Below, piece after piece: positions 1 to 64,000 of a DNA stretch of 64,000 bases. The translations under genes were made by a program, and so were the position numbers. This stretch comes from Anseongella ginsenosidimutans (GTDB taxonomy: Bacteria > Bacteroidota > Bacteroidia > Sphingobacteriales > Sphingobacteriaceae). Location: NCBI RefSeq assembly GCF_008033235.1, contig NZ_CP042432.1:1116001-1180000 (forward strand). Direction: 5' to 3'. Numbering within the stretch: the first letter of the stretch is position 1; each line of letters starts with the position of its first letter. The notes beneath the pieces are model-generated. The model was not told where the DNA came from. It made no database searches and saw only the letters and a list, made by a program, of their open reading frames with translations.

Positions 1-359
1 AAGATGCATCGCTTGCTTTTCGTTTTTTAACAGATCTTACCGGCGTGCATTATCCTGACCGGGAACTTCCGCTGGGCGTCGTGTACCATTTGCAAAGTAT
101 GGCCCTTAACCGGCGTCTGCGTATAAAGGCATTTCTGCCCCTGAACGATCCGCGTATTGAAACGCTAACAAACCTGTTCCCCGGGGCCAACTGGATGGAA
201 CGCGAAACATATGACTTTTTTGGGATTATTTTCGAAGGACACCCGGATTTGCGGCGGATCCTGAATATGGATGACATGGTCGCATTTCCCATGCGGAAGG
301 AATTTCCGCTGGAAGACCCCAATAGAAGAGATAAGAATGACGACTTTTTTGGAAGATAA
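1..359 (+). CDS. nuoC: NADH-quinone oxidoreductase subunit C (5' truncated by window)
   Basis: Peripheral-arm subunit of complex I (30 kDa subunit), which lies next to NuoD near the quinone site. The frame is open from base 3 to the stop at 357-359, so the true start lies before the window. About 118 residues are visible, including the family signature ERETYDFFGI followed by the GHPDLRRIL stretch. The gene overlaps nuoD by 23 bases, which fits translational coupling. nuoA and nuoB are expected just upstream, outside the window. Identification is firm; only the N-terminus is missing. Confidence 0.96.
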   Translation, partial: DASLAFRFLTDLTGVHYPDRELPLGVVYHLQSMALNRRLRIKAFLPLNDPRIETLTNLFPGANWMERETYDFFGIIFEGHPDLRRILNMDDMVAFPMRKEFPLEDPNRRDKNDDFFGR

Positions 360-1542
360 GGCGCTGCAGAAGGACATCACCACGTTGAACCTGGGCCCTA
401 CGCACCCGGCGACGCACGGGGTATTCCAGAATGTGCTGAAAATGGATGGGGAGCGGATCGTATCTGCTGATCCCACAATCGGGTATATTCACAGGGCATT
501 CGAAAAAATCGCCGAACACCGGCCATTTTACCAGATAACCCCGCTGACCGATCGCCTGAATTATTGCTCAGCTCCCATTAACAATATGGGCTGGCATATG
601 ACCGTTGAAAAGATGCTCGGCCTGGAGCTGCCCAAGAGGGTGGATTATCTGCGGGTGATCGTTATGGAACTGAGCCGCATTGCCGACCACCTTATATGCA
701 ATGGAATTCTTGGTGTGGACAGCGGCGCCTATTCCGGTTTCCTTTATCTATTTGAAGAACGGGAAAAGATCTACGATATTTTTGAAGAAATATGCGGCGC
801 CCGCCTTACCACCAATGTCGGGCGTATCGGCGGTTTTGAGCGGGACTTTAGCGACAAGGCATTTGACCGGATCAGGCAATTTCTGAAGGAGTTTCCGCCG
901 GTAATGAAGGATTTTGAAAAACTCTTTAACCGGAACAGGATCTTTATTGACCGCTGTACCGGGGTGAGTCCCATTACCGTAGAGCAGGCCCTGGGATACA
1001 GCTGGACCGGCCCGCTGCTTCGGGCAGCCGGCCTGGATTACGATGTACGCGTCCTGGAGCCCTATTCCTCCTACGATGATTTTGAATTTGAAGTTCCGGT
1101 AGGTACGAGCGGGGATTGTTATGACCGCTTTATTGTCAGGAACGAAGAAATATGGCAAAGCCTGCGTATCATAGAGCAGGCGCTCGAAAAGTTAAAAAAA
1201 GAGCCGGAAGGCCTGTTCCACGCCCATGTACCCGAGTTTTATCTTCCTCCGAAACAGGAAGTTTATAATAACATGGAAGCGCTCATTTATCATTTTAAGA
1301 TTGTAATGGGCGAGATTGAAAACCCCGCAACCGAAGTTTATCACGCGGTGGAGGGGGCCAATGGCGAACTGGGATTTTACCTGGTTACTGACGGGGGGCG
1401 TTCTCCGTTCCGGCTTCATTTCAGGCGGCCAAGCTTTATAAATTACCAGGCCTATCCTGATCTTATTATTGGCGGCCTGTTGTCAGACGCGATCCTGACA
1501 ATGAGTAGCATGAATGTGATCGCAGGGGAACTCGATGCTTAA
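337..1542 (+). CDS. nuoD: NADH-quinone oxidoreductase subunit D
   Basis: 49 kDa subunit of complex I, which together with NuoB forms the quinone reduction pocket. The protein is 401 residues from the ATG at 337; a longer frame opens at 271, but those extra residues lie wholly inside nuoC and do not resemble the family. The N-terminal region has the conserved GPTHPATHG motif, and GRIGGFERDF follows in the middle. Length matches stand-alone NuoD rather than fused NuoCD. It overlaps the nuoC end and is followed by a 131-base AT-rich spacer before nuoE. Confidence 0.97.
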   Translation: MTTFLEDKALQKDITTLNLGPTHPATHGVFQNVLKMDGERIVSADPTIGYIHRAFEKIAEHRPFYQITPLTDRLNYCSAPINNMGWHMTVEKMLGLELPKRVDYLRVIVMELSRIADHLICNGILGVDSGAYSGFLYLFEEREKIYDIFEEICGARLTTNVGRIGGFERDFSDKAFDRIRQFLKEFPPVMKDFEKLFNRNRIFIDRCTGVSPITVEQALGYSWTGPLLRAAGLDYDVRVLEPYSSYDDFEFEVPVGTSGDCYDRFIVRNEEIWQSLRIIEQALEKLKKEPEGLFHAHVPEFYLPPKQEVYNNMEALIYHFKIVMGEIENPATEVYHAVEGANGELGFYLVTDGGRSPFRLHFRRPSFINYQAYPDLIIGGLLSDAILTMSSMNVIAGELDA

Positions 1543-1673
1543 ACAGCAAAAGCCGTTTAGCATCGGGAGTTTTTAGTTTACAGTTTTTAGAGGGCGATAG
1601 ACAGAATCCGGGAAGCCTGATCAATTGCTAAACAGGCAAAAAACTAAAGACTAAAAACTACAAACTATAGAAA
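1543..1673. repeat. AT-rich repeat spacer between nuoD and nuoE
   Basis: No gene. The first half holds tracts of the type GTTTTTAGTTTACAGTTTTT (about 1569-1590). The second half holds the opposite-strand version, tracts of AAAAACTAAAGACTAAAAAC (about 1637-1660). The two could pair as an imperfect hairpin in the nuo transcript. The same sequence style recurs at 5587-5710 and 14541-14750. This is seen directly; any role in RNA stability or folding is inference. Confidence 0.6.
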
Positions 1674-2198
1674 ATGGAAATTGAAACAAGGGAAATAAGG
1701 TTTTCGGAGGAAAGGTTGGCAGAGGTGCGGCAGATCCTGCAGCGTTACCCGGAAGGCCGGCAGAAGTCGGCGCTGCTTCCTTTGCTCCACATTGCACAGG
1801 CGGAGTTTGATAACTGGTTAAGCCCTGATGTAATGGATTATGTAGCGGGCTTACTGGATATTGAGCCGATAGAAGTATATGAAGTAGCTTCCTTCTATAC
1901 CATGTTCAACCTGCGGCCGGTAGGTAAATATGTCCTGGAGATTTGCCGGACGGGACCCTGCTGCCTTGTTGGAGCCGAGAAGGTCCAGGCGCATATCGAA
2001 GAAAAACTGGGGATCAAGCCGGGAGAAACGACCCCCGACGGGATGTTCACCCTTAAGCCGGTCGAATGCCTGGCAGCCTGCGGCTTCGGCCCCGTAATGC
2101 AGGTAGGTGCAACGTATTACGAAAAACTTACCCCGGAAAGAACGGATGAGCTGCTGGAGCGGTTCAGAAATGAAAATAAGAGGGCAACGTATTGTTAA
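1674..2198 (+). CDS. nuoE: NADH-quinone oxidoreductase subunit E
   Basis: 24 kDa thioredoxin-fold subunit of the NADH dehydrogenase module, carrying the N1a [2Fe-2S] cluster. It has 174 residues. The four cluster ligands can be read as Cys91 and Cys96 (CRTGPC) and Cys132 and Cys136 (CLAAC). The N-terminal helical bundle is of normal length. The stop ends one base before the nuoF start codon, so the two are almost certainly co-translated. The start at 1674 follows directly after the repeat spacer. Confidence 0.97.
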   Translation: MEIETREIRFSEERLAEVRQILQRYPEGRQKSALLPLLHIAQAEFDNWLSPDVMDYVAGLLDIEPIEVYEVASFYTMFNLRPVGKYVLEICRTGPCCLVGAEKVQAHIEEKLGIKPGETTPDGMFTLKPVECLAACGFGPVMQVGATYYEKLTPERTDELLERFRNENKRATYC

Positions 2199-2199
2199 T

Positions 2200-3564
2200 A
2201 TGGGAGTGAAGATCTTAACACAGCATAGCGGCGTTCCCGGTATCGATACCTTCGAAGTATACCGGAAACAGGGTGGCTACGCAGCCGTGGAAAAAGCCCT
2301 GAAGAGCATGAGTCCTGAAGAAGTACTTGAAGAAGTAAAGAAATCGGGCTTGCGGGGACGCGGCGGCGCCGGGTTTCCTACCGGGCTTAAATGGAGCTTC
2401 CTGGCAAAACCGGAAGGCGTACCCCGTTACCTGGTATGCAATGCCGACGAAAGTGAGCCGGGTACCTTTAAGGACCGCGAACTGATGAGCAGGAACCCCC
2501 ACTCGCTCATCGAGGGCATGATCGTATCAAGTTACGCCCTGGGCGCGAATACTTCCTATATCTATGTGCGCGGAGAACTGTTCTATGTGATCCGGATCCT
2601 GGAAAAAGCTATTGCGGAAGCCTACGAAAAAGGGCTTCTTGGGAAAAATATACTGGGCACCGGCTACGACCTGGACCTGTACGTGCAGCCAGGCGGGGGA
2701 GCTTATATCTGCGGTGAAGAAACCGCGTTAATAGAGTCATTGGAAGGAAAGCGCGGAAATCCCAGGATCAAACCGCCGTTTCCCGCCGTTTCAGGCGTAT
2801 GGGGATGCCCTACCGTAGTCAATAACGTGGAAACCATTGCCGCCACCAGCTGGATCATCCTGAATGGCGGAGATGAATACGCAAAGATCGGCATCGGGCG
2901 CAGTACCGGTACGAAGCTGATCTCGGCCTGCGGAAATATTAATCAACCCGGAATCTACGAAATTGAACTGGGGCTGCCGGTAGAAGAATTTATTTATTCC
3001 GATGAGTACTGCGGCGGCATTGCCGGGGGAAAGCGGTTAAAAGCCGTGGTGGCGGGTGGTTCGTCCGTACCTGTACTGCCGGCCAACCTTATTCTGAAAA
3101 CCATAGCGGGTGAGCCGCGGCTGATGACCTATGAGTCCCTGGCTGATGGCGGTTTTGCTACCGGCACCATGATGGGTTCGGGGGGCTTTATCGCCATGGA
3201 TGAGGACGCCTGCATTGTACGTAATACCTGGAATTTTACACGTTTTTATCATCATGAATCCTGCGGGCAATGCAGTCCCTGCCGTGAAGGTACCGGCTGG
3301 ATGGAAAAGGTATTGCACCGCATCGAATACGGGCATGGGAAAATGAGTGATATCGACCTGCTGGTGGATGTGGCGGCAAAAATCGAAGGCAATACCATTT
3401 GTCCTCTTGGTGATGCCGCCGCCTGGCCGGTGGGAAGCGCCATCAGGCATTTCCGGGAAGAATTCGAATGGCATGTAAAGGAACCCAGGTTAAGCCAGCA
3501 ACAAAACTACGGCCTGGCCGCTTATGCCGACCCGCTGCCTGTCCCCGTGACGGAGGAAAGCTGA
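2200..3564 (+). CDS. nuoF: NADH-quinone oxidoreductase subunit F (NADH-binding)
   Basis: 51 kDa subunit that oxidises NADH with FMN and passes electrons to the N3 [4Fe-4S] cluster. It has 454 residues from the ATG at 2200; an earlier in-frame start at 2107 lies inside nuoE and is unlikely. The glycine-rich nucleotide/FMN motif GRGGAGFPTGLKW is at residues 53-65. The N3 ligands are Cys355, Cys358 and Cys361 (CGQCSPC) plus Cys401. Nothing is unusual in length or motifs. Confidence 0.97.
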   Translation: MGVKILTQHSGVPGIDTFEVYRKQGGYAAVEKALKSMSPEEVLEEVKKSGLRGRGGAGFPTGLKWSFLAKPEGVPRYLVCNADESEPGTFKDRELMSRNPHSLIEGMIVSSYALGANTSYIYVRGELFYVIRILEKAIAEAYEKGLLGKNILGTGYDLDLYVQPGGGAYICGEETALIESLEGKRGNPRIKPPFPAVSGVWGCPTVVNNVETIAATSWIILNGGDEYAKIGIGRSTGTKLISACGNINQPGIYEIELGLPVEEFIYSDEYCGGIAGGKRLKAVVAGGSSVPVLPANLILKTIAGEPRLMTYESLADGGFATGTMMGSGGFIAMDEDACIVRNTWNFTRFYHHESCGQCSPCREGTGWMEKVLHRIEYGHGKMSDIDLLVDVAAKIEGNTICPLGDAAAWPVGSAIRHFREEFEWHVKEPRLSQQQNYGLAAYADPLPVPVTEES

Positions 3565-3597
3565 AGAGAAGGACCGCGAGGGAAAATTTAACGCAAA

Positions 3598-4548
3598 ATG
3601 TCAGAAAAGTTTAAAATAACCATAGATGGAGTAAGCGCGGAGGTGGAACCGGGAACCACTATCCTGAATGCTGCCCGGCAGATCGGGGGAGACCTTGTAC
3701 CGCCGGCTATGTGCTATTACTCGAAGCTGGAAGGTTCCGGCGGAAAATGCCGGACCTGCCTGGTAAAGGTAAGCAAGGGCTCGGAAAAGGACCCGCGCCC
3801 CATGCCCAAGCTGGTAGCTTCCTGCCGGACTACGGTAATGGACGGTATGGAAGTGCAGAATATCACCTCTCCGGAAGTGTTGGAAGCGAGGAAAGGTGTG
3901 GTGGAATTCCTGCTGATCAACCATCCCCTGGATTGTCCCGTGTGCGACCAGGCGGGAGAATGCAAGCTGCAGGACCTTTCCTACGAACACGGCGCTGAAG
4001 CTACCCGTTATGAATTTAATCGCCGGACTTTTGAGCGCATCGATATAGGTGATAAGATACAGCTTCATATGAACCGCTGTATCCTTTGCTACCGCTGCGT
4101 GTATGTGGCCAACCAGTTAACGGACAATCGTGTTCACGGGATCGTCGGGCGTGGTGACATGTCCGAGATCAGCACCTATGTAGAAAAGGCCATTGATAAC
4201 GATTTTTCGGGGAACGTAATAGATGTTTGCCCGGTCGGGGCGCTTACCGACAAAACCTTCCGGTTTAAGAACCGTGTATGGTTTACCCGGCCTGTCTCCG
4301 CGCATCGCGACTGCGACAAATGCTGCGGAAAAGTGACCCTGTGGTATAAGGGAGAGGATGTGCTGCGGGTAACGGCCCGCAAGGACGAATACGGGGAAGT
4401 CGAAGAGTTTATCTGTAATACCTGCAGGTACGATAAGAAGAAAACCAGTGACTGGGTCATTGACGGACCTGCTCAAATACAACGCCAATCGGTGATCTCT
4501 GCTAATCATTATGACGGCAAAGTGGTCCCCGTGATAGACAAACGCTAA
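3598..4548 (+). CDS. nuoG: NADH-quinone oxidoreductase subunit G, short form
   Basis: Iron-sulfur subunit of complex I. It has 316 residues, far shorter than the roughly 900 of enterobacterial NuoG. Cluster ligands read in order: Cys39, 51, 54, 76 for [2Fe-2S]; His109 with Cys113, 116, 122 for the His-Cys3 cluster; Cys161, 164, 167, 211 for a [4Fe-4S] cluster; then a further set Cys239, 242/243, 273, 276. The frame ends there, so the molybdopterin-like domain is absent. Short NuoG proteins are common in Bacteroidota, so this is probably intact rather than truncated. The nuoH start follows the stop without a gap. Confidence 0.93.
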   Translation: MSEKFKITIDGVSAEVEPGTTILNAARQIGGDLVPPAMCYYSKLEGSGGKCRTCLVKVSKGSEKDPRPMPKLVASCRTTVMDGMEVQNITSPEVLEARKGVVEFLLINHPLDCPVCDQAGECKLQDLSYEHGAEATRYEFNRRTFERIDIGDKIQLHMNRCILCYRCVYVANQLTDNRVHGIVGRGDMSEISTYVEKAIDNDFSGNVIDVCPVGALTDKTFRFKNRVWFTRPVSAHRDCDKCCGKVTLWYKGEDVLRVTARKDEYGEVEEFICNTCRYDKKKTSDWVIDGPAQIQRQSVISANHYDGKVVPVIDKR

Positions 4549-5586
4549 ATGGAAATTGCGCTCATTATAGAAAAAGTGATCCTGATCTCGGTCGTACTCG
4601 GCGTCAGCCTGCTTACGGCTATGTACACTACACTGGCTGAAAGGAAAATAGCGGGGTTCCTGCAGGACCGTCACGGACCGAATCGTGCGGGGCCTTTCGG
4701 GTTGCTGCAGCCCCTGGCTGATGGTGTTAAGCTATTTACCAAGGAAGAGATCATTCCGGGGGAAGCTAACCGCTTCCTCTTCGTGCTGGGTCCTTCCCTG
4801 GCCATGCTAATGGCCTGCGTAGGCACCGCCGTCATCCCCTGGGGAGAAGAGCTGCAGATTGGCGACCGGACTGTTTCCCTCCAGATTGCCGACGTAAATA
4901 TTGGCATACTCTACATATTCGGCGTGGTAGCGCTGGGCGTTTACGGCATTATGATCGGCGGATGGGCTTCCAATAATAAATATTCCCTGCTTAGCGCCAT
5001 CCGGGCGGCATCACAGAACATCAGCTATGAAATATCCATGGGTCTTTCGCTGATCGCCTTGCTGATGATGACCGGTACCCTGAGTCTCGGCGAAATAGTG
5101 GAGCAGCAGCGCGGCATTAACTGGAATATCTGGTATCAGCCACTGGGCTTTATCATTTTTCTCACCTGCTCCTTCGCTGAGACCAACCGGAACCCTTTCG
5201 ACCTGGTAGAATGCGAAACAGAATTGGTAGGAGGTTACCATACGGAATATTCCAGCATGAAGCTGGGCTTTTTCCTTTTCGCCGAATACATAAATATTTT
5301 CGTGGCTTCCGCGGTGATGTCCACGCTTTATTTCGGAGGATATAATTTTCCCGGGATGGATGCGCTGGCCCAGGCGGGCGTTTCACAAAACTGGATCACC
5401 CTTATTGGGGTGGGAGCCTTGCTGGCGAAGATCCTGTTCTTCATCTTTTTCTTTATCTGGGTGCGCTGGACGGTTCCGCGCTTTCGGTATGATCAGTTGA
5501 TGAGGCTGGGATGGAATATTCTGATTCCCCTGGCCATTGCCAATATTATGGTTACTGGGGTTGTTATATGGCTTACGGGACGGTAG
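4549..5586 (+). CDS. nuoH: NADH-quinone oxidoreductase subunit H
   Basis: Membrane subunit that joins the peripheral arm to the membrane arm and lines the quinone entry channel. It has 345 residues with about eight hydrophobic segments. The conserved early loop reads AERKIAGFLQDRHGPNRAGP, and the later loop FAETNRNPFDLVECETELVG carries the acidic residues typical of the family. The ATG immediately follows the nuoG stop codon. Length is normal. Confidence 0.97.
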   Translation: MEIALIIEKVILISVVLGVSLLTAMYTTLAERKIAGFLQDRHGPNRAGPFGLLQPLADGVKLFTKEEIIPGEANRFLFVLGPSLAMLMACVGTAVIPWGEELQIGDRTVSLQIADVNIGILYIFGVVALGVYGIMIGGWASNNKYSLLSAIRAASQNISYEISMGLSLIALLMMTGTLSLGEIVEQQRGINWNIWYQPLGFIIFLTCSFAETNRNPFDLVECETELVGGYHTEYSSMKLGFFLFAEYINIFVASAVMSTLYFGGYNFPGMDALAQAGVSQNWITLIGVGALLAKILFFIFFFIWVRWTVPRFRYDQLMRLGWNILIPLAIANIMVTGVVIWLTGR

Positions 5587-5768
5587 TTTTTAGTTTAAGG
5601 TTTAAAGTTCAAGGTTTGAAGTTTTCAGTTTATAGTTTTTAGTTGGTTGAGGGTTAAAGCTTTGCGCTTTAGTAGTTTAAGGTTAAAGTTCAAGGTTTTT
5701 AGTTGGTTTGCGGGGATGGGATGAGCATGGACGCGGGCGCTCAGGGAAGTAGTAAGAATAAATAAGGA
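5587..5768. repeat. AT-rich repeat spacer between nuoH and nuoI
   Basis: No gene. The spacer is built from variants of GTTTAAGGTTTAAAGTTCAA and GTTTATAGTTTTTAG between about 5585 and 5710. It includes a small hairpin with arms TAAAGC and GCTTTA around 5656-5672. This resembles the hairpin-plus-tail units after the CNNM gene at 14541-14762. It interrupts the nuo operon without a visible terminator T-tract. Confidence 0.6.
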
Positions 5769-6278
5769 ATGGAAAAATTGGAAAATATATCGTTGACGGG
5801 ACGGAAGAAGGTGCTGGAGAAAAAGCCGATGAATTTTATGGAGCGGATTTATCTTCCTTCCATTGTACAAGGGCTTGCCATTACCTTTAAGCATTTATTC
5901 AGGAAGAAAGCTACTGTTCAGTACCCTGAGCAGAAGCGGGAATTTTCCGCGAATTTCAGGGGCATCCATTCCCTGAAGCGGGACGAAGAAGGAAAAGAAC
6001 GCTGCACAGCCTGCGGGTTATGCGCCCTCTCCTGCCCGGCGGAGGCCATTACCATGATAGCCGACGAACGCAAAGCGGGAGAAGAACATCTGTACCGGGA
6101 AGAAAAATATGCTTCCGTGTACGAGATCAATATGTTGCGATGCATTTTTTGCGGTTTTTGTGAAGAAGCTTGTCCCAAGCAAGCCATTTACCTGGACGGG
6201 GACATTGCCCCCGCAGACGTGGACCGCAAAAATTTCATATACGGCAAGGACAAATTATTGGAGCCATTATTAAAATAA
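5769..6278 (+). CDS. nuoI: NADH-quinone oxidoreductase subunit I
   Basis: Ferredoxin-like subunit (TYKY) carrying the N6a and N6b [4Fe-4S] clusters that hand electrons to NuoB. It has 169 residues. The two cluster motifs are Cys79, 82, 85, 89 (CTACGLCALSCP) and Cys125, 128, 131, 135 (CIFCGFCEEACP). The N-terminal region is amphipathic with a short hydrophobic stretch, as usual. It is the first gene after the repeat spacer and precedes nuoJ by 23 bases. Confidence 0.97.
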   Translation: MEKLENISLTGRKKVLEKKPMNFMERIYLPSIVQGLAITFKHLFRKKATVQYPEQKREFSANFRGIHSLKRDEEGKERCTACGLCALSCPAEAITMIADERKAGEEHLYREEKYASVYEINMLRCIFCGFCEEACPKQAIYLDGDIAPADVDRKNFIYGKDKLLEPLLK

Positions 6279-6301
6279 CTAAATTCGCGCCCTGAATCAT
6301 T

Positions 6302-6799
6302 ATGCTAACGCAGTCGTTATTTTATTTTCTGTCCTTCCTGGCCGTTTTTAGTGCGCTTGCCGTGATCATTGCCAAGAACCCGGTTCATAGCGTGTTGTAC
6401 CTTGTACTCACCTTTTTTGCCATCACCGGACATTATATCCTGCTTAACGCCCAGTTCCTCGCGATCGTGAACGTGATCGTGTATGCGGGGGCCATCATGG
6501 TACTTTTCCTGTTTGTATTAATGCTGCTGAACCTGAATGCCGAGACGGAGCCGCAGAAGCCGCTTTACATAAAGCTTGCCGGGGTGATTTCCGGCGGCCT
6601 CCTGTTGCTGGTCCTGATAGGAGCCCTGAAAACCGTTGACCTGCCCGCGGGTGTAACCACCAACGAGCCGGGCATTGGCCTGGTTGAAAACCTCGGGATG
6701 GTGCTGTTCAATGAATTCCTGCTGCCGTTTGAGCTGGCTTCGGTACTGCTGCTGACGGCGATGGTGGGATCGGTACTGATCGGAAGAAAGGAAGCCTGA
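6302..6799 (+). CDS. nuoJ: NADH-quinone oxidoreductase subunit J
   Basis: Small membrane-arm subunit of complex I with about five transmembrane helices in 165 residues. The stretch FLAIVNVIVYAGAIMVLFLF in the third helix is the family hallmark and includes the flexible pi-bulge region. The ATG at 6302 lies 23 bases after nuoI. No oddities. Confidence 0.96.
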   Translation: MLTQSLFYFLSFLAVFSALAVIIAKNPVHSVLYLVLTFFAITGHYILLNAQFLAIVNVIVYAGAIMVLFLFVLMLLNLNAETEPQKPLYIKLAGVISGGLLLLVLIGALKTVDLPAGVTTNEPGIGLVENLGMVLFNEFLLPFELASVLLLTAMVGSVLIGRKEA

Positions 6800-6821
6800 C
6801 CGGATAAAAGAATCAATAAAG

Positions 6822-7151
6822 TTGGAAGAAACACTGCAAACTATACAATCGATACCGCTGGAACATTATATATGGTTCTGCGCCACCCTGTTCGTCATCG
6901 GCGTCATCGGCGTGCTGATACGCAGGAACGCGATCATTATTTTGATGTCGGTTGAATTGATGCTGAACGCGGTGAACCTGCTGCTGGCCGCGTTTTCGGT
7001 ACATCACGGAGATCCGTCCGGGCAAGTATTCGTTTTCTTTATCATGGCGGTTGCCGCGGCGGAAGTAGCGGTAGGCCTGGCCATTATCGTGATGATCTAC
7101 CGCAATACGGGTTCCGTGGACATTAATATTATGAATAAACTGAAGTGGTGA
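6822..7151 (+). CDS. nuoK: NADH-quinone oxidoreductase subunit K (TTG start)
   Basis: Three-helix membrane-arm subunit of 109 residues, homologous to mitochondrial ND4L. The conserved glutamate in the middle helix is seen in MSVELMLNAVNLL, and a second acidic residue occurs in AAAEVAVGLAI. The likely start is the TTG at 6822, because no ATG or GTG lies upstream in frame near the expected N-terminus. The stop codon overlaps the nuoL ATG (TGATG), a classic coupling arrangement. Confidence 0.94.
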   Translation: MEETLQTIQSIPLEHYIWFCATLFVIGVIGVLIRRNAIIILMSVELMLNAVNLLLAAFSVHHGDPSGQVFVFFIMAVAAAEVAVGLAIIVMIYRNTGSVDINIMNKLKW

Positions 7152-9061
7152 TGATAGAGAAATCCTGGTTAATACCTTTGCTTCCTTTCCTGGGATTTTT
7201 AGTGAACGCGCTGGGCATTCAACAAATTCCGAAAAAAGCGGCGGGCATTATTGGCAGCACTTCAGTCCTGTTCTCCTTTGTGCTGAGCCTGCTGGTATTT
7301 TTTGAGCTAAAGGGAAGTGATGCCGGGGCTGTTACTGTAAAACTATTCGACTGGATCAGCGTCGGAAGCCTGCACATCCCTTTTTCATTCTACATTGATC
7401 CCCTAACCTGCGTATGGCTGCTTATCATTACCGGGATCGGTTTCCTGATCCATGTTTATTCAGCCGGCTATATGCATGATGACGAAGGCTTCGGGAAGTT
7501 CTTTTCTTACCTGAACCTGTTCGTTTTCTTTATGCTGCTCCTGGTAATGGGAGCCGGTTACCTGATCATGTTCATTGGCTGGGAAGGAGTAGGTCTTTGT
7601 TCCTACCTGCTCATTGGATTCTGGTATAAGAATGACGCCTATAATGACGCGGCCAAGAAGGCCTTTATTATGAACCGTATCGGCGACCTGGGTTTTCTGC
7701 TTGGGGTATTCCTCCTGATCGGAACCTTCGGAAGCACCGATTTTACCGAAATATTCCCGCAGGCCGCCGGCTTCCAAAGCGGAGATCCGCGGCTGCTGGC
7801 TATTACCCTCTGCCTCTTTATCGGGGCCGTCGGGAAAAGCGCCCAACTCCCCCTCTACACCTGGCTGCCGGACGCTATGGCTGGTCCCACACCGGTTTCC
7901 GCCCTTATTCACGCCGCTACCATGGTAACAGCGGGGATCTATATGGTGGCCCGTTCCAATATTCTTTACGCACTTTCACCTGTTTCCATGACCGTGGTTG
8001 CAGTCACCGGGCTGGCGACAGCCGTTTTTGCCGCCCTGATAGCCATTTCACAGAACGATATTAAGAAAGTGCTGGCCTATTCCACGGTGAGCCAGTTAGG
8101 ATATATGTTCCTGGCGCTGGGAGTAGGTGCGTTCACGGGAGCGGTCTTTCATGTAATGACGCATGCGTTTTTCAAAGCGCTGCTGTTTTTGGGCGCCGGA
8201 AGCGTTATTCATGCGCTTCATAACCAGCAAGACATGCGCCGCATGGGAGGATTGAAAAAAGCGATGCCAATTACTTTCGCGACCATGCTGCTGGCTACGC
8301 TTGCCATTTCGGGCATCCCGCCTTTTTCAGGCTTTTTCTCTAAAGACGAGATCCTGGCTCATGCTTTTTTCCATGAGCCGCTTTTATGGGTGATCGGCTT
8401 CGCCGCCGCCTTGTTGACCGCCTTTTATATGTTCCGGATGATGTTCCTCACGTTCTGGGGCGAGTTCCGGGGAACCGAACAGGAGAAGCAGCATCTGCAT
8501 GAGTCTCCTTCCACCATGACGATCCCGCTGATCGTACTGGCCGTATTATCGGTAATCGGCGGATTCCTGGGCCTTCCGGAAGTCATGGCGCATCAGGCCC
8601 ACCTGCTGGGCGCCTACCTGGCTCCGGTATTTGCCCAAAGCAAGGAAGTGCTGCCGGCTATGCATGTTTCTCATAGCACTGAATGGCTGTTGATGGCTAT
8701 CTCGGTCCTTGGTGTGCTGGGTTCCATAGGCATCGCCTGGTCTATGTATGTAAAGAAAAAGACCATTCCCCGGGAAGAGAGCGTACGCCGCACAGGGCTG
8801 ATGGCGCTGTCCTATCATAAGTTTTATGTGGACGAACTATACGAGGCCGTTGTAGCGCGGCCATTGAATGCCCTATCTGTATTTTTTTACCGTATTATGG
8901 ATATCCGTGTAATTGACGGCCTGGTGAATGGCATAGGAAAAACCATTGTCGCCTTTTCCTCGACCCTCCGGCTGTGGCAGACCGGCAGGATTGGCAGTTA
9001 CCTGTTTTATATGGTAGCAGGGATTATCCTGATCTTTCTTTTGAACTATTTGATCTTTTAG
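7151..9061 (+). CDS. nuoL: NADH-quinone oxidoreductase subunit L
   Basis: Distal antiporter-like proton-pumping subunit of the membrane arm. It has 636 residues with many transmembrane helices and the long C-terminal lateral helix region. Core motifs include the helix-5 glutamate in FIGWEGVGLCSYLLIGFWY, the lysine region near LCLFIGAVGKSAQLPLYTWL, and PTPVSALIHAATMVTAG. The start is taken as the ATG at 7151 that overlaps the nuoK stop; two GTG codons lie just before it. Confidence 0.97.
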   Translation: MIEKSWLIPLLPFLGFLVNALGIQQIPKKAAGIIGSTSVLFSFVLSLLVFFELKGSDAGAVTVKLFDWISVGSLHIPFSFYIDPLTCVWLLIITGIGFLIHVYSAGYMHDDEGFGKFFSYLNLFVFFMLLLVMGAGYLIMFIGWEGVGLCSYLLIGFWYKNDAYNDAAKKAFIMNRIGDLGFLLGVFLLIGTFGSTDFTEIFPQAAGFQSGDPRLLAITLCLFIGAVGKSAQLPLYTWLPDAMAGPTPVSALIHAATMVTAGIYMVARSNILYALSPVSMTVVAVTGLATAVFAALIAISQNDIKKVLAYSTVSQLGYMFLALGVGAFTGAVFHVMTHAFFKALLFLGAGSVIHALHNQQDMRRMGGLKKAMPITFATMLLATLAISGIPPFSGFFSKDEILAHAFFHEPLLWVIGFAAALLTAFYMFRMMFLTFWGEFRGTEQEKQHLHESPSTMTIPLIVLAVLSVIGGFLGLPEVMAHQAHLLGAYLAPVFAQSKEVLPAMHVSHSTEWLLMAISVLGVLGSIGIAWSMYVKKKTIPREESVRRTGLMALSYHKFYVDELYEAVVARPLNALSVFFYRIMDIRVIDGLVNGIGKTIVAFSSTLRLWQTGRIGSYLFYMVAGIILIFLLNYLIF

Positions 9062-9070
9062 CAGCGATTA

Positions 9071-10561
9071 ATGATTACAGTCATACTATTATTATTCCCT
9101 GTGCTGGCATGTTTGCTTACCCTGGCATTCCCGCCTGCAAAAGCGAAATATGCCGCGTTGACATTTTCCGTGGTGGAGCTGCTGCTGGTTGGCTATGCCT
9201 GGATCAATGCCCTGCCCACGGGCGAATACCAGTTCCTGGCCGACATCCCCTGGGTTTCAAGCCTCGGGATCAGCTTCAAGCTGGGCATGGACGGGATCAG
9301 CCTGATGATGGTGCTGCTGACCGCTCTTCTGGTGCCCCTGGTCGTCCTTTCCACTTTCCAGCGGGAGATCCGCAAGCCAGCCATATTTTATGCCCTGATC
9401 CTGTTTATGCAGGCCGGCCTTACCGGCGTATTTGTGGCTCTTGACGCCTTCCTGTTCTATATTGCCTGGGAAGCCGCACTCATTCCAATTTATTTTATTG
9501 CCGCCTTATGGGGCGGTGAAAACCGGGTAAAGGCTACTTTCAAATTTTTGATCTATACGATCGCGGGCAGCTTTTTTATGCTGGTAGGCATTATCTATCT
9601 GTACCTGCAAACACCGGGCAGCCATACTTTTGATATTACCGCCTTTTATGCGCTTAACCTGGATTACCAGCAGCAGGTATGGGTCTTTTTCGCATTCTTC
9701 ATTGCTTTTGCCATAAAGATGCCGCTTTTTCCCTTTCATACCTGGCAGCCTGACACATATGCAGCGGCGCCTACCGCAGGAACCATGCTGCTGGCGGCCA
9801 TTATGCTGAAAATGGGTATTTACGGAGTGATCCGGTGGATCCTTCCGGTAGTACCGGCGGCCGTATTCAACTGGGCCGACGTCATTATTACGCTCGCCGT
9901 GACCGGGATCATTTATGCTTCGGTGATTGCCTTCCGGCAGAAAGACATTAAACGCCTCATTGCCTACTCATCCATTGCGCACGTGGGGTTGATCGCAGCG
10001 GGGTTATTCACCCTGAACGAACAGGCTATGCAGGGCGCCATGATCCAGATGCTCAACCACGGCATTAACGTGCTGGGCTTGTTCTTTATCGTGGATATTG
10101 TGTTTAACCGTACCGGGACTTATGACCGGGCTGCGCTGGGAGGTATTGTACACCAGGCCCCGGTGCTGGCCGTATGTTTTATGATCGTGCTGCTGGGCAG
10201 CGTAGCCCTGCCGCTTACCAATGGTTTCGTAGGGGAATTCTTATTGCTTAGCGGTATTTTCAGTTATAGTGTTTTGTTCGCGGTTCTGGCTGGCCTTACG
10301 GTCATTTTCAGCTCGGTTTATATGTTCCGCCTGTATAAAGATTCCATGCTGGGTATTTCCAATGACATAACTTCGGGATTCAGGGACATCCGGGGTTCTG
10401 AAAGGATCGTGTTATTCGTGGTGGCGGGCCTTGTAATTCTGATAGGGGTTTATCCCGCTCCCCTGCTTTCCCTCACGGAACATTCGGTAAGCCTGCTGCT
10501 TGACCAGGTGAACGCGAAGCTGGTTAATTTTCAAATGCTCTCGGATAATTTGTTACCATAA
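9071..10561 (+). CDS. nuoM: NADH-quinone oxidoreductase subunit M
   Basis: Antiporter-like proton-pumping subunit of complex I, 496 residues. The helix-5 glutamate motif reads FYIAWEAALIPIYFI, and the conserved FAIKMPLFPFHTWQPDTYA region carries the pumping lysine and the HTW motif. It lies 9 bases after nuoL and abuts nuoN without a gap. Normal in length and motifs. Confidence 0.97.
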   Translation: MITVILLLFPVLACLLTLAFPPAKAKYAALTFSVVELLLVGYAWINALPTGEYQFLADIPWVSSLGISFKLGMDGISLMMVLLTALLVPLVVLSTFQREIRKPAIFYALILFMQAGLTGVFVALDAFLFYIAWEAALIPIYFIAALWGGENRVKATFKFLIYTIAGSFFMLVGIIYLYLQTPGSHTFDITAFYALNLDYQQQVWVFFAFFIAFAIKMPLFPFHTWQPDTYAAAPTAGTMLLAAIMLKMGIYGVIRWILPVVPAAVFNWADVIITLAVTGIIYASVIAFRQKDIKRLIAYSSIAHVGLIAAGLFTLNEQAMQGAMIQMLNHGINVLGLFFIVDIVFNRTGTYDRAALGGIVHQAPVLAVCFMIVLLGSVALPLTNGFVGEFLLLSGIFSYSVLFAVLAGLTVIFSSVYMFRLYKDSMLGISNDITSGFRDIRGSERIVLFVVAGLVILIGVYPAPLLSLTEHSVSLLLDQVNAKLVNFQMLSDNLLP

Positions 10562-11929
10562 ATGACGTCATTAATCATCGTATCGCTTTTAGCAGTTGCT
10601 GTATTGTACCTGGGCTTGTTCAAGTACAAAACCGCCCTGTTGCCGGTGTCGGTCACGGGATTGCTGGCTGCAGCGGCCATGGCGCTGCTTGACTGGAATC
10701 AGGAAAAGATGTATTTCAGCGAGATGATGCTGTTCGATAATTATGCCGTTGCCTTTTCCGTCCTGCTCATTCTTACCACGCTGCTCATCTTCGGCCTTTC
10801 CAGGAATTATTTTGAGAAGATCAGCGGTAATGTGGCCGAATATTACGCCATGTTACTTTTTGCCCTTGCCGGGGGCATTGTGATGGTTTCTTTTTACAAT
10901 ATGGCCATGCTCTTCATCGGCATTGAAATATTGTCCGTAAGCCTGTATGTGCTGGCCGGCATCCGCAGGAACGATCCTTCATCAAATGAGGCTTCGCTGA
11001 AATATTTTTTAATGGGCTCCTTTGCAACGGGTTTCCTCCTTTTCGGAATAGCCCTTATTTACGGCGCCACAGGTTCCTTTAACCTGGCTGCTATTGCCGC
11101 AAGCGATGCTCTTGAATCCGGCCTGTTCCGCTGCGGGGTACTCCTCATGCTGGTAGGGCTTTCCTTCAAGGTATCGGCTGCTCCTTTCCACTTCTGGACG
11201 CCGGATGTGTACCAGGGTTCTCCGGGCCTGGTGGCCATGTTCATGGCAACGGTCGTAAAAACTGCCGGCTTCGCCGCTTTCCTGCGCCTGTTCTCTATCG
11301 CCTTTCCCGATATTTCCGGCTTTTGGTCCGTTACGGTGGCGGTTTTATGCATACTCACCCTGTTTTCGGGCAATATAAGTGCTGTCTTTCAACAGAACTT
11401 CAAGCGGCTGCTGGCCTGGTCCAGCGTTTCGCATGCCGGCTACCTGCTGCTGGCCATCCTGGCAGTAGGCCTTTCAGCTTCTTCCGCTGTTTTGGTATAT
11501 ACCATTGCTTATTCGCTGGCCTCCGTGGCGGCTTTCGGAATTATGATTTTGGTGAGCAGGGAAAGAGGCAGCGATCACCTGGATAGCTTTAACGGGCTGT
11601 CGAAGAGCAATCCGTTCCTTGCTTTTACCTTAACGCTTGCGGTGTGTTCCCTGGCGGGAATTCCGCTGACCGCCGGCTTCTTCGGAAAATTTTACGTGTT
11701 TAAGGTAGCGCTTGAACAGGGATATACCTGGCTCGTGATCATTGCCGTTATCAATGCGATGATTGGTATTTATTATTACTTTAAAGTGGTGATTGCCATG
11801 TACATGAAGGAAAATGCCGCTGCCGCCGCAATTTCCGTGCAGCCAGGTCAACGCTGGGTGCTTTCCGTGGTAGTTATCCTTCTTTTCTTGTTTGGAATAT
11901 TCCCCGGATTAATCACCGATATTTTGTAG
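10562..11929 (+). CDS. nuoN: NADH-quinone oxidoreductase subunit N
   Basis: Third antiporter-like pumping subunit, 455 residues, last gene of the nuo operon. The helix-5 region reads FIGIEILSVSLYVLAG, and the lysine/PFHFWTPDVYQGSP region is conserved. The ATG immediately follows the nuoM TAA. Upper-C-terminal helices match the family. No obvious terminator hairpin is seen in the 43 bases before dedA, so read-through is possible. Confidence 0.96.
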   Translation: MTSLIIVSLLAVAVLYLGLFKYKTALLPVSVTGLLAAAAMALLDWNQEKMYFSEMMLFDNYAVAFSVLLILTTLLIFGLSRNYFEKISGNVAEYYAMLLFALAGGIVMVSFYNMAMLFIGIEILSVSLYVLAGIRRNDPSSNEASLKYFLMGSFATGFLLFGIALIYGATGSFNLAAIAASDALESGLFRCGVLLMLVGLSFKVSAAPFHFWTPDVYQGSPGLVAMFMATVVKTAGFAAFLRLFSIAFPDISGFWSVTVAVLCILTLFSGNISAVFQQNFKRLLAWSSVSHAGYLLLAILAVGLSASSAVLVYTIAYSLASVAAFGIMILVSRERGSDHLDSFNGLSKSNPFLAFTLTLAVCSLAGIPLTAGFFGKFYVFKVALEQGYTWLVIIAVINAMIGIYYYFKVVIAMYMKENAAAAAISVQPGQRWVLSVVVILLFLFGIFPGLITDIL

Positions 11930-11972
11930 GCGGCCTCTTTTTTGTTTATTATTGTGAAATCAAGAAAAGCCG

Positions 11973-12676
11973 ATGCGGGAAATCTGGGAATTTATTCAGC
12001 AACTTATTCATCCTCTCGAACTGCTTCAAAGTATGGGGCCGTTTGCATTGGCGGTGCTTTTGCTGATTATTTTCGCGGAGACTGGCCTTTTTTTCGGTTT
12101 TTTCCTGCCGGGTGATTCGCTGCTTTTTGTTTCCGGCATGCTTTGCGCGGAAGGTTCCCTGGTTGAAGGAAACGTAACCCTGCTAATCCTGCTGATCTCA
12201 ATCGCCGCTATTCTGGGCGATTTTGTCGGGTATTGGTTTGGCCGCAAAACGGGGCCGGTTATCTTCAAACGGGACGATACATTTTTTTTCCGGAAGAAAT
12301 ACGTGCTTCAGGCCAAGGACTTTTACGACCGGTACGGCGGCTTTGCCATTGTGGCCGGTCGCTTTTTGCCTATAATTCGTACCTTTGCTCCTATTGTTGC
12401 TGGAGTGGTAGGCCTTGATTTCAAAAGGTTTGTATTTTTAATATTTTCGGAGCAATTATCTGGGCTACTTCAATGACTCTTGCAGGATTTTTCCTGGGAA
12501 GAATTGAGTTTGTACAGAAGAACCTGGAACCTATTATTGTCGGCATCATCGTCCTGAGTATGATTCCATTGTTCAGGACCTTTTTGAAGGAGCGCAAACG
12601 TAAAAGAGAATTGGAAAAGGACATTGCAGCAGCTGAGAAAGAGAAAGAACAATCAGAACTAAAGGAGTTTCATTAA
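11973..12676 (+). pseudogene. DedA family membrane protein, split by a frameshift
   Basis: DedA/SNARE-associated family membrane protein, thought to act in phospholipid flipping and envelope homeostasis. The first frame gives 167 residues with the ETGLFFGFFLPGDSLLF and GRFLPIIRTFAPIVAG motifs, then goes out of frame at the T5 run 12435-12439. Adding one T restores the expected sequence (VFFNIFGAIIWATSMTLAGF) and joins the second frame, which runs to 12676 and ends in a charged tail. The repaired protein would be about 234 residues, normal for DedA. The break is either a real mutation or a homopolymer sequencing error. The ppa gene follows after 4 bases. Confidence 0.85.
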
Positions 12677-12680
12677 AAAT

Positions 12681-13217
12681 ATGGACGCAGACCCATGGCA
12701 TTCGGTTGAACCGGGCCCGGAATCCCCCCGGGTGGTGAATGCCCTAATAGAAATACCCAAGGGCTCGAAAGCCAAATACGAAGTCGATAAGAAAAGCGGC
12801 TTGCTGAAATTGGACAGAGTTCTTTTTTCATCCGTGATGTACCCGGCCAATTACGGCTTTATTCCGCAAACCTATTGCGACGATAAGGACCCTTTGGATA
12901 TCCTGGTATTATGTTCCCAGTCGCTGGTCCCCCTGTGCCTGGTGGAAGCCAAAGTCATAGGCGTAATGCATATGGTGGACGATGATGAAAAGGACGATAA
13001 GATCATTGCGGTGGCCAATCACGATATGTCGGTAAATTATATTAACGACCTGTCCGACCTCCCTCCTCATACCGAAAAGGAAATCATTCGCTTTTTTGAA
13101 GACTACAAAACGCTGGAGCATGGAAACGTGGTGGTAGAGGAGTTCCTGGGCCGCGAACACGCTTACCGGATCATCGAGGAAAGCTTGCAGCTTTACCTCG
13201 ATACTTTCAAAAGTTAA
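12681..13217 (+). CDS. ppa: Inorganic pyrophosphatase
   Basis: Soluble family I pyrophosphatase that hydrolyses PPi to phosphate and drives biosynthetic reactions. It has 178 residues. Visible motifs are the [14 protein letters not shown] stretch at residues 27-40, the YPANYGFIP segment and the metal-binding DDKDPLDIL signature (Asp67, Asp68, Asp70, Asp73). It sits 4 bases after the dedA end and 8 bases before the CNNM gene, suggesting one transcript. Confidence 0.96.
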
Positions 13218-13224
13218 GGGAAAG

Positions 13225-14541
13225 ATGGCCTTTGATATTATTCTGGCGGTTTTCCTTGTAATCCTGAACGGCTTCTTCGTTGCAGCGGAATTTGCTATTG
13301 TAAAAGTTCGCGCTTCGCAGATAGACCTCAAGATACAGGAAGGCGCCCGGGCGGCAAAAATAGCCAAACACATTACTACACACCTGGACGGCTACCTGGC
13401 GGCTACTCAGCTGGGAATTACCATTGCCAGTATTGGTCTTGGCTTTGTGGGTGAAAATGTAGGGGAGCAGATTCTTCTTTCCCTGTTTGGCGGCGTGTTA
13501 TCACCTGAAGAAGCTCATCGCTGGTCAGTGCCGGTCGCTTTTTTTCTGGTGACCATTCTACACATTGTTTTCGGCGAACTGGCGCCCAAATCCATTGCCA
13601 TACAACGGCCTATCAGCACCTCCATTGCTATAGCGCTGCCCCTGCAACTCTTTTATTATATTTTCAGGCCTATCGTATGGCTGCTGAACGGCTTTGCCAA
13701 CCTCATGCTGCGGATGATCGGGATCAAGCCTGTTACAGGCCGTGAAGTACATACGACCGAAGAGCTGCAGCTTTTGCTCGCACAGGGAATGGAGACCGGA
13801 GCCCTGGATTCCTCTGAACACGAACTTATACAGAACGTCTTCGATTTCAAGGATCGCATTGTGAAGAACATCATGGTGCCGCGCACGGAAATTTCGGCTA
13901 TTGATATCAATACTTCCTCTGAAGAGGTGTTGAATATTATCATTAACGAGCGGTATACGCGTTTCCCGGTCTTTGATAAGTCCATTGATAATATTGTTGG
14001 TATCATCCATGCCAAGGATGTACTGGTAAAGGTACGGGACGGGCAGGAAGTGGTGCCGGGCGAGATCATGCGCGAGCCTTATTTTACCCCCGAATCGAAA
14101 AACGTGAGCGACCTTTTGAAAGAATTGCAGCTAAAGAAAAATACCATGATGGCTGTGGTACTGGATGAATTCGGCGGCACCGCCGGCATGGTGACCCTGG
14201 AGGACATCGTGGAGGAACTGGTGGGCGAGATCCAGGATGAGTATGACGAAGAAAAGCCGGTGGTGGAGCAGGTGGACGAAAATGAATACCTGGTCAATGC
14301 ACTTGCGCCGATCACCGACGTCAACGAATTCCTTCCAGAGGAACTTCCCGAAGACGACGATTATGATACGGTAGCAGGATTGATGAACGTGATCTTTGAG
14401 AAGATCCCCGAAGTTGGCGAAACCAAGGATGCCTACGGTTATAATTTCACCATTCTCACTAAAATAAACCGGAAGGTCGAATCTGTCCGGTTATTGCGCC
14501 TGGAAGGCGACGAAGTCACTGAAAACAGTGAGGATGAATAG
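13225..14541 (+). CDS. CNNM/CorC-type transporter (DUF21, CBS pair, CorC_HlyC domain)
   Basis: Integral membrane protein of the HlyC/CorC/CNNM family, linked in characterised members to Mg2+ or Co2+ export; haemolysin is a historical label. It has 438 residues: DUF21 domain with about four hydrophobic segments (residues 1-190), a tandem CBS pair (about 205-330) containing VPRTEISAID and VLDEFGGTAGMVTLEDIVEE, and a C-terminal CorC_HlyC domain ending in an acidic tail. Substrate cannot be told from sequence. Confidence 0.93.
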   Translation: MAFDIILAVFLVILNGFFVAAEFAIVKVRASQIDLKIQEGARAAKIAKHITTHLDGYLAATQLGITIASIGLGFVGENVGEQILLSLFGGVLSPEEAHRWSVPVAFFLVTILHIVFGELAPKSIAIQRPISTSIAIALPLQLFYYIFRPIVWLLNGFANLMLRMIGIKPVTGREVHTTEELQLLLAQGMETGALDSSEHELIQNVFDFKDRIVKNIMVPRTEISAIDINTSSEEVLNIIINERYTRFPVFDKSIDNIVGIIHAKDVLVKVRDGQEVVPGEIMREPYFTPESKNVSDLLKELQLKKNTMMAVVLDEFGGTAGMVTLEDIVEELVGEIQDEYDEEKPVVEQVDENEYLVNALAPITDVNEFLPEELPEDDDYDTVAGLMNVIFEKIPEVGETKDAYGYNFTILTKINRKVESVRLLRLEGDEVTENSEDE

Positions 14542-14762
14542 TTGCTTTGCAACAGTTTATAGTTGCGGGTGTGGTTCAAGGTTTAAAGTTCAAGGTTCAA
14601 AGGTTGTAGTTTTGGTTTACAGTTTTTGTCTTGAGTTGGGGATTGTTGCTTCGCAACGGTTTATAGTTTATAGTTTATAGAGTTGGGAGTATTGTTGCTC
14701 GCAGCGGTTTATAGTTTTTTCCAGAGTTAGCGGTTCGCGAGTAAGGTTTAAAGGGTTTTTTT
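14541..14762. repeat. Hairpin-plus-tail intergenic repeats (REP-like)
   Basis: No gene in this spacer. Three units share a small hairpin followed by a GTTTATAGTTT tail: GTTGCTTTGCAAC at 14541-14553, GTTGCTTCGCAAC at 14645-14657 (a TTCG loop) and the diverged GTTGCTCGCAGC at 14694-14705. Between them are GTTTAAAGTTCAAGG-type tracts also found in the nuo spacers. The first unit overlaps the final base of the CNNM stop codon. They look like short dispersed extragenic repeats. Confidence 0.65.
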
Positions 14763-15491
14763 GTGCAGCTGTTTTATACGCCGGATATTGAGGAAGCGAA
14801 GGTTTATGCGCTGAATGAAGCGGAAAGCAGGCATTGCGTAAAAGTGCTGCGCCTGCAGGAAGGGGCCTTTGTGCAGCTGGTAGACGGGAAGGGTGGGTTT
14901 TATACAGCCCGTATTGCGAAAGCGGATCCGAAACATTGTGCGCTGGAGATTACGGCGGTTGAACGAGACTTCGGGAAGCGACCCTATCGCCTGCATATTG
15001 CCATTGCCCCTACCAAAAATACCGACCGTTTTGAGTGGTTCCTGGAAAAAGCGACCGAAGCGGGGATAGACGAGATCACTCCCCTGATCTGCGGACGCTC
15101 CGAACGCCGCGTTCTCCGTACTGACCGGCTGTTTAAACGCATTACCTCCGCCGTAAAACAGAGCCTTCGCGCCTATCACCCGGTTTTGAATGAACCGATC
15201 GACTTCGCTGATTTTATGAAAGGCCTGCCAGCCGTACCGGAAGGCGGGAAACCGGAAGTTTTGCGATGTATCGCGCATTGCGGCCATGGGCCTAAACATT
15301 CCCTGAAAGAAACCGCGCAGCCCGGCAGGGACGTCCTGGCGCTGATCGGGCCCGAAGGCGATTTTACGCCCGAAGAAGTAGCGGAGGCACTGCGCTGCGG
15401 TTTTATTCCGCTCGGGCTTGGAGAAACCCGCCTCCGCACCGAAACCGCCGGGCTGGCTGTTTGCTTTGAACTGAGCTTCCTGAACCGTTAA
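14763..15491 (+). CDS. rsmE: 16S rRNA (uracil(1498)-N(3))-methyltransferase
   Basis: SPOUT-class methyltransferase that modifies U1498 of 16S rRNA with S-adenosylmethionine. It has 242 residues from a GTG start giving MQLFYTPDIE. The N-terminal PUA-like region contains AESRHCVKVLRLQEG. The C-terminal trefoil-knot SAM site reads LIGPEGDFTPEE and LGLGETRLRTETAGL. The GTG start is chosen because the family usually begins this close to the first strand. It follows the repeat spacer. Confidence 0.95.
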   Translation: MQLFYTPDIEEAKVYALNEAESRHCVKVLRLQEGAFVQLVDGKGGFYTARIAKADPKHCALEITAVERDFGKRPYRLHIAIAPTKNTDRFEWFLEKATEAGIDEITPLICGRSERRVLRTDRLFKRITSAVKQSLRAYHPVLNEPIDFADFMKGLPAVPEGGKPEVLRCIAHCGHGPKHSLKETAQPGRDVLALIGPEGDFTPEEVAEALRCGFIPLGLGETRLRTETAGLAVCFELSFLNR

Positions 15492-15587
15492 CGTTGCGCG
15501 TTGCTGATCGCGCGCCCCGGTTGCTCTTTCCAGCCTTGTGCGCCCGGCCCATTTCTTATTTCCATTCAGGGCCTGTATCTTTATAAG

Positions 15588-16247
15588 ATGAAGCGATGGT
15601 TCCTACTGATGATTATGCTGGCCGGTATCGGCCTGACGTCCTTTGCTCCTCCTTCTTACCGGATGGCCCGGCTGAAATACAGCGGCGGCGGAGACTGGTA
15701 CGGCAGCCGGACGGCCCTTTCCAACCTTGCCGGCTACTGTAACCGGCAGGCAGGCATGAATTTTTATCCTGATGAAGCAATCGTGGAGCCGGGCAGCAGC
15801 GAGCTGTTCAACTACCCGTTTTTGTTCGCTACGGGGCACGGAAATATTGTTTTTTCGGAACAGGAAGCAGAGAACCTGCGGGCCTATCTTATTGGTGGGG
15901 GCTTCCTGCATATTTGCGACAATTACGGATTTGATACCTACATCCGCAGGGAAATGAAGAAGGTTTTCCCGGAGCTGGAGTTTACGGAGCTTCCTCCGTC
16001 TCACGAAGTATTTCACCAGCAATACGATTTTCCCAACGGCCTTCCTAAAATCCATGAGCATGATGGAAAGCGCCCCCAGGCTTTCGGCCTGATCTACGAG
16101 GGAAGGCTTGTCTGCTTTTACGATTATGAAACCGACCTGGGTAACGGTTGGGAAGACGCGGGTACATATCCGGATGATTCCCCCGCCAGCCGCGAGAAAG
16201 CCCTGCAGATGGGAGTAAACCTTGTCCGGTATGCCCTGATGAACTAG
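15588..16247 (+). CDS. DUF4159 domain protein, secreted
   Basis: Exported protein of unknown function matching the DUF4159 pattern common in Bacteroidota. It has 219 residues from the ATG at 15588, which gives a signal peptide (MKRWFLLMIMLAGIGLTSFA); a longer frame from 15501 lacks a signal and seems artificial. Readable family features are KYSGGGDWYGSRTALSNLA, the FATGHGNI stretch, GGGFLHICDNYG and a C-terminal MGVNLVRYAL. The fold may be glutamine-amidotransferase-like, but this is only inference. It precedes the biotin carrier gene by 17 bases. Confidence 0.85.
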   Translation: MKRWFLLMIMLAGIGLTSFAPPSYRMARLKYSGGGDWYGSRTALSNLAGYCNRQAGMNFYPDEAIVEPGSSELFNYPFLFATGHGNIVFSEQEAENLRAYLIGGGFLHICDNYGFDTYIRREMKKVFPELEFTELPPSHEVFHQQYDFPNGLPKIHEHDGKRPQAFGLIYEGRLVCFYDYETDLGNGWEDAGTYPDDSPASREKALQMGVNLVRYALMN

Positions 16248-16264
16248 TCCAGAACCAAAAATGT

Positions 16265-16774
16265 ATGAAGAGCTACGGGATAAGGATCAATGACCGCGAA
16301 GATTTCCAGGTGGAAGGGAAAAGCGGGGAATTTATGGTAAACGGCGAAACCTTTGCCCCGGACATAGTGATGCTCAGGGAAGGATGCTTCCACGTACTCT
16401 TTCGCGGCCGTTCCTATAATGTGGAGGTGTTGGCAAACGATCCTGCTTCCCGGAGCGGTCAGCTGAAAGTGAACGGGAACCTGTACGCGTTTTCAGCCAG
16501 GGACCGCTTTAATGACCTGCTCGAGAAAATGGGCATGGCCGGCGCCGCGGCTCAAAAGGTGAACGACCTCAAGGCCCCCATGCCCGGGCTGGTACTGAGG
16601 GTGCTGGCAAGCCCCGGGCAGGAGGTCAAAAAGGGCGACAGCCTGCTGGTGCTGGAGGCCATGAAAATGGAGAACATTATTAAGTCACCTGGTGATGGCA
16701 CCGTACAGGAAATAAGCGTGAAGGCCGGAGAGTCGGTGGAAAAGAACGAGGTGCTGATCCGGTTTATCGCCTGA
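16265..16774 (+). CDS. Biotin carboxyl carrier-type protein (stand-alone biotinyl domain)
   Basis: Biotin-attachment protein of 169 residues. The C-terminal domain has the biotinylation motif EAMKMEN with target Lys134, preceded by APMPGLVLRVLASPGQEVKKG. The N-terminal half resembles the part that precedes the biotinyl domain in acyl-CoA carboxylase biotin subunits of Bacteroidota (VNGNLYAF). No carboxylase or carboxyltransferase gene is adjacent, so the partner must be elsewhere. It could serve propionyl-/acetyl-CoA carboxylase or another biotin enzyme. Confidence 0.88.
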   Translation: MKSYGIRINDREDFQVEGKSGEFMVNGETFAPDIVMLREGCFHVLFRGRSYNVEVLANDPASRSGQLKVNGNLYAFSARDRFNDLLEKMGMAGAAAQKVNDLKAPMPGLVLRVLASPGQEVKKGDSLLVLEAMKMENIIKSPGDGTVQEISVKAGESVEKNEVLIRFIA

Positions 16775-16915
16775 TCCCGGAGAACTGCGGAGAAATCCGG
16801 GAAACCGCGGAGACCTCGTGGAAACCGCAGAGACTCCGGGAAACTACGGAAACCCGGGAAACTGCGGAACTCAGGAAACACCGGAGAGCCGCCGGGAACC
16901 CGGAGAAATCCGCCG
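16775..16915. repeat. Degenerate short-period GC-rich repeat between convergent genes
   Basis: The 141 bases between the biotin carrier gene and the convergent pspC gene are made almost entirely of degenerate GGAGAA / GGGAAACYGCGGAGA-like units with a period of roughly 11-15 bases. Neither strand has a plausible gene. No clear terminator hairpin with a T-tract is visible despite the convergent arrangement. Confidence 0.6.
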
Positions 16916-18565
16916 CTATCTTGCAGCCGTTGTATCGGCGGGAAGCTGCTCCGCCGGCTTTAATCCCTCGCCGGTCACTGTCCAGCGCTGAACCTTACTG
17001 AAATCCTGCGCGTATACTTCGTGGTTTTCCAATATCCTGCGCAGCTTTTTGTCGATGATCAACGTGCTGTTGGCCGGAAGCTGCAGGGTAAGTTCCACTT
17101 TCTGCGCCCTCCACAAGGCATTCCCAGCCAGGCTGAAATGTTCTCCGAAACGGAGTATTGAATCGCGCTGATCGAATTCATAACGGACGCTTTCGGCATT
17201 TTTAACGGCATCGTTAAAGTTTCCTCCCCTTGAATTGAATACCTGAACCAGCGCAGCGTTGCCGGTTACGCTTTGTTCAATCTTCAGATCCACTTCATAA
17301 AGGTCTTCGTCCCAGTCATCCCAGTCCTCGAAGTTATCATCATAATCCCTCCAGGAAGCGTGCTGATCCCTGTAAGGAGTAACCTCGAGCATGCGGCGGT
17401 GAACCGCACCCGTATCGGAAAGGCTGCCGCTTCTTCCCGCGCTTGTATATTCGTCCAGCTCCAGGCGCCAGGTAGCTTCTCCGGCCGGTTTCAGCTCCGT
17501 TATCTGCCTAATGGAAGCGCCCTGGCGGAAATCTGAAAGCGTGGAAGTGCCGTAATAGGCGGCAAACCCTAATGCGCCAAGCCATATGGCGAGCATTCCC
17601 AGCCCAATAGGAGCGTTCATTACATTGGTTTTTAAGAGAAGCCGCGCGCCCAGAAGCACAATAGCCAGGGCCGGAATACCTATAACCAGGGCGGCGCTGA
17701 TCACGAATCCCGTTTTAAATTGCGGATCCATGACATTGAAAGGAAAGCCTCCTGCCAGCTCGTTTTCGCTAAAACCGGAATAGCCAACTATACCAACTAC
17801 GGTAGAAATGAGCCAGATAGAGCCGAAAGCAATCAGCAATGCCGCGATGATGGGGAGTATTATTTTACCCAGGCCCCTGACTAACCGTACAACCAGGTCT
17901 ATCAGCTCGTTCACGAATCTTTTGAAGGATGCGGCATTGCCCGGGTTGCTGACTTCGTTCCTGATATGGTTGAAGGAGGCTTTTACGCCGGTCATTTCCT
18001 CATCAAAGGATTTGCGAAAATTGGATAAATGAAAGCGTTCTCCTTTCATGGCCATTTTCTCAGCCAGCGTCTTTGCCTGGGGCATTACCATCCAGAGGAT
18101 GATATAGACCAGCGCTACAATGCCGGAAGTAAAGATCGTGAGCAGCGCGGTGATGATCCGCAGCCATACCGGATCCCATCCGAAGTAATGGGAAAGGCCC
18201 GCACAAACGCCGCCGAGTTTCTTATCTTCCGGGTCGCGGAAAAGACGCCTGGGCGTTTCCGGCTCAGCGCTTGCGAAGCTTTCTTCTTCAGTTTCAGCGG
18301 CTTCCCCGAAATCACTTACCTGCCCTATCTGGGCAATGATGCCTTCCACGTCTTTCATGACGATCACTTCCCGGTTTCCTGCCTTCAGGATTTCCGAAAA
18401 CATTTCGGCAATACGGTTTTCGATATCGGTCACCACTTCCGTGTCCTCGGCGGACTTTGAAAAATACAGCTTGATCTCATGCATGTACTTTTTCAGGGCA
18501 TCGTAAGCATCTTCCTCTATATGGAAGACCATGCCGCTTATATTTATGTTGACAGTCTTGTTCAT
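16916..18565 (-). CDS. PspC domain membrane protein
   Basis: Envelope protein of 549 residues with a PspC domain at about 107-165 (KKLGGVCAGLSHYFGWDPVW followed by a transmembrane helix). A cytoplasmic N-terminal region of about 100 residues precedes it; four or more further hydrophobic segments lie around 220-355, followed by a long soluble C-terminal domain rich in Asp and Tyr, which is probably extracytoplasmic. PspC proteins elsewhere act in envelope stress, but this Bacteroidota form is not well characterised. It is co-transcribed with padR, which ends 5 bases upstream. Confidence 0.87.
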   Translation of the reverse strand: MNKTVNINISGMVFHIEEDAYDALKKYMHEIKLYFSKSAEDTEVVTDIENRIAEMFSEILKAGNREVIVMKDVEGIIAQIGQVSDFGEAAETEEESFASAEPETPRRLFRDPEDKKLGGVCAGLSHYFGWDPVWLRIITALLTIFTSGIVALVYIILWMVMPQAKTLAEKMAMKGERFHLSNFRKSFDEEMTGVKASFNHIRNEVSNPGNAASFKRFVNELIDLVVRLVRGLGKIILPIIAALLIAFGSIWLISTVVGIVGYSGFSENELAGGFPFNVMDPQFKTGFVISAALVIGIPALAIVLLGARLLLKTNVMNAPIGLGMLAIWLGALGFAAYYGTSTLSDFRQGASIRQITELKPAGEATWRLELDEYTSAGRSGSLSDTGAVHRRMLEVTPYRDQHASWRDYDDNFEDWDDWDEDLYEVDLKIEQSVTGNAALVQVFNSRGGNFNDAVKNAESVRYEFDQRDSILRFGEHFSLAGNALWRAQKVELTLQLPANSTLIIDKKLRRILENHEVYAQDFSKVQRWTVTGEGLKPAEQLPADTTAAR

Positions 18566-18570
18566 GCTAT

Positions 18571-18918
18571 TTATTGTTTGTTGCTTGGTTTCTCTTTTTT
18601 AGTGGTCATGCTCACGGCATAAGTCAGTTCTTCCCAGGTAGTGTCCAGTTTTTCAAGGACCTCCGTTCCGGTTGGAGAAAGCGAATAATATTTTCTTGGC
18701 GGCCCCGAAACGGACTCCACCCAGTTATAGCTGAGCAGCCCGTTGTTTTTCAGGCGGGTCAGAAGCGGGTACAGGGTCCCCTCCACCACCAGGAGCCGCG
18801 CTTCCCGCAGTTCTCCTATTATATCTGAGGCATAGATCTCTCCGCGGGAGATGATCGAAAGGATGCAGTATTCCAGGATCCCTTTCCTCATCTGGGTTTG
18901 TGTATTTTCGACTATCAT
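18571..18918 (-). CDS. PadR family transcriptional regulator
   Basis: Small winged-helix repressor of 115 residues. The N-terminal QMRKGILEYCILSIISRGE and VVEGTLYPLLTRLKNNGLLS segments are the PadR winged-helix hallmark, followed by SGPPRKYYSLSPTG. PadR-PspC gene pairs are frequent in Bacteroidota, and the regulator presumably controls its own operon. The start at 18918 keeps the N-terminal helix usual for the family. Confidence 0.94.
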   Translation of the reverse strand: MIVENTQTQMRKGILEYCILSIISRGEIYASDIIGELREARLLVVEGTLYPLLTRLKNNGLLSYNWVESVSGPPRKYYSLSPTGTEVLEKLDTTWEELTYAVSMTTKKEKPSNKQ

Positions 18919-18925
18919 AACAATG

Positions 18926-18957
18926 CAAAGATATATGTTTTATTTAGTACTATGCAA
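18926..18957 (-). promoter_or_regulatory. Promoter of padR-pspC
   Basis: On the minus strand TATCTTTG (18933-18926) is an exact match to the Bacteroidota -7 consensus TAnnTTTG. A weak -33-like TTGC lies about 21 bases further upstream (18957-18954). The predicted transcription start would fall almost at the padR ATG (18918), so the mRNA may be leaderless or nearly so. Box match is seen; activity is inferred. Confidence 0.5.
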
Positions 18958-19086
18958 TACCAAGTATGTGCTTATAACAGACAGCCGGTAATGTATTTGT
19001 ATCAACTATCTGTATAACAGGTAGTTAAATTTCTAATGTAAATGGTTTTTTACAATCGCCTCAGCGGTTTCAGGATGAATACGCCT

Positions 19087-20292
19087 TTAATTCAGCAGTT
19101 CAATCTCAACCCTCAGATTTTTCATCGCTTCTTTCATCTCATTGCTTTCGGTAAGCGGACGGCTTCCACCTGCGCCTGCGATGCGAATGCGGCCCGGCTC
19201 AATCCCGTGCCCGGTCAGGTAATCCCGGACGGCCGCTGCCCGGTATACGGACAGGTCAAGCAGCCAGCTTTTACTGGTGAACACGTTGGAATTTGTATGA
19301 CCGGTGATGCGGATGTACTTGTCCGCGGATTGCTGCATGAATTCCAGCAGGCGCTGGAGTTCCGAAAAGGAGTCGGGCTGAAATTCGGCCTTATTGGGAA
19401 GAAAGTGGATATTGAACAAGACCATTCGGCTACCCTTATCGGCGGGTTCAAGGCTCAATACAAGAGAAGTGTCAGCGGTTCCCGCCCTGAAGTTTAGTGT
19501 GGTCAGGAGGTAGTCCTTTTTTACTGCCGCCAGCCGGACAGCAGTATTCCGCGAAACTTCAACCGTAAAAGCGGCCGGAATGGAATCGACCAGGGCTTCC
19601 AGCAAGGAATAGCCTGTGCTGTCTTCCTCCGCATATATTTTGGCCGAAATGGGTTTGCCGGTTACTTTGTCAATGATCCGGCCTTTTATGGTCACCGAAG
19701 GCAAAACCTCACGATCGGCGTAGTGTACGATAATGCTGTGCCCTTCCCCGCCGGGATAAATATTGTCCAGTACAAGCAGGTAGGTTTCGCCTCTTTTTAC
19801 AGCGATGGGTTTACTGTAGCTTTTCCCGGGGCCCGGCGGAGCATGCAGGTTTTCGTAGTCCCGGTGCAGCCCGGTTTTGCTGCTCATGCGGAGATCGTTC
19901 CGGGCGCGATTGCTGCGAAGAGGCTTTATTCCATACCGGAAAATGGAATCGCAGGACGCCGTGCTTTCCTGCTTAAAAAGCATCCAGTCATAATCATCAG
20001 CCTGGCGAAAAGGCCGTACCTCGAAAATGACAAGCCCTTCCGCAGGTGCATTGAACCGGTACCAGACCGTATTTATTTCGGCTGGAAAAAGATGAAGGGT
20101 ATGCTCGTTCCCGTCGAATTCCTGCTTCTTTCCAGGCCCAAAGGGGCTTTTCTCATAAATGTACTCCCGTCCGGGCTTCAGCTCTATGGGATTAGCACAG
20201 TCGCCATGCTGCAGCTGTTCCCCCTGGCCCCAGGCCAGTACAGGCAGTACCAGGAATGCTGCCTGCACACTCCAGTGACAGGGGCAGGTCAT
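19087..20292 (-). CDS. OmpA-domain outer-membrane protein
   Basis: Protein of 401 residues with an N-terminal signal (AAFLVLPVLAWGQG), a middle region of beta-rich domains and a C-terminal OmpA/MotB-like peptidoglycan-binding domain. The latter is read from NIHFLPNKAEFQPDSFSEL through ITGHTNSN and the DLSVYRAAAVRDYLTGHGI segment, with the conserved Arg. It likely anchors the outer membrane to peptidoglycan. It lies 4 bases after doxX on the same strand. Specific role unknown. Confidence 0.85.
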   Translation of the reverse strand: MTCPCHWSVQAAFLVLPVLAWGQGEQLQHGDCANPIELKPGREYIYEKSPFGPGKKQEFDGNEHTLHLFPAEINTVWYRFNAPAEGLVIFEVRPFRQADDYDWMLFKQESTASCDSIFRYGIKPLRSNRARNDLRMSSKTGLHRDYENLHAPPGPGKSYSKPIAVKRGETYLLVLDNIYPGGEGHSIIVHYADREVLPSVTIKGRIIDKVTGKPISAKIYAEEDSTGYSLLEALVDSIPAAFTVEVSRNTAVRLAAVKKDYLLTTLNFRAGTADTSLVLSLEPADKGSRMVLFNIHFLPNKAEFQPDSFSELQRLLEFMQQSADKYIRITGHTNSNVFTSKSWLLDLSVYRAAAVRDYLTGHGIEPGRIRIAGAGGSRPLTESNEMKEAMKNLRVEIELLN

Positions 20293-20296
20293 ACGT

Positions 20297-20701
20297 TTAT
20301 TTTCTGTCGAGGCTGTATTTGCCCGGCCCTATAAAAAGCAGGCCGATGAATACAGCGCACATTTTCATAGCATGGGCGTAGCCTGAAAAGCCGTCGCCTC
20401 CCGTATAATGGGTAAGAGCGGCAACAAGCATCGTGAATGCCAGTAAGATACATACCGGGCGGAACGCCCAGCCGATCAGGATCAGGAAACCGCCCAGGAA
20501 TTCAGTGAAAGCAGCCAGCGCTCCCCAGATTGGTGCGCCGAAATTAATGCCGAATACGCTCATGGCGCCCCCGAGGCCGCTCCACATTTCCATTCCCCCG
20601 GTTACTTTCGGGTAGCCATGCATCATAAAAGCCAGGCCTACGACTATCCGTAAGATCAGGAGGCCGGTATCCCTGTGTTTCCCAAGTGATGATAGGATCA
20701 T
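20297..20701 (-). CDS. DoxX family membrane protein
   Basis: Four-helix membrane protein of 134 residues. The first helix with [20 protein letters not shown] and the [19 protein letters not shown] stretch are typical for DoxX. Family members are associated with redox or respiratory functions, but this one cannot be assigned further. It is the first gene of a likely two-gene unit with the OmpA-domain gene and is divergent from metG. Confidence 0.88.
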
Positions 20702-20760
20702 ATTTACTCTTTTAACTGTTCAGATAACAAAAATAGTTTTTCATCTTGACAGATCAACTT

Positions 20761-20768
20761 TATCTTTG
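20761..20768 (+). promoter_or_regulatory. Promoter -7 box of metG
   Basis: TATCTTTG matches the Bacteroidota -7 consensus TAnnTTTG exactly. A T-run about 20 bases upstream stands where the -33 TTTG box would be, but is not a good match. The box covers the TTG at 20766 that could otherwise be read as the metG start, so the ATG at 20787 is the more credible start, giving a short leader. Confidence 0.5.
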
Positions 20769-20786
20769 CTGAAATCGATTCAGCTG

Positions 20787-22856
20787 ATGAGTATAAGTTC
20801 GTTCAAGCGTTTTACCGTTACCTCTGCACTTCCCTATGCCAACGGCCCCCTGCATATAGGACATATAGCCGGCGCTTATCTTCCCGCCGATATTTTTGTC
20901 CGTTACCTCCGCATGAGCGGCAAAGAGGTTGTTTACATCGGAGGCAGCGATGAACACGGGGCCGCCATTACCATCCAGGCAAAAAAGGAAGGCACTACTC
21001 CCCAGGCTATTATTGATAAATATCACGCGCTTAACAAGAAAACTTTCGAACGCTTCGGTATTTCCTTCGATATGTACCACCGGACATCCGAGCGGATTCA
21101 TCATGAACTTTCGCAGGAATTCTTCCTGACGCTGTACGAAAAAGGGGAATTCACCGAACTGGAATCGGAACAATATTATGACGAGGAGTTTGGCCAGTTC
21201 CTGGCCGACCGCTACATTACCGGCACTTGTCCGAATTGCGGCTACGAGTCGGCCTACGGCGATCAGTGTGAAAAATGCGGAACCTCGCTGAATCCTACGG
21301 ACCTGATCAACCCCAAATCAACCCTGAGCGGGAAGACGCCGGTTTTGAAAACAACAAAACACTGGTACCTGCCCCTGGATAAATACCAGCCCTGGCTGGA
21401 AAAATGGCTGCTGGAAGGGAAAAAAGATAAATGGAAATCCAATGTCTATGGTCAGTGCAGTTCATGGCTGAAATCGGGCCTGCAGCCGCGCGCCATGACC
21501 CGTGACCTCGATTGGGGGGTGGACGTTCCGCTGAAGGAAGCGGCCGGAAAAAAATTGTACGTCTGGCTGGATGCCCCCATCGGCTATATTTCTTCCACCA
21601 AGCAATGGGCGCTGGACACGGGGAAGGACTGGGAACCCTACTGGAAAAAGCAGGCGAATCCGGAAGATAACAGCTGCCTGGTTCATTTCATAGGAAAAGA
21701 CAACATCGTATTTCATTGCATCACCTTTCCAGCGATCCTGCATGCGCATGGTGATTATATTTTGCCGGAACATGTGCCCGCCAATGAATTTCTGAACCTG
21801 GAAGGCAATAAACTTTCCACCTCCCGCAACTGGGCGGTTTGGCTGAATGAATACCTGGACGAATTCCCGGGCAAGGAGGATGAGCTGCGTTACGCCCTGG
21901 CATCCATTCTTCCCGAGACCAAAGACAGCGAATTTACCTGGAAAGACTACCAGGCGCGCAATAATAACGAGCTGCTTGCCATTTTTGGCAATTTTGTAAA
22001 CCGGGTGGCGGTGCTTACGCATAAGTATTTCGGCGGAAAAATCCCCGCTGCCGGCGACCTTCAACCTGTTGACCGCGAAACCCTGCAAGAGCTGGCTACC
22101 TATCCGGGCAAAATAGGAGCGGCTATTGAACAGTTCCGTTTCCGGGAAGCCCTGGGGGAGTTCATGAACCTGGCCCGGCTCGGAAATAAGTACCTGGCCG
22201 ATACCGAACCCTGGAAACTGGCTAAAACAGACATGGAACGGGTTGCTGCCATCCTGAACACCGGGGCGCAGATCGCCGCGAGTCTGTCGGTGCTGAGCGA
22301 GCCCTTCCTGCCTTTCACCGCGGCCAGGCTCCGGAACATGCTGCAGCTTCCGGTAAAGAGCTGGGAAGAGGCCGGCCAAAGCGATTTGCTGCCGGAAGGC
22401 CATCAGCTGCGCGACGCCGAACTCCTTTTTGAAAGGATCGATGACAGCGTAGTGGAAGCCCAGGTGCAGAAACTTCAAAATTCCCGAAAGCAGAATGAGC
22501 TGGCACAACAGGAAGTAACGCCTTCCAAGGAACTGATCGGGTACGAGGACTTCGCAAAAATGGATATTCGCACAGGGACTATTCTGGAGGCGGAAAAGGT
22601 GGCAAAAACAAAGAAATTGCTGAAACTGAAGATCGATACCGGCATTGACCGGCGGACCGTCGTTTCGGGCATCGCCGAATTTTTTAAACCGGAAGAAATC
22701 ATCGGCAAACAGGTAAGTATCCTGGTAAACCTGGCTCCCCGCGAGATCCGGGGCATCCAGTCCCAGGGCATGATCCTGATGGCCGAAGACAAAGACGGCC
22801 GGCTGCGGTTCATGACGCCCCATGAACATACCGCCAACGGAAGTATCGTTTCATGA
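20787..22856 (+). CDS. metG: Methionyl-tRNA synthetase
   Basis: Class I aminoacyl-tRNA synthetase that charges tRNA-Met; about 689 residues from the ATG at 20787. The HIGH motif is in [11 protein letters not shown], the zinc-knuckle cysteines in [18 protein letters not shown], and the KMSKS equivalent reads KLSTS. An anticodon-binding helical domain follows, and the C-terminus carries the EMAP-II-like tRNA-binding OB fold ([18 protein letters not shown]). An earlier TTG at 20766 lies in the promoter box. The stop overlaps the next gene by 4 bases (ATGA). Confidence 0.97.
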
Positions 22857-24409
22857 GGCCGCGCGGTTCATACCTGGCAGCCGCCCTGATGACCGCGATC
22901 TTTGCCGCTATCATACTTACCTGTACAAGCCCTTCATCCCGGCGCTCCCCGGAAAGAAAGGTGGCCGAAAAATATTGCGCTTCCTGCCACAAGTTCCCCG
23001 AACCCGAATTGCTGGATAAAAACACCTGGCTGAACAGCGTACTGCCGGCAATGGGCCCCAGGCTAGGCATCTACCAATACCTGGGTGAAAATTATCCCGC
23101 TCCCGGCCGCGGCGTCATTGCCACTCCAAAAGGAACCTTCCCTGATGAACCGTTGTTAAGTACAGAAGAATGGGAAGCCATCCTCAGCTATTACCGCCAG
23201 AACGCGCCGGATACGCTGCCCGTTCCTTCGCGGCAAACACCGGAAGACACCACAAGGCTGTTTGCAACGCATTTTCCCGCTGCCATTGAAACCGAACCGG
23301 GCACCCTCGGCCTTTTTATAGACGGCGCAGCAGGGCGGCTGCTGGTAGCCAACGCTTCCGCCGGAACAATGGAGTTTTACGATCCTTCCCTGAAGCTCCA
23401 AAAGAAAATAGCGATGAAACGCCCGGTGGTTTATATCGAAAAGGCCGCTTCGTTTACATCCGGCCGGAAGAATTCCGCCTCCCGCCCGGAAGCCGGCGAG
23501 AATTATCTTCTTACCGATATCGGCACTTATTTTCCCAGCGATTTCAAGGAAGGCGCCGCCTGGACCCTGGACAGCTCCGGCAACCCCGAAAAACTTATTC
23601 AGATGCTTGGACGGCCGGTGCAGATCCGCCCTGCCGACCTGGATACCAACGGAACAACCGATTACCTGATCTGCGCCTACGGCCTCTTCGACGGCGAACT
23701 CGCCTGGTATTCCAGCCCCCGCAAAAAATACGTAATCCGCAAGGCGCCCGGCGCCATCCAGGCCGAAATAAGCGATGTAAACCAGGACGGCCGCCCCGAC
23801 GTATGGGCCCTCTTTGCCCAGGGAGACGAAGGCCTGTATTTATTCATGAACAGAGGCGGCCGGGGATTTGAAGAAAAACGCCTGCTCCGTTTTCCCCCGT
23901 CCCAGGGTTCTTCCTCCTTTGAACTGCAGGATTTTAACGATGACGGACACACCGATATCCTCTACACCAGCGGCGATAATGCCGATTTTTCCCTCATACT
24001 TAAGCCCTACCACGGGGTGTATATTTACCTGAACGACGGCCGTGGAAATTTCGAAAAAGCATGGTTTTACCCGGTAAATGGCGCCTATAAAGCTCTTTCC
24101 CGCGACTTTGACCTTGACGGCGACCCGGATATTATCAGTATTGCCTATTTCCCGGACCCGGAACGCCGTCCCGGCGAATCCCTATTGTACTTTGAAAACA
24201 AAGGCAGCATGCAATTTGCCCCCCATTGGGTTCCCGGCGCTGCAGCCGGCCGGTGGATCAATATGCAGGCCGGCGACCTGGATGCAGACGGCGATACAGA
24301 CATCGCCCTTGGCAATTTTACCGCATCCCGCGACCAGCTGATGAAGCAATATCCGGGAAAATGGCGAAACACCGCGCCTTTCCTGCTCCTGGAGAATAAA
24401 ACGCGCTAA
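22853..24409 (+). CDS. Lipoprotein with CxxCH haem motif and FG-GAP/VCBS-like repeats
   Basis: Exported protein of 518 residues. A lipoprotein signal ends at Cys24 (IILTC). A c-type haem motif CASCH (Cys43, Cys46, His47) follows, with a possible distal Met in LPAMGPRLG. The rest is a probable beta-propeller of repeated Asp-rich Ca-binding loops such as [37 protein letters not shown] and DLDADGDTD. It could be a periplasmic or surface electron-transfer or binding protein. The ATG overlaps the metG stop, although no functional link is evident. Confidence 0.85.
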
Positions 24410-24505
24410 AAGCCCGGACAGCGTTTTTTCCATCGGCCCAGCATCGATTCGAATGCCTTGTTTGATTCAAATGCTTTGCCTGCATCACCGGATTTCAGGT
24501 CCTGT

Positions 24506-24865
24506 CTACAGAAAATCTTCCCTCGCAGGGGCAAAAACATCTATCAGCATTCCTTCCTCCAGGCATTCGCAGCCGTGAGGAATCCCCGCCGTCACAAAAA
24601 AGCCATCCCCCTGGTTCAGGATTTTTTCTTTCCCGTTGATAAGCACTTTAAAGCGCCCGGAAGCGACATAACTGGCCTGCACATGCGGATGATTATGCAA
24701 GGTCCCGACCGCCCCTTTCCGGAAAGCGATCTTTGCCATCATCAGCTGCCCGTTATGACCCAGAAGCTGCCTTTCAATCCCTTCATCCGCCTGCTGCCAG
24801 TCTTGTTCCTCCGAAAGCAGAAATTCCTTGCTCTGTTTTTCCATTTGCTTTATAAACTTTGCCAT
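24506..24865 (-). CDS. Cupin domain protein
   Basis: Small single-domain cupin of 119 residues. The metal-site motif of the first cupin box reads GTLHNHPHVQASYVASGRF, and the second box follows at GDGFFVTAGIPHGCECLEEG. Such proteins bind sugars or act as small regulators or isomerases; no specific role can be assigned. It is convergent with the preceding lipoprotein gene. Confidence 0.88.
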   Translation of the reverse strand: MAKFIKQMEKQSKEFLLSEEQDWQQADEGIERQLLGHNGQLMMAKIAFRKGAVGTLHNHPHVQASYVASGRFKVLINGKEKILNQGDGFFVTAGIPHGCECLEEGMLIDVFAPAREDFL

Positions 24866-24938
24866 TCCTCCGGCGCCGCCGGCAACCTGCCGAAAATAAA
24901 AATAAAATTGACACGGAAGCCGCCCAAGTTAAAATGCC

Positions 24939-24970
24939 CTTGCCGATCGCCGGAAAAACTCGTAATTTTG
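24939..24970 (+). promoter_or_regulatory. Promoter of tRNA-Arg
   Basis: TAATTTTG at 24963-24970 matches the TAnnTTTG -7 box and CTTG at 24939-24942 is a near match to the -33 TTTG, with a 20-base spacer. The expected start near 24976 would leave a leader of about 43 bases before the tRNA. Confidence 0.55.
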
Positions 24971-25018
24971 CCCTCTGCAATTTCGGGTTTGCCTTTCTTC
25001 GGCCCCGGACCTGCTGAT

Positions 25019-25090
25019 GGCCCTGTAGTTCAACGGATAGAATAGAAGTTTCCTAAACTTTAGATATGGGTTCGATTCCCGTCGGGGCTA
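25019..25090 (+). tRNA. tRNA-Arg (anticodon CCT)
   Basis: Cloverleaf folds by eye: acceptor GGCCCTG pairs with CGGGGCT (25083-25089) with G-U wobbles at pairs 1 and 6; D-arm GTTC/GAAT; anticodon arm GAAGT / ACTTT with loop TTCCTAA, giving anticodon CCT; T-arm ATGGG / CCCGT with loop TTCGATT. Discriminator base is A at 25090; CCA is not encoded. It reads AGG codons. A strong hairpin terminator follows. tRNA genes like this are common integration sites, which fits the accessory region downstream. Confidence 0.93.
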
Positions 25091-25113
25091 CATTATCAAT
25101 AACAAGAAGTATT

Positions 25114-25148
25114 AAAATCCTGAAAATCATATGATTGAAGGATTTTTT
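25114..25148 (+). terminator. Rho-independent terminator after tRNA-Arg
   Basis: Arms AAAATCCT (25114-25121) and AGGATTTT (25139-25146) enclose an inner AATCAT/ATGATT pair, followed by more Ts. It lies 24 bases beyond the tRNA 3' end. Confidence 0.75.
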
Positions 25149-25258
25149 GCTTTAGGGAAATCGGAAATCGAGTCTACCTAAAAGCAGATTACCGTCGATG
25201 AGGTGTCGGAAGAACGAATTTCACCCGGTGAAATAGCCGATTTTATAGAAAGCAAATA

Positions 25259-25803
25259 CTAGCTTTTCGGAAATTGAGTTTGTAGTACCAGTTTTTTCAT
25301 CTCGTATTCATCCGGACTACCATTTTTGAGTAGGTTAGCCTGCCTAACGATTAATTTTTCAACCTCCCGGAGCGTTACTTCCGGACGACTGCCACAGTAG
25401 GAAGCCTGATACAGATAGCGGGTACTATCAGTGAAAAAAGTGTGTTACTGTCAAGTTCAAGAACAAATCCGCTATGGTTACCCGCATAATGTGCCAACAT
25501 CAACAAGTTTTCGCGATCTTCTATTAGCGATAAAGAAACCAAATTGGCATTCATATACCAGCTCAGGATGTTTTTGCGGGGTTTTTTCTGATCCTCTTCC
25601 CAGCGGGCTACTCCGGTATTCCGAACTTCTTTTACAATGTCTGCAAACTCGGCAAGTTTCTTGAATGGGTTGATTTACTGGTGATCGCTGTAATAGGGTT
25701 GTGTCTCAAATGGGTCGTTGAGTGCGTACGGCTGGCTAAATCTTATTTTTTGATTTTGCAGGATATCGATCCTTGTACTGGTGACGAATTTATATAACTT
25801 CAT
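25259..25803 (-). pseudogene. DUF2971 family protein, decayed
   Basis: The minus-strand ATG at 25803 starts a frame typical of DUF2971 (KLYKFVTSTRIDILQ, then FSQPYALNDPFETQPYY). A TAA at codon 43 (25677-25675) interrupts it. The same frame continues with SLIEDRENLLMLAHYAGNHS and GFVLELDSNTLF, then is lost at a run of six Ts (25439-25434). After a one-base shift the expected YLYQASYCGSRPEVTLREVE stretch continues to a stop at 25259. So one nonsense codon and one frameshift are visible. Members occur in phage and defence regions, but function is unknown. Confidence 0.8.
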
Positions 25804-25873
25804 CAGATAAAATGCCTTGCTGTCGGTATTCAGCAGAGATCACCGGTTATACCTAGTGTGCATATATAGCCAT

Positions 25874-26173
25874 TTACAGAAAAGTCAGCCCGATTCTTTT
25901 ATTCAGTCCCTGCTCAAAAATTCGTATAAGCGTAGAAAGCTGGATATTACCCCTGGCGTTTTCCAATTTTGATATATAGCTCTTTTTCGTCCCCGAACGC
26001 TCTGCCAATTGCTCTTGCGTCAGTTTAGCCGCTTTTCTGGCTTCCTTCAGCATCTCGCTGATAATAAACATCTGCACGTTCTCTTCATAAGCATTACGGG
26101 ACCGGGAACCAATCTTGCCATGCTCCTGTTCGATCAACTCCTCAAAATTTGTGATATTATGATACTTTTTCAT
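25874..26173 (-). CDS. XRE-family antitoxin (HigA-like)
   Basis: Antitoxin of 99 residues with a C-terminal helix-turn-helix XRE domain: AAKLTQEQLAERSGTKKSYI followed by SKLENARGNIQLSTLIRIFE. The N-terminal part with Glu/Asn-rich helices probably neutralises the toxin. It overlaps the end of the toxin gene by 17 bases. Toxin-first order is characteristic of higBA pairs. It should bind the palindrome upstream of the toxin gene. Confidence 0.9.
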   Translation of the reverse strand: MKKYHNITNFEELIEQEHGKIGSRSRNAYEENVQMFIISEMLKEARKAAKLTQEQLAERSGTKKSYISKLENARGNIQLSTLIRIFEQGLNKRIGLTFL

Positions 26174-26507
26174 CTTGTTTGCTTTTAAAATATGCTTTTT
26201 TTAATTCAATCGCTTTATCCAATTCCTTTAGCGGTGTCTTTTGACTCTTCTTCTGGAAAGCATTAAATAGCACCACCAGCTTATCCCTATCAAAACAGCA
26301 AAAAATCCGATAAATATCCGACTGATAGGCTACCCTGATTTCATATAAACCATCTGTGGCCGTTAAATGCTTCAAAAGTTTTTCCGGAACCCTGTCCACC
26401 TGTTTAATGAGTTCAAGCGTATACTGTATCTTGGTTTTGACCTTATCATCTTGCTGCTGATAAAACTCCATAAAATGGGATCCATAAAAAATGATTTGCC
26501 TTACCAT
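26157..26507 (-). CDS. HigB/Gp49-like toxin of type II toxin-antitoxin pair
   Basis: RelE-superfamily toxin, predicted to be a ribosome-dependent mRNA endonuclease. It has 116 residues from the ATG at 26507; a GTG two codons earlier (26513) is the alternative. The family pattern is clear in GLYEIRVAYQSDIYRIFCCF and LFNAFQKKSQKTPLKELDKA, which resembles phage Gp49-like/HigB proteins. The antitoxin gene overlaps its 3' end. No catalytic test is possible from sequence. Confidence 0.88.
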   Translation of the reverse strand: MVRQIIFYGSHFMEFYQQQDDKVKTKIQYTLELIKQVDRVPEKLLKHLTATDGLYEIRVAYQSDIYRIFCCFDRDKLVVLFNAFQKKSQKTPLKELDKAIELKKAYFKSKQDEKVS

Positions 26508-26516
26508 TGACACAAA

Positions 26517-26534
26517 GTTATCTTAAAAGATAAC
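26517..26534. promoter_or_regulatory. Likely autoregulatory operator of the toxin-antitoxin operon
   Basis: A perfect inverted repeat with arms GTTATCTT and AAGATAAC and a 2-base centre lies 10 bases upstream of the toxin ATG. Position and symmetry fit an XRE-antitoxin binding site. The arm length and match are seen; binding is inferred. Confidence 0.6.
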
Positions 26535-26847
26535 AATATCAAAATTTATTTTTCTCTGAATGGGTTACGGTTTGATCAACTGACCTATCCTCATTTGTCC
26601 ATGGAGGTCAAATGGCAATCAGTTGTTTTATTCAATATAAGCAGATGATGGCCCCCAAGGAATTTCTGCGACAAGCTGTCGCAGATTTTGTGAGGAGCAT
26701 ATTGGTTGTAAAACCGGCACATATCGCAAAGATTCCCGGCAGGGAAACCGCTTCTCCGTGGGAATTCTGTCTGCGCACCCAAACTTTTCTGTGTTTGAAC
26801 AATTTTTTGGCCTACCGCAAAATAGCGCCTTAATATCCACAGCCAAT
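26535..26847. other. Gene-free stretch with one strong hairpin
   Basis: I see no gene supported on either strand. The notable element is a perfect 9-bp hairpin, arms TCTGCGACA (26665-26673) and TGTCGCAGA (26677-26685) with a 3-base loop, followed by TTTT on the plus strand. It could be a terminator for plus-strand transcription; on the minus strand it lies about 160 bases past the end of the neighbouring gene. Confidence 0.5.
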
Positions 26848-28152
26848 CTATGGAAGTTGCTGATCTTCCAATGAAAAGTCATCTTCAAAGGCTGTTTGAC
26901 CGTCTCCATCAGTTAACCGCACATAATCCAGGGAGCCGGTTCCCTCGAATAAATAAACCAGGCCCATTATTTCGCCAAAATCTTCTTTAAAGGTTTCCCT
27001 GAAAACTATTTCACCATTCAGGCTGATTTTAGCCAGATTGCTTTCCACCGTTATATCCACATCTTGCCACTCATAAGGGACTACTCCTAGTGCCGAAAGA
27101 TTATTATTCTCTCCGCTGCGAACGATCTCTCCCATTTTATAGCTGGCATTTCGCTCACAGCCCTTGTTTTGAAGATTTACCCAAAAGACGTGCTTTTCGG
27201 TGACGACCATTACCTGCATCCAGGGGCATAAACGGTTTGTCATGCTGTCCACCTTCATGCGGGAAACAAGGCTGAAATCACCCGAAGACACATTGAACTT
27301 GCGGCTGTTGCTGATCCTTGTGAAAAAATCCCTGGAAAGATCTACATTTCGCTTTCGCAATAACGCTTTCGTGAACAGCAAGTACCCGTCCTGAATAAAG
27401 GCTTCATCTTTAAAATCTACCGGCTCTTCCTTATAACTGTAATATAGATGAGGCTCCCAGCCATCACTGAGGATGTGAACGGGCTGCAGGGCAATCACAG
27501 AATCGTTGGCGATAAGCCTGGCCCTGTGATATCCTGATTCATAATAGATGCTCGTATAATAATGACCCTCCGGATCAATCGCCGCCTTGTAAAAATCATT
27601 CCATGTTTGCTGTATAAAAAAGCTGTCGGCATCAACCTGAGACAGGTCATAATTAAAAATTACCGTATTGGGTATTCCGGAAGTCACTGTTTTTTGTGTG
27701 GAAAAGTGAACAGGTCCCTTTACTTGCAAGCTTTGAGACATTGCGCTGTTTTTGGAGTTTGTTCCAATTTCCATCATATTCATTGTAATCAATGATGTGA
27801 CAATCAGTACGATGAGCGCTGCCATTATGAACACAGCGCGGCGTCGGTTTGTAAAGCGTCCGGGATGTTCCTGAGCCTGCAGGGGATTGCGCATCTTGAA
27901 ATCCTGCCAGTCTTTATAATCCAAAACCTTTGCCAACGCGTTGAGCGTTTCCACTTGAGGCCGCTCTTTAAAATTGCCCTTCCAAAGGCGTTTCAGCGTT
28001 GAAAGGCTCAGGTTAACGGCTGTGTTCTCTTCAATGTACACAGCTAACGACTCCAAATCCCTCTGGGTATAACCATTGCCGCTTCCGAAGGCGAACTTCT
28101 TTTCTATTTGCCTCTTGCAGACTTCGATATATTCCCGCTCATCAAATGCCAT
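26848..28152 (-). CDS. Membrane-tethered HTH protein with extracytoplasmic PKD-like/concanavalin-like region
   Basis: One-component regulator-like protein of about 434 residues from the ATG at 28152 (a start 7 codons earlier is possible). The N-terminal region has a helix-turn-helix typical of Bacteroidota (YTQRDLESLAVYIEENTAVN, then LSLSTLKRLWKG). One transmembrane helix follows (AVFIMAALIVLIVTSLITMN). The outer part starts with a beta domain (GIPNTVIFNYDLSQVDADSF, FIQQTWNDF) and ends with a concanavalin-like domain (EWQDVDITV, KISLNGEIVF, LFEGTGSLDYVRL). It is divergent from the secreted concanavalin-like gene. Role as a sensor is inferred. Confidence 0.75.
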   Translation of the reverse strand: MAFDEREYIEVCKRQIEKKFAFGSGNGYTQRDLESLAVYIEENTAVNLSLSTLKRLWKGNFKERPQVETLNALAKVLDYKDWQDFKMRNPLQAQEHPGRFTNRRRAVFIMAALIVLIVTSLITMNMMEIGTNSKNSAMSQSLQVKGPVHFSTQKTVTSGIPNTVIFNYDLSQVDADSFFIQQTWNDFYKAAIDPEGHYYTSIYYESGYHRARLIANDSVIALQPVHILSDGWEPHLYYSYKEEPVDFKDEAFIQDGYLLFTKALLRKRNVDLSRDFFTRISNSRKFNVSSGDFSLVSRMKVDSMTNRLCPWMQVMVVTEKHVFWVNLQNKGCERNASYKMGEIVRSGENNNLSALGVVPYEWQDVDITVESNLAKISLNGEIVFRETFKEDFGEIMGLVYLFEGTGSLDYVRLTDGDGQTAFEDDFSLEDQQLP

Positions 28153-28173
28153 ATTCGGTGATACTACGGTCAA

Positions 28174-28266
28174 AATGAGTAAAAATTAAACTGACCGGAT
28201 TTTGAACCGGTTCTGATCGCATTATTTTCAGGCCGCTGGTCTAAGTTTGAAGCAAATTACAAAATC
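28174..28266. promoter_or_regulatory. Divergent control region with GAACCGGTTC palindrome
   Basis: The 93 bases between the two divergent genes contain a perfect 10-bp palindrome GAACCGGTTC (28204-28213), with a near repeat ACCGG just before it. TAAGTTTG (28242-28249) matches the -7 TAnnTTTG box for the plus-strand gene. The palindrome may bind the adjacent HTH protein; this is inference. Confidence 0.5.
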
Positions 28267-28902
28267 ATGAAAATAATCGTCCTATTTACGCTGATTTTAT
28301 GCGCGAGCAGCTCCCTTATTGCCCAGAAGAAAAGAATCGCGATGGAGCCCGGGAATTTTACGGTATTTAACCGGGAGGCCACCTATGAGGATGGCGTTGC
28401 CCACCTGGATTCCAGGCCCGGGGACGGGGTGCTTTGGCTGGCTGGCTCTGAATTTAAAAACGGCACCATTGAGCTGGATATAAAGGGCAAGAATACACCT
28501 GGCAGAAGCTTTGTAGGACTTGCTTTTCATGGCAAAGACAACGAAACCTACGATGCGGTTTACTTCCGGCCGTTCAATTTCAAACACCCGGAGCGGAATA
28601 ACCACTCCATCCAGTACATCGCCATGCCGGAGAATGACTGGGCCACCTTGCGAAAAGCGTTTCCAGGCAAGTATGAAAATGCGATCAATCCCACCCCGGA
28701 GGTGCCGGACGATTGGTTTCATGCTACCATTGAATTTAATTATCCGAACGTGAAAGTTTATATTAATGGTTCAGCACAGCCAGCCTTGGAAGTCACCCAG
28801 CTTAGTACGGGAAAATACGGCAAAATTGGCTTCTGGGTAGGCAACGGCTCGGAAGGATGGTTTAAAAACCTGGAAATACTAAAAAATGACGGCAACAACT
28901 AA
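28267..28902 (+). CDS. Secreted concanavalin-like (DUF1080-type) protein
   Basis: Protein of 211 residues with a cleavable signal (IIVLFTLILCASSSLIAQ). The rest looks like a single concanavalin-like lectin/glucanase domain related to DUF1080: GTIELDIKGKNTPGRSFVGL, DAVYFRPFNF and a final GKIGFWVGNGSEGWFKNLEI. DUF1080 includes 3-keto-disaccharide hydrolases, but catalytic residues cannot be assigned here. Its C-terminal half parallels the outer domain of the divergent membrane HTH protein. It overlaps the next gene by 17 bases. Confidence 0.78.
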   Translation: MKIIVLFTLILCASSSLIAQKKRIAMEPGNFTVFNREATYEDGVAHLDSRPGDGVLWLAGSEFKNGTIELDIKGKNTPGRSFVGLAFHGKDNETYDAVYFRPFNFKHPERNNHSIQYIAMPENDWATLRKAFPGKYENAINPTPEVPDDWFHATIEFNYPNVKVYINGSAQPALEVTQLSTGKYGKIGFWVGNGSEGWFKNLEILKNDGNN

Positions 28903-30004
28903 ATATACTGTTATCCTGCTAATCGCGAACCTTACGATGCTCGCCTGCGGGAATGTCAAAGAAAAAGCTGGCACTATGGTCACCAGGGATTTCGAATTTA
29001 TCTCGGGCGACAATAAACTTTCCGGGATCATAGACCAGCCTGCAAAGGGCGATGCTAAAGCGCTTATACTATTTGTTCATGGTTCGGGTCCTACCAACAT
29101 ACGAATGGAAAACAGGTATCTCGATTTGCGCCAAAGGTTTACCAAACTGGGAATTACTTGTGTGGTATGGGACAAGCCAGGTAACGGAAGAAGTGAAGGA
29201 GAGTTCGATCAAAACCAACCCTTGCAAGAAAGTGCCCGGGAAGTACTGGACGCCATCGCGTATTTACGTTCCAAAAACGTTCCCGGTTCTACCAGGATAG
29301 GTATATGGGGTACCAGTCGCAGCGGCTGGGTAGCGCCCATCGCCATGTCTCAGGATCCGGAAATCGAATTTTGGATTTCTGTAAGTGGCGTTCCGGCGGA
29401 GGATAACAAATACTACTTGATGAAATCTAACCTGCCGTTGGAAGGGCGTACCCAGGAAGAAACCCAGCTTCTTTTGAAAGAATGGGTACGGGGCAGGCAA
29501 ATTTTTATGCAGGGCGGGGCTTATGATGAATATCTGAACGCTACCGGAAATCTCCGGAAGGATACCTCGGTGGTTTATTTCGCGGGCGACCCGGAGATTT
29601 CCCGGGAAGAGTATGAAGCGGAGCAAAAAGCTTTTTTGGAGGTAAAGGATCAATACGAGTTTGACCAGGAAACACTAAGCTTGGTAATGGTACGTAATTT
29701 TGATGAAACGCTTAGTGGTTTGAACATTGATGTACTTGCTTTGCTTGGAGAAAAAGACACGAATGTTGATTGGCGTAAAACGAAACAGCTGTACGAATCC
29801 ACTATCGGAAAAAATCCCAATGCTTCATTAACCATTCAGACTTTTCCAAATGCCAATCACAGTATGAATATATCAAAAACCGGTTCTGTTCGTGAAGTTG
29901 AAGGCAGGTTAATGAGAGATGGGAAAAAAGCGGACGGGTTTTACAAAATCCAACTTGACTGGCTTCGTAAAAATGTTCTTAGCGAAACAGGCAAGGACTA
30001 TTAG
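28886..30004 (+). CDS. Lipoprotein alpha/beta hydrolase
   Basis: Protein of 372 residues with a lipoprotein-type signal ending at a Cys near residue 20 (NLTMLAC). The alpha/beta-hydrolase core shows the oxyanion-loop HGSGPTN, a nucleophile elbow GTSRSGW (Gly at +3 rather than +2 after the Ser), an acid candidate in GEKDTNVDW and a catalytic His in NANHSM. It is probably a periplasmic esterase or peptidase-like hydrolase. It is translationally coupled to the concanavalin-like gene, suggesting one process, perhaps deacylation of a bound substrate. Confidence 0.82.
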   Translation: MTATTKYTVILLIANLTMLACGNVKEKAGTMVTRDFEFISGDNKLSGIIDQPAKGDAKALILFVHGSGPTNIRMENRYLDLRQRFTKLGITCVVWDKPGNGRSEGEFDQNQPLQESAREVLDAIAYLRSKNVPGSTRIGIWGTSRSGWVAPIAMSQDPEIEFWISVSGVPAEDNKYYLMKSNLPLEGRTQEETQLLLKEWVRGRQIFMQGGAYDEYLNATGNLRKDTSVVYFAGDPEISREEYEAEQKAFLEVKDQYEFDQETLSLVMVRNFDETLSGLNIDVLALLGEKDTNVDWRKTKQLYESTIGKNPNASLTIQTFPNANHSMNISKTGSVREVEGRLMRDGKKADGFYKIQLDWLRKNVLSETGKDY

Positions 30005-30047
30005 GAGAAAAATAAAGCCGCTATCCAACATGTCAAAACCGTTTTGA

Positions 30048-30422
30048 AATAATACTGAATTTTACTGGAACACCTTGCCCTTAACGTACTGAACCAAACC
30101 GACTTTCTCCCCTGCGCAAGAACTGGCATACTGGATCACCCGGTACCGCTTATATCATGAGCCGCTGCTGACCCAAAAGATAACCGACATCAATCTCCGG
30201 CATCTCTCGGAACCCAACGGGAAAAACCGTTTCAGAAGGCTTCCTGAAAAAGTGCGTATTCTGATCCCTCTTTCCTCCGAAAGCTGGATCTTCGAACATA
30301 AAATGAAGATCCAGGCGAAACAAATGAAGTGCGAACCGGAGGAGCTGGACATCGCCGGTGAAGAATTCGCTCTGTTAAGTGTAAAATACTATAAGGCTTT
30401 TTCGGGAATAAGTGCAAAATAA
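30048..30422 (+). pseudogene. Unidentified protein-coding remnant
   Basis: An open frame without a start codon runs from 30093 to a stop at 30422, and continues upstream through one TGA (30090-30092) to 30048. The sequence looks like real protein: ELAYWITRYRLYHEPLLTQK, then NRFRRLPEKVRILIPLSSES and EFALLSVKYYKAFSG. I do not recognise the family. It seems to be the C-terminal end of a lost gene next to the restriction locus. Confidence 0.5.
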
Positions 30423-30461
30423 CCTAATTTTAACAGGTTCTAAGCTAACTAAAGGAAAAAG

Positions 30462-32807
30462 ATGAACCCAGCCATACACAATAAACTTGTTTCTTTTATC
30501 TGGTCGATTGCAGACGACTGCCTGCGCGATGTGTACGTACGTGGTAAATACCGGGATGTCATCCTGCCCATGGTAGTGCTTCGCAGACTGGATGCTTTAC
30601 TGGAACCTACCAAGGAACAGGTGCTGGAAGAGTTGAACTTTCAGAAAAATGAGGCAAAATTTGCGGAACTAAATGAAGCTGGATTAAAGGCAGCATCCGG
30701 ATATGTGTTTTACAATACCAGTATATGGACGCTGCAGCGGCTTTACGGTAGCGCCACGAATAGCCAACAGCTACTGTTGACCCATTTTGAGGATTATCTG
30801 AACGGTTTCAGTACCAATGTGAAGGAGATCATTGAAAAATTTAAACTGAGAAGCCAGATCAGACACATGGCATCAAAAGATGTCTTACTTGCTGTCCTTG
30901 AGAAATTCACCTCGCCCCGCATTAATTTAACACCTTTCGAGAAAATCGACCCGGAGGGCCGGAAACTTCCGCCTCTATCAAATCTGGGCATGGGATATGT
31001 CTTTGAAGAGCTGATCAGGAAATTCAACGAAGAGAACAATGAAGAAGCTGGAGAACACTTTACTCCCCGCGAAGTAATTGACCTGATGACCCATCTTGTT
31101 TTCGAGCCGGTGAAAGGCAAGCTGCCCCCGGTAATGACGATCTATGACCCTGCCTGTGGAACAGGGGGAATGCTTACAGAATCACAAAATTTCATCAAAG
31201 ATGAAGAAGGTATAATCCGGGCCACGGGAGACGTTTATTTATTCGGTAAGGAAATCAATGATGAAACCTACGCTATCTGCAAGTCGGATATGATGATCAA
31301 GGGTAATAATCCTGAAAATATCCGGGTAGGTTCTACGCTTTCCACCGACGAGTTTGCCGGCAGGAATTTCAATTTTATGCTTTCGAATCCTCCCTACGGC
31401 AAGTCCTGGTCAAGTGAACAAAAATATATAAAGGATGGCAAGGATATTATCGATCCACGTTTCAAGATTAAGCTTGGCAATTACTGGGGCGAAGATGAAG
31501 ACGCCGATGCTATACCCAGGTCCTCGGACGGGCAATTGCTTTTCCTGATGGAAATGGTCAATAAAATGAAACCGCTTAGTCAAAGTCCGGAGGGAAGCCG
31601 TGTCGCGTCGGTACATAACGGATCCAGTTTATTCACAGGTGATGCAGGAGGAGGCGAAAGCAATATCCGTAGATATATCATTGAAAATGATTGGCTGGAA
31701 GCAATTATTCAATTGCCTAACAATCTGTTTTACAATACCGGCATCACCACCTATATCTGGGTGTTAAGTAATAATAAAGCCTCGGGTCGGATAGGAAAAG
31801 TTCAGCTGATCGATGCCGGACAGCTCTACAGAAAGCTTCGCAAAAACCTTGGTAACAAAAACTGTGAATTTGCCCCTGAACACATCAGGGAGATCGTAGA
31901 CGCTTACCTGAATATGCAGTCAGTAGAGCGGAAGGACAATGATGAAGGGATTGCTTCGCAGATTTTTGACAATACCGATTTCGGATATTATAAAGTAACT
32001 GTTGAACGCCCTAAGCGCCTGAATGCGCAATTTACAGCTGAGCGAATTGCCGAATTACGTTTCGACAAAGGCCTGAGGGAACCGATGCGCTGGGTTTACG
32101 AGGAATTCGGGGAAGAAGCATACACCAGCCTGCCCCGGCATGAGAAGGCCATCACTGACTGGTGTGACCGGGAGGACCTGAATCTGACTTCCAAACAACT
32201 TAAAGCGCTGTTAAGCCCCGCCACCTGGCAAAAGCAATTAAATTTACTGAAAACCGCGGGCCAGCTTATGGAATCCGTTGGGGATGCGATTTTTAATAAT
32301 TTCAATATTTTCAGGGAGAAAGTGGAAGCAAACCTGAAGGCAAAGAAAATAAAACTTTCTGCCACGGAAAGGAATATAATTCTTAACGCTGTTAGCTGGT
32401 ACGACACAAACGCTGAAAAAGTAATCAAGAGCCGGGTAAAACTTTCCGGCGACAAACTGAAAGAACTGCTTAAGCATTTAAGCTGTACCGAAAGCCAGCT
32501 GCCGGATTATGGCTATTTCGAAACTGAAAAAAGGGGCGAATATATCCAGTACGAACCTGAAAGCGACCTGCGGGATACCGAAAACGTACCCCTTAAAGCG
32601 TCCGTTTACGATTATTTTTTACGGGAAGTAAAGCCACACGTATCCGAAGCCTGGATTAACCTGGATGCTACGAAGATCGGCTACGAGATAAGCTTCAATA
32701 AATACTTCTACCGTCACAAACCTCTGAGAAGCATAGAGGAAGTGACAGCGGATATCCTGCAGCTTGAAGCTGAAAGCGATGGATTGATCAAAGAAATACT
32801 TGGGTAG
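30462..32807 (+). CDS. hsdM: Type I restriction-modification system methyltransferase subunit
   Basis: N6-adenine DNA methyltransferase of a type I system, 781 residues. The N-terminal HsdM_N helical bundle starts at residue 1. The SAM-binding motif I is at residue 229 (DPACGTGG) and the catalytic NPPY motif at 309-312. The C-terminal part is longer than in E. coli HsdM and ends with coiled, charged segments. The start is preceded by an AAAGGAAAA ribosome site. The last base of the stop is the first base of the next gene start (TAGTG). Confidence 0.95.
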   Translation: MNPAIHNKLVSFIWSIADDCLRDVYVRGKYRDVILPMVVLRRLDALLEPTKEQVLEELNFQKNEAKFAELNEAGLKAASGYVFYNTSIWTLQRLYGSATNSQQLLLTHFEDYLNGFSTNVKEIIEKFKLRSQIRHMASKDVLLAVLEKFTSPRINLTPFEKIDPEGRKLPPLSNLGMGYVFEELIRKFNEENNEEAGEHFTPREVIDLMTHLVFEPVKGKLPPVMTIYDPACGTGGMLTESQNFIKDEEGIIRATGDVYLFGKEINDETYAICKSDMMIKGNNPENIRVGSTLSTDEFAGRNFNFMLSNPPYGKSWSSEQKYIKDGKDIIDPRFKIKLGNYWGEDEDADAIPRSSDGQLLFLMEMVNKMKPLSQSPEGSRVASVHNGSSLFTGDAGGGESNIRRYIIENDWLEAIIQLPNNLFYNTGITTYIWVLSNNKASGRIGKVQLIDAGQLYRKLRKNLGNKNCEFAPEHIREIVDAYLNMQSVERKDNDEGIASQIFDNTDFGYYKVTVERPKRLNAQFTAERIAELRFDKGLREPMRWVYEEFGEEAYTSLPRHEKAITDWCDREDLNLTSKQLKALLSPATWQKQLNLLKTAGQLMESVGDAIFNNFNIFREKVEANLKAKKIKLSATERNIILNAVSWYDTNAEKVIKSRVKLSGDKLKELLKHLSCTESQLPDYGYFETEKRGEYIQYEPESDLRDTENVPLKASVYDYFLREVKPHVSEAWINLDATKIGYEISFNKYFYRHKPLRSIEEVTADILQLEAESDGLIKEILG

Positions 32808-34147
32808 TGCCAGAGACTAACCGCATAGAATATAAACGAGAACTCAGTACCGATGTGGATATTGAAAAGGAGGTCATTGCCTTTTTGAATTATCACGAAG
32901 GAGGTGCTATCTATATTGGCATTAGTGAGGCCGGCAGGATAATTGGGGTCGAGGATGCCGACGGCGATATGTTAAAAATCAAAGATCGGGTCAAAAACAA
33001 CCTTGCTCCGTCTGCGATGGGTTTGTTTGATGTGGTGACAGAAGAACGTGAGGGCAAGAACGTTATAAAAATCATTGTAGCCAGTGGCCGCGAGAAACCA
33101 TATTTCAAAAAGAAATTCGGGATGACTGAAAAGGGCTGTTACATCCGAGTGGGGACAGCCGCAGAGCCCATGCCGCAGCCGATAATCGAAAAATTATTTG
33201 CCACCCGTACCCGCGATTCCATTGGCAAGATCCGATCGAACCGTCAGGATTTAACTTTTGAACAGCTTCGAATCTATTATGAGGAAAAGAGCAAGCCACT
33301 CAACAAGCAGTTCAAAAAGAACCTGGAATTACTCACAGAAGAAGGTACCCTCAATTACGCAGCGTATTTGCTGGCCGATGAAAACAATGTTTCCATCAAA
33401 GTGGCAAAATATAAGGGTGTGAACCGGATTGATTTGATTGAGAACAATGAGTACGGTTATTGTTCGCTGATCAAAGCAACCAAAAGCGTATTAGACAAGA
33501 TTGAACTGGAGAATCGTACGGCAACACAGATCACGTCCAAAGAACGAATAGACCGGAGGCTATGGAATCCGGTAGCGCTCCGCGAAGCCGTTATCAATTC
33601 GATCGTACATAATGATTTTACCCGTGAGGTGCCACCCAAATTCGAAATCTTTTCAGACCGTATAGAAATTACCTCAGCGGGTTCATTGCCGGAGGGGTTG
33701 AGTGAAGAAGAATTCTTTGAAGGCGTTTCCATTCCCCGTAATAGGGAATTAATGCGTGTTTACAGGGATTTGGAGCTGGTGGAGCAGCTTGGATCGGGTG
33801 TGCCACGTATTTTGGGAAGCTATGGAAAGGAATGCTTCCGGTTTATGGAGAACTTTATCCGGATGACGTTCCCTGCTTCGAAAGAAGTAACCCCCCAAGT
33901 AACCCCCAAGTAACCCCCAAGTAACCCCCAAGTAAGACGCTTATTAACCGTCTTCAAGGGAGAACACAACCGGCAGGAATTGCAGGATATGCTGGGGTTA
34001 TCTGACAGGAAAAATTTCCGGACAAATTATCTGAATCCGGCCATTGAAGCAGAATTTGTTAAATTAGTAGATCCCAACAGCCCGAAAAGTAGAAGCCAGC
34101 GGTATGTATTGACAGAGTTGGGAGAACGAATAAGAAATATTGGATAG
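32807..34147 (+). pseudogene. AlbA_2/ATPase-fold protein between hsdM and hsdS, interrupted by 11-bp repeats
   Basis: Predicted regulator-like protein with an N-terminal AlbA_2 (Schlafen-like) domain (EYKRELSTDVDIEKEV, GGAIYIGISEAGRIIGV) and a C-terminal ATPase-fold HATPase_c_4 region (LREAVINSIVHNDF, ELVEQLGSGVPRI). Translation from the GTG at 32807 stops at 33911-33913 after 368 residues inside a repeat tract. Beyond the tract the same frame is open to 34147 and encodes a clean winged-helix-like tail (NRQELQDMLGLSDRKNF). A full-length protein would have about 446 residues. Such genes occur within type I loci of Bacteroidota. Confidence 0.8.
33887..33935 (+). repeat. 11-bp tandem repeat (GTAACCCCCAA) with C5/C6 tracts
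   Basis: One 12-bp unit with C6 (33891-33896) is followed by three 11-bp units with C5 (33903-33907, 33914-33918, 33925-33929). Twelve-bp units would encode repeated VTPQ in frame. The three C5 units remove three bases in total, so the downstream frame is restored but a TAA arises inside the tract. This can be a phase-variable tract or a sequencing error. Confidence 0.85.
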
Positions 34148-34151
34148 AGAA

Positions 34152-35564
34152 ATGGCCGAAGTACAAGCTATAAATACTGGAGCAAGTTGGGAAAGGACGG
34201 AACCGTTGATTTCGCACCAATCCGTTGCGAAAGATTCCGGAGATGTAGTCCCAGTGGCAAAGATGGAATTTAGTTTTAAAAAATATTCTGCTTACAAGGA
34301 CAGTGGTGCAGCGTGGCTGGGTGAGATCCCGGACCATTGGGAGCTAACGAGACTGGGCACAAAGTTCGAGGAAAGAAGAACAAAGGTTTCTGATAAAGAT
34401 TATCCACCACTATCAGTAACTAAGCAAGGTATTTTACCACAGTTGGATCAAGCTGCAAAGACCAATGATGGTGACAACAGAAAGCTTGTAAAAGCAGGTG
34501 ATTTCGTAATAAATAGTAGATCAGATAGAAAAGGCTCAAGTGGCGTGGCCAATATTGATGGTTCGGTTTCGCTCATCAATATCGCTATGGAACCAAAGGA
34601 TGTCAATCCCATGTTCTGTAACTATCTTTTAAAGAGCAATTCATTTATTGAAGAGTTCTACCGGATGGGGCATGGAATTGTAGCCGACCTCTGGACGACG
34701 AGGTTTGATGAAATGAAGGCCATCATTATTGGAATTCCACCCAAACCAGAGCAAACCGCTATCGCCAATTTTCTCAACAGAAAAATTGCGCTAATCGATA
34801 AAGCCATAGCTATCAAAGAAAAACAAATCGCCCTCCTCAAAGAGCGCAATCAGATACTTATACATAATGCCGTTACACGGGGACTGAACCCTCACGTGAA
34901 ATTAAAGCGGAGCGGGGTGGAATGGATTGGGAATATTCCGGATAATTGGGAGGTGAAGAGGTTAGCTTCTTTTGGAGCTTTTTCAAAGGGAGCTGGAATT
35001 CCACGAGATGAACTGACGGACGAAGGAGTGCCGGCAATTTTGTATGGAGACATATATACTAAGTATGAGATCGTTGTGAATAATGTTTATCATAAGATTT
35101 CTACCAAAACGGCAAAAGGCGCGAGAAAGATAGCCAAGAACGCACTTTTATTTACAGGTTCGGGTGAAACTGCGGAAGACATTGGCAAATGTGTAGTGTA
35201 TCAGGGAGATGATGCCGTTTACGTAGGAGGAGATGTTATTATCTTTGAACAAATTGAGAACGATAGCCTTTTTTTATGCTATGTTTTAAACACAAATGGG
35301 GTAAAAGTACAAAAGGCAAAACATTCGAAAGGTGAAATTATCGTTCACACTTATGCATCAAAATTGAAAGAAATACGCGTACCCATTCCGCCAAAATCGG
35401 AGCAAACGGCTATTGCTTCCCACATAGATACTACCACCACCAAAACCAACGCCGCCATCTCCCTAAAAGAAAAAGAAATCGAAAAACTAAAAGAATACAA
35501 AACAGTGCTGATCGACAGCGCGGTAACAGGTAAAATAAAAGTAGAAGAACTATGCCCAGCTTAA
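34152..35564 (+). CDS. hsdS: Type I restriction-modification system specificity subunit
   Basis: DNA-recognition subunit with two target-recognition domains and two coiled-coil spacers. First half: YKDSGAAWLGEIPDHWELTR to EQTAIANFLNRKIALIDKAI; second half: RSGVEWIGNIPDNWEVKRL to EQTAIASHIDTTTTKT and a final helical dimer region. The ATG at 34152 lies 5 bases after the end of the restored upstream frame; ATG 34263 is an alternative closer to the usual HsdS N-terminus. Length is about 470 residues. It overlaps hsdR by 13 bases. Confidence 0.9.
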   Translation: MAEVQAINTGASWERTEPLISHQSVAKDSGDVVPVAKMEFSFKKYSAYKDSGAAWLGEIPDHWELTRLGTKFEERRTKVSDKDYPPLSVTKQGILPQLDQAAKTNDGDNRKLVKAGDFVINSRSDRKGSSGVANIDGSVSLINIAMEPKDVNPMFCNYLLKSNSFIEEFYRMGHGIVADLWTTRFDEMKAIIIGIPPKPEQTAIANFLNRKIALIDKAIAIKEKQIALLKERNQILIHNAVTRGLNPHVKLKRSGVEWIGNIPDNWEVKRLASFGAFSKGAGIPRDELTDEGVPAILYGDIYTKYEIVVNNVYHKISTKTAKGARKIAKNALLFTGSGETAEDIGKCVVYQGDDAVYVGGDVIIFEQIENDSLFLCYVLNTNGVKVQKAKHSKGEIIVHTYASKLKEIRVPIPPKSEQTAIASHIDTTTTKTNAAISLKEKEIEKLKEYKTVLIDSAVTGKIKVEELCPA

Positions 35565-38500
35565 CCAATGAGCAGGCTCTGGAGTCTGCCATCGAAGAAC
35601 GGCTTACCGGCACCAGCCTGGAGAAACTGAAGGCAAAAGGCATTATAGGGACGGATATTTCGGAAAGGGCACCGGATTATCGGGCCGGTAACGGGTATTA
35701 CATCGGTTTCCCTCATCATTTCAACGCTCGGCATGCTGTTGATGAAGAACGATTTTGGGATTTTCTGGAGCGGACTCAAAAGCAGGAACTGGAGAAGTTG
35801 CAGAGGCAATCCGACTGGAAGCCCAAAATACTGGAACGGCTGGATCGTATGATAAAAAAATACGGGGTTCTTCGATTGCTACGGAAGGGATTGGAGGTCG
35901 ATGATGCCCATTTTACCTTGATGTATGTGCTGCCGCTTGCAGGCAGCAGCGAAAAGGCAAAGCAAAATTTTGAAAGCAACCAGTTTAGTGTTACCCGTCA
36001 ATTGCGTTATTCGCTGAGCAATCCAGGTGAGGAAATTGACATGGTACTTTTTGTGAATGGGTTGCCCATTGCTACAATGGAACTCAAGAACCATTGGACG
36101 GGGCAGAATGCCAAAGTACACGGTCAGAATCAATACAAGTTTCAGCGCGATATTACACAGCCTCTTCTCCATTTTGGCCGCTGTGTGGTACATTTTGTGG
36201 TGGACACGGATGAGGTGTATATGACCACCCGGCTGAACGGGGCGGAAACCTTCTTTTTACCTTTTAATAGAGGCTACAACATGGGGAAGGGCAATCCGCC
36301 TAACCCTTTCGGGCATAAGACGGCTTACTTATGGGAGAACATACTAACCAGGGAAAGCATCGCGAATATTCTGCAGCACTTTGTTCGCTTTGACGGCAAG
36401 GAAACGGATCCCTTAAGCAAAAGAACCTTGTTCTTTCCGCGCTATCATCAACTGGATGTTGTGCGAAAGATTATAGCTGATGCAAGTAAAAAGGGTGTGG
36501 GGCAAACTTACCTGATACAGCATTCCGCAGGTTCCGGTAAGTCCAACTCAATTACCTGGTCGGCCTATCAACTAATTGAAGCCTATCCTGAAAATGAATC
36601 AGTCAGGGGAAGCCGGGGCATTACCCATCCGCTGTTCGATTCTGTCATCGTCGTTACTGACCGCAGATTACTGGATAAACAGCTCCGCGAAACTATCCGG
36701 GATTTTTCGGAAGTAAAGAACATCATTGGCCCGGCATATTCTTCCCCCGAGCTTAAAGAGAACCTGGAAAGCGGAAAACGAATCATCATTACGACTATTC
36801 AGAAATTTCCGTTTATCGTGGACGGCATTGCAGATTTGAGTGACAAATGCTTCGCCGTAATTATTGATGAGGCGCATAGTAGTCAAAGCGGCAGGGCTTC
36901 CGATAATATGAACCGGGCAATGGGAAGCGGTAGCGAAGAAGACGTCGATCCTCAGGATAAGATTTTGAAAGCCATGCATTCCCGCAAAATGAGGGGTAAT
37001 GCTTCTTATCTGGCCTTCACAGCTACTCCAAAAAATGCCACCTTGGAAAAATTCGGTGTACAACAAGCGGATGGAAGTTTTAAGCCTTTTCATCTCTATT
37101 CGATGAAACAGGCCATAGAAGAGGGTTTTATTTTGGATGTGCTGGCCAATTATACCACTTACAGGAGCTATTATGAGATAAGGAAGTCAATCGAGGAAAA
37201 TCCTTTATTTGACACGGTAAAGGCGCAGAAAAAGCTTAGAGCTTTTGTAGAACGCGATCAACAAACCATAGCCATCAAGGCGGAGATCATGCTGGAACAC
37301 TTCATAACACATGTGGTTAAAAAGAAGAAGCTTAAAGGCAAGGCTAAAGCCATGGTGATTACGCAGAGCATTGAATCGGCCATTCGTTATTTTTTCGCGA
37401 TCCGGGATTTGCTGAAAGAAAAAGGAAATCCGTTTAATGCCCTAGTTGCCTTTTCAGGAACCAAGCGTGTTGACGGACTGGAATATACCGAAGAAGCAAT
37501 CAACGGCTTTGGAGAGAATGAAACGCGGGATAAATTTGATGCCGATGAATATCGGATACTGGTAGTGGCTGACAAGTACCTAACCGGTTTTGACCAGCCG
37601 AAATTAACAGCCATGTACGTGGACAAGAAATTACAGGGCGTGAAGGCTGTTCAGGCGCTATCCAGATTGAACCGGTCAGCCGATAAACTTGGAAAAAAAA
37701 CCGAAGACTTGTTCGTGCTGGATTTCTTCAACTCGACGGAAGATATTAAAACGGCTTTCGACGATTTCTATACGGCCACGACACTTAGCAAGGCAACTGA
37801 TGTAAACGTATTGCACGAGCTTAAGTCCAGTTTGGACGATGGCGCCGTTTATGAGTGGGCGGAAGTAGAGAGTTTCGTGGAAAAGTATTTTGAAGGAGTG
37901 GACGCGCAGGAATTAAGTCCCATCATCGATGTTGCCGCTGCCCGGTTCAATGACGAATTGGCACTGGGGGACAACGACAAAGCCGACTTTAAGATCAAGG
38001 CCAAGCAATTCGTGAAAATTTATGGTCAAATGGCTTCCATTCTCCCGTACGAGGTTCTGAAATGGGAAAAACTATTTTGGTTCTTAAAATTCTTGATTCC
38101 CAAACTTATTATCGCCGACCCGGAACAGGATGCTCTCGATGGGCTGCTGAATTCGGTTGATCTTTCCACCTACGGACTTGAGCGGGTAAAACTAAATACA
38201 GCAATTAGCCTGGACGCCTCGGAAACAGAACTTGATCCTCAGAATGCTAATCCAAGGGCAGTTCACGATGGAGAGCGGGCTGAAGATCCGCTTGATAATA
38301 TTATCATAAGTTTCAACGAACGGTGGTTCCAAGGCTGGGACGCCACACCTGAAGAGCAGCGGGTGAAGTTCATCAATTTAGCGCGAAGTATAAGTTCACA
38401 TCCTGACTATAAAGAAAAGTATGCCAAAAATAGCGATACTCAAAACCGGGAAATTGCCTTTCATAAGATCTTTGACGAAGTTATGGCCAAACAACGTAAG

Positions 38501-38590
38501 CACGAACTCGACCTGTACCGCTTGATTTCGCAGGATCCCGCCTTTAAATCAGCTATGCAAGGGACCCTAAAACGCATATTGGGAGTGTAG
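35552..38590 (+). CDS. hsdR: Type I restriction-modification system endonuclease/translocase subunit
   Basis: Motor and nuclease subunit of 1012 residues. The N-terminal PD-(D/E)xK nuclease site can be read as Asp163 with Glu177-x-Lys179 (IDMVLF, MELKNHW). The helicase core has Walker A AGSGKS with Lys330, DEAH at 439-442 and motif III AFTATP. A long C-terminal region contacts the methylase. It translocates DNA with ATP and cuts unmodified DNA. It overlaps hsdS at its start and precedes the mrr-like gene by 4 bases. Confidence 0.96.
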   Translation: MPSLTNEQALESAIEERLTGTSLEKLKAKGIIGTDISERAPDYRAGNGYYIGFPHHFNARHAVDEERFWDFLERTQKQELEKLQRQSDWKPKILERLDRMIKKYGVLRLLRKGLEVDDAHFTLMYVLPLAGSSEKAKQNFESNQFSVTRQLRYSLSNPGEEIDMVLFVNGLPIATMELKNHWTGQNAKVHGQNQYKFQRDITQPLLHFGRCVVHFVVDTDEVYMTTRLNGAETFFLPFNRGYNMGKGNPPNPFGHKTAYLWENILTRESIANILQHFVRFDGKETDPLSKRTLFFPRYHQLDVVRKIIADASKKGVGQTYLIQHSAGSGKSNSITWSAYQLIEAYPENESVRGSRGITHPLFDSVIVVTDRRLLDKQLRETIRDFSEVKNIIGPAYSSPELKENLESGKRIIITTIQKFPFIVDGIADLSDKCFAVIIDEAHSSQSGRASDNMNRAMGSGSEEDVDPQDKILKAMHSRKMRGNASYLAFTATPKNATLEKFGVQQADGSFKPFHLYSMKQAIEEGFILDVLANYTTYRSYYEIRKSIEENPLFDTVKAQKKLRAFVERDQQTIAIKAEIMLEHFITHVVKKKKLKGKAKAMVITQSIESAIRYFFAIRDLLKEKGNPFNALVAFSGTKRVDGLEYTEEAINGFGENETRDKFDADEYRILVVADKYLTGFDQPKLTAMYVDKKLQGVKAVQALSRLNRSADKLGKKTEDLFVLDFFNSTEDIKTAFDDFYTATTLSKATDVNVLHELKSSLDDGAVYEWAEVESFVEKYFEGVDAQELSPIIDVAAARFNDELALGDNDKADFKIKAKQFVKIYGQMASILPYEVLKWEKLFWFLKFLIPKLIIADPEQDALDGLLNSVDLSTYGLERVKLNTAISLDASETELDPQNANPRAVHDGERAEDPLDNIIISFNERWFQGWDATPEEQRVKFINLARSISSHPDYKEKYAKNSDTQNREIAFHKIFDEVMAKQRKHELDLYRLISQDPAFKSAMQGTLKRILGV

Positions 38591-38594
38591 TGTT

Positions 38595-39515
38595 ATGCCA
38601 ATTCCAGATTATCAATCCATCATGTTGCCGTTGTTGAAAGCAATTTCTGACGGCGAGGTACATTTATTCAAGGATGTCGTAAATATTCTAACTGTTAAGT
38701 TTAATCTCTCCGAAGAAGAGCAAAAGCAACTGTTGCCAAGTGGACAGGCATTCTTATTCCCCAACAGGGTAGGATGGGCAAGAACATACTTAAAAAAGGC
38801 CGGCCTTATTGACACGCCTAAACGGGGAATATTAGTAATTACCCCACGCGGCACAGCGATTCTAGAGGAAAAGCCGAAGCAAATTGACAATAACTTGCTG
38901 AAGCAGTTTCCCGAATTTGTTGAATTCCAGCACTACAAGAAGCAAGATACCACAACCATAGAGGCAGTTGCATCGTCTTCGTCTGACGAGCAGACCCCGG
39001 AAGAAATTATTGAGAACGCCTATCAAAAAATACGCGCAGCTTTGTCTATAGAACTTCTTGATACCGTGCGCGAATTATCTCCTTTCTTTTTCGAACGCTT
39101 AGTAGTGGAACTATTAGTAAAAATGGGGTATGGAGGTTCCATGAAAGATGCCGGAGAAGTAATTAAAAAAACCGGAGATGAAGGCATTGATGGCACCATC
39201 AAGGAAGACAAACTCGGATTGGACATTATCTATATTCAAGCCAAGCGATGGCAGGCTGGTAATATGATCGGAAGGCCCGAACTGCAAAAATTTGTAGGCG
39301 CACTGGCTGGGCAGGGAGCAAAAAAAGGAATATTCATAACCACCTCGTCCTTCACAAGGGAGGCTTTAAACTATATTCCTCGTAACGAAACAAGAATTGT
39401 TCTTATTGACGGCGAGCAATTAGCTGAATTAATGATCGATCACAATTTAGGCGTAGCTCCGCACCGAATGTATGAGATTAAACGATTAGACAGTGATTAT
39501 TTTGTAGAGGAATAG
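38595..39515 (+). CDS. Mrr-like restriction endonuclease
   Basis: Nuclease of 306 residues with an N-terminal winged-helix Mrr_N domain (about 1-100) and a C-terminal Mrr_cat domain. The catalytic Asp199 lies in GDEGIDG and the QAK motif (Gln215-Ala-Lys217) in YIQAKRW, matching the D-QxK variant of PD-(D/E)xK. Mrr enzymes are type IV and cut modified DNA. It follows hsdR by 4 bases and seems to be part of the same operon, which is notable since HsdM methylates the host DNA. Confidence 0.92.
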   Translation: MPIPDYQSIMLPLLKAISDGEVHLFKDVVNILTVKFNLSEEEQKQLLPSGQAFLFPNRVGWARTYLKKAGLIDTPKRGILVITPRGTAILEEKPKQIDNNLLKQFPEFVEFQHYKKQDTTTIEAVASSSSDEQTPEEIIENAYQKIRAALSIELLDTVRELSPFFFERLVVELLVKMGYGGSMKDAGEVIKKTGDEGIDGTIKEDKLGLDIIYIQAKRWQAGNMIGRPELQKFVGALAGQGAKKGIFITTSSFTREALNYIPRNETRIVLIDGEQLAELMIDHNLGVAPHRMYEIKRLDSDYFVEE

Positions 39516-39579
39516 GTAGATGCTGTGAACGCAGGGTACAGCGTTCTGAAAATTCTATCCGGTAATCGCAGCGCTAACC

Positions 39580-40044
39580 TTAACCTTCGCAGATCTCTTT
39601 CAGTTTATCGAGGGCTTTGGGATACGTGATCCGGAAGTATTCCAGCATCTGATCGTTCACATCAATATCTACTGTTACGGTAGTTGTCCCGTCCCGGCTT
39701 TCAAAAGTGTAGTTTTCGAAGCCTTGCCATTCTTCGGCGACCGGCCCTTCGGTGAGTTCATTTTCTCCATCCACAATGCCTGTGTATTCGATGGAAATAT
39801 GCCGGTTCGGGGTATTTTCCCTGATGTAGCCTACCATGCCCTCGCGTTTGCCTTCTTTGCTTGCGCCAATAAACAGGATTTTCGAACCCTTTTCCCAGCT
39901 TCCTTCAACATCTCCGCCCCCTTCGAATTCAGAGGAGGGATTGAATACTGCGGTCCACTGTTTGAATGTTTCTTTGCCGATCATTGTTTTATACACCTTG
40001 TCAACGGCTGCATTAATCTCTTTTTTGAATTGCAGGGTTTCCAT
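39580..40044 (-). CDS. SRPBCC/AHSA1-family protein
   Basis: START-like (AHSA1 domain) protein of 154 residues. It starts with LQFKKEINAAVDKVYKTMIG, and the family stretch TFKQWTAVFNPSSEFEGG is seen. These proteins bind hydrophobic ligands or act as Hsp90-cochaperone-like modules; substrate unknown. It is divergent from the Ada-like gene. Confidence 0.88.
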   Translation of the reverse strand: METLQFKKEINAAVDKVYKTMIGKETFKQWTAVFNPSSEFEGGGDVEGSWEKGSKILFIGASKEGKREGMVGYIRENTPNRHISIEYTGIVDGENELTEGPVAEEWQGFENYTFESRDGTTTVTVDIDVNDQMLEYFRITYPKALDKLKEICEG

Positions 40045-40307
40045 CTTTGTGTGTTTTATAAGGTTATACCAATCATGTCATAACAAAGGTAAGGCCTTGT
40101 TCCTGAAACTGGATTGGCACAATACGACAATATTGAGGGGTATCTGCGACAAAAATGTTTTGGGATGATTCGCTAAAGGCTGATCTTAGCAAATTCCGGA
40201 TTTTTTTTCGCGAAGAACCTTCCGACATTTGTATTGTCCGACCCGTTCCCGGACCGGCGAAGAAAAGCTATTAAGTAATAATGTATCCGGGATCAAGATC
40301 AACAAAT

Positions 40308-41153
40308 ATGAAAGAACAGGAGATCATTAATTATAACCGGATTGCGGCAGCGATCGATTATATCCGGCAGCATTTCAGAGAGCAGCCCGGCCTGGAGACA
40401 ATTGCGGAAAAGGTGCATTTAAGCCCCTTTCATTTTCAGCGGCTGTTTACGGAATGGGCGGGAACAAGCCCCAAGAAGTTTCTTCAGTATATCAGCGTGC
40501 AGCATGCAAAACGCATACTCAAGGGCAATGAAAGCGCCACCTTGTTCGATACGGCTCATGAAACAGGGCTATCCGGTACCAGCCGGCTGCACGATCTGTT
40601 TGTAAATATTGAAGGGATGACCCCTGCCGAATATAAGAACGGAGGGAAAGACCTTTCGATCAATTTCAGCTTTGCGGAAAGCCCTTTCGGTAATCTTATT
40701 GTCGCATCTACGGATAAAGGCGTATGCTATATGGCTTTCGAAGATGATGAGCAGCGGGCGCTGGAAGGCCTGAGCGCTAAATTTCCCGGAGCTGCCTTTC
40801 AAAGAAAACTGGATATGCTTCAGCAAAATGCGTTGTTTATTTTTCAATCGGACTGGAGCAAGCTGCCCGAAATCAAGCTGCATTTAAAGGGAACGGCCTT
40901 CCAGCTGAAGGTTTGGGAAGCTCTGCTCAGGATTCCCATGGGAGGGCTGAGTACGTATGGCCAGATCGCGCAGCAGTTGGGAAGCCCGAATGCATCCCGG
41001 GCCGTGGGTACAGCCATCGGAAGCAACCCGGTGGCCTTCCTGATCCCCTGCCACCGCGTTATCCAGTCAACAGGTGCGATTGGCGGCTATATGTGGGGAA
41101 GCACACGTAAAACAGCAATTATTGGTTGGGAAGGGGCTAAAGCCGGAATCTAA
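40308..41153 (+). CDS. AraC-HTH / methylated-DNA-protein-cysteine methyltransferase fusion
   Basis: Ada-like protein of 281 residues from the ATG at 40308 (a start at 40281 adds 9 residues). The N-terminal AraC HTH reads LETIAEKVHLSPFHFQRLFT. The C-terminal MGMT domain holds the active-site PCHRV with Cys248 and the preceding GLSTYGQIAQQLGSPNASRA stretch. It lacks the Ada N-terminal zinc domain. It removes O6-alkyl groups from guanine and may regulate the adjacent alkylation-repair genes. Confidence 0.93.
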   Translation: MKEQEIINYNRIAAAIDYIRQHFREQPGLETIAEKVHLSPFHFQRLFTEWAGTSPKKFLQYISVQHAKRILKGNESATLFDTAHETGLSGTSRLHDLFVNIEGMTPAEYKNGGKDLSINFSFAESPFGNLIVASTDKGVCYMAFEDDEQRALEGLSAKFPGAAFQRKLDMLQQNALFIFQSDWSKLPEIKLHLKGTAFQLKVWEALLRIPMGGLSTYGQIAQQLGSPNASRAVGTAIGSNPVAFLIPCHRVIQSTGAIGGYMWGSTRKTAIIGWEGAKAGI

Positions 41154-41175
41154 AGCCGGCGTCTAAACATATAAT

Positions 41176-41888
41176 ATGGGATCTTTAAAAGAAAAACTGG
41201 CCGCTTTTAACTGGTCGGGTGTTTCGGAGGATATGCACCGGAAAGGATTCGCCCTCATTCCGGGAATACTTTCGGCCGAGCAATGTGAATTGCTAAAAAG
41301 CGGCTACCACAGGACCGAAGGATACCGCAAGACGGTGGTAATGGAACGCCACCGCTTTGGCCTGGGCGAATACAAGTATTTTGATTACCCGCTGCCGGAC
41401 GTCATTGACGAAATACGGGGAACGCCTATCCTTTTCTTGCGCCGATGGCCAACGAATGGATGGAGGCGCTGAACATTGACCGGCGGTTTCCGCCCGTACA
41501 TGCTGAATTCCTGGAAGAATGCCACCACAAAGGGCAGCTGAAGCCGACCCCGCTTATATTGAAGTACGGGAAGGGAGGCTTCAATACCCTTCACCAGGAC
41601 CTTTACGGCGAGGTATATTTCCCTTTCCAGCTGGTCTTGTTCCTGGACGAATACGGAAAAGACTATTCCGGAGGCGAATTTGTCATGACGGAACAGGTGC
41701 CGAGGGCACAGTCGAAAGCCATTGTACTAAAGCCGGGAAAAGGGGATATGCTTGTTTTTACGACTAATTTCAGGCCGGTAAAAGGAAGCAGAGGGTATTA
41801 CCGCGCGGCTATGAAACATGGAGTAAGCGAAGTGCTGAGCGGCGAACGCCATACGTTAGGCATCATCTTTCATGATGCATTAAGTTAA
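41176..41888 (+). pseudogene. 2OG-Fe(II) oxygenase, split by a frameshift
   Basis: Fe(II)/2-oxoglutarate dioxygenase of the type often placed between ada and alkB in Bacteroidota. The first frame (99 residues) covers the N-terminal part (GFALIPGILSAEQCELLKSG). After the G4 run at 41417-41420 the frame is lost; adding one G gives GNAYPFLAPMANEWM and continues into the second frame to 41888. The second part has the HxD motif HQDLYGE, GGEFVMTEQ and a distal His. Total would be about 237 residues. Mutation or homopolymer error. Confidence 0.82.
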
Positions 41889-41935
41889 CAGATCGCCTGC
41901 ATCAATGGCAGGCGCTTTGAACCAAAGAAATAGAA

Positions 41936-42556
41936 ATGGACTTATTTAATAGCGGGCCGCCGGAAAGCATAAATTTACTTCCCAAAGACGGGACCGTGAA
42001 TTATTACGGCAAACTGTTTTCACCCGGGGAAGCAGATCATTACCGTGACAGCCTGTTCGAACATATCGAATGGAAAAGCGACGAGGCAATGATCTTCGGA
42101 AAACTGGTCCGGACCAAACGAAAAGTGGCCTGGTACGGCGAGCGCAATTTTGAATATACGTATTCCGGTGTCACTAAGCGCGCGCTGCCCTGGACGGAAG
42201 AGCTATTGGCTCTGAAGAAGGCGGTGGAGGAAAAAACAGGCGAAAAGTTCAACTCCTGTTTGCTTAACCTGTATCATAACGGGGAAGAAGGAATGGCCTG
42301 GCATAGCGACGGTGAAAAGGATCTGAAAAGAAACGGGGCCATCGGCTCCCTTAGCTTTGGTGCGGAACGAAAGTTTGCGTTCAAACATAAGGAGACGAAG
42401 GAAACCGTTTCAATCATCCTGGAACATGGCAGTTTGCTCGTAATGAAAGATGCGACCCAAACTCACTGGCTGCACCGCCTGCCGCCCGCCAAACGCATCA
42501 GCAAAGCCCGTATCAATTTAACCTTCCGGACAATTACCGGTACAGATCTTCTTTAA
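41936..42556 (+). CDS. alkB: AlkB-family alpha-ketoglutarate-dependent DNA dioxygenase
   Basis: Oxidative demethylase that repairs 1-methyladenine and 3-methylcytosine. It has 206 residues. Iron ligands are His123 and Asp125 (AWHSDGE) and His180 (WLHRLP); the 2OG-binding arginine pattern is ARINLTFR (Arg192, Arg198). It is closer to eukaryotic ALKBH2/3 than to E. coli AlkB in length and motif spacing. It forms an alkylation-repair cluster with the Ada-like and 2OG oxygenase genes. Its 3' end overlaps the convergent nitrilase gene by 23 bases. Confidence 0.92.
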   Translation: MDLFNSGPPESINLLPKDGTVNYYGKLFSPGEADHYRDSLFEHIEWKSDEAMIFGKLVRTKRKVAWYGERNFEYTYSGVTKRALPWTEELLALKKAVEEKTGEKFNSCLLNLYHNGEEGMAWHSDGEKDLKRNGAIGSLSFGAERKFAFKHKETKETVSIILEHGSLLVMKDATQTHWLHRLPPAKRISKARINLTFRTITGTDLL

Positions 42557-43322
42557 ACCTCTTTGCCAGTAAGCCGGTGGCCAGTTCCGGATCAATTTCC
42601 GCAACAGTTATCCCTGCTTTCCCATAGGGCGCGTGGGCAACGCACCTGCCGTCCGGGCTTATGACGGAGCTGGCTGATTCGGGATAAAGGGAAGCATAAT
42701 TTGCGCTTGCAAAATAGATCGTATTTTCCAAAGCTCTCATCATCATGGCTTTTTCATAATAAGGATTGTCTTTGTTTCCCCATTCGGTAAGCGGGACGCC
42801 TTCTTTATTGCTCCCGGTAAAATAAGGATGAAATACGATCTTGGCGTCCCGCCGGGCGGCCCATCTGACCAATTCAGGATAACGGAAGCCTTCATGGCAG
42901 ATAACAATCCCGAATTTTAATCCATTGATTTCAAAAATACTGCGTTCGGTGCCGGGAATCCAGAAATCATCTTCACTTGGATCCAGCTGGTTTTTGGTTT
43001 GGTAACCTAATGGCTCGCCTTTCTCTGAAATTACCTGCGCCACATTTGAAAAACCCAGCGGATGCGGCCAGTCCATGGGTAAAATGATACCAATGGACTG
43101 GCCCGCCGCAATCTTACGCGCTTTATCTAATGCCGATCGTAATTTTTCCGGCGAACGGTCTTCCTTCCTGTATCCCATTCCGCGGTAACCGGGCAGGAAG
43201 GACTCCGGGAAACAGATGATTGCTGCCTGTTCCTTAGCGGCGTCCTGCGCCAGCTTTTCAACCCAGTCAAGGCCTTCATTTATGGATCGGGGAATCGGTG
43301 GGGAAGCCAGTGCTATTTTCAT
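42534..43322 (-). CDS. Carbon-nitrogen hydrolase (nitrilase superfamily)
   Basis: Amidohydrolase of 262 residues from the ATG at 43322; an earlier start at 43349 is less likely. The catalytic triad can be read: Glu40 (CFPESF), Lys110 (YQTKNQLD) and Cys142 (VICHEGFRYPE). The sequence FNFHPYFT-type loop and glycine-rich ends fit the nitrilase fold. Substrate cannot be deduced; it could be an omega-amidase or aliphatic amidase. It is convergent with alkB. Confidence 0.9.
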   Translation of the reverse strand: MKIALASPPIPRSINEGLDWVEKLAQDAAKEQAAIICFPESFLPGYRGMGYRKEDRSPEKLRSALDKARKIAAGQSIGIILPMDWPHPLGFSNVAQVISEKGEPLGYQTKNQLDPSEDDFWIPGTERSIFEINGLKFGIVICHEGFRYPELVRWAARRDAKIVFHPYFTGSNKEGVPLTEWGNKDNPYYEKAMMMRALENTIYFASANYASLYPESASSVISPDGRCVAHAPYGKAGITVAEIDPELATGLLAKRFKEDLYR

Positions 43323-43419
43323 AACGATCTTTATTCCGCTTTTTTTCAAATATCGCTTTTTTCGACGGTTTTATATCCTTTCCGCAATACCCTTCCCGCA
43401 ATTAGTTTATGCGCTACCC

Positions 43420-43600
43420 GCTCACGCTCTTTATTACCTGTTCAGGCTCCACCCGCTATCTGTTTTACGTTGCCCCGCTACCTTCTTACGCTCCGTTCTA
43501 CCTGTTCAGGCTGCCCCGCTACCTTTATGCTCCTTCGCTATCTGTTTACGTTGCCCCGCTACCTTCATGCTCCTTCGCTATCTGTTTATGCTCCCCCCAG
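43420..43600. repeat. About 40-bp degenerate tandem repeats ending inside the efflux gene
   Basis: Units start with GTTGCCCCGCTACCTTC or GCTGCCCCGCTACCTTT and end with GCTATCTGTTTA. The two best copies start near 43509 and 43550; a third, poorer copy starts near 43469 and partial ones lie on either side. The last unit reaches the stop codon (43586-43588) of the minus-strand efflux gene. No gene is supported in 43323-43585. Confidence 0.65.
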
Positions 43601-46600
43601 GCTGCGGTACAGCAAAATATAGGCGTTAATGCGTTGCCTTTTCAGGCTGGTGAGGCTCAGCTCGTTTTGCAAGGCATTTTGCTGAGCGGTGATTACCTCC
43701 AGGTAAGTTGCCATCCCGCTGTTGAATAATAAACGGGCGTTGGGGATCGCTTTTTCCAAAATGGTTTTCCGTGTCTGTGCGCGGTCTATCTGTTCCTCCA
43801 GTTTCGTTAATTGCACCAGTGCGTCAGACACTTCGCCGACGGCTTGTAATACATTCGAACGGAACTCGATAACGGCATTTTCCCGCCGGATCTTTGCGGC
43901 TTCGTATTCCGTTTTCAGCCGCCGGTGGTTAAAGACGGGCTGCACCAGGTTTCCTGCAACCGTTCCAAAGAGGGAGGCAGGCGTAGTGAACCAGCTGCTG
44001 GCTTTGAACGCGTTCAGGCCCCCGGAAGCGGTAATGCTCAAAGACGGATACCTGTTCGCCTGGCTGATGCCTACTTCGGCATCCGCAGCCTGGAGCGCAT
44101 ATTCGCTTGCACGGACATCCGGGCGATAGCTCAGGAGAGCCGCGGGTACGCCGGCTGAAAGCTCTTCGGGAATGGAAAATTCTACCGGCTCCGACTTCAC
44201 AGCAATCGCCTGCGGTTCTTCTGCCATCAGGATGCTCAGCGCATTTTCCTGTATCATGAGCGCCTGTTCAAGTTCAGGAATAAGTGCAGCGGTGGTTTCC
44301 TTTTGCACTTCAGCCTGCTGCACCGCCAAAAGGCTAACCTGGCCCGCTTCATGCTGCAGCCGCATAATGCGAAGGGTACTATCCTGGAGTCCCAGATTCC
44401 TTTGGGCAATGGTTAGCTGTTCATGAAGGGTGAGCAACTGGTAATAAGCCGACGCCGTGGACGCGATCAGACGGGTTTTCAGCCAGGTCACGGCGGCTTC
44501 GCTTTGCAGGTAGTTGGCTAAAGCCGCCTTTTTCCCGAGGCCTGTCTTGTTCCAGATATCAATTTCCCAGCTAAGGTCGAGCCCTGCCAGGTAATCTTCC
44601 ATATGCTTGCTCCCGGTCGCCTCCGCCAGGTTTAGCCCATTCAGGCTGTTTTGGGAAAGGCGGGAAGTACTTGCCTGCACACCGGCATTCAGGGTGGGTA
44701 GCCAGGCTACCCGGGCTTGTTTAAGGAATTCGGCGTTTAGCCTTACCGTATTAAAAGCCGTTTGCATATCGTAGTTCCGGCTAAGCACGCTATCGATGAG
44801 GAGCTGAAGCGCGCTGTCCGTAAAGAACGCTTTCCATTCCAGGCGTGCGATGCCGGCGCTGTCTGTATTAGGAGTCGTTTGCCCGCTTTCGCTGCCGGTC
44901 CGGAACTGCCCGGGAAGTTCGGTTTCGGGGCGCTGGTATTCCCGTTTAACCGAGCAGGAGTACAACAATGCCGGTAAAACAATCAGGAGTATGATCGTTA
45001 CACCCTGCCGGAGCGCCGGTATTCTGCGCGGGGCGGCCTGCGCCTTGGCCCGCTTCGGGCGGAAACTCTTCTCCTGGAGATACTGAAAGATAATATACAA
45101 TACCGGGATAATGAAGACGCCTAATACCACGCCGGTGAGCATGCCTCCCACGGCGCCTGCACCAATAGAATGGTTACCCAGGGCTGAGCCGCCGCTTGCG
45201 CGCAGGAGCGGGATCATACCCACAATAAAGGCAAGCGATGTCATTAAAATAGGACGGAAGCGAAGGCGGGAAGCTTCTAGTGCTGAAGCCACGATGGATC
45301 TGCCGGCCTTTCGCCGCTGCACGGCGTATTCCACGATAAGAATGGCATTCTTCGCCAGCAGGCCTATGAGCATGATCAAGGCCACCTGTACGTAAATATT
45401 ATTGTCTATGCCCATCAGGTTAATGAATAGCATTACCCCGAAGACGCCCAGGGGAATGGTCAGCACCACCGCCAGGGGAAGAATATAACTTTCATACTGT
45501 GCCGAAAGCAGGAAGTAAATGAAAACCAGGCTCATGATGAAAATGATGATCGTTTGCGAACCGGCTTTCTTTTCTTCGCGGGTCATGCCCGTCCATTCGT
45601 ACCCGAAGCTGCGGGGCAATACCTGCGCCGCGGTTTCCTCAATGGCGGTAATGGCATCCCCTGTGCTGTAGCCCGGCGCCGGTTTCCCGTTAATGGTCAC
45701 GGCGTTGTACAAATTGTTCCTGGTAACGGTTTCCGGGCCGTACACCTGGTCAAGGGTCACCATTGCATTGACCGCGACCATTTCCCCGTCCTTGTTCTTT
45801 ACATAAATATCGTCGAGCGAAGAAGGGTCGCTGCGGTATTCTACATCAGCCTGGGCAATGACACGATAGAACTTCCCGAACCGGTTAAAGTCCGAAATAA
45901 AGGCGCTCCCGAAATAGATTTGCAGGGTCTCCAGCAGGTCGCTCACGTTAACGCCGAGCTGCTTCGTCCTTTTTTCATCCACCACGATCTCGTACTGGGG
46001 ATTATTAGCTGCAAAAGTGGTAAAGGCAAACGCGATTTCTTCCCGTTGCATCAGGGCGCCGATAAAACGTTGCGCGGTGGTATCCAGGTGCTGCATATTG
46101 CCATTTCCGCGGTCCTGCAGCATAAATTCGAAACCGTCCACGTTACCGAAGCCGGAAACGGTCGGAAAGGTAAAGAATACAGCCTGGGCGCCTTTTACCT
46201 GCTGCGCCACCTTTTGGGTGAGGCTGGCCGCAATGGCTTCGTAATCTTTGATGGGGCCGCGGTCTTCCTTGTCCTTCGTCCGGATAAAACCGGCGCCGTA
46301 AGGAGCGGCCTGGGCATTGGAAATAAAGTTGAGCCCGTCCACCTGGTAATGATTCTTTGTGAAGGCTTCCTTGCTGACGATCTCTTCGATCTGCTCCATG
46401 GCTTTATGCGTCCGTTCCAGGGAGCTTCCCGGCGGCGTATTTACCGCGTACAGTACGAATCCCTGGTCCTCGGTAGGAATAAAGCCCGTAGGGGTATTGC
46501 GCAGCATCATGAACGTAACGGCGGTTACCAGCGCCAGTCCTGAAAGAGCTACCCACTTTCTGCGGAAGAGAAAACGAAGCGAGGCCAGGTATTTCGAAGT

Positions 46601-48184
46601 AATCGCATTGAACGCGATATTAAAGGCATTGAAAAAGCGTTTGATAAAGCCTTGTTTTTTCCCTGCCGCCTCTTCACCATGACCTGTTTCTCCCGTATCC
46701 AGGAATAAGGCGCATAATGCCGGACTCAGCGTAAGGGCGTTGAACGCCGAAATGAGGATCGCAATGGCCAGGGTGAAGGCAAACTGCTTGTAAAATACCC
46801 CTACCGGGCCCTGCATAAAGGTTACCGGAACAAATACTGCGGCCATCACCAGGGTAATGGAAACAATAGCGCCCGATATTTCCTTCATCGACTCCAGGGT
46901 GGCATCTCTGGCTGGCAGGCCGGTTCGCTCCATCTTGGAGTGGACCGCTTCCACCACCACGATAGCGTCATCTACCACAATACCGATGGCCAGTACAAGG
47001 GCAAACAATGTAAGCAGGTTAATACTGAAGCCGAATACCTGCAGGAAAAAGAAGGTGCCGATAATGGCTACCGGTACGGCAATGGCAGGGATCAGGGTGG
47101 CACGGAAGCCCTGCAGGAAGATGAAAACCACGACGAATACCAGGATGAAGGCTTCAACCAGCGTATGATTTACCTGGCTGATGGATTCATCCAGGAAATC
47201 CTTGGCATTGAACATGATCACCGGCTCTATGCCTGCAGGCAGCGTTTCCGAGAATTCTTTGATCTGGTTTTCCGCTTCGATAAGGATCTCGTTGGCGTTA
47301 GAGCCCGCGGTTTGCAGCAAGGCGATGCCGGAGGTTGGGCCGCCGTTCAGGCGGCTGTTGGCGGCATAGGAAAATGAACCGAAGGATACCCGCGCCAGGT
47401 CCTTCACGCGGATGACTGAGCCATCGTTATTGGCTTTTACAATGATGTTTTCATAGTCTTTTGGTTCATTCAGCTTGCCCTTATATTTCAGGACATATTC
47501 AAATACTTCTTCGCTTCCCTGTCCGAAACGGCCGGGAGCAGCCTCCCGGTTCTGACCGTCGATGGCGCGGATAACTTCCTGCGGAGATAATCCATAGGCG
47601 GCCAGGCGATCAGGCTTCAGCCAGATGCGCATGCTGTATTCCCGGCTCCCGAAGGGCTGCACTTCCGCTACGCCGCGGATCCGCTGCATGCGGGGAATAA
47701 GATTGATCTTGATATAGTTCTGAATGAAGGTTTCGTCATATAAGCTGTCTTGAGAGGTCAGGGCCACGAACATCAGGAAGCTGTTCTGCTGTTTTTGCGT
47801 AGATATCCCTGCCTCGATCACTTCCTGCGGAATTTTATTACTCGCCTTGGAAACGCGGTTCTGGACGTTCACCGCCGCTACATCCGGGTCGGTACCCTGC
47901 TCGAAGAAAACGTTCAGGGTCATCGTACCGTCATTACTTGAATTGGAAGTCATATAGGTCATGCCCTCCACGCCGTTGACGGCTTCTTCTATGGGCGTTG
48001 CCACTGAGCGGGCCACTACCTCGGCATTAGCGCCGGGGTAAGTCGCAGTAACGACAACGGTGGGCGGGGCAATATCCGGGAACTGCGAAATGGGAAGCCT
48101 GGTAATGGAAATGATGCCGAGTATGACCAAAATGATGGCCATTACGGTTGATAAAACCGGTCGTTCGATGAATATTTTTAACAT
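43586..48184 (-). CDS. RND efflux permease fused to an outer-membrane factor
   Basis: A single open frame of 1532 residues. Residues 1 to about 1045 form a complete HAE1/AcrB-type inner-membrane pump: TM1 near 11-29, proton-relay Asp405-Asp406 in GIVVDDAIVVVEA, and the usual second periplasmic half. After a short basic linker comes a hydrophobic stretch (VTIILLIVLPALLYSC, Cys1077) resembling a lipoprotein signal, and then a complete NodT/TolC-like outer-membrane factor (to 1532). No in-frame ATG, GTG or TTG was seen at the junction. It expels drugs or toxic compounds together with the adaptor encoded upstream. Confidence 0.9.
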   Translation of the reverse strand: MLKIFIERPVLSTVMAIILVILGIISITRLPISQFPDIAPPTVVVTATYPGANAEVVARSVATPIEEAVNGVEGMTYMTSNSSNDGTMTLNVFFEQGTDPDVAAVNVQNRVSKASNKIPQEVIEAGISTQKQQNSFLMFVALTSQDSLYDETFIQNYIKINLIPRMQRIRGVAEVQPFGSREYSMRIWLKPDRLAAYGLSPQEVIRAIDGQNREAAPGRFGQGSEEVFEYVLKYKGKLNEPKDYENIIVKANNDGSVIRVKDLARVSFGSFSYAANSRLNGGPTSGIALLQTAGSNANEILIEAENQIKEFSETLPAGIEPVIMFNAKDFLDESISQVNHTLVEAFILVFVVVFIFLQGFRATLIPAIAVPVAIIGTFFFLQVFGFSINLLTLFALVLAIGIVVDDAIVVVEAVHSKMERTGLPARDATLESMKEISGAIVSITLVMAAVFVPVTFMQGPVGVFYKQFAFTLAIAILISAFNALTLSPALCALFLDTGETGHGEEAAGKKQGFIKRFFNAFNIAFNAITSKYLASLRFLFRRKWVALSGLALVTAVTFMMLRNTPTGFIPTEDQGFVLYAVNTPPGSSLERTHKAMEQIEEIVSKEAFTKNHYQVDGLNFISNAQAAPYGAGFIRTKDKEDRGPIKDYEAIAASLTQKVAQQVKGAQAVFFTFPTVSGFGNVDGFEFMLQDRGNGNMQHLDTTAQRFIGALMQREEIAFAFTTFAANNPQYEIVVDEKRTKQLGVNVSDLLETLQIYFGSAFISDFNRFGKFYRVIAQADVEYRSDPSSLDDIYVKNKDGEMVAVNAMVTLDQVYGPETVTRNNLYNAVTINGKPAPGYSTGDAITAIEETAAQVLPRSFGYEWTGMTREEKKAGSQTIIIFIMSLVFIYFLLSAQYESYILPLAVVLTIPLGVFGVMLFINLMGIDNNIYVQVALIMLIGLLAKNAILIVEYAVQRRKAGRSIVASALEASRLRFRPILMTSLAFIVGMIPLLRASGGSALGNHSIGAGAVGGMLTGVVLGVFIIPVLYIIFQYLQEKSFRPKRAKAQAAPRRIPALRQGVTIILLIVLPALLYSCSVKREYQRPETELPGQFRTGSESGQTTPNTDSAGIARLEWKAFFTDSALQLLIDSVLSRNYDMQTAFNTVRLNAEFLKQARVAWLPTLNAGVQASTSRLSQNSLNGLNLAEATGSKHMEDYLAGLDLSWEIDIWNKTGLGKKAALANYLQSEAAVTWLKTRLIASTASAYYQLLTLHEQLTIAQRNLGLQDSTLRIMRLQHEAGQVSLLAVQQAEVQKETTAALIPELEQALMIQENALSILMAEEPQAIAVKSEPVEFSIPEELSAGVPAALLSYRPDVRASEYALQAADAEVGISQANRYPSLSITASGGLNAFKASSWFTTPASLFGTVAGNLVQPVFNHRRLKTEYEAAKIRRENAVIEFRSNVLQAVGEVSDALVQLTKLEEQIDRAQTRKTILEKAIPNARLLFNSGMATYLEVITAQQNALQNELSLTSLKRQRINAYILLYRSLGGA

Positions 48185-48208
48185 CTGGGTAAGAATTTAA
48201 CCTTTCTT

Positions 48209-48236
48209 CCGCGCCGCGGGCATTTCCGCGGCGCGG
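48209..48236. other. GC-rich intercistronic hairpin between adaptor and efflux pump genes
   Basis: Perfect 11-bp arms CCGCGCCGCGG (48209-48219) and CCGCGGCGCGG (48226-48236) with a 6-base loop, in the 115-base gap of the efflux operon. No T-tract follows on the minus strand, so it may set relative expression or RNA processing rather than terminate. Confidence 0.6.
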
Positions 48237-48299
48237 GAAAGGCAGGGGACATATTGTCCCTTACATATGTTAGGATTTGCTAATGAAGGGAAGGGTTGC

Positions 48300-49493
48300 T
48301 CAGAGCGACCCGATCGTTTTCAAGCTATCGATGGAAACAAACATGGGCGTAATCGCTGAACCGTCCTGCAGCCGGTCAAGTCCGGAGTACACGATCTTAT
48401 CGCCGGGGCTCAGCCCGCTCTCCACCAGGTAACTGGTCCCGCTTTTCCCGGAAATAGTGAGCGGTTTGCTCACCACCTTATTGTCGCTGCCTACCGCGAA
48501 GACAAAGATCTTGTCCTGCAGGTTGAATGTGGCTTCCTGGGGTACGGTGAGCGCCGCCGTCCGGATGCGGGGTATCCTTATCCTGCCTGTACTGCCCGAA
48601 CGAAGCAATCGGTCTGCATTCGGAAATACCGCCCGGAAAGTAATAGCTCCCATGCTGTTATCGAACTGGCCCGAAACCAGTTCCACCTTTCCTTTCTTTG
48701 GATAAAAGCTTCCATCGGCAAGGACCAGCTCCACCGGTGGCAGGCTGTCGATCTTTTCAATCACGCTGTTCCCGGAAGCTTCTTCCTTGAAACGAAGGAA
48801 TTCGCTCTCGCTCATTGAAAAATAGACAAATACATTCTTTATCTCTGAAAGTACCGTCAGGGCCTGCGGGTTGGAAGGATTTACCAAGCTACCCGTTTTA
48901 AACGGAATGCGGCCAATATAGCCCTCTGCCGGCGCCCGCACTACGGTATAATCAAGGTTGATCCGGGCGCTTTCCAGCATGGCTTCGGCCTGAGCAACAT
49001 TCGCTTCCGCGGCAAGCTGCGCGGCTTTGGCAGATTTTAATTGTACCTCGGAAATCACCTTGTTCGCTACCAGGGGGCTTAACTTGGCAACTTCAATTTC
49101 GGCATATGCCAGGTTGGCCTTTGCGGCAGCGACGCTTGCCTTCGCATTATTGAACTGCTGGGTATATTCCCGGTCATTGATCTTGAAAAGCCGCTGCCCT
49201 TCCTTTACAAGATCGCCTTCATCAACGTAGATTTCCGTTAACTGCCCGTCCACCTGGGGACGGATCTCAATGTCCTTGCTTCCTTCCAGGGTAGCGGAAA
49301 ACTCCTGGTAGGTGGTAACCGGCTGGCTGCTAAGGGTGATCACCGGCAGGCTCTGAGGGGCCGCTGCCGGGTTTTCGCTCCCGGTAGACGTGCTGCAGGC
49401 CTGTAAAAAGACGAAAGACAGAAGGATAAAGAATAAAGGCAGGTAAGTCCGCCTACCTTTATTCTTTGTTGCTGTGTGGATTAAGTTGTTCAT
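48300..49493 (-). CDS. RND efflux periplasmic adaptor (membrane fusion protein)
   Basis: HlyD/AcrA-type adaptor of 397 residues that bridges pump and outer-membrane factor. A lipoprotein signal ends at Cys33 (SFVFLQAC). The barrel-sandwich and alpha-hairpin sequences are typical: VDGQLTEIYVDEGDLVKEGQ, then LNYTVVRAPAEGYIGR-like (DYTVVRAPAEGYIGR). Predicted to be anchored in the membrane facing the periplasm. It is the second gene of a tetR-adaptor-pump operon on the minus strand. Confidence 0.93.
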   Translation of the reverse strand: MNNLIHTATKNKGRRTYLPLFFILLSFVFLQACSTSTGSENPAAAPQSLPVITLSSQPVTTYQEFSATLEGSKDIEIRPQVDGQLTEIYVDEGDLVKEGQRLFKINDREYTQQFNNAKASVAAAKANLAYAEIEVAKLSPLVANKVISEVQLKSAKAAQLAAEANVAQAEAMLESARINLDYTVVRAPAEGYIGRIPFKTGSLVNPSNPQALTVLSEIKNVFVYFSMSESEFLRFKEEASGNSVIEKIDSLPPVELVLADGSFYPKKGKVELVSGQFDNSMGAITFRAVFPNADRLLRSGSTGRIRIPRIRTAALTVPQEATFNLQDKIFVFAVGSDNKVVSKPLTISGKSGTSYLVESGLSPGDKIVYSGLDRLQDGSAITPMFVSIDSLKTIGSL

Positions 49494-49535
49494 TTTGTGT
49501 GTGGATTAAGAGATTGTTATATCAGTGTTATATAA

Positions 49536-49550
49536 ACTAACGTTGTTAAG
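49536..49550. promoter_or_regulatory. Likely TetR operator upstream of the adaptor gene
   Basis: ACTAACGTTGTTAAG is an inverted repeat of form CTAAC-N3-GTTA. It shares half-sites with the palindrome at 50181-50195 in front of the tetR gene, which supports a common regulator. It lies 43 bases upstream of the adaptor start. Confidence 0.5.
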
Positions 49551-49567
49551 CAAACGCGGAAAAAAAT

Positions 49568-50170
49568 TTAAGAACTCAGATTTTTAATAAAACCCTCAAT
49601 AGCATCTTCCATGACCATTTTATTTACTTCCAGAGAATCATCCGGCGGCGCGATCATTTTTATAGAAATAAGCCCGTGAAGGATGGACCAGAACGTATGG
49701 TACTTGATACAGGCCTTTACCGTCTGGTTATTGCTTCTTTCAATAATACTGTTCATGGGCCCCATGATCAGGTCTTTGAAATCAAAGCGCTCGGGGATAC
49801 ATCGTTCCATTCCGCAGCAGGGAATATTCATCCCCCACATCAGCTGGTAATATTCCTTGTGCTTAAATGCAAAGCTCCAGTACGCGTTTGCGATGGCCTT
49901 CAGTTGTTCTTCAGGGTCCCGGGTCTGGTTTTTCGCAGCCAGCATTTTCTTGATGATCAATTCAAAACCCTGCTTGCCGAATTCCATAAGTATCGCTTCC
50001 TTATTTTCGAAATGATCATAGATCACCGGAACGCTATATTCTATGGCATCAGCGATCTTCCGGATGGAAAGTGATTGCCAGCCTTCGTCCCGGACGATCT
50101 GCCAGGCGGTATTAAGGATATTCTCCCGCAGCGCCTGTTTTTCCCTACATCTTCTCTCTGCAATACTCAT
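49568..50170 (-). CDS. TetR family transcriptional regulator
   Basis: Repressor of 200 residues from the ATG at 50170; a GTG at 50188 lies inside the palindrome and is less likely. The N-terminal HTH is clear: ILNTAWQIVRDEGWQSLSIR followed by KIADAIEYSVPVIYDHFENK. The C-terminal ligand domain is helical. It probably represses the efflux operon and itself; the inducer is unknown. Confidence 0.93.
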   Translation of the reverse strand: MSIAERRCREKQALRENILNTAWQIVRDEGWQSLSIRKIADAIEYSVPVIYDHFENKEAILMEFGKQGFELIIKKMLAAKNQTRDPEEQLKAIANAYWSFAFKHKEYYQLMWGMNIPCCGMERCIPERFDFKDLIMGPMNSIIERSNNQTVKACIKYHTFWSILHGLISIKMIAPPDDSLEVNKMVMEDAIEGFIKNLSS

Positions 50171-50180
50171 TATAGATTTA

Positions 50181-50195
50181 CCTAACACCGTTAGG
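50181..50195. promoter_or_regulatory. Likely TetR autoregulatory operator
   Basis: CCTAACACCGTTAGG is a perfect inverted repeat with 6-bp arms and a 3-base centre just upstream of the tetR ATG. It matches the weaker site in front of the adaptor gene. Confidence 0.6.
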
Positions 50196-50278
50196 AAAGA
50201 TATGTTTGAATAACCCCCGGTACTTTTTGATATTTTTTGTAAGTTTTCTAACAGTCCTGCGACTAATTATAAAAAACA

Positions 50279-50761
50279 TTGGAAGAAGCGTTCCTGGCGG
50301 CGGTAAATAAGCATCAGGGCATCATCTTTAAGATATGCCGGATGTACTGCAGGGATAATACCGATTCAGAAGATCTGTTCCAGGAGATCATCCTTCAGCT
50401 CTGGAAATCCTGGCCGGGATTTAATTCCACCGCTAAGGTAAGTACCTGGATATACCGCATCGGATTAAACACGGCCATCACAGGGTTGAGGAAGAATAAT
50501 CGCCGGCCTCCGCAGCAGGGCTTATCCGCCGGCCACAATGCCATACCTGAAGCTTCCGCCCAGCGGCTGGATATTTTATTTGACAAGGAATTGCAGGCAG
50601 CGATAGATCAACTTGATAAATTGGACAAGGCCCTGGTAATGCTCTATTTGGATGAAAAGACCTACCGGGAAATTGCAGAGATCATGGGTTTGTCGGAAGG
50701 AAACGTGGGGGTTAAGATGAGCAGGATCAAGGTAAAATTAAAGAAAATATTAAACCGTTGA
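50279..50761 (+). CDS. ECF-type RNA polymerase sigma factor
   Basis: Sigma-70 family factor of 160 residues with region 2 (DLFQEIILQLWKSWPGF, STWIYRIGLNTAI) and region 4 (ALVMLYLDEKTYREIAEIMG, LSEGNVGVKMSRIK). The start is a TTG at 50279. Bacteroidota ECF factors recognise specialised promoters, usually under control of a membrane anti-sigma factor; the next gene encodes such a candidate. Divergent from tetR. Confidence 0.92.
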   Translation: MEEAFLAAVNKHQGIIFKICRMYCRDNTDSEDLFQEIILQLWKSWPGFNSTAKVSTWIYRIGLNTAITGLRKNNRRPPQQGLSAGHNAIPEASAQRLDILFDKELQAAIDQLDKLDKALVMLYLDEKTYREIAEIMGLSEGNVGVKMSRIKVKLKKILNR

Positions 50762-50763
50762 TC

Positions 50764-51426
50764 ATGGAATTAGATGATTTAAAGGCCGCCTGGGAGCGGG
50801 AAGCAACTAAAAATCTTGAACTAAATAAACAAAACATGGAACAGTTAAAATTGATCCTTAAAGAAAAGACGGCCGGAACATTAACAGGAATGAAAAGGAA
50901 ATACGGTCGCATCATTACATTCCTGCTTGTTGGGATATTCGCGAATATTTTGGTGCATCCATTCCTGCATTTTTTACTGGGTGATGACGGGCCGGTTTTC
51001 CGGTTAACCTATGGGGGGCTGTTGTCATTGTTGTCTATCGTTATAGTCTGCCTCATCGTGGTCTCCTTCTACTGGATGAAATATTCCGTTATGAAAATAA
51101 CGGTGCCGGACACTGATCTTAAACTTGCCCTGGCCGAAAAGATCCGCCATCTTAACCGTTCATTCAGGCAGGAGATCTTTTTTATCGTTTCCGTATTTGT
51201 TGTTGTCTTTATTATGGGCCGGGCAACATCGCAATATCTTGGAAACGGCGATTTCCTGGATATCTTCCGGACAGACATTCTCCTTGCCATGCTGGCAGGT
51301 TTCAGTATCATGGGCTTTTATATTTATAAACGCGTTCGATTTTACAGGGCGAACATTAGCGAGTTGAAGCAATATTTAGCAGCGTTTAATGAAGAGCCGC
51401 GTAAGGCCCGGCCCGGCACGCGCTAG
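50764..51426 (+). CDS. Membrane protein, candidate anti-sigma factor
   Basis: Protein of 220 residues from the ATG at 50764, two bases after the sigma-factor stop. The N-terminal about 45 residues are soluble and charged (MELDDLKAAWEREATKN), followed by four hydrophobic segments. The position and soluble N-terminus fit an anti-sigma role, but no known anti-sigma motif was recognised. It shares this pattern with sigma-factor partners elsewhere in Bacteroidota. Confidence 0.7.
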   Translation: MELDDLKAAWEREATKNLELNKQNMEQLKLILKEKTAGTLTGMKRKYGRIITFLLVGIFANILVHPFLHFLLGDDGPVFRLTYGGLLSLLSIVIVCLIVVSFYWMKYSVMKITVPDTDLKLALAEKIRHLNRSFRQEIFFIVSVFVVVFIMGRATSQYLGNGDFLDIFRTDILLAMLAGFSIMGFYIYKRVRFYRANISELKQYLAAFNEEPRKARPGTR

Positions 51427-51527
51427 CTTATCCTTCGCGCCGCTGCCAGCCGCGGTTAGCGGAAGCAATATAATTTTGTACATTTATTGTAGATATATGA
51501 CAGACATTGTAATGATAACGGAGGCGG

Positions 51528-51626
51528 ATGAATAAACTGATATTAAGCCCTAATACGGTGACAACCCATCGGAAAAATATGCTTCGTAAAGTAAAAGCGC
51601 GTTCCGTACTGGTATTGGTGACCTAA
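51528..51626 (+). pseudogene. LuxR-type HTH remnant or microprotein (32 residues)
   Basis: A small frame with a good upstream GGAGG-like site encodes MNKLILSPNTVTTHRKNMLR and KVKARSVLVLVT. This matches the recognition-helix end of LuxR/NarL regulators (LSPNTVKTHRKNILRK). Just upstream, in another frame (51497-51535), MTDIVMITEADE could be the start of the same lost protein, with a deletion between. A -7-like TAATTTTG is at 51471-51478. A remnant is more likely than a working protein. Confidence 0.55.
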
Positions 51627-51638
51627 TCATTGGAAAAG

Positions 51639-51670
51639 GGCCGGGTTTGATACCTGCCCGGACTTTTTTA
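51639..51670 (+). terminator. Rho-independent terminator after the LuxR remnant
   Basis: Arms CCGGG (51641-51645) and CCCGG (51657-51661) with an 11-base loop, followed by ACTTTTTTA. It separates the remnant from the barrel-protein gene. Confidence 0.6.
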
Positions 51671-51699
51671 CGTTCTTTCTTATAAAAGCGAAAAAATAT

Positions 51700-52398
51700 A
51701 TGAAGACATTGCTTGGAATCTTTCTTTTACTGCCTTTGTTCGCATTTCCCCAGTTTAACTACAAAAAAATGTCTGTTTCCCTGGGAGGAGGAGCTGCTGT
51801 TCCTCATATGGATGTTACGGATTTTTCCTTTGAACCGGTGATTAACGGCGCCTTTCACTATAATATAACTCCTTATGCGGCAGTAGGAATTGATGCGGAA
51901 TTTGGTAAACTCACGGGTAATTATGAAAATTCCCTTGAATTTGAGAATAAATTCGTCGCCTTCGCCGTGGACGCAAGGCTGCAGGCCGGACAGTTTACCG
52001 GAAGAAACGCAAGCGGCTTCGGCGCTGTCCTCAGCAAGTTATACGCCGGCGCGGGACTGGGGATCATTCATAGCAACGCCGTTTCCGGCCCTCCGGGATC
52101 CGTCGGGGAGGGAGAAGAGCTGCCCGGCGCTCCTGAAAAACCGGACCCAAAACTGTATAAAAGCTCCGACGTCATTGTGCCTGTTTTTGCAGGCGCCAAT
52201 ATTCCGCTGATGAAGGAGCTTGACCTGGAAATATTGACGTTGTTCATTAATTACCGGCTCAATATTTCTTTCTCGGACGAACTGGACGCGCTGGCTACTT
52301 CCGCCAGTACCTCAAACGATTTTTTCAGTACGCTTTCGGTAGGACTGCGGCTTAATTTCGGGCCAAAAGGGCCTTATTTTGCCGGAGCTTACCGCTAA
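51700..52398 (+). CDS. Outer-membrane beta-barrel protein
   Basis: Protein of 232 residues with a signal peptide (LLGIFLLLPLFAFPQ) and alternating beta strands (KMSVSLGGGAAVPHM, FVAFAVDARLQAG, RLNFGPKGPYFAGAYR). The predicted barrel has about eight strands, with a Pro-rich loop near 125-150. Function unknown; perhaps a small porin or an adhesion protein. Confidence 0.72.
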   Translation: MKTLLGIFLLLPLFAFPQFNYKKMSVSLGGGAAVPHMDVTDFSFEPVINGAFHYNITPYAAVGIDAEFGKLTGNYENSLEFENKFVAFAVDARLQAGQFTGRNASGFGAVLSKLYAGAGLGIIHSNAVSGPPGSVGEGEELPGAPEKPDPKLYKSSDVIVPVFAGANIPLMKELDLEILTLFINYRLNISFSDELDALATSASTSNDFFSTLSVGLRLNFGPKGPYFAGAYR

Positions 52399-52504
52399 TG
52401 TTTGCTACCGGCAAGAAGAAGGAATTAAGGCTTTCGGTGAACTTAATAACCTGCAGGAGACTTGCGTGTAAACGGTTAACGTGTTAAATTTTGTATAAAA
52501 ATAA

Positions 52505-52744
52505 ATGCATATGTGGAACGAATCAGGGAACAAATTACACCGGCATTTTGAATTCGGAAATTTTACGGAAGCCTGGGGCTTTATGACCAGGGTCGCTTTG
52601 CTGGCCGAAAAAATGGATCATCATCCGGAATGGACGAATGTGTATAACAAAGTGGATATCTGGCTCTCCTCTCATGATGCCGGGAATATAGTCACAGAAA
52701 AGGACCGTAAACTGGCGGCGAAAATTGATGAACTCCTGAAGTAG
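52505..52744 (+). CDS. phhB: 4a-hydroxytetrahydrobiopterin dehydratase (pterin-4-alpha-carbinolamine dehydratase)
   Basis: Enzyme of 79 residues that dehydrates the carbinolamine formed by aromatic-amino-acid hydroxylases. The active-site motif [20 protein letters not shown] is complete. The family length is about 80-110, so this one is at the short end. Starts at ATG 52505 or two codons later. No hydroxylase gene is adjacent; a 1-base gap separates it from the peptidase gene. Confidence 0.92.
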
Positions 52745-52745
52745 T

Positions 52746-54452
52746 ATGGACAAACCTTTACTGCTTCTTCTTTGCTGCCTGCAATTCCTCCCCGCGGCTG
52801 CTCAAAAAACGCCTTTTGAACAAAGCGACGGGAATGAAACTGCTACGTACGGCCAGGTAATTAGCTGGTTCAACATGCTGGATCAGAAATATGAGCAGGC
52901 TAAGCTGGTCCAAGCCGGCAGTACCGATTCCGGGGAGCCGTTGCATCTTTTTATTCTTTCTGAAAACGGGAATTTTGAGCCAGGCGGCGATAGACCGGTA
53001 TTACTGATCAATAACGGCATCCATCCCGGTGAACCCGAGGGTATTGACGCCACCATGATGTTAAGCCGGGATATGCTTGAGAAAAATAGCCTCCCCGAAA
53101 ACCTGGTGATTTGCATTATCCCGGTTTATAACGTAGGAGGCGCACTCAATCGCAACAGCTACTCCCGGGCGAACCAGAACGGCCCCCGGTCTTACGGTTT
53201 TCGCGGGAATAGTCGAAACCTGGATCTGAACCGGGATTTCATCAAAACCGATTCGAAAAATTCGCAATCTTTCCAGCAGATCTTCCAGCGGTGGAAGCCG
53301 CATGTATTTATTGATAATCATACGACGAACGGAGCGGATTACCAGCATGTGATCACCTATATTGCCAGTCAAAAAGATAAGCTCCACCCCGCCCTGGCTG
53401 CTTATATGACCGGTTCATTAAATCCCGTGCTTGACCGTATACTTACGGACAGTTGCTTCCCGCCGGTTCCCTATGTACACTTCAGGGAAACTACCCCCGA
53501 AAGCGGTTTGATCGGCTTTTATGACAGTCCGCGGTACAGCACCGGCTATTCAGCACTGTTCAATACCATAGGCTATGTACTGGAAACCCACATGCTGAAA
53601 CCCTATGAACAGCGGGTGCGGGCTTCCTATGTATTTATGGAAGAACTGATCGCCATCCTGGAACGGGATCATCAGGCGCTCCTGGAGGCCAAAAGCCTGG
53701 CCGATCAAAAAGTAAAGGAACAAGAGGAATTTACCCTGCATTGGAGGCTTGACACGACTTCCTTCGATACAATTGAATTCAGGGGTTACAAGGCTTCCTA
53801 TAAGAAGAGCGAATTAAGCGGGAAGCCCCGTCTTTATTATGATACCAGCCATCCGTATACCAAGCAAATAGGCTTTTATAATGATTACAGGCCGGTTATA
53901 ACCGTGGGGAGACCGAAGGCTTACCTGGTGCCGCAATCCTGGAGCAGGGCCATTGAGTTGCTAAAACTTAACGGGGTAACGCTTCAACAGCTGGAAAGGG
54001 ATACGGAAATGGAAGCGGAGGTATATTATATTGAAGACTATAAAACGGTAAAGACTCCCTATGAGGGACATTACCTGCATTATGACATGCAGGTCAGGAA
54101 AGAAAAACAGCAAGTTAAATGCTATAAGGGTGATTACCTGGTTCACACAAACCAGCCCTCCGTGCGTTATATCATGGAAGTGCTGGAGCCGCAGGCGCCG
54201 GATTCCTACTTTGCCTGGAATTTTTTTGATTCCATACTGGGGCAGAAGGAATATTTTTCAGCTTATGTATTTGAAGATCTGGCAGCAGACCTGTTAAAGG
54301 CTGATAAAGAACTTAAACAACAACTGGAAGATAAAAAGAAACATGATCCGGAATTTGCAAAGAACGGTGCAGCACAGCTTGATTTCATTTACCGTCGTTC
54401 ACCTTACTATGAAAAATCGCATCTTCGCTACCCGATATTCAGGGTAAATTAA
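52746..54452 (+). CDS. Secreted M14-family zinc carboxypeptidase-like protein
   Basis: Protein of 568 residues with a signal peptide (LLLLLCCLQFLPAAAQ). Zinc ligands of the M14 fold are His93 and Glu96 (GIHPGEPEG) and His192 (DNHTTNG). The catalytic Glu280 lies in YVLETHMLKPYEQR. It probably removes C-terminal residues from peptides or from cell-wall peptides. The C-terminal extension is beyond the core domain. Confidence 0.9.
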   Translation: MDKPLLLLLCCLQFLPAAAQKTPFEQSDGNETATYGQVISWFNMLDQKYEQAKLVQAGSTDSGEPLHLFILSENGNFEPGGDRPVLLINNGIHPGEPEGIDATMMLSRDMLEKNSLPENLVICIIPVYNVGGALNRNSYSRANQNGPRSYGFRGNSRNLDLNRDFIKTDSKNSQSFQQIFQRWKPHVFIDNHTTNGADYQHVITYIASQKDKLHPALAAYMTGSLNPVLDRILTDSCFPPVPYVHFRETTPESGLIGFYDSPRYSTGYSALFNTIGYVLETHMLKPYEQRVRASYVFMEELIAILERDHQALLEAKSLADQKVKEQEEFTLHWRLDTTSFDTIEFRGYKASYKKSELSGKPRLYYDTSHPYTKQIGFYNDYRPVITVGRPKAYLVPQSWSRAIELLKLNGVTLQQLERDTEMEAEVYYIEDYKTVKTPYEGHYLHYDMQVRKEKQQVKCYKGDYLVHTNQPSVRYIMEVLEPQAPDSYFAWNFFDSILGQKEYFSAYVFEDLAADLLKADKELKQQLEDKKKHDPEFAKNGAAQLDFIYRRSPYYEKSHLRYPIFRVN

Positions 54453-54463
54453 ATTTAATAAAT

Positions 54464-55078
54464 ATGCAGGAAGTGCTTCAGGCCGCCCCGGTGGCGGTTA
54501 TCATTTTTATTTTCACACTCATTACGAGTTTTTACGGATTGTATGTCAATCAGAATCTGAATCATCAGTTCATGCTGCACCCCTATAGTTTCGTGCGCAA
54601 GGAAAGGCTATACACCATTATTACAAGCGGCCTCATTCATGCCGATTTCGGCCACCTGCTCTTCAATATGCTCACGTTCTTTTTCTTTGCATTTCGCCTG
54701 GAAGCGATGATTGGCAGCTGGGAATTCGCCTTGCTGTACATCGGCGGGCTGATACTGAGCGATATTCCAACTATTATAAAACACCGGAATAATTCCGGGT
54801 ATGCCAGCCTGGGAGCATCCGGTGCTATTTCCGCCGTATTATTCAGCTATATTTTATTCGATCCGACAACCAAGTTATTTCTTTTTTTTATTCCCATAGG
54901 CATCCCGGCCTATATTTTCGGCCCCCTTTACCTGGTCTACTGCGTGTATGCTTCACGCAATCAGCATGACCGCGTAAATCATGACGCCCACTTTTACGGC
55001 GCGCTGACCGGGATCCTCTTCACCGTCCTGCTGACGCCAGGCATTATTCCCCATTTTGTCAACCAGCTTACTTCCTGA
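54464..55078 (+). CDS. Rhomboid family intramembrane serine protease
   Basis: Membrane protease of 204 residues with six hydrophobic segments. The catalytic Ser119 lies in GASGA and His176 in HDAHFYGALTG. The conserved HADFGHLLFNM is present in TM2. It cleaves transmembrane segments; substrate unknown. It lies 11 bases after the peptidase gene and may be co-transcribed. Confidence 0.93.
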   Translation: MQEVLQAAPVAVIIFIFTLITSFYGLYVNQNLNHQFMLHPYSFVRKERLYTIITSGLIHADFGHLLFNMLTFFFFAFRLEAMIGSWEFALLYIGGLILSDIPTIIKHRNNSGYASLGASGAISAVLFSYILFDPTTKLFLFFIPIGIPAYIFGPLYLVYCVYASRNQHDRVNHDAHFYGALTGILFTVLLTPGIIPHFVNQLTS

Positions 55079-55105
55079 CAACTGGTAATGCGTTGAGAGC
55101 ATGAA

Positions 55106-55164
55106 CCTGCGGTACAAGCACGTTTCAGGTGAACATCTGCCAGGAGCCGGACTTGTACCGCAGG
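55106..55164. other. Perfect 13-bp inverted repeat with 33-base loop
   Basis: Arms CCTGCGGTACAAG (55106-55118) and CTTGTACCGCAGG (55152-55164). No T-run follows, so it is not a typical terminator. It could be a structured RNA element, a MITE-like remnant or a protein site. It lies in the gap between the plus-strand rhomboid and the minus-strand hypothetical gene. Confidence 0.6.
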
Positions 55165-55237
55165 CTATATGTAACAAATATTTAACAAATTTTTTTTCGA
55201 AATTATTTTGCAGATAAGAGAAAAATACCGTCCTTTG

Positions 55238-55260
55238 CTTAGTGTAAAAAACACACTAAG
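55238..55260. other. Inverted repeat CTTAGTGT/ACACTAAG
   Basis: Arms CTTAGTGT (55238-55245) and ACACTAAG (55253-55260) with a 7-base A-rich centre. It stands between convergent genes and may terminate transcription or bind a regulator. Beyond it a small GAAA-loop hairpin occurs (ACCC-GAAA-GGGT, 55270-55281). Confidence 0.5.
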
Positions 55261-55315
55261 TATGCATTGACCCGAAAGGGTTTACATAATCTTTCTCATA
55301 ATTCATAGGTTTAGG

Positions 55316-56323
55316 TTAGTTATGCGTGTCATCGCCCGGTGGCACGCATTTTTTTATGAAATTACCTTCCTGATCAAGTATATAACTCAACGGATTTTCA
55401 GGGGTTTTCAGGATCTCGAACCGGGAAATATTCCATGGTTTCCAGAACGTTTCCAGCACCTGCGCATAAACTTTATTATCCCAGTTATCGAAGAGGGCGC
55501 CGGTGGCAGCGCCGGTTTGAAGCGGCATGGATTCAATGGTAATTGCTTCGTCAGCATTTCCGGGAGGATAAACAAGGTATTGCGGCACCCGGTTGAACAG
55601 GTAAGCCGAATAATAGAACCGGGCGCAAAGCTCCGCGAACTGAATGGGCTGCAATTTTTTTCCTTCGATCCGCTCCAGGAGGCCCTGGTGATAGCGTTTG
55701 TTCTCTCCATTATCCTGCAGGCAGGAAATAAGCCCGGCGCCGCGGGCTTCCATCGAAAAAATAAGCGTATTTACTTCGTCATTATAACGGAAGTCCTCTT
55801 TTTCCGGCCCCGGAGCTTCCATTTCCACCAGTATCATGGTCCAGGGCGTAAATCGGTCCAGTTCAACTGGCCTGAAGAGCGATTGCATAAGCAGTTGCAG
55901 ATTGTTCAATTTGGCCAGAAGAGAGGGCGCCACATCCAACGCCGCCCCGGCAGGTTGCAACGCCGCCGCCGTTTCAAACTCCCGGTAAATCAATGACATG
56001 ACCAGTTTTCCTGTCCAGAGGAATAATTCATGCTCATGAAGCGTTTTCAGCCCGCGGTAACCTTCTTCAAAAGCCCGCATTACCTGGTCTTCCAGACGCT
56101 CTGCAGCGCTTTTTACGACCGGATGGCAGGGCACGTAAAGCCCGCCATAGGCGGCCACACGTTCGTCCAGTAAATTAAATGTTTTATCCCGCAGCCCATA
56201 CCGGTCTAAAAGCCAATCAGGGAAAACGGATAATTTTTCCGACGCCGGAAGCCCGCTCAGAAAACATTCGCTGCCGTTAAATGAGAACTGGTCAATAGCC
56301 CTAAAGCCGGGAATCTTTTGCAT
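55316..56323 (-). CDS. Conserved hypothetical protein
   Basis: Soluble protein of 335 residues that I do not recognise. It lacks a signal peptide and transmembrane segments, and has a mixed helical composition with stretches such as LLDRYGLRDKTFNLLDERVA and FNRVPQYLVYPPGN. It is the last gene of a minus-strand run after inositol oxygenase, with an 88-base gap, and might serve the same pathway. No catalytic motif is visible. Confidence 0.7.
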   Translation of the reverse strand: MQKIPGFRAIDQFSFNGSECFLSGLPASEKLSVFPDWLLDRYGLRDKTFNLLDERVAAYGGLYVPCHPVVKSAAERLEDQVMRAFEEGYRGLKTLHEHELFLWTGKLVMSLIYREFETAAALQPAGAALDVAPSLLAKLNNLQLLMQSLFRPVELDRFTPWTMILVEMEAPGPEKEDFRYNDEVNTLIFSMEARGAGLISCLQDNGENKRYHQGLLERIEGKKLQPIQFAELCARFYYSAYLFNRVPQYLVYPPGNADEAITIESMPLQTGAATGALFDNWDNKVYAQVLETFWKPWNISRFEILKTPENPLSYILDQEGNFIKKCVPPGDDTHN

Positions 56324-56411
56324 GGCCCAAATTTAGGGAAATAAAAAGACCGCCGAAATCAGCAAGCCGGTGACATTGCCTTCGCCCGATGATCGTGGAC
56401 CGGGAAATGCG

Positions 56412-57293
56412 CTATAAACAAACGGTTGCCGGCAGGTACTTGGCAATCAGGTCCTCGTAATAAGGCTTTAATTCTGATGCCACCGGCGGTTTCGGGCTTT
56501 TTGAATAAAGATCGTAAGGATTGAATTTCCGCACCCATTCGAACATCTCCCGGTCATGATCGTCCAGCAGGTGATCGTAGGCATTTTCCCGGTGCTGTGA
56601 ATAGAAGGAGTGATACCGGATCATATAAAGAGCCTCCTCAGGCAAATAGTCTTTCATCATCTGGTAGAGGTATTCATCGTGCCCCCAGGACATATGTACG
56701 TTCTTCAGGCCGCAGTTCGGCTCGTAAATGCCGTATTTGGTATTATACCGGGGATCCGTGGAATCAGGGTTATCGGCAAAGAATTCATGGTACACGATCT
56801 TATCGGAATGTCTGCAGCCAACGGGAAATGTGTCCCCAACAACGGCCCATTGCGGTTCGCCGAAAAGGCAGAGTACTTTTCCCATGTCATGAATGAAGCC
56901 GGTTAACACAAACCAGTCAGGATGGCCGTCGGCGCGGATAGCTTCGGCGGTTTGCAATAAATGCTGCAGCTGGTCCAGGTCAATATCCGGATCGGAGTCA
57001 TCCACCAGCGTATTCAGAAATTCCATGGCTCCCCATACCGGCATTTCTTCGCGGTTGAACTGGAGAAATTCCGCTTGTTTTTCCCGCACAAAGTCATAGG
57101 TCTGGTATTTATGGTTCAGGCGGTAAAATTCCCTGACCGTATCCCTGCCGGGATTTTCATAGTTCCGGTATTCTTCCTTCGCCCTGGCCGGCGCCGCTTC
57201 TTCCGGGTACCGGATCAGCACATCGTCTTCCCATTCTTCAATACTTTGCAAAGGATTTTTTTCTTCCTCCGTAAACTGGACCTTGGTTTTCAT
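56412..57293 (-). CDS. Inositol oxygenase
   Basis: Myo-inositol oxygenase (MIOX), a diiron enzyme that converts myo-inositol to D-glucuronate. It has 293 residues. The iron ligands, by comparison with the human enzyme, are His111, His135-Asp136 (GFIHDMGK), His205 (GHDEYLY), His228 (RYHSFY) and Asp261 (NPYDLYSK). The [17 protein letters not shown] stretch is near-identical to the animal protein. MIOX is uncommon in bacteria but known in Bacteroidota. It clusters with an SSS transporter. Confidence 0.96.
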
Positions 57294-57354
57294 GTCGGAT
57301 AAAAATTAGCGTTTAAATTCTGATTAAACCGTGTCGTCGACACTGAATATAAAG

Positions 57355-58986
57355 TTACCAAAATATTGTATATAGTGCAGCTAAAATTCCTACTATTATT
57401 ACAGAGCCGGCAACAAACCCCGGGGAGCATTTGAACATGCTTTTATCGATCTCAATTACGCGCTCCGCATCCTTGCTCCTGCGATCCAGGAGACTGATAA
57501 CGATCATCAGCGCGATCAGGGTCACGAATACGATGGACATCCGGTCCAGGAAGGGGTAATCAGGAAAATACCCGTTTGTCCATACCGGCAAAAATTTAAG
57601 CACCGTTGAAAAAGGGATGGTGGCCAGGGCCGCAAACAACGCGGCAGCGGCTGTAATTCTTTTCCAGAGTATTCCCAGGAGGAAGATCGCCAGCACCCCC
57701 GGGGCAATGAAGCCCACGTACTCCTGAATGAACTGGTAAGCCTGGTCCAGCGTACTTAGGGCTGGTGCGATCAGCGAGGCAATAACCATGGAAATAATAA
57801 TGCTCGATCTTCCGATCCGGATCAATTTCTTCTCGCTTGCCTGCTTATTGAAAAAATGCCGGTAAATATCCAGGGAAAAGATCGTGGAAATACTGTTCGC
57901 CTTCCCGGCAAGTGATGCGATGATAGCCGCCGTCAGCGCTGCAAAAGCAAGCCCTTTCAGCCCGGAGGGCAGCAGGTTCAGCAAAGTCGGATAAGCGCGG
58001 TCAGGCTTCATTTCACCCGCCGCATTCAGCATTTCCGTCTGGAAAACCCCTTCCTTGAACAATACATATACGGTGATCCCGGGTAAAACCGCAATGACCG
58101 GTATCAGCAGCTTCAAAAAGGCGGCAAATAAAATTCCTTTCCGGGCCGTTTTCAGATCGGCTCCCAGTGCCCGCTGCACGATATATTGATTACAGGCCCA
58201 GTAATTCAGGTTGTTGATCCACATGCCGCCGATCAGCACCGAAAGCCCCGGGAGGTCGGAATAATAGGGGTGCCCTTTATTAAAGATCATGTGAAAATGC
58301 GAAGGAGCCTCCTCCCTGATAATGGCCAGCCCCTTCAGTACATTTTCCCCGTAACCGAAATGGTCGGAAACAAGGGTTAGCGCAATGTAGGTCGTGGTTA
58401 AACCACCGATGATCAGCACCAGCACCTGGATCACGTCCGTGTAGCCGATTACTTTCATGCCGCCCAGGGTGACAACGATGGAACAAACCGCGAGTCCCGC
58501 CACGCACCATCCGAAAGAGATCTGGGAGATGGAAGAAATAGCCAGGGCTCCCAGGTAAATAATAGACGTCAGGTTCACGAAAACGTACACCAGCAACCAG
58601 AAAACCGCCATCACCGCGCTAACGGTGCTATTGTACCGTTTTTGCAGGAATTGAGGCATGGTATAGATGCCGTTCTTCAGGTAAACCGGGATGAAGAACA
58701 CGGCCACGATGATCAGCGTGGCAGCCGCCATCCATTCATAAGTGGAAATAGCCAGCCCCAGCGCAAACCCGGATCCCGACATGCCAATGAAATGCTCCGC
58801 CGAAATATTGGAAGCGATCAGGGAAGCCCCGATGGCCCACCAGGTAAGCGAGCCCTCCGCCAGGAAAAAATCCTTAGAATTGGCGTTTTTTGCCTTTTTG
58901 CGGCTGTAAATGTAATAGCCGTAGCCAGAGACGGCAATAAAGTAAATGAGGAAGACAAAATAGTCGCTGCTGGTTAGCTGGTTCAT
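57355..58986 (-). CDS. Sodium:solute symporter (SSS/SLC5 family)
   Basis: Sodium-coupled transporter of 543 residues with about 13-14 transmembrane helices. The family motifs are readable: SLTWWAIGASLIASNISAEH near the N-terminus and LAFAALTAAIIASLAGKANS in the middle. Sugar and inositol transporters (SGLT/SMIT-like) have this form. The gene lies 61 bases upstream of inositol oxygenase, suggesting import of myo-inositol or a related sugar. Substrate is inferred only. Confidence 0.9.
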   Translation of the reverse strand: MNQLTSSDYFVFLIYFIAVSGYGYYIYSRKKAKNANSKDFFLAEGSLTWWAIGASLIASNISAEHFIGMSGSGFALGLAISTYEWMAAATLIIVAVFFIPVYLKNGIYTMPQFLQKRYNSTVSAVMAVFWLLVYVFVNLTSIIYLGALAISSISQISFGWCVAGLAVCSIVVTLGGMKVIGYTDVIQVLVLIIGGLTTTYIALTLVSDHFGYGENVLKGLAIIREEAPSHFHMIFNKGHPYYSDLPGLSVLIGGMWINNLNYWACNQYIVQRALGADLKTARKGILFAAFLKLLIPVIAVLPGITVYVLFKEGVFQTEMLNAAGEMKPDRAYPTLLNLLPSGLKGLAFAALTAAIIASLAGKANSISTIFSLDIYRHFFNKQASEKKLIRIGRSSIIISMVIASLIAPALSTLDQAYQFIQEYVGFIAPGVLAIFLLGILWKRITAAAALFAALATIPFSTVLKFLPVWTNGYFPDYPFLDRMSIVFVTLIALMIVISLLDRRSKDAERVIEIDKSMFKCSPGFVAGSVIIVGILAALYTIFW

Positions 58987-59123
58987 ATATCCTGGTTGGT
59001 TTAGGTTTTTTCCATCACGGCCTCATAACTGCTTCATGACGTCCGTCCGGCTGTTGCCCGGCAGCCCCTAACCGGAAGCGGGTCCAAAACCCGCAGCGCT
59101 TCGCCGGAAACGCTCAGGCTCCG

Positions 59124-60134
59124 TCATTCCCGGCCTTTTTGCCCGGCCCCGCCAAGCCTTTGCGCTTTAACTCCTTCCCGGGTAATCTCCACCGGTTTTA
59201 TCCGGCCGTTCTTGTCAAAATACATACGGTCAATACAGGTCACCCGGAAATTACGATCCGTTTCACCCTTCGGCCTGCGATGGTAAACAATGTACCAAAG
59301 GTCCTTACCCGGGTGATGAATAACCGAATGATGGCCCGCGCCCGTGGCAATATCGCGGTCCTGTTCCAGGATGGTACCCACCCGTTCAAACGGCCCGAAG
59401 GGAGAATCGGCAATTGCATAAGCCACCCTGTAGTCCGGCCCTGTCCAGCCCCCTTCCGACCACATAAAGTAATATTTTCCATCCTTCCTGAACATGAAGG
59501 GCCCTTCCACGTAGTCCTTGGGTGTTACTTCCTTATAAACGGTACCGTCGGCAAAAGGCACCAGCCCCGTAAAATCATCGTTCAGCTTCACTACGTTACA
59601 ATGCCCCCATCCCCCGTAGTACATGTAATAGCTTCCGTCGATATCCTTAAAAATATACTGGTCAATAGGCTGCGCTCCGTTCACGATCTCGTTGATCAGC
59701 GGCTTTCCCAGCAGGTCTTTAAAAGGCCCCTCCGGCCGGTCGCTCACCGCCACACCAATTCCGCCAATTTCCCCTTCGTGTACATCATTGGCAGCAAAAA
59801 ATAAATAATACCGGCCATCCTTCTCAATCACTCCAGGCGCCCACATGGCCTTTTTTGCCCATTTCACCTCCGCGGTATCAATGATCCGTTCATGTTTGGT
59901 CCAGTTCACCAGATCTTTGGACGAAAAAGCATCCATGAACACCTGCTTTTCATATGGCGCTGAATAAGTTGGATAGATCCAGTACTCGTCTCCGTAAACG
60001 ATGCCTTCCGGATCAGCATACCAGCCCGGGAAAACCGGGTTTCCGGAAGTTTCAACTGTTTTTGCGATTTGGTTTTGGGAATAAACGGCGGAAGAAGCCG
60101 CAAGTAAAGCTACTGATAGTGTAATTTTTCTCAT
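59124..60134 (-). CDS. Glycoside hydrolase family 43 protein, secreted
   Basis: Five-bladed beta-propeller glycosidase of 336 residues from the ATG at 60134, which gives a clean signal peptide (ITLSVALLAASSAVYSQ). Catalytic residues read as Asp41 (GWYADPEG), Asp158 (QPIDQY) and Glu210 (YVEGPFMF). GH43 enzymes are arabinosidases or xylosidases. An earlier start 15 codons upstream is less likely. It is the first gene of the minus-strand run with the symporter and inositol oxygenase. Confidence 0.92.
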   Translation of the reverse strand: MRKITLSVALLAASSAVYSQNQIAKTVETSGNPVFPGWYADPEGIVYGDEYWIYPTYSAPYEKQVFMDAFSSKDLVNWTKHERIIDTAEVKWAKKAMWAPGVIEKDGRYYLFFAANDVHEGEIGGIGVAVSDRPEGPFKDLLGKPLINEIVNGAQPIDQYIFKDIDGSYYMYYGGWGHCNVVKLNDDFTGLVPFADGTVYKEVTPKDYVEGPFMFRKDGKYYFMWSEGGWTGPDYRVAYAIADSPFGPFERVGTILEQDRDIATGAGHHSVIHHPGKDLWYIVYHRRPKGETDRNFRVTCIDRMYFDKNGRIKPVEITREGVKAQRLGGAGQKGRE

Positions 60135-60296
60135 TTGCGCTATTTGGTTACATGCCCTGCGAAATACGGGAACAAGCACTCCGGGTATTTCGCAAGCGGG
60201 TAACGAACTTATAAATTTTTTTGAAAAAACCGGCGGCCGATCTGCTATTTTTCCGGGGCGGAAGCGGGCGACAGAGGTTGTATTGATACAAAATTT

Positions 60297-60342
60297 TATA
60301 CCAATCGGTATTATACCAAATAGTATTATACCGATTGGTATA
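60297..60342. promoter_or_regulatory. Long inverted repeat with TATACC half-sites
   Basis: Perfect 15-bp arms TATACCAATCGGTAT (60297-60311) and ATACCGATTGGTATA (60328-60342) around a 16-base spacer with further TATACC-like motifs. It lies in the divergent region between the GH43 gene and the ABC transporter genes. It is a strong candidate operator for one of the two units. Confidence 0.6.
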
Positions 60343-60360
60343 AAAAAATCAACTAAAATA

Positions 60361-60414
60361 TTTGTAGAAGTTAGAAATTCTATATTACTTTGGTGTATGA
60401 TCTAATTAGTACAC
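60361..60414 (+). promoter_or_regulatory. Promoter and operator of the ABC-GntR operon
   Basis: TTTG at 60361-60364 and TTACTTTG at 60385-60392 (near TAnnTTTG) are separated by 20 bases. Immediately downstream is an inverted repeat with half-sites GTGTA (60393-60397) and TACAC (60410-60414), 14 bases before the first start codon. This layout fits repression by the GntR protein encoded in the operon. Confidence 0.55.
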
Positions 60415-60427
60415 TAACACAATATGT

Positions 60428-61285
60428 ATGATAACAATCGAAGACCTTTACTTTTCGTACAGGCGAAAAAAGGTAATTTGCGGCCTTAACCTGAGGCTGG
60501 AGGCAGGGCATATTTACGGGCTAATGGGTGCGAATGGTACCGGGAAGTCCACGCTGCTTCGTTGCATTGCGGGCCTGTTGTTCCCTGAACACGGAAGGAT
60601 GAAGGTCCTTTCTCACCGGCCAAAAGAGCGGCACCCTGCTTTGCTGCGTCAGTTATTCATCATTCCGGAGGAGTTTTATCTGCCTGACGTCCGGATTGGG
60701 CAGTTCGTTCGGTATAATGCGCCTTTTTATCCATCGTTTAGCAAAGAACAGTTCGATAGCTGCCTGGAAGATTTTGGCGTACCGTATGGAAATACCCTGC
60801 TGAAGATGAGTTACGGGCAAAAGAAAAAGGTGCTTATCAGTTTTGCCCTGGCTTGCAATACGCCTCTTTTATTGATGGATGAGCCTACCAACGGGCTGGA
60901 TATAACTGGAAAAAGGCAATTCCGGAAACTGATTGCCGGAACAGCGACCGATGAAAGATGCATCGTTATAAGTACACACCAGGTAAAAGACCTCGACAAC
61001 CTGATTGATCATATACTTATTCTTGAGGAGGGAAGGATGCTGCTGGACGAGCCCGCCGAAAGGATCAGCCGCCGCCTGCAGTTTAAGATTTCTTTCGATC
61101 GGGAAGAGATAGAAACCGCTTTATATAGTGAGGACTCTTTGAAGGGCAGCGCGATCGTTACTTCCAACCCGGACGGACAGGAAGGACAATTTGACCTGGA
61201 ACTGCTATACAACGCGGTCACCAGCAACAAAGAGGGCGTACTGGCTCTATTCAATGAAGAAATTATCCAAGAAACTCTGTCATGA
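60428..61285 (+). CDS. ABC transporter ATP-binding protein
   Basis: ATPase subunit of 285 residues. Walker A GANGTGKST lies at residues 34-42 (Lys40), the signature SYGQKKKVL follows around 130-138, and Walker B LLLMDEPTNGLD precedes the switch histidine in STHQ. It pairs with the permease encoded next, which overlaps by 4 bases. Similar cassettes with YtrA regulators are thought to export lipids or cell-wall-active compounds. Confidence 0.94.
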   Translation: MITIEDLYFSYRRKKVICGLNLRLEAGHIYGLMGANGTGKSTLLRCIAGLLFPEHGRMKVLSHRPKERHPALLRQLFIIPEEFYLPDVRIGQFVRYNAPFYPSFSKEQFDSCLEDFGVPYGNTLLKMSYGQKKKVLISFALACNTPLLLMDEPTNGLDITGKRQFRKLIAGTATDERCIVISTHQVKDLDNLIDHILILEEGRMLLDEPAERISRRLQFKISFDREEIETALYSEDSLKGSAIVTSNPDGQEGQFDLELLYNAVTSNKEGVLALFNEEIIQETLS

Positions 61286-62082
61286 ACAATTCATTTAGCT
61301 TTTCCCGCCTCTGGCAGCTTATTCTTAAACAAGGAATAGAAAATGCCCGATTCTACCTATTATATTATCTGGCCATACTGGGTGTCATCTTGGCGGTGGT
61401 TATATTTTGGATGAATATCCAACATACCAAATATTATGAAGAACATTTTTATGCTTTTATGCACGTGGCTTTATTTTTATCGGGGACTTTATTCGCAAAT
61501 CTGCAATTTGATTTCTTGTCAAGAAAAGCCCGCGGCATTGCCTGGCTTAGTTTTCCTGCCAGCCACCTTGAGAAGCTGCTGTGTGCCGTTTTCTACACCT
61601 TCATCGTCTTTAATCTCGTGTTCTTGGCCGGAGTTTTGCTGGCCAAGTGGTTGATAATTACCTGTATAACCATTTATGGGATTCCGGAGGGTGCATCATG
61701 GATGCCCATGGGGCCCTACATAGAGAGTCCTCTATTTAATTTTGCGTTATTATTTGTTGCGGTGCAGGCCTTTTACCTGCTTGGTTCGGTATATTTTACC
61801 CGCTTTTCTTTTGTAAAGACCACAGTGGCTGGCCTCATCCTGATCGGTGCCTTTTTTCTCTATATGAGCATGCTGAATAAATACATGCTTGGCTCAGGTT
61901 ATTGGCCAGGCGGGGCGACGTTTCGTTCGTACGGATCCCCGGATAATGACGGGATCTACTTTTATAAAATCTATCATTTGTCACCATGGCTTGAAAATAC
62001 GGTGGGCTGTTTGTTAAAATACGGTTGGGCACCTGCATTTTGGATAATTACCTGGAAACGATTGGCTGAAAAAGAAATTTAA
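61282..62082 (+). CDS. ABC transporter permease-like membrane protein
   Basis: Hydrophobic protein of 266 residues with about six transmembrane helices. It has no strong family signature, but the position between an ATPase and a GntR regulator, and the 4-base overlap with the ATPase, make it the likely membrane partner. The short gap of 2 bases to the regulator supports a single operon. Confidence 0.8.
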   Translation: MNNSFSFSRLWQLILKQGIENARFYLLYYLAILGVILAVVIFWMNIQHTKYYEEHFYAFMHVALFLSGTLFANLQFDFLSRKARGIAWLSFPASHLEKLLCAVFYTFIVFNLVFLAGVLLAKWLIITCITIYGIPEGASWMPMGPYIESPLFNFALLFVAVQAFYLLGSVYFTRFSFVKTTVAGLILIGAFFLYMSMLNKYMLGSGYWPGGATFRSYGSPDNDGIYFYKIYHLSPWLENTVGCLLKYGWAPAFWIITWKRLAEKEI

Positions 62083-62084
62083 TC

Positions 62085-62465
62085 ATGCAGTTTTACGATA
62101 ACGGGCAGGCGATTTACCTGCAGATAGCCGGGTATATGTGCGAGAAAGTCTTGCTGAAGACCTTTCAAGCCGGGGCGAAGATACCCAGTGTCCGTGAGCT
62201 GGCGGTGCAGCTGGCGGTCAACCCTAATACGGTCATGCGTACTTACGATTTCCTGAAACAGCTTGGCATCATTTACGACAAAAGGGGGATCGGCTATTTT
62301 GTGGCGGAGGATGCGGTAACGAAAGCTCGTTCATACATGAAGGAAGATTTTACCAGCCGCGAATTACCCTCCCTGCTCCGTGGAATGTACCTGCTCGGGC
62401 TGGAACCCGAAGACCTTAAACCCAATTTTGACGCTTTTAAAAAACAGTATAATGAAGACAAGTGA
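62085..62465 (+). CDS. GntR family regulator, YtrA subfamily
   Basis: Winged-helix regulator of 126 residues with the YtrA-type short C-terminal helical region. The HTH reads KIPSVRELAVQLAVNPNTVM followed by RTYDFLKQLGIIYDKRGIGY. YtrA-type regulators usually repress their own ABC operon. A candidate binding site lies at 60393-60414. Its stop overlaps the start of the next gene. Confidence 0.93.
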   Translation: MQFYDNGQAIYLQIAGYMCEKVLLKTFQAGAKIPSVRELAVQLAVNPNTVMRTYDFLKQLGIIYDKRGIGYFVAEDAVTKARSYMKEDFTSRELPSLLRGMYLLGLEPEDLKPNFDAFKKQYNEDK

Positions 62466-63294
62466 TAAACTACTCAGTCTCGTGATAATCCTGATATTTG
62501 CCATGCCCTTGTTAGCGGTATTTTCATTCCGGAAAAGTATGCGGGAAGGAAAGTATACCATTGAAAATATCGGCAACCAAATAGTAACCAGAGGAACATT
62601 TCAACCCTATAAAACAATAAAGATAATTGCTCCGGTACCCGATGCACTGCAATGCTTTCTGTTTCCGGCCACTCCCGACAGCATGCGTTACGCTGCCGTC
62701 AGGTACCATGCTACGCCTTACGATAGTATTAATGTATACAATGGCGGTGACACCTTGTATGTTCAATATATGAGTGGTCAAACGCAAGCTGAATACCCTG
62801 ATGGCAGGAAAACAACTGCAGGTATTTCCTATAAGCAGTTGCGTGTGAACCTATATCTATCCTCCTTCGATGACATCGTGGTTGACGGAGGCACCGTAAC
62901 AGCCGATTCATTGCGGCAGCCGGCAAAATTTAGCCTTGTGAATCTGGGGACGCTTCAACTGGGGAAACACGGGCGGCGGACGGTCCGTCGGGAACGTATA
63001 CAAGCCGGTACCGGGGAATATAAAATGGTCGGGATCGATTCTGTCTATAGCGGGGATTTTAACAAGCTGGATATTGAGGCCCAAAATGGCCGGCTTATCA
63101 TCGGCAGCGTGGCCTGGGTCCGGGATTTGAAACTCGACCTGCGGGGGAAGTCACGCCTGACCATCGACAGCGCAGCCCGGGTAGATCAGATTTCCGGGTC
63201 TATTTCCGCCAGTACATCCATCATTAATCCGCCTCCCGGAATAATGCCGAGATTAAGTCCATTGATTTCGAAAGAGGAACCGCTTCAACAATAA
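62452..63294 (+). CDS. Membrane-anchored protein of unknown function in the ABC operon
   Basis: Protein of 280 residues from the ATG at 62452. An N-terminal transmembrane segment (LLSLVIILIFAMPLLAVFSF) is followed by a soluble region predicted to be beta-rich, rich in Asp/Thr/Ser, reminiscent of DUF2807-like right-handed beta-helix proteins. It overlaps the GntR gene and is followed after 8 bases by a second ATPase. Not recognised further. Confidence 0.7.
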   Translation: MKTSDKLLSLVIILIFAMPLLAVFSFRKSMREGKYTIENIGNQIVTRGTFQPYKTIKIIAPVPDALQCFLFPATPDSMRYAAVRYHATPYDSINVYNGGDTLYVQYMSGQTQAEYPDGRKTTAGISYKQLRVNLYLSSFDDIVVDGGTVTADSLRQPAKFSLVNLGTLQLGKHGRRTVRRERIQAGTGEYKMVGIDSVYSGDFNKLDIEAQNGRLIIGSVAWVRDLKLDLRGKSRLTIDSAARVDQISGSISASTSIINPPPGIMPRLSPLISKEEPLQQ

Positions 63295-63302
63295 CCGGGA
63301 CC

Positions 63303-64000
63303 ATGAATATTTCCAGCAAGCCTCCTTTTTTTATGGAAACATCTAACCTTAGCTACCGGTATTCAGCAAAAGGCCCTGCTGTTGTAGACAACCTGTCCCT
63401 GCAGGTCCCTGAAAAAAGTATCTACGGGTTTCTGGGACATAATGGCGCCGGTAAAACCACCACTATCCGCTTGCTTCTTGGCTTGTTGAATACGGTATAT
63501 CCTGTCAAATTGTTTGGCCAGGAACTGAAACAAAACGCACAGGGTATTCTTAGCCGGGTGGGGGCGCTGATCGAACATCCAAGCCTTTATGGAAACCTCA
63601 CCGCCGCCGAAAACATGCAGGTGATTTGCCGTTACCGCCGGCTGTCTTTCGGAGGCATCCCCGGCATACTGGAAACCGTAGGCCTTGGGAAGCACGCGAA
63701 CAGGAAAACGAAAGATTTTTCTACCGGGATGAAACAGCGTCTGGGCCTGGCCATTGCTCTGCTGGGCGACCCTGAGCTTATCATTCTTGATGAACCCACC
63801 AACGGATTAGACCCGCAGGGAATACTGGAAATGCGGGAACTGATCAAAAAACTAAACCAGGAGAAGGGCAAAACGATCTTCCTTTCCAGCCATTTGCTGG
63901 CCGAAGTGGAAAAAGTTTGTACCCACGTGGGGATCATCCGTCAGGGACGCATGCTTTTCCAGGGCTCCGTAACACAGTTGACGGAACTTTACAAAAGCAG
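63303..64000 (+). CDS. ABC transporter ATP-binding protein (3' truncated by window)
   Basis: Second ATPase of the cassette; the frame is open to the window end. About 232 residues are visible from the ATG at 63303, or 222 from 63333. Walker A HNGAGKTT, signature STGMKQRLGLA, Walker B LIILDEPTNGLD and switch SSHLL are all present. It resembles ATPases of bacitracin/lantibiotic exporters (BcrA type). The permease partner should be downstream of the window. Confidence 0.92.
   Translation, partial: MNISSKPPFFMETSNLSYRYSAKGPAVVDNLSLQVPEKSIYGFLGHNGAGKTTTIRLLLGLLNTVYPVKLFGQELKQNAQGILSRVGALIEHPSLYGNLTAAENMQVICRYRRLSFGGIPGILETVGLGKHANRKTKDFSTGMKQRLGLAIALLGDPELIILDEPTNGLDPQGILEMRELIKKLNQEKGKTIFLSSHLLAEVEKVCTHVGIIRQGRMLFQGSVTQLTELYKS

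What the first reader, a model, noticed from the sequence alone, without database searches (positions are those of the whole stretch)
32807..34147. Possible phase-variable switch gene inside a type I restriction locus
The AlbA_2/ATPase-fold gene between hsdM and hsdS stops inside a tract of one 12-bp (C6) and three 11-bp (C5) units, yet the downstream frame is in register and free of stops to 34147. Because the three C5 units remove exactly three bases, the tail keeps its reading frame, and only the tract itself is blocked by TAA. A gain of C or a change in unit number would restore a protein of about 446 residues. Since hsdS starts 5 bases after that frame ends, the switch could also set hsdS expression through coupling. 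The family and its place in type I loci are known; phase variation here is inference.
Basis: partly seen in the sequence, partly recalled or inferred. Interest (0 to 1): 0.7.

Follow-up and report, generated by a model that had tools for sequence, protein, structure and literature searches.

The report
Broken Schlafen effector with hypervariable linker
A bacterial defence gene sitting inside a restriction system is cut short because the short repeat that spells its hinge has changed from 12-letter to 11-letter units; relatives show that this hinge grows, shrinks and swaps its DNA-binding end, but not that it is an on/off switch.

Summary
The sequence facts hold. An SLFN_AlbA_2 + HATPase_c_4 gene between hsdM and hsdS stops at TAA 33911-33913. 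The stop lies inside one 12-bp and three 11-bp units, and the downstream frame is open to 34147. That tail is a conserved winged-helix domain (PF21247), so a full gene is broken only at its linker.

Relatives show what the tract is: 83 intact homologues, 75 with a 12-bp tandem array (2.5-11 copies) at this point. Array length changes by whole 12-bp units (two genes identical over 1050 nt carry 5 and 4 units), and array plus wHTH is swapped as a cassette on nearly constant heads. None is broken in the array; one (L076) is unreadable there because of an N.

A reversible switch is weakly supported. No single C gain or loss reopens the frame, nor does any unit gain; only removal of all three 11-bp units does. 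Coupling to hsdS is doubtful, because the conserved HsdS start is about 34263. The assembly shows no general homopolymer collapse.

Most likely this is a recent null allele of a known kind of R-M/BREX-associated Schlafen effector. Two relatives carry stop-free three-unit 11-bp arrays, open only at unit numbers in steps of three: the most interesting lead.

The parts
30462..32807 (+). hsdM, type I modification subunit, intact (781 aa)
   Evidence: Pfam N6_Mtase 4.9e-58, HsdM_N 6.8e-22; orthologues 76% L183, 68% L041, 67% L184
32807..33913 (+). Schlafen-like (AlbA_2) + GHKL/histidine-kinase-type ATPase gene, truncated at TAA 33911-33913
   Evidence: Pfam PF04326 3.1e-19, PF13749 1.3e-15; 83-87% identical to intact full-length homologues L003-L007
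33887..33898 (+). first array unit, 12 bp GTAACCCCCCAA (V-T-P-Q)
   Evidence: sequence; L005 has 4 x GTCACCCCCCAA at the same place
33899..33931 (+). three 11-bp units GTAACCCCCAA; the head frame runs into TAA at 33911-33913
33914..34147 (+). tail behind the stop, intact: Fic-like_C winged helix, in register with the head
   Evidence: PF21247 1.2e-23; dN 0.14, dS 1.9 against L005
34140..35564 (+). hsdS ORF; conserved start probably ATG 34263, with an in-frame extension (34140/34152-34262) absent from homologues
   Evidence: Methylase_S 1.2e-17; homologues align from residue 41-49; L183 HsdS start compared
35552..38590 (+). hsdR, intact (1012 aa)
   Evidence: HSDR_N, SWI2_SNF2, T1R_D3-like; 73% to L183
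38595..39515 (+). Mrr-type restriction endonuclease next to the operon
   Evidence: Mrr_cat 3.8e-36, Mrr_N 6.3e-31; PADLOC mREase_IV 3.2e-89

Best explanation
The gene is an accessory Schlafen-like RNase/GHKL-ATPase/winged-helix effector lodged in the hsdM-hsdS slot of an otherwise intact type I R-M operon. Its interdomain linker is written in a short tandem array that normally has 12-bp (4-residue) units. In this family the array lengthens and shortens in frame and marks the point where the C-terminal winged helix is exchanged. In this genome the array has acquired three 11-bp units that carry TAA in frame, so the product ends after the ATPase and lacks its winged helix. Most likely this is a recent loss-of-function allele made by slippage in the array, tolerated because the effector is dispensable, rather than one position of a reversible switch. 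Shown: domains, break, conserved tail, array behaviour in relatives, slot occupancy. Inferred: RNase activity, effector role, order of mutations, loss of function.
For: Domains: SLFN_AlbA_2, HATPase_c_4 and Fic-like_C. Fold matches of an intact homologue: 3lmm, Schlafen N-domains 7fex and 7cux, histidine kinases, and Fic protein 4rgl for the wHTH. The model is only fair (mean pLDDT 68; linker 360-371 below 50). A profile of the family aligns E3, E8 and D40 with acidic residues of SLFN11 that have the spacing of the SLFN13 active site; in SLFN13 mutating any of the three reduced cleavage (PMC5862951). E3 and E8 are invariant in 83 of 83 aligned heads, window included. Position 40 is D in 77 of 83 but Ser in the window; N or G occurs in five intact relatives. 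Array: 75 of 83 intact homologues have a 12-bp period. L049/L050 heads are identical over 1050 nt with 5 and 4 units. Eight head pairs at 85-90% nt identity carry different tail classes; the L004/L005 identity block runs from the start codon to the array edge. Slot: empty in L183 and L184, RhuM in L041, this gene in the window. Decayed copies occur in the same family (L010-L013). Known kind: Schlafen RNase + minimal histidine kinase + wHTH as backup effectors in BREX-type loci (PMC12839542).
Against: The head shows no other sign of decay: 1 deviation at 125 conserved columns, median 1. The tail is conserved. So the break is very recent, or reversible, or not real. Tail frame retention fits chance (1 in 3) but also fits selection for frame.
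Confidence: 0.6

Rival explanations
1. Phase-variable switch: the array is in an OFF state and returns to ON by unit loss or by changes in the C tracts, altering the effector and perhaps hsdS.
For: The array is in a class that slips by units. Head and tail are both conserved and in register. Loss of exactly three units reopens the frame. L054 and L085 show open 11-bp arrays whose frame depends on unit number modulo 3.
Against: No single-C change and no unit gain reopens the window frame. 0 of 83 homologues are off in the array. The 11-bp form of this unit was found in no other genome searched. Orthologous operons do without the gene.
Confidence: 0.13
2. Assembly or sequencing artefact: three of four C6 tracts under-called as C5.
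For: The break is three 1-bp losses in C homopolymers; nothing else in the gene is broken; L005 has C6 in all four units.
Against: The G/C homopolymer spectrum of this genome (6/5 ratio 0.16, 57 six-runs in 400 kb) equals that of three related genomes (0.16-0.17), long-ORF coverage lies within their range, the first unit is called C6, and 11-bp units occur independently in L054 and L085.
Confidence: 0.15
3. The truncated 368-residue protein is functional: the Schlafen and ATPase domains act without the winged helix, with altered regulation.
For: Both N-terminal domains are complete and conserved; the break lies exactly between domains.
Against: All 83 intact homologues keep a C-terminal domain of one of two classes. 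The putative third catalytic carboxylate is Ser here.
Confidence: 0.12

Closest known systems
Schlafen RNase - minimal histidine kinase - wHTH proteins linked to BREX and related loci (PMC12839542)
   Same: Same domain order; embedded in defence operons; predicted backup abortive-infection RNase
   Different: Here inside a type I hsdM-hsdS slot and truncated before the wHTH; searches of the paper library found no mention of the tandem-repeat linker
EcoR124I/II HsdS TAEL repeat (PMC3874165)
   Same: 12-bp, 4-residue coding repeat in a type I locus that changes copy number and re-spaces two domains
   Different: There in hsdS and changing DNA specificity; here in the adjacent effector, with no known effect
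PrrC / EcoprrI (PMC3874165)
   Same: Accessory (here predicted) ribonuclease gene embedded in a type I operon
   Different: PrrC is a different protein family (anticodon nuclease); sequestration by the R-M complex was not tested here
mlo/rlo accessory ORFs of Campylobacter jejuni hsd loci (Miller 2005, cited in PMC5183652)
   Same: Variable cargo genes between hsd genes
   Different: Identity of the Campylobacter cargo was not compared; here the slot holds this effector, RhuM or nothing
SSR-based phasevarions of R-M systems
   Same: Tandem repeat whose unit is not a multiple of three, inside a gene of an R-M locus
   Different: No off-states in relatives, no reversion by a one-unit change, and the R-M genes themselves untouched

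Membership tests
Schlafen - histidine-kinase-type ATPase - wHTH effector family | N-terminal SLFN_AlbA_2 domain | tested here: met
   PF04326 3.1e-19; Schlafen structures among fold matches of a homologue
Schlafen - histidine-kinase-type ATPase - wHTH effector family | GHKL ATPase (HATPase_c_4) | tested here: met
   PF13749 1.3e-15; conserved residues of that domain present
Schlafen - histidine-kinase-type ATPase - wHTH effector family | C-terminal wHTH in the same protein | tested here: not met
   Encoded and conserved but behind TAA 33911-33913; the locus is a member by descent, the predicted product is not complete
Schlafen - histidine-kinase-type ATPase - wHTH effector family | Three acidic catalytic residues (E-x4-E ... 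D) | tested here: inconclusive
   E3 and E8 present; position 40, aligned with the SLFN Asp, is Ser in the window; 5 intact relatives also lack D
Schlafen - histidine-kinase-type ATPase - wHTH effector family | RNase activity triggered by phage | not testable with these tools
   needs expression and phage assays
SSR phase-variable gene (contingency locus) | Repeat unit not a multiple of 3 within the ORF | tested here: met
   three 11-bp units
SSR phase-variable gene (contingency locus) | A single-unit change restores or destroys the frame | tested here: not met
   plus or minus 1, minus 2 and plus n units all stay closed; only loss of three opens
SSR phase-variable gene (contingency locus) | On and off alleles among relatives | tested here: not met
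   83 intact, 0 array frameshifts (one array unreadable because of an N); only about one genome per species was available
SSR phase-variable gene (contingency locus) | Mixed repeat lengths within a population | not testable with these tools
   no reads held
Type I R-M operon | Intact hsdM, hsdS and hsdR in tandem | tested here: met
   orthologous operons L183, L184, L041

The most novel reading that the evidence does not exclude
The linker array of this defence-effector family is a contingency device. 12-bp units tune linker length and serve as the crossover point for exchanging DNA-binding cassettes. Occasional conversion to 11-bp units (window, L054, L085: three such units in each) turns the same array into a gate that is open only at unit numbers in steps of three, with stop-bearing units locking it off.
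Probability: 0.2. Interest if true: 0.65.

Novelty: new variant of a known kind. Interest (0 to 1): 0.42.

Why it matters
If the array behaves as the relatives suggest, a widespread bacterial Schlafen-type defence effector carries a built-in, fast-mutating hinge at which whole DNA-binding ends are exchanged, much as HsdS exchanges target-recognition domains. That would give a testable account of how such effectors are re-aimed or retired. For this genome it means that the R-M system is probably intact while its accessory effector is disabled.

Tried and rejected
Systematic homopolymer collapse in the assembly: rejected as a general explanation by the run-length spectrum. L076 as a second off-state: rejected, the break coincides with an N in the array. 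Degeneration of the whole gene: not seen. Strain-level variation: E. coli genomes gave no match, plasmids only six records, viral contigs five loci and none for the tail. RNA element or unusual RNA structure around the tract: Rfam none, fold z-score -0.07. Ribosomal frameshifting through the tract: by inspection three separate -1 slips would be needed, judged implausible. Published mention of the tetrapeptide arrays: none found. A guess at the organism's genus led nowhere.

Full report
What is there. The window lies in a single-contig 4.32-Mb genome. The family is probably Sphingobacteriaceae: G044, placed in the same family by the tool, has a contig of the same length and an identical head sequence to a Parapedobacter composti record (the family name is from general knowledge). 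A type I operon hsdM-[this gene]-hsdS-hsdR is followed by an Mrr-type endonuclease. The gene starts with GTG on the hsdM stop and encodes SLFN_AlbA_2 and HATPase_c_4 domains. It ends at TAA 33911-33913, inside GTAACCCCCCAA + 3 x GTAACCCCCAA. The next 77 codons are open, in register, and are a Fic-like_C winged helix (1.2e-23).

Is the tail still a gene part? Yes. Against the nearest intact homologue (L005) tail dN is 0.14 and dS 1.9; the head gives 0.087 and 1.43. The head deviates at 1 of 125 strongly conserved columns, the median for the family. One position outside that set is of note: position 40. A profile of the family aligns E3, E8 and D40 with acidic residues of SLFN11 whose spacing, counted on that alignment, agrees with E205/E210/D248 of SLFN13 (PMC5862951). 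The window has Ser at 40, where 77 of 83 have Asp; five intact relatives have Asn or Gly. So the break is recent or not real, and there may be one further lesion.

What the tract is. In 83 complete intact homologues, mostly from Bacteroidota and Comamonadaceae, the spot between ATPase and C-terminal domain was scanned for tandem arrays. In 75 of them the period is exactly 12 bp, 2.5 to 11 copies. The units differ widely (VTPQ, VTEQ, LVDG, GGQV, GGAI, PESR, SKGE). V-T-x-Q units go mostly with PF21247-like tails (class of 55 genes), and GGxI/LVDG-type units mostly with a second tail class (28 genes). Array length is mutable: L049 and L050 are identical over the first 1050 nt but have 5 and 4 units, and L048 (99.5%) has 8. 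The array is also a cassette boundary. Eight pairs with 85-90% head identity have different tail classes, and for L004/L005 and L003/L004 the similarity begins at the start codon and ends at the array. Similar arrays precede winged helices in more distant members of the family.

Is it a switch? Enumeration: no gain or loss of one or two C in any single unit reopens the frame. Every C5 unit entered in frame is followed by GTAA and reads AAG TAA. Among arrays of C5 and C6 units only those with no C5 unit are open. One contraction, loss of all three C5 units, would do it. None of the 83 homologues is off in the array. L088, L095 and L097 are broken towards the N-terminus; L128 is short at 362 residues and was not examined further; L076 has an N in the array. 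About one genome per species was available, so population variation is untested.

Is it an artefact? G/C runs of six against five: 0.16 in 400 kb of this genome, 0.16-0.17 in three related assemblies; coverage by long ORFs lies within their range. A general homopolymer problem is therefore unlikely; a local error is possible.

11-bp arrays elsewhere. L054 has three perfect 11-bp units and L085 three (one variant, two perfect), and both genes are open. Simulated changes show that they stay open only when the number changes by multiples of three. The window is a third case with three units, but its unit contains TAA. This supports 11-bp conversion as a real event in the family and is the basis of the novel case. 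It is three loci, two of them from metagenome assemblies, and no variation was observed.

Context. Close orthologues of this operon have nothing between hsdM and hsdS (L183, HsdM 76%; L184, 67%; about 24 nt between the aligned reading frames). L041 has a gene there that reads as RhuM (identified by eye from its translation, not by a family search), plus a decayed copy of this gene downstream of hsdR. The slot thus takes accessory cargo, as described for mlo genes of Campylobacter (PMC5183652). HsdS homologues align from residue 41-49 of the window ORF, so its conserved start is probably ATG 34263 and tight coupling to the upstream frame is doubtful. Among downstream same-strand neighbours of the family, 16 of 40 have ResIII, 13 HSDR_N and 4 Methylase_S domains, so linkage to restriction systems is common but not universal.

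What it works like. The architecture Schlafen RNase + minimal histidine kinase + wHTH is described as a backup effector across BREX-related systems in over 1000 taxa (PMC12839542). Fold matches of an intact homologue agree with each part, on a model of only moderate confidence. The 12-bp coding repeat is analogous, not homologous, to the TAEL repeat of EcoR124 HsdS (PMC3874165). RNase activity, a trigger, and any effect of linker length are inference.

Verdict. A real, narrowly placed break in an accessory defence gene, lying in a family-wide mutable linker array. Reversible switching is possible but poorly supported. The array's behaviour across the family is the more interesting result.

Noticed in passing
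L054 6115-6147; L085 6104-6136 (approximate): Two intact relatives carry open 11-bp arrays with three units each; the frame is kept only when unit number changes by multiples of three.
   Followed up: partly
L003-L007, L044-L046: Nearly constant Schlafen-ATPase heads (85-90% nt) carry different array+wHTH cassettes; the identity block runs from the start codon to the array edge in L004/L005. Comamonadaceae loci L078-L099 look similar at the array but fell in one tail class.
   Followed up: partly
L041 (between hsdM and hsdS; downstream of hsdR): The orthologous operon has a RhuM-like gene in the hsdM-hsdS slot, and a decayed copy of this Schlafen-like gene after hsdR, with a deletion joining the ATPase to the end of the array.
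   Followed up: partly
window 34140-34262: In-frame 41-codon N-terminal extension of the hsdS ORF not found in HsdS homologues.
   Followed up: no
G000:C1:1461057-1464380 (L204, L002): A distant paralogue (27%) without an evident tandem array, with a decayed Fic-like_C tail remnant about 2 kb away.
   Followed up: no
window 43435-43594: Another tandem array (40-bp period, 3.3 copies, score 180) just beyond the low-coordinate end of the 43589-48196 minus-strand ORF.
   Followed up: no
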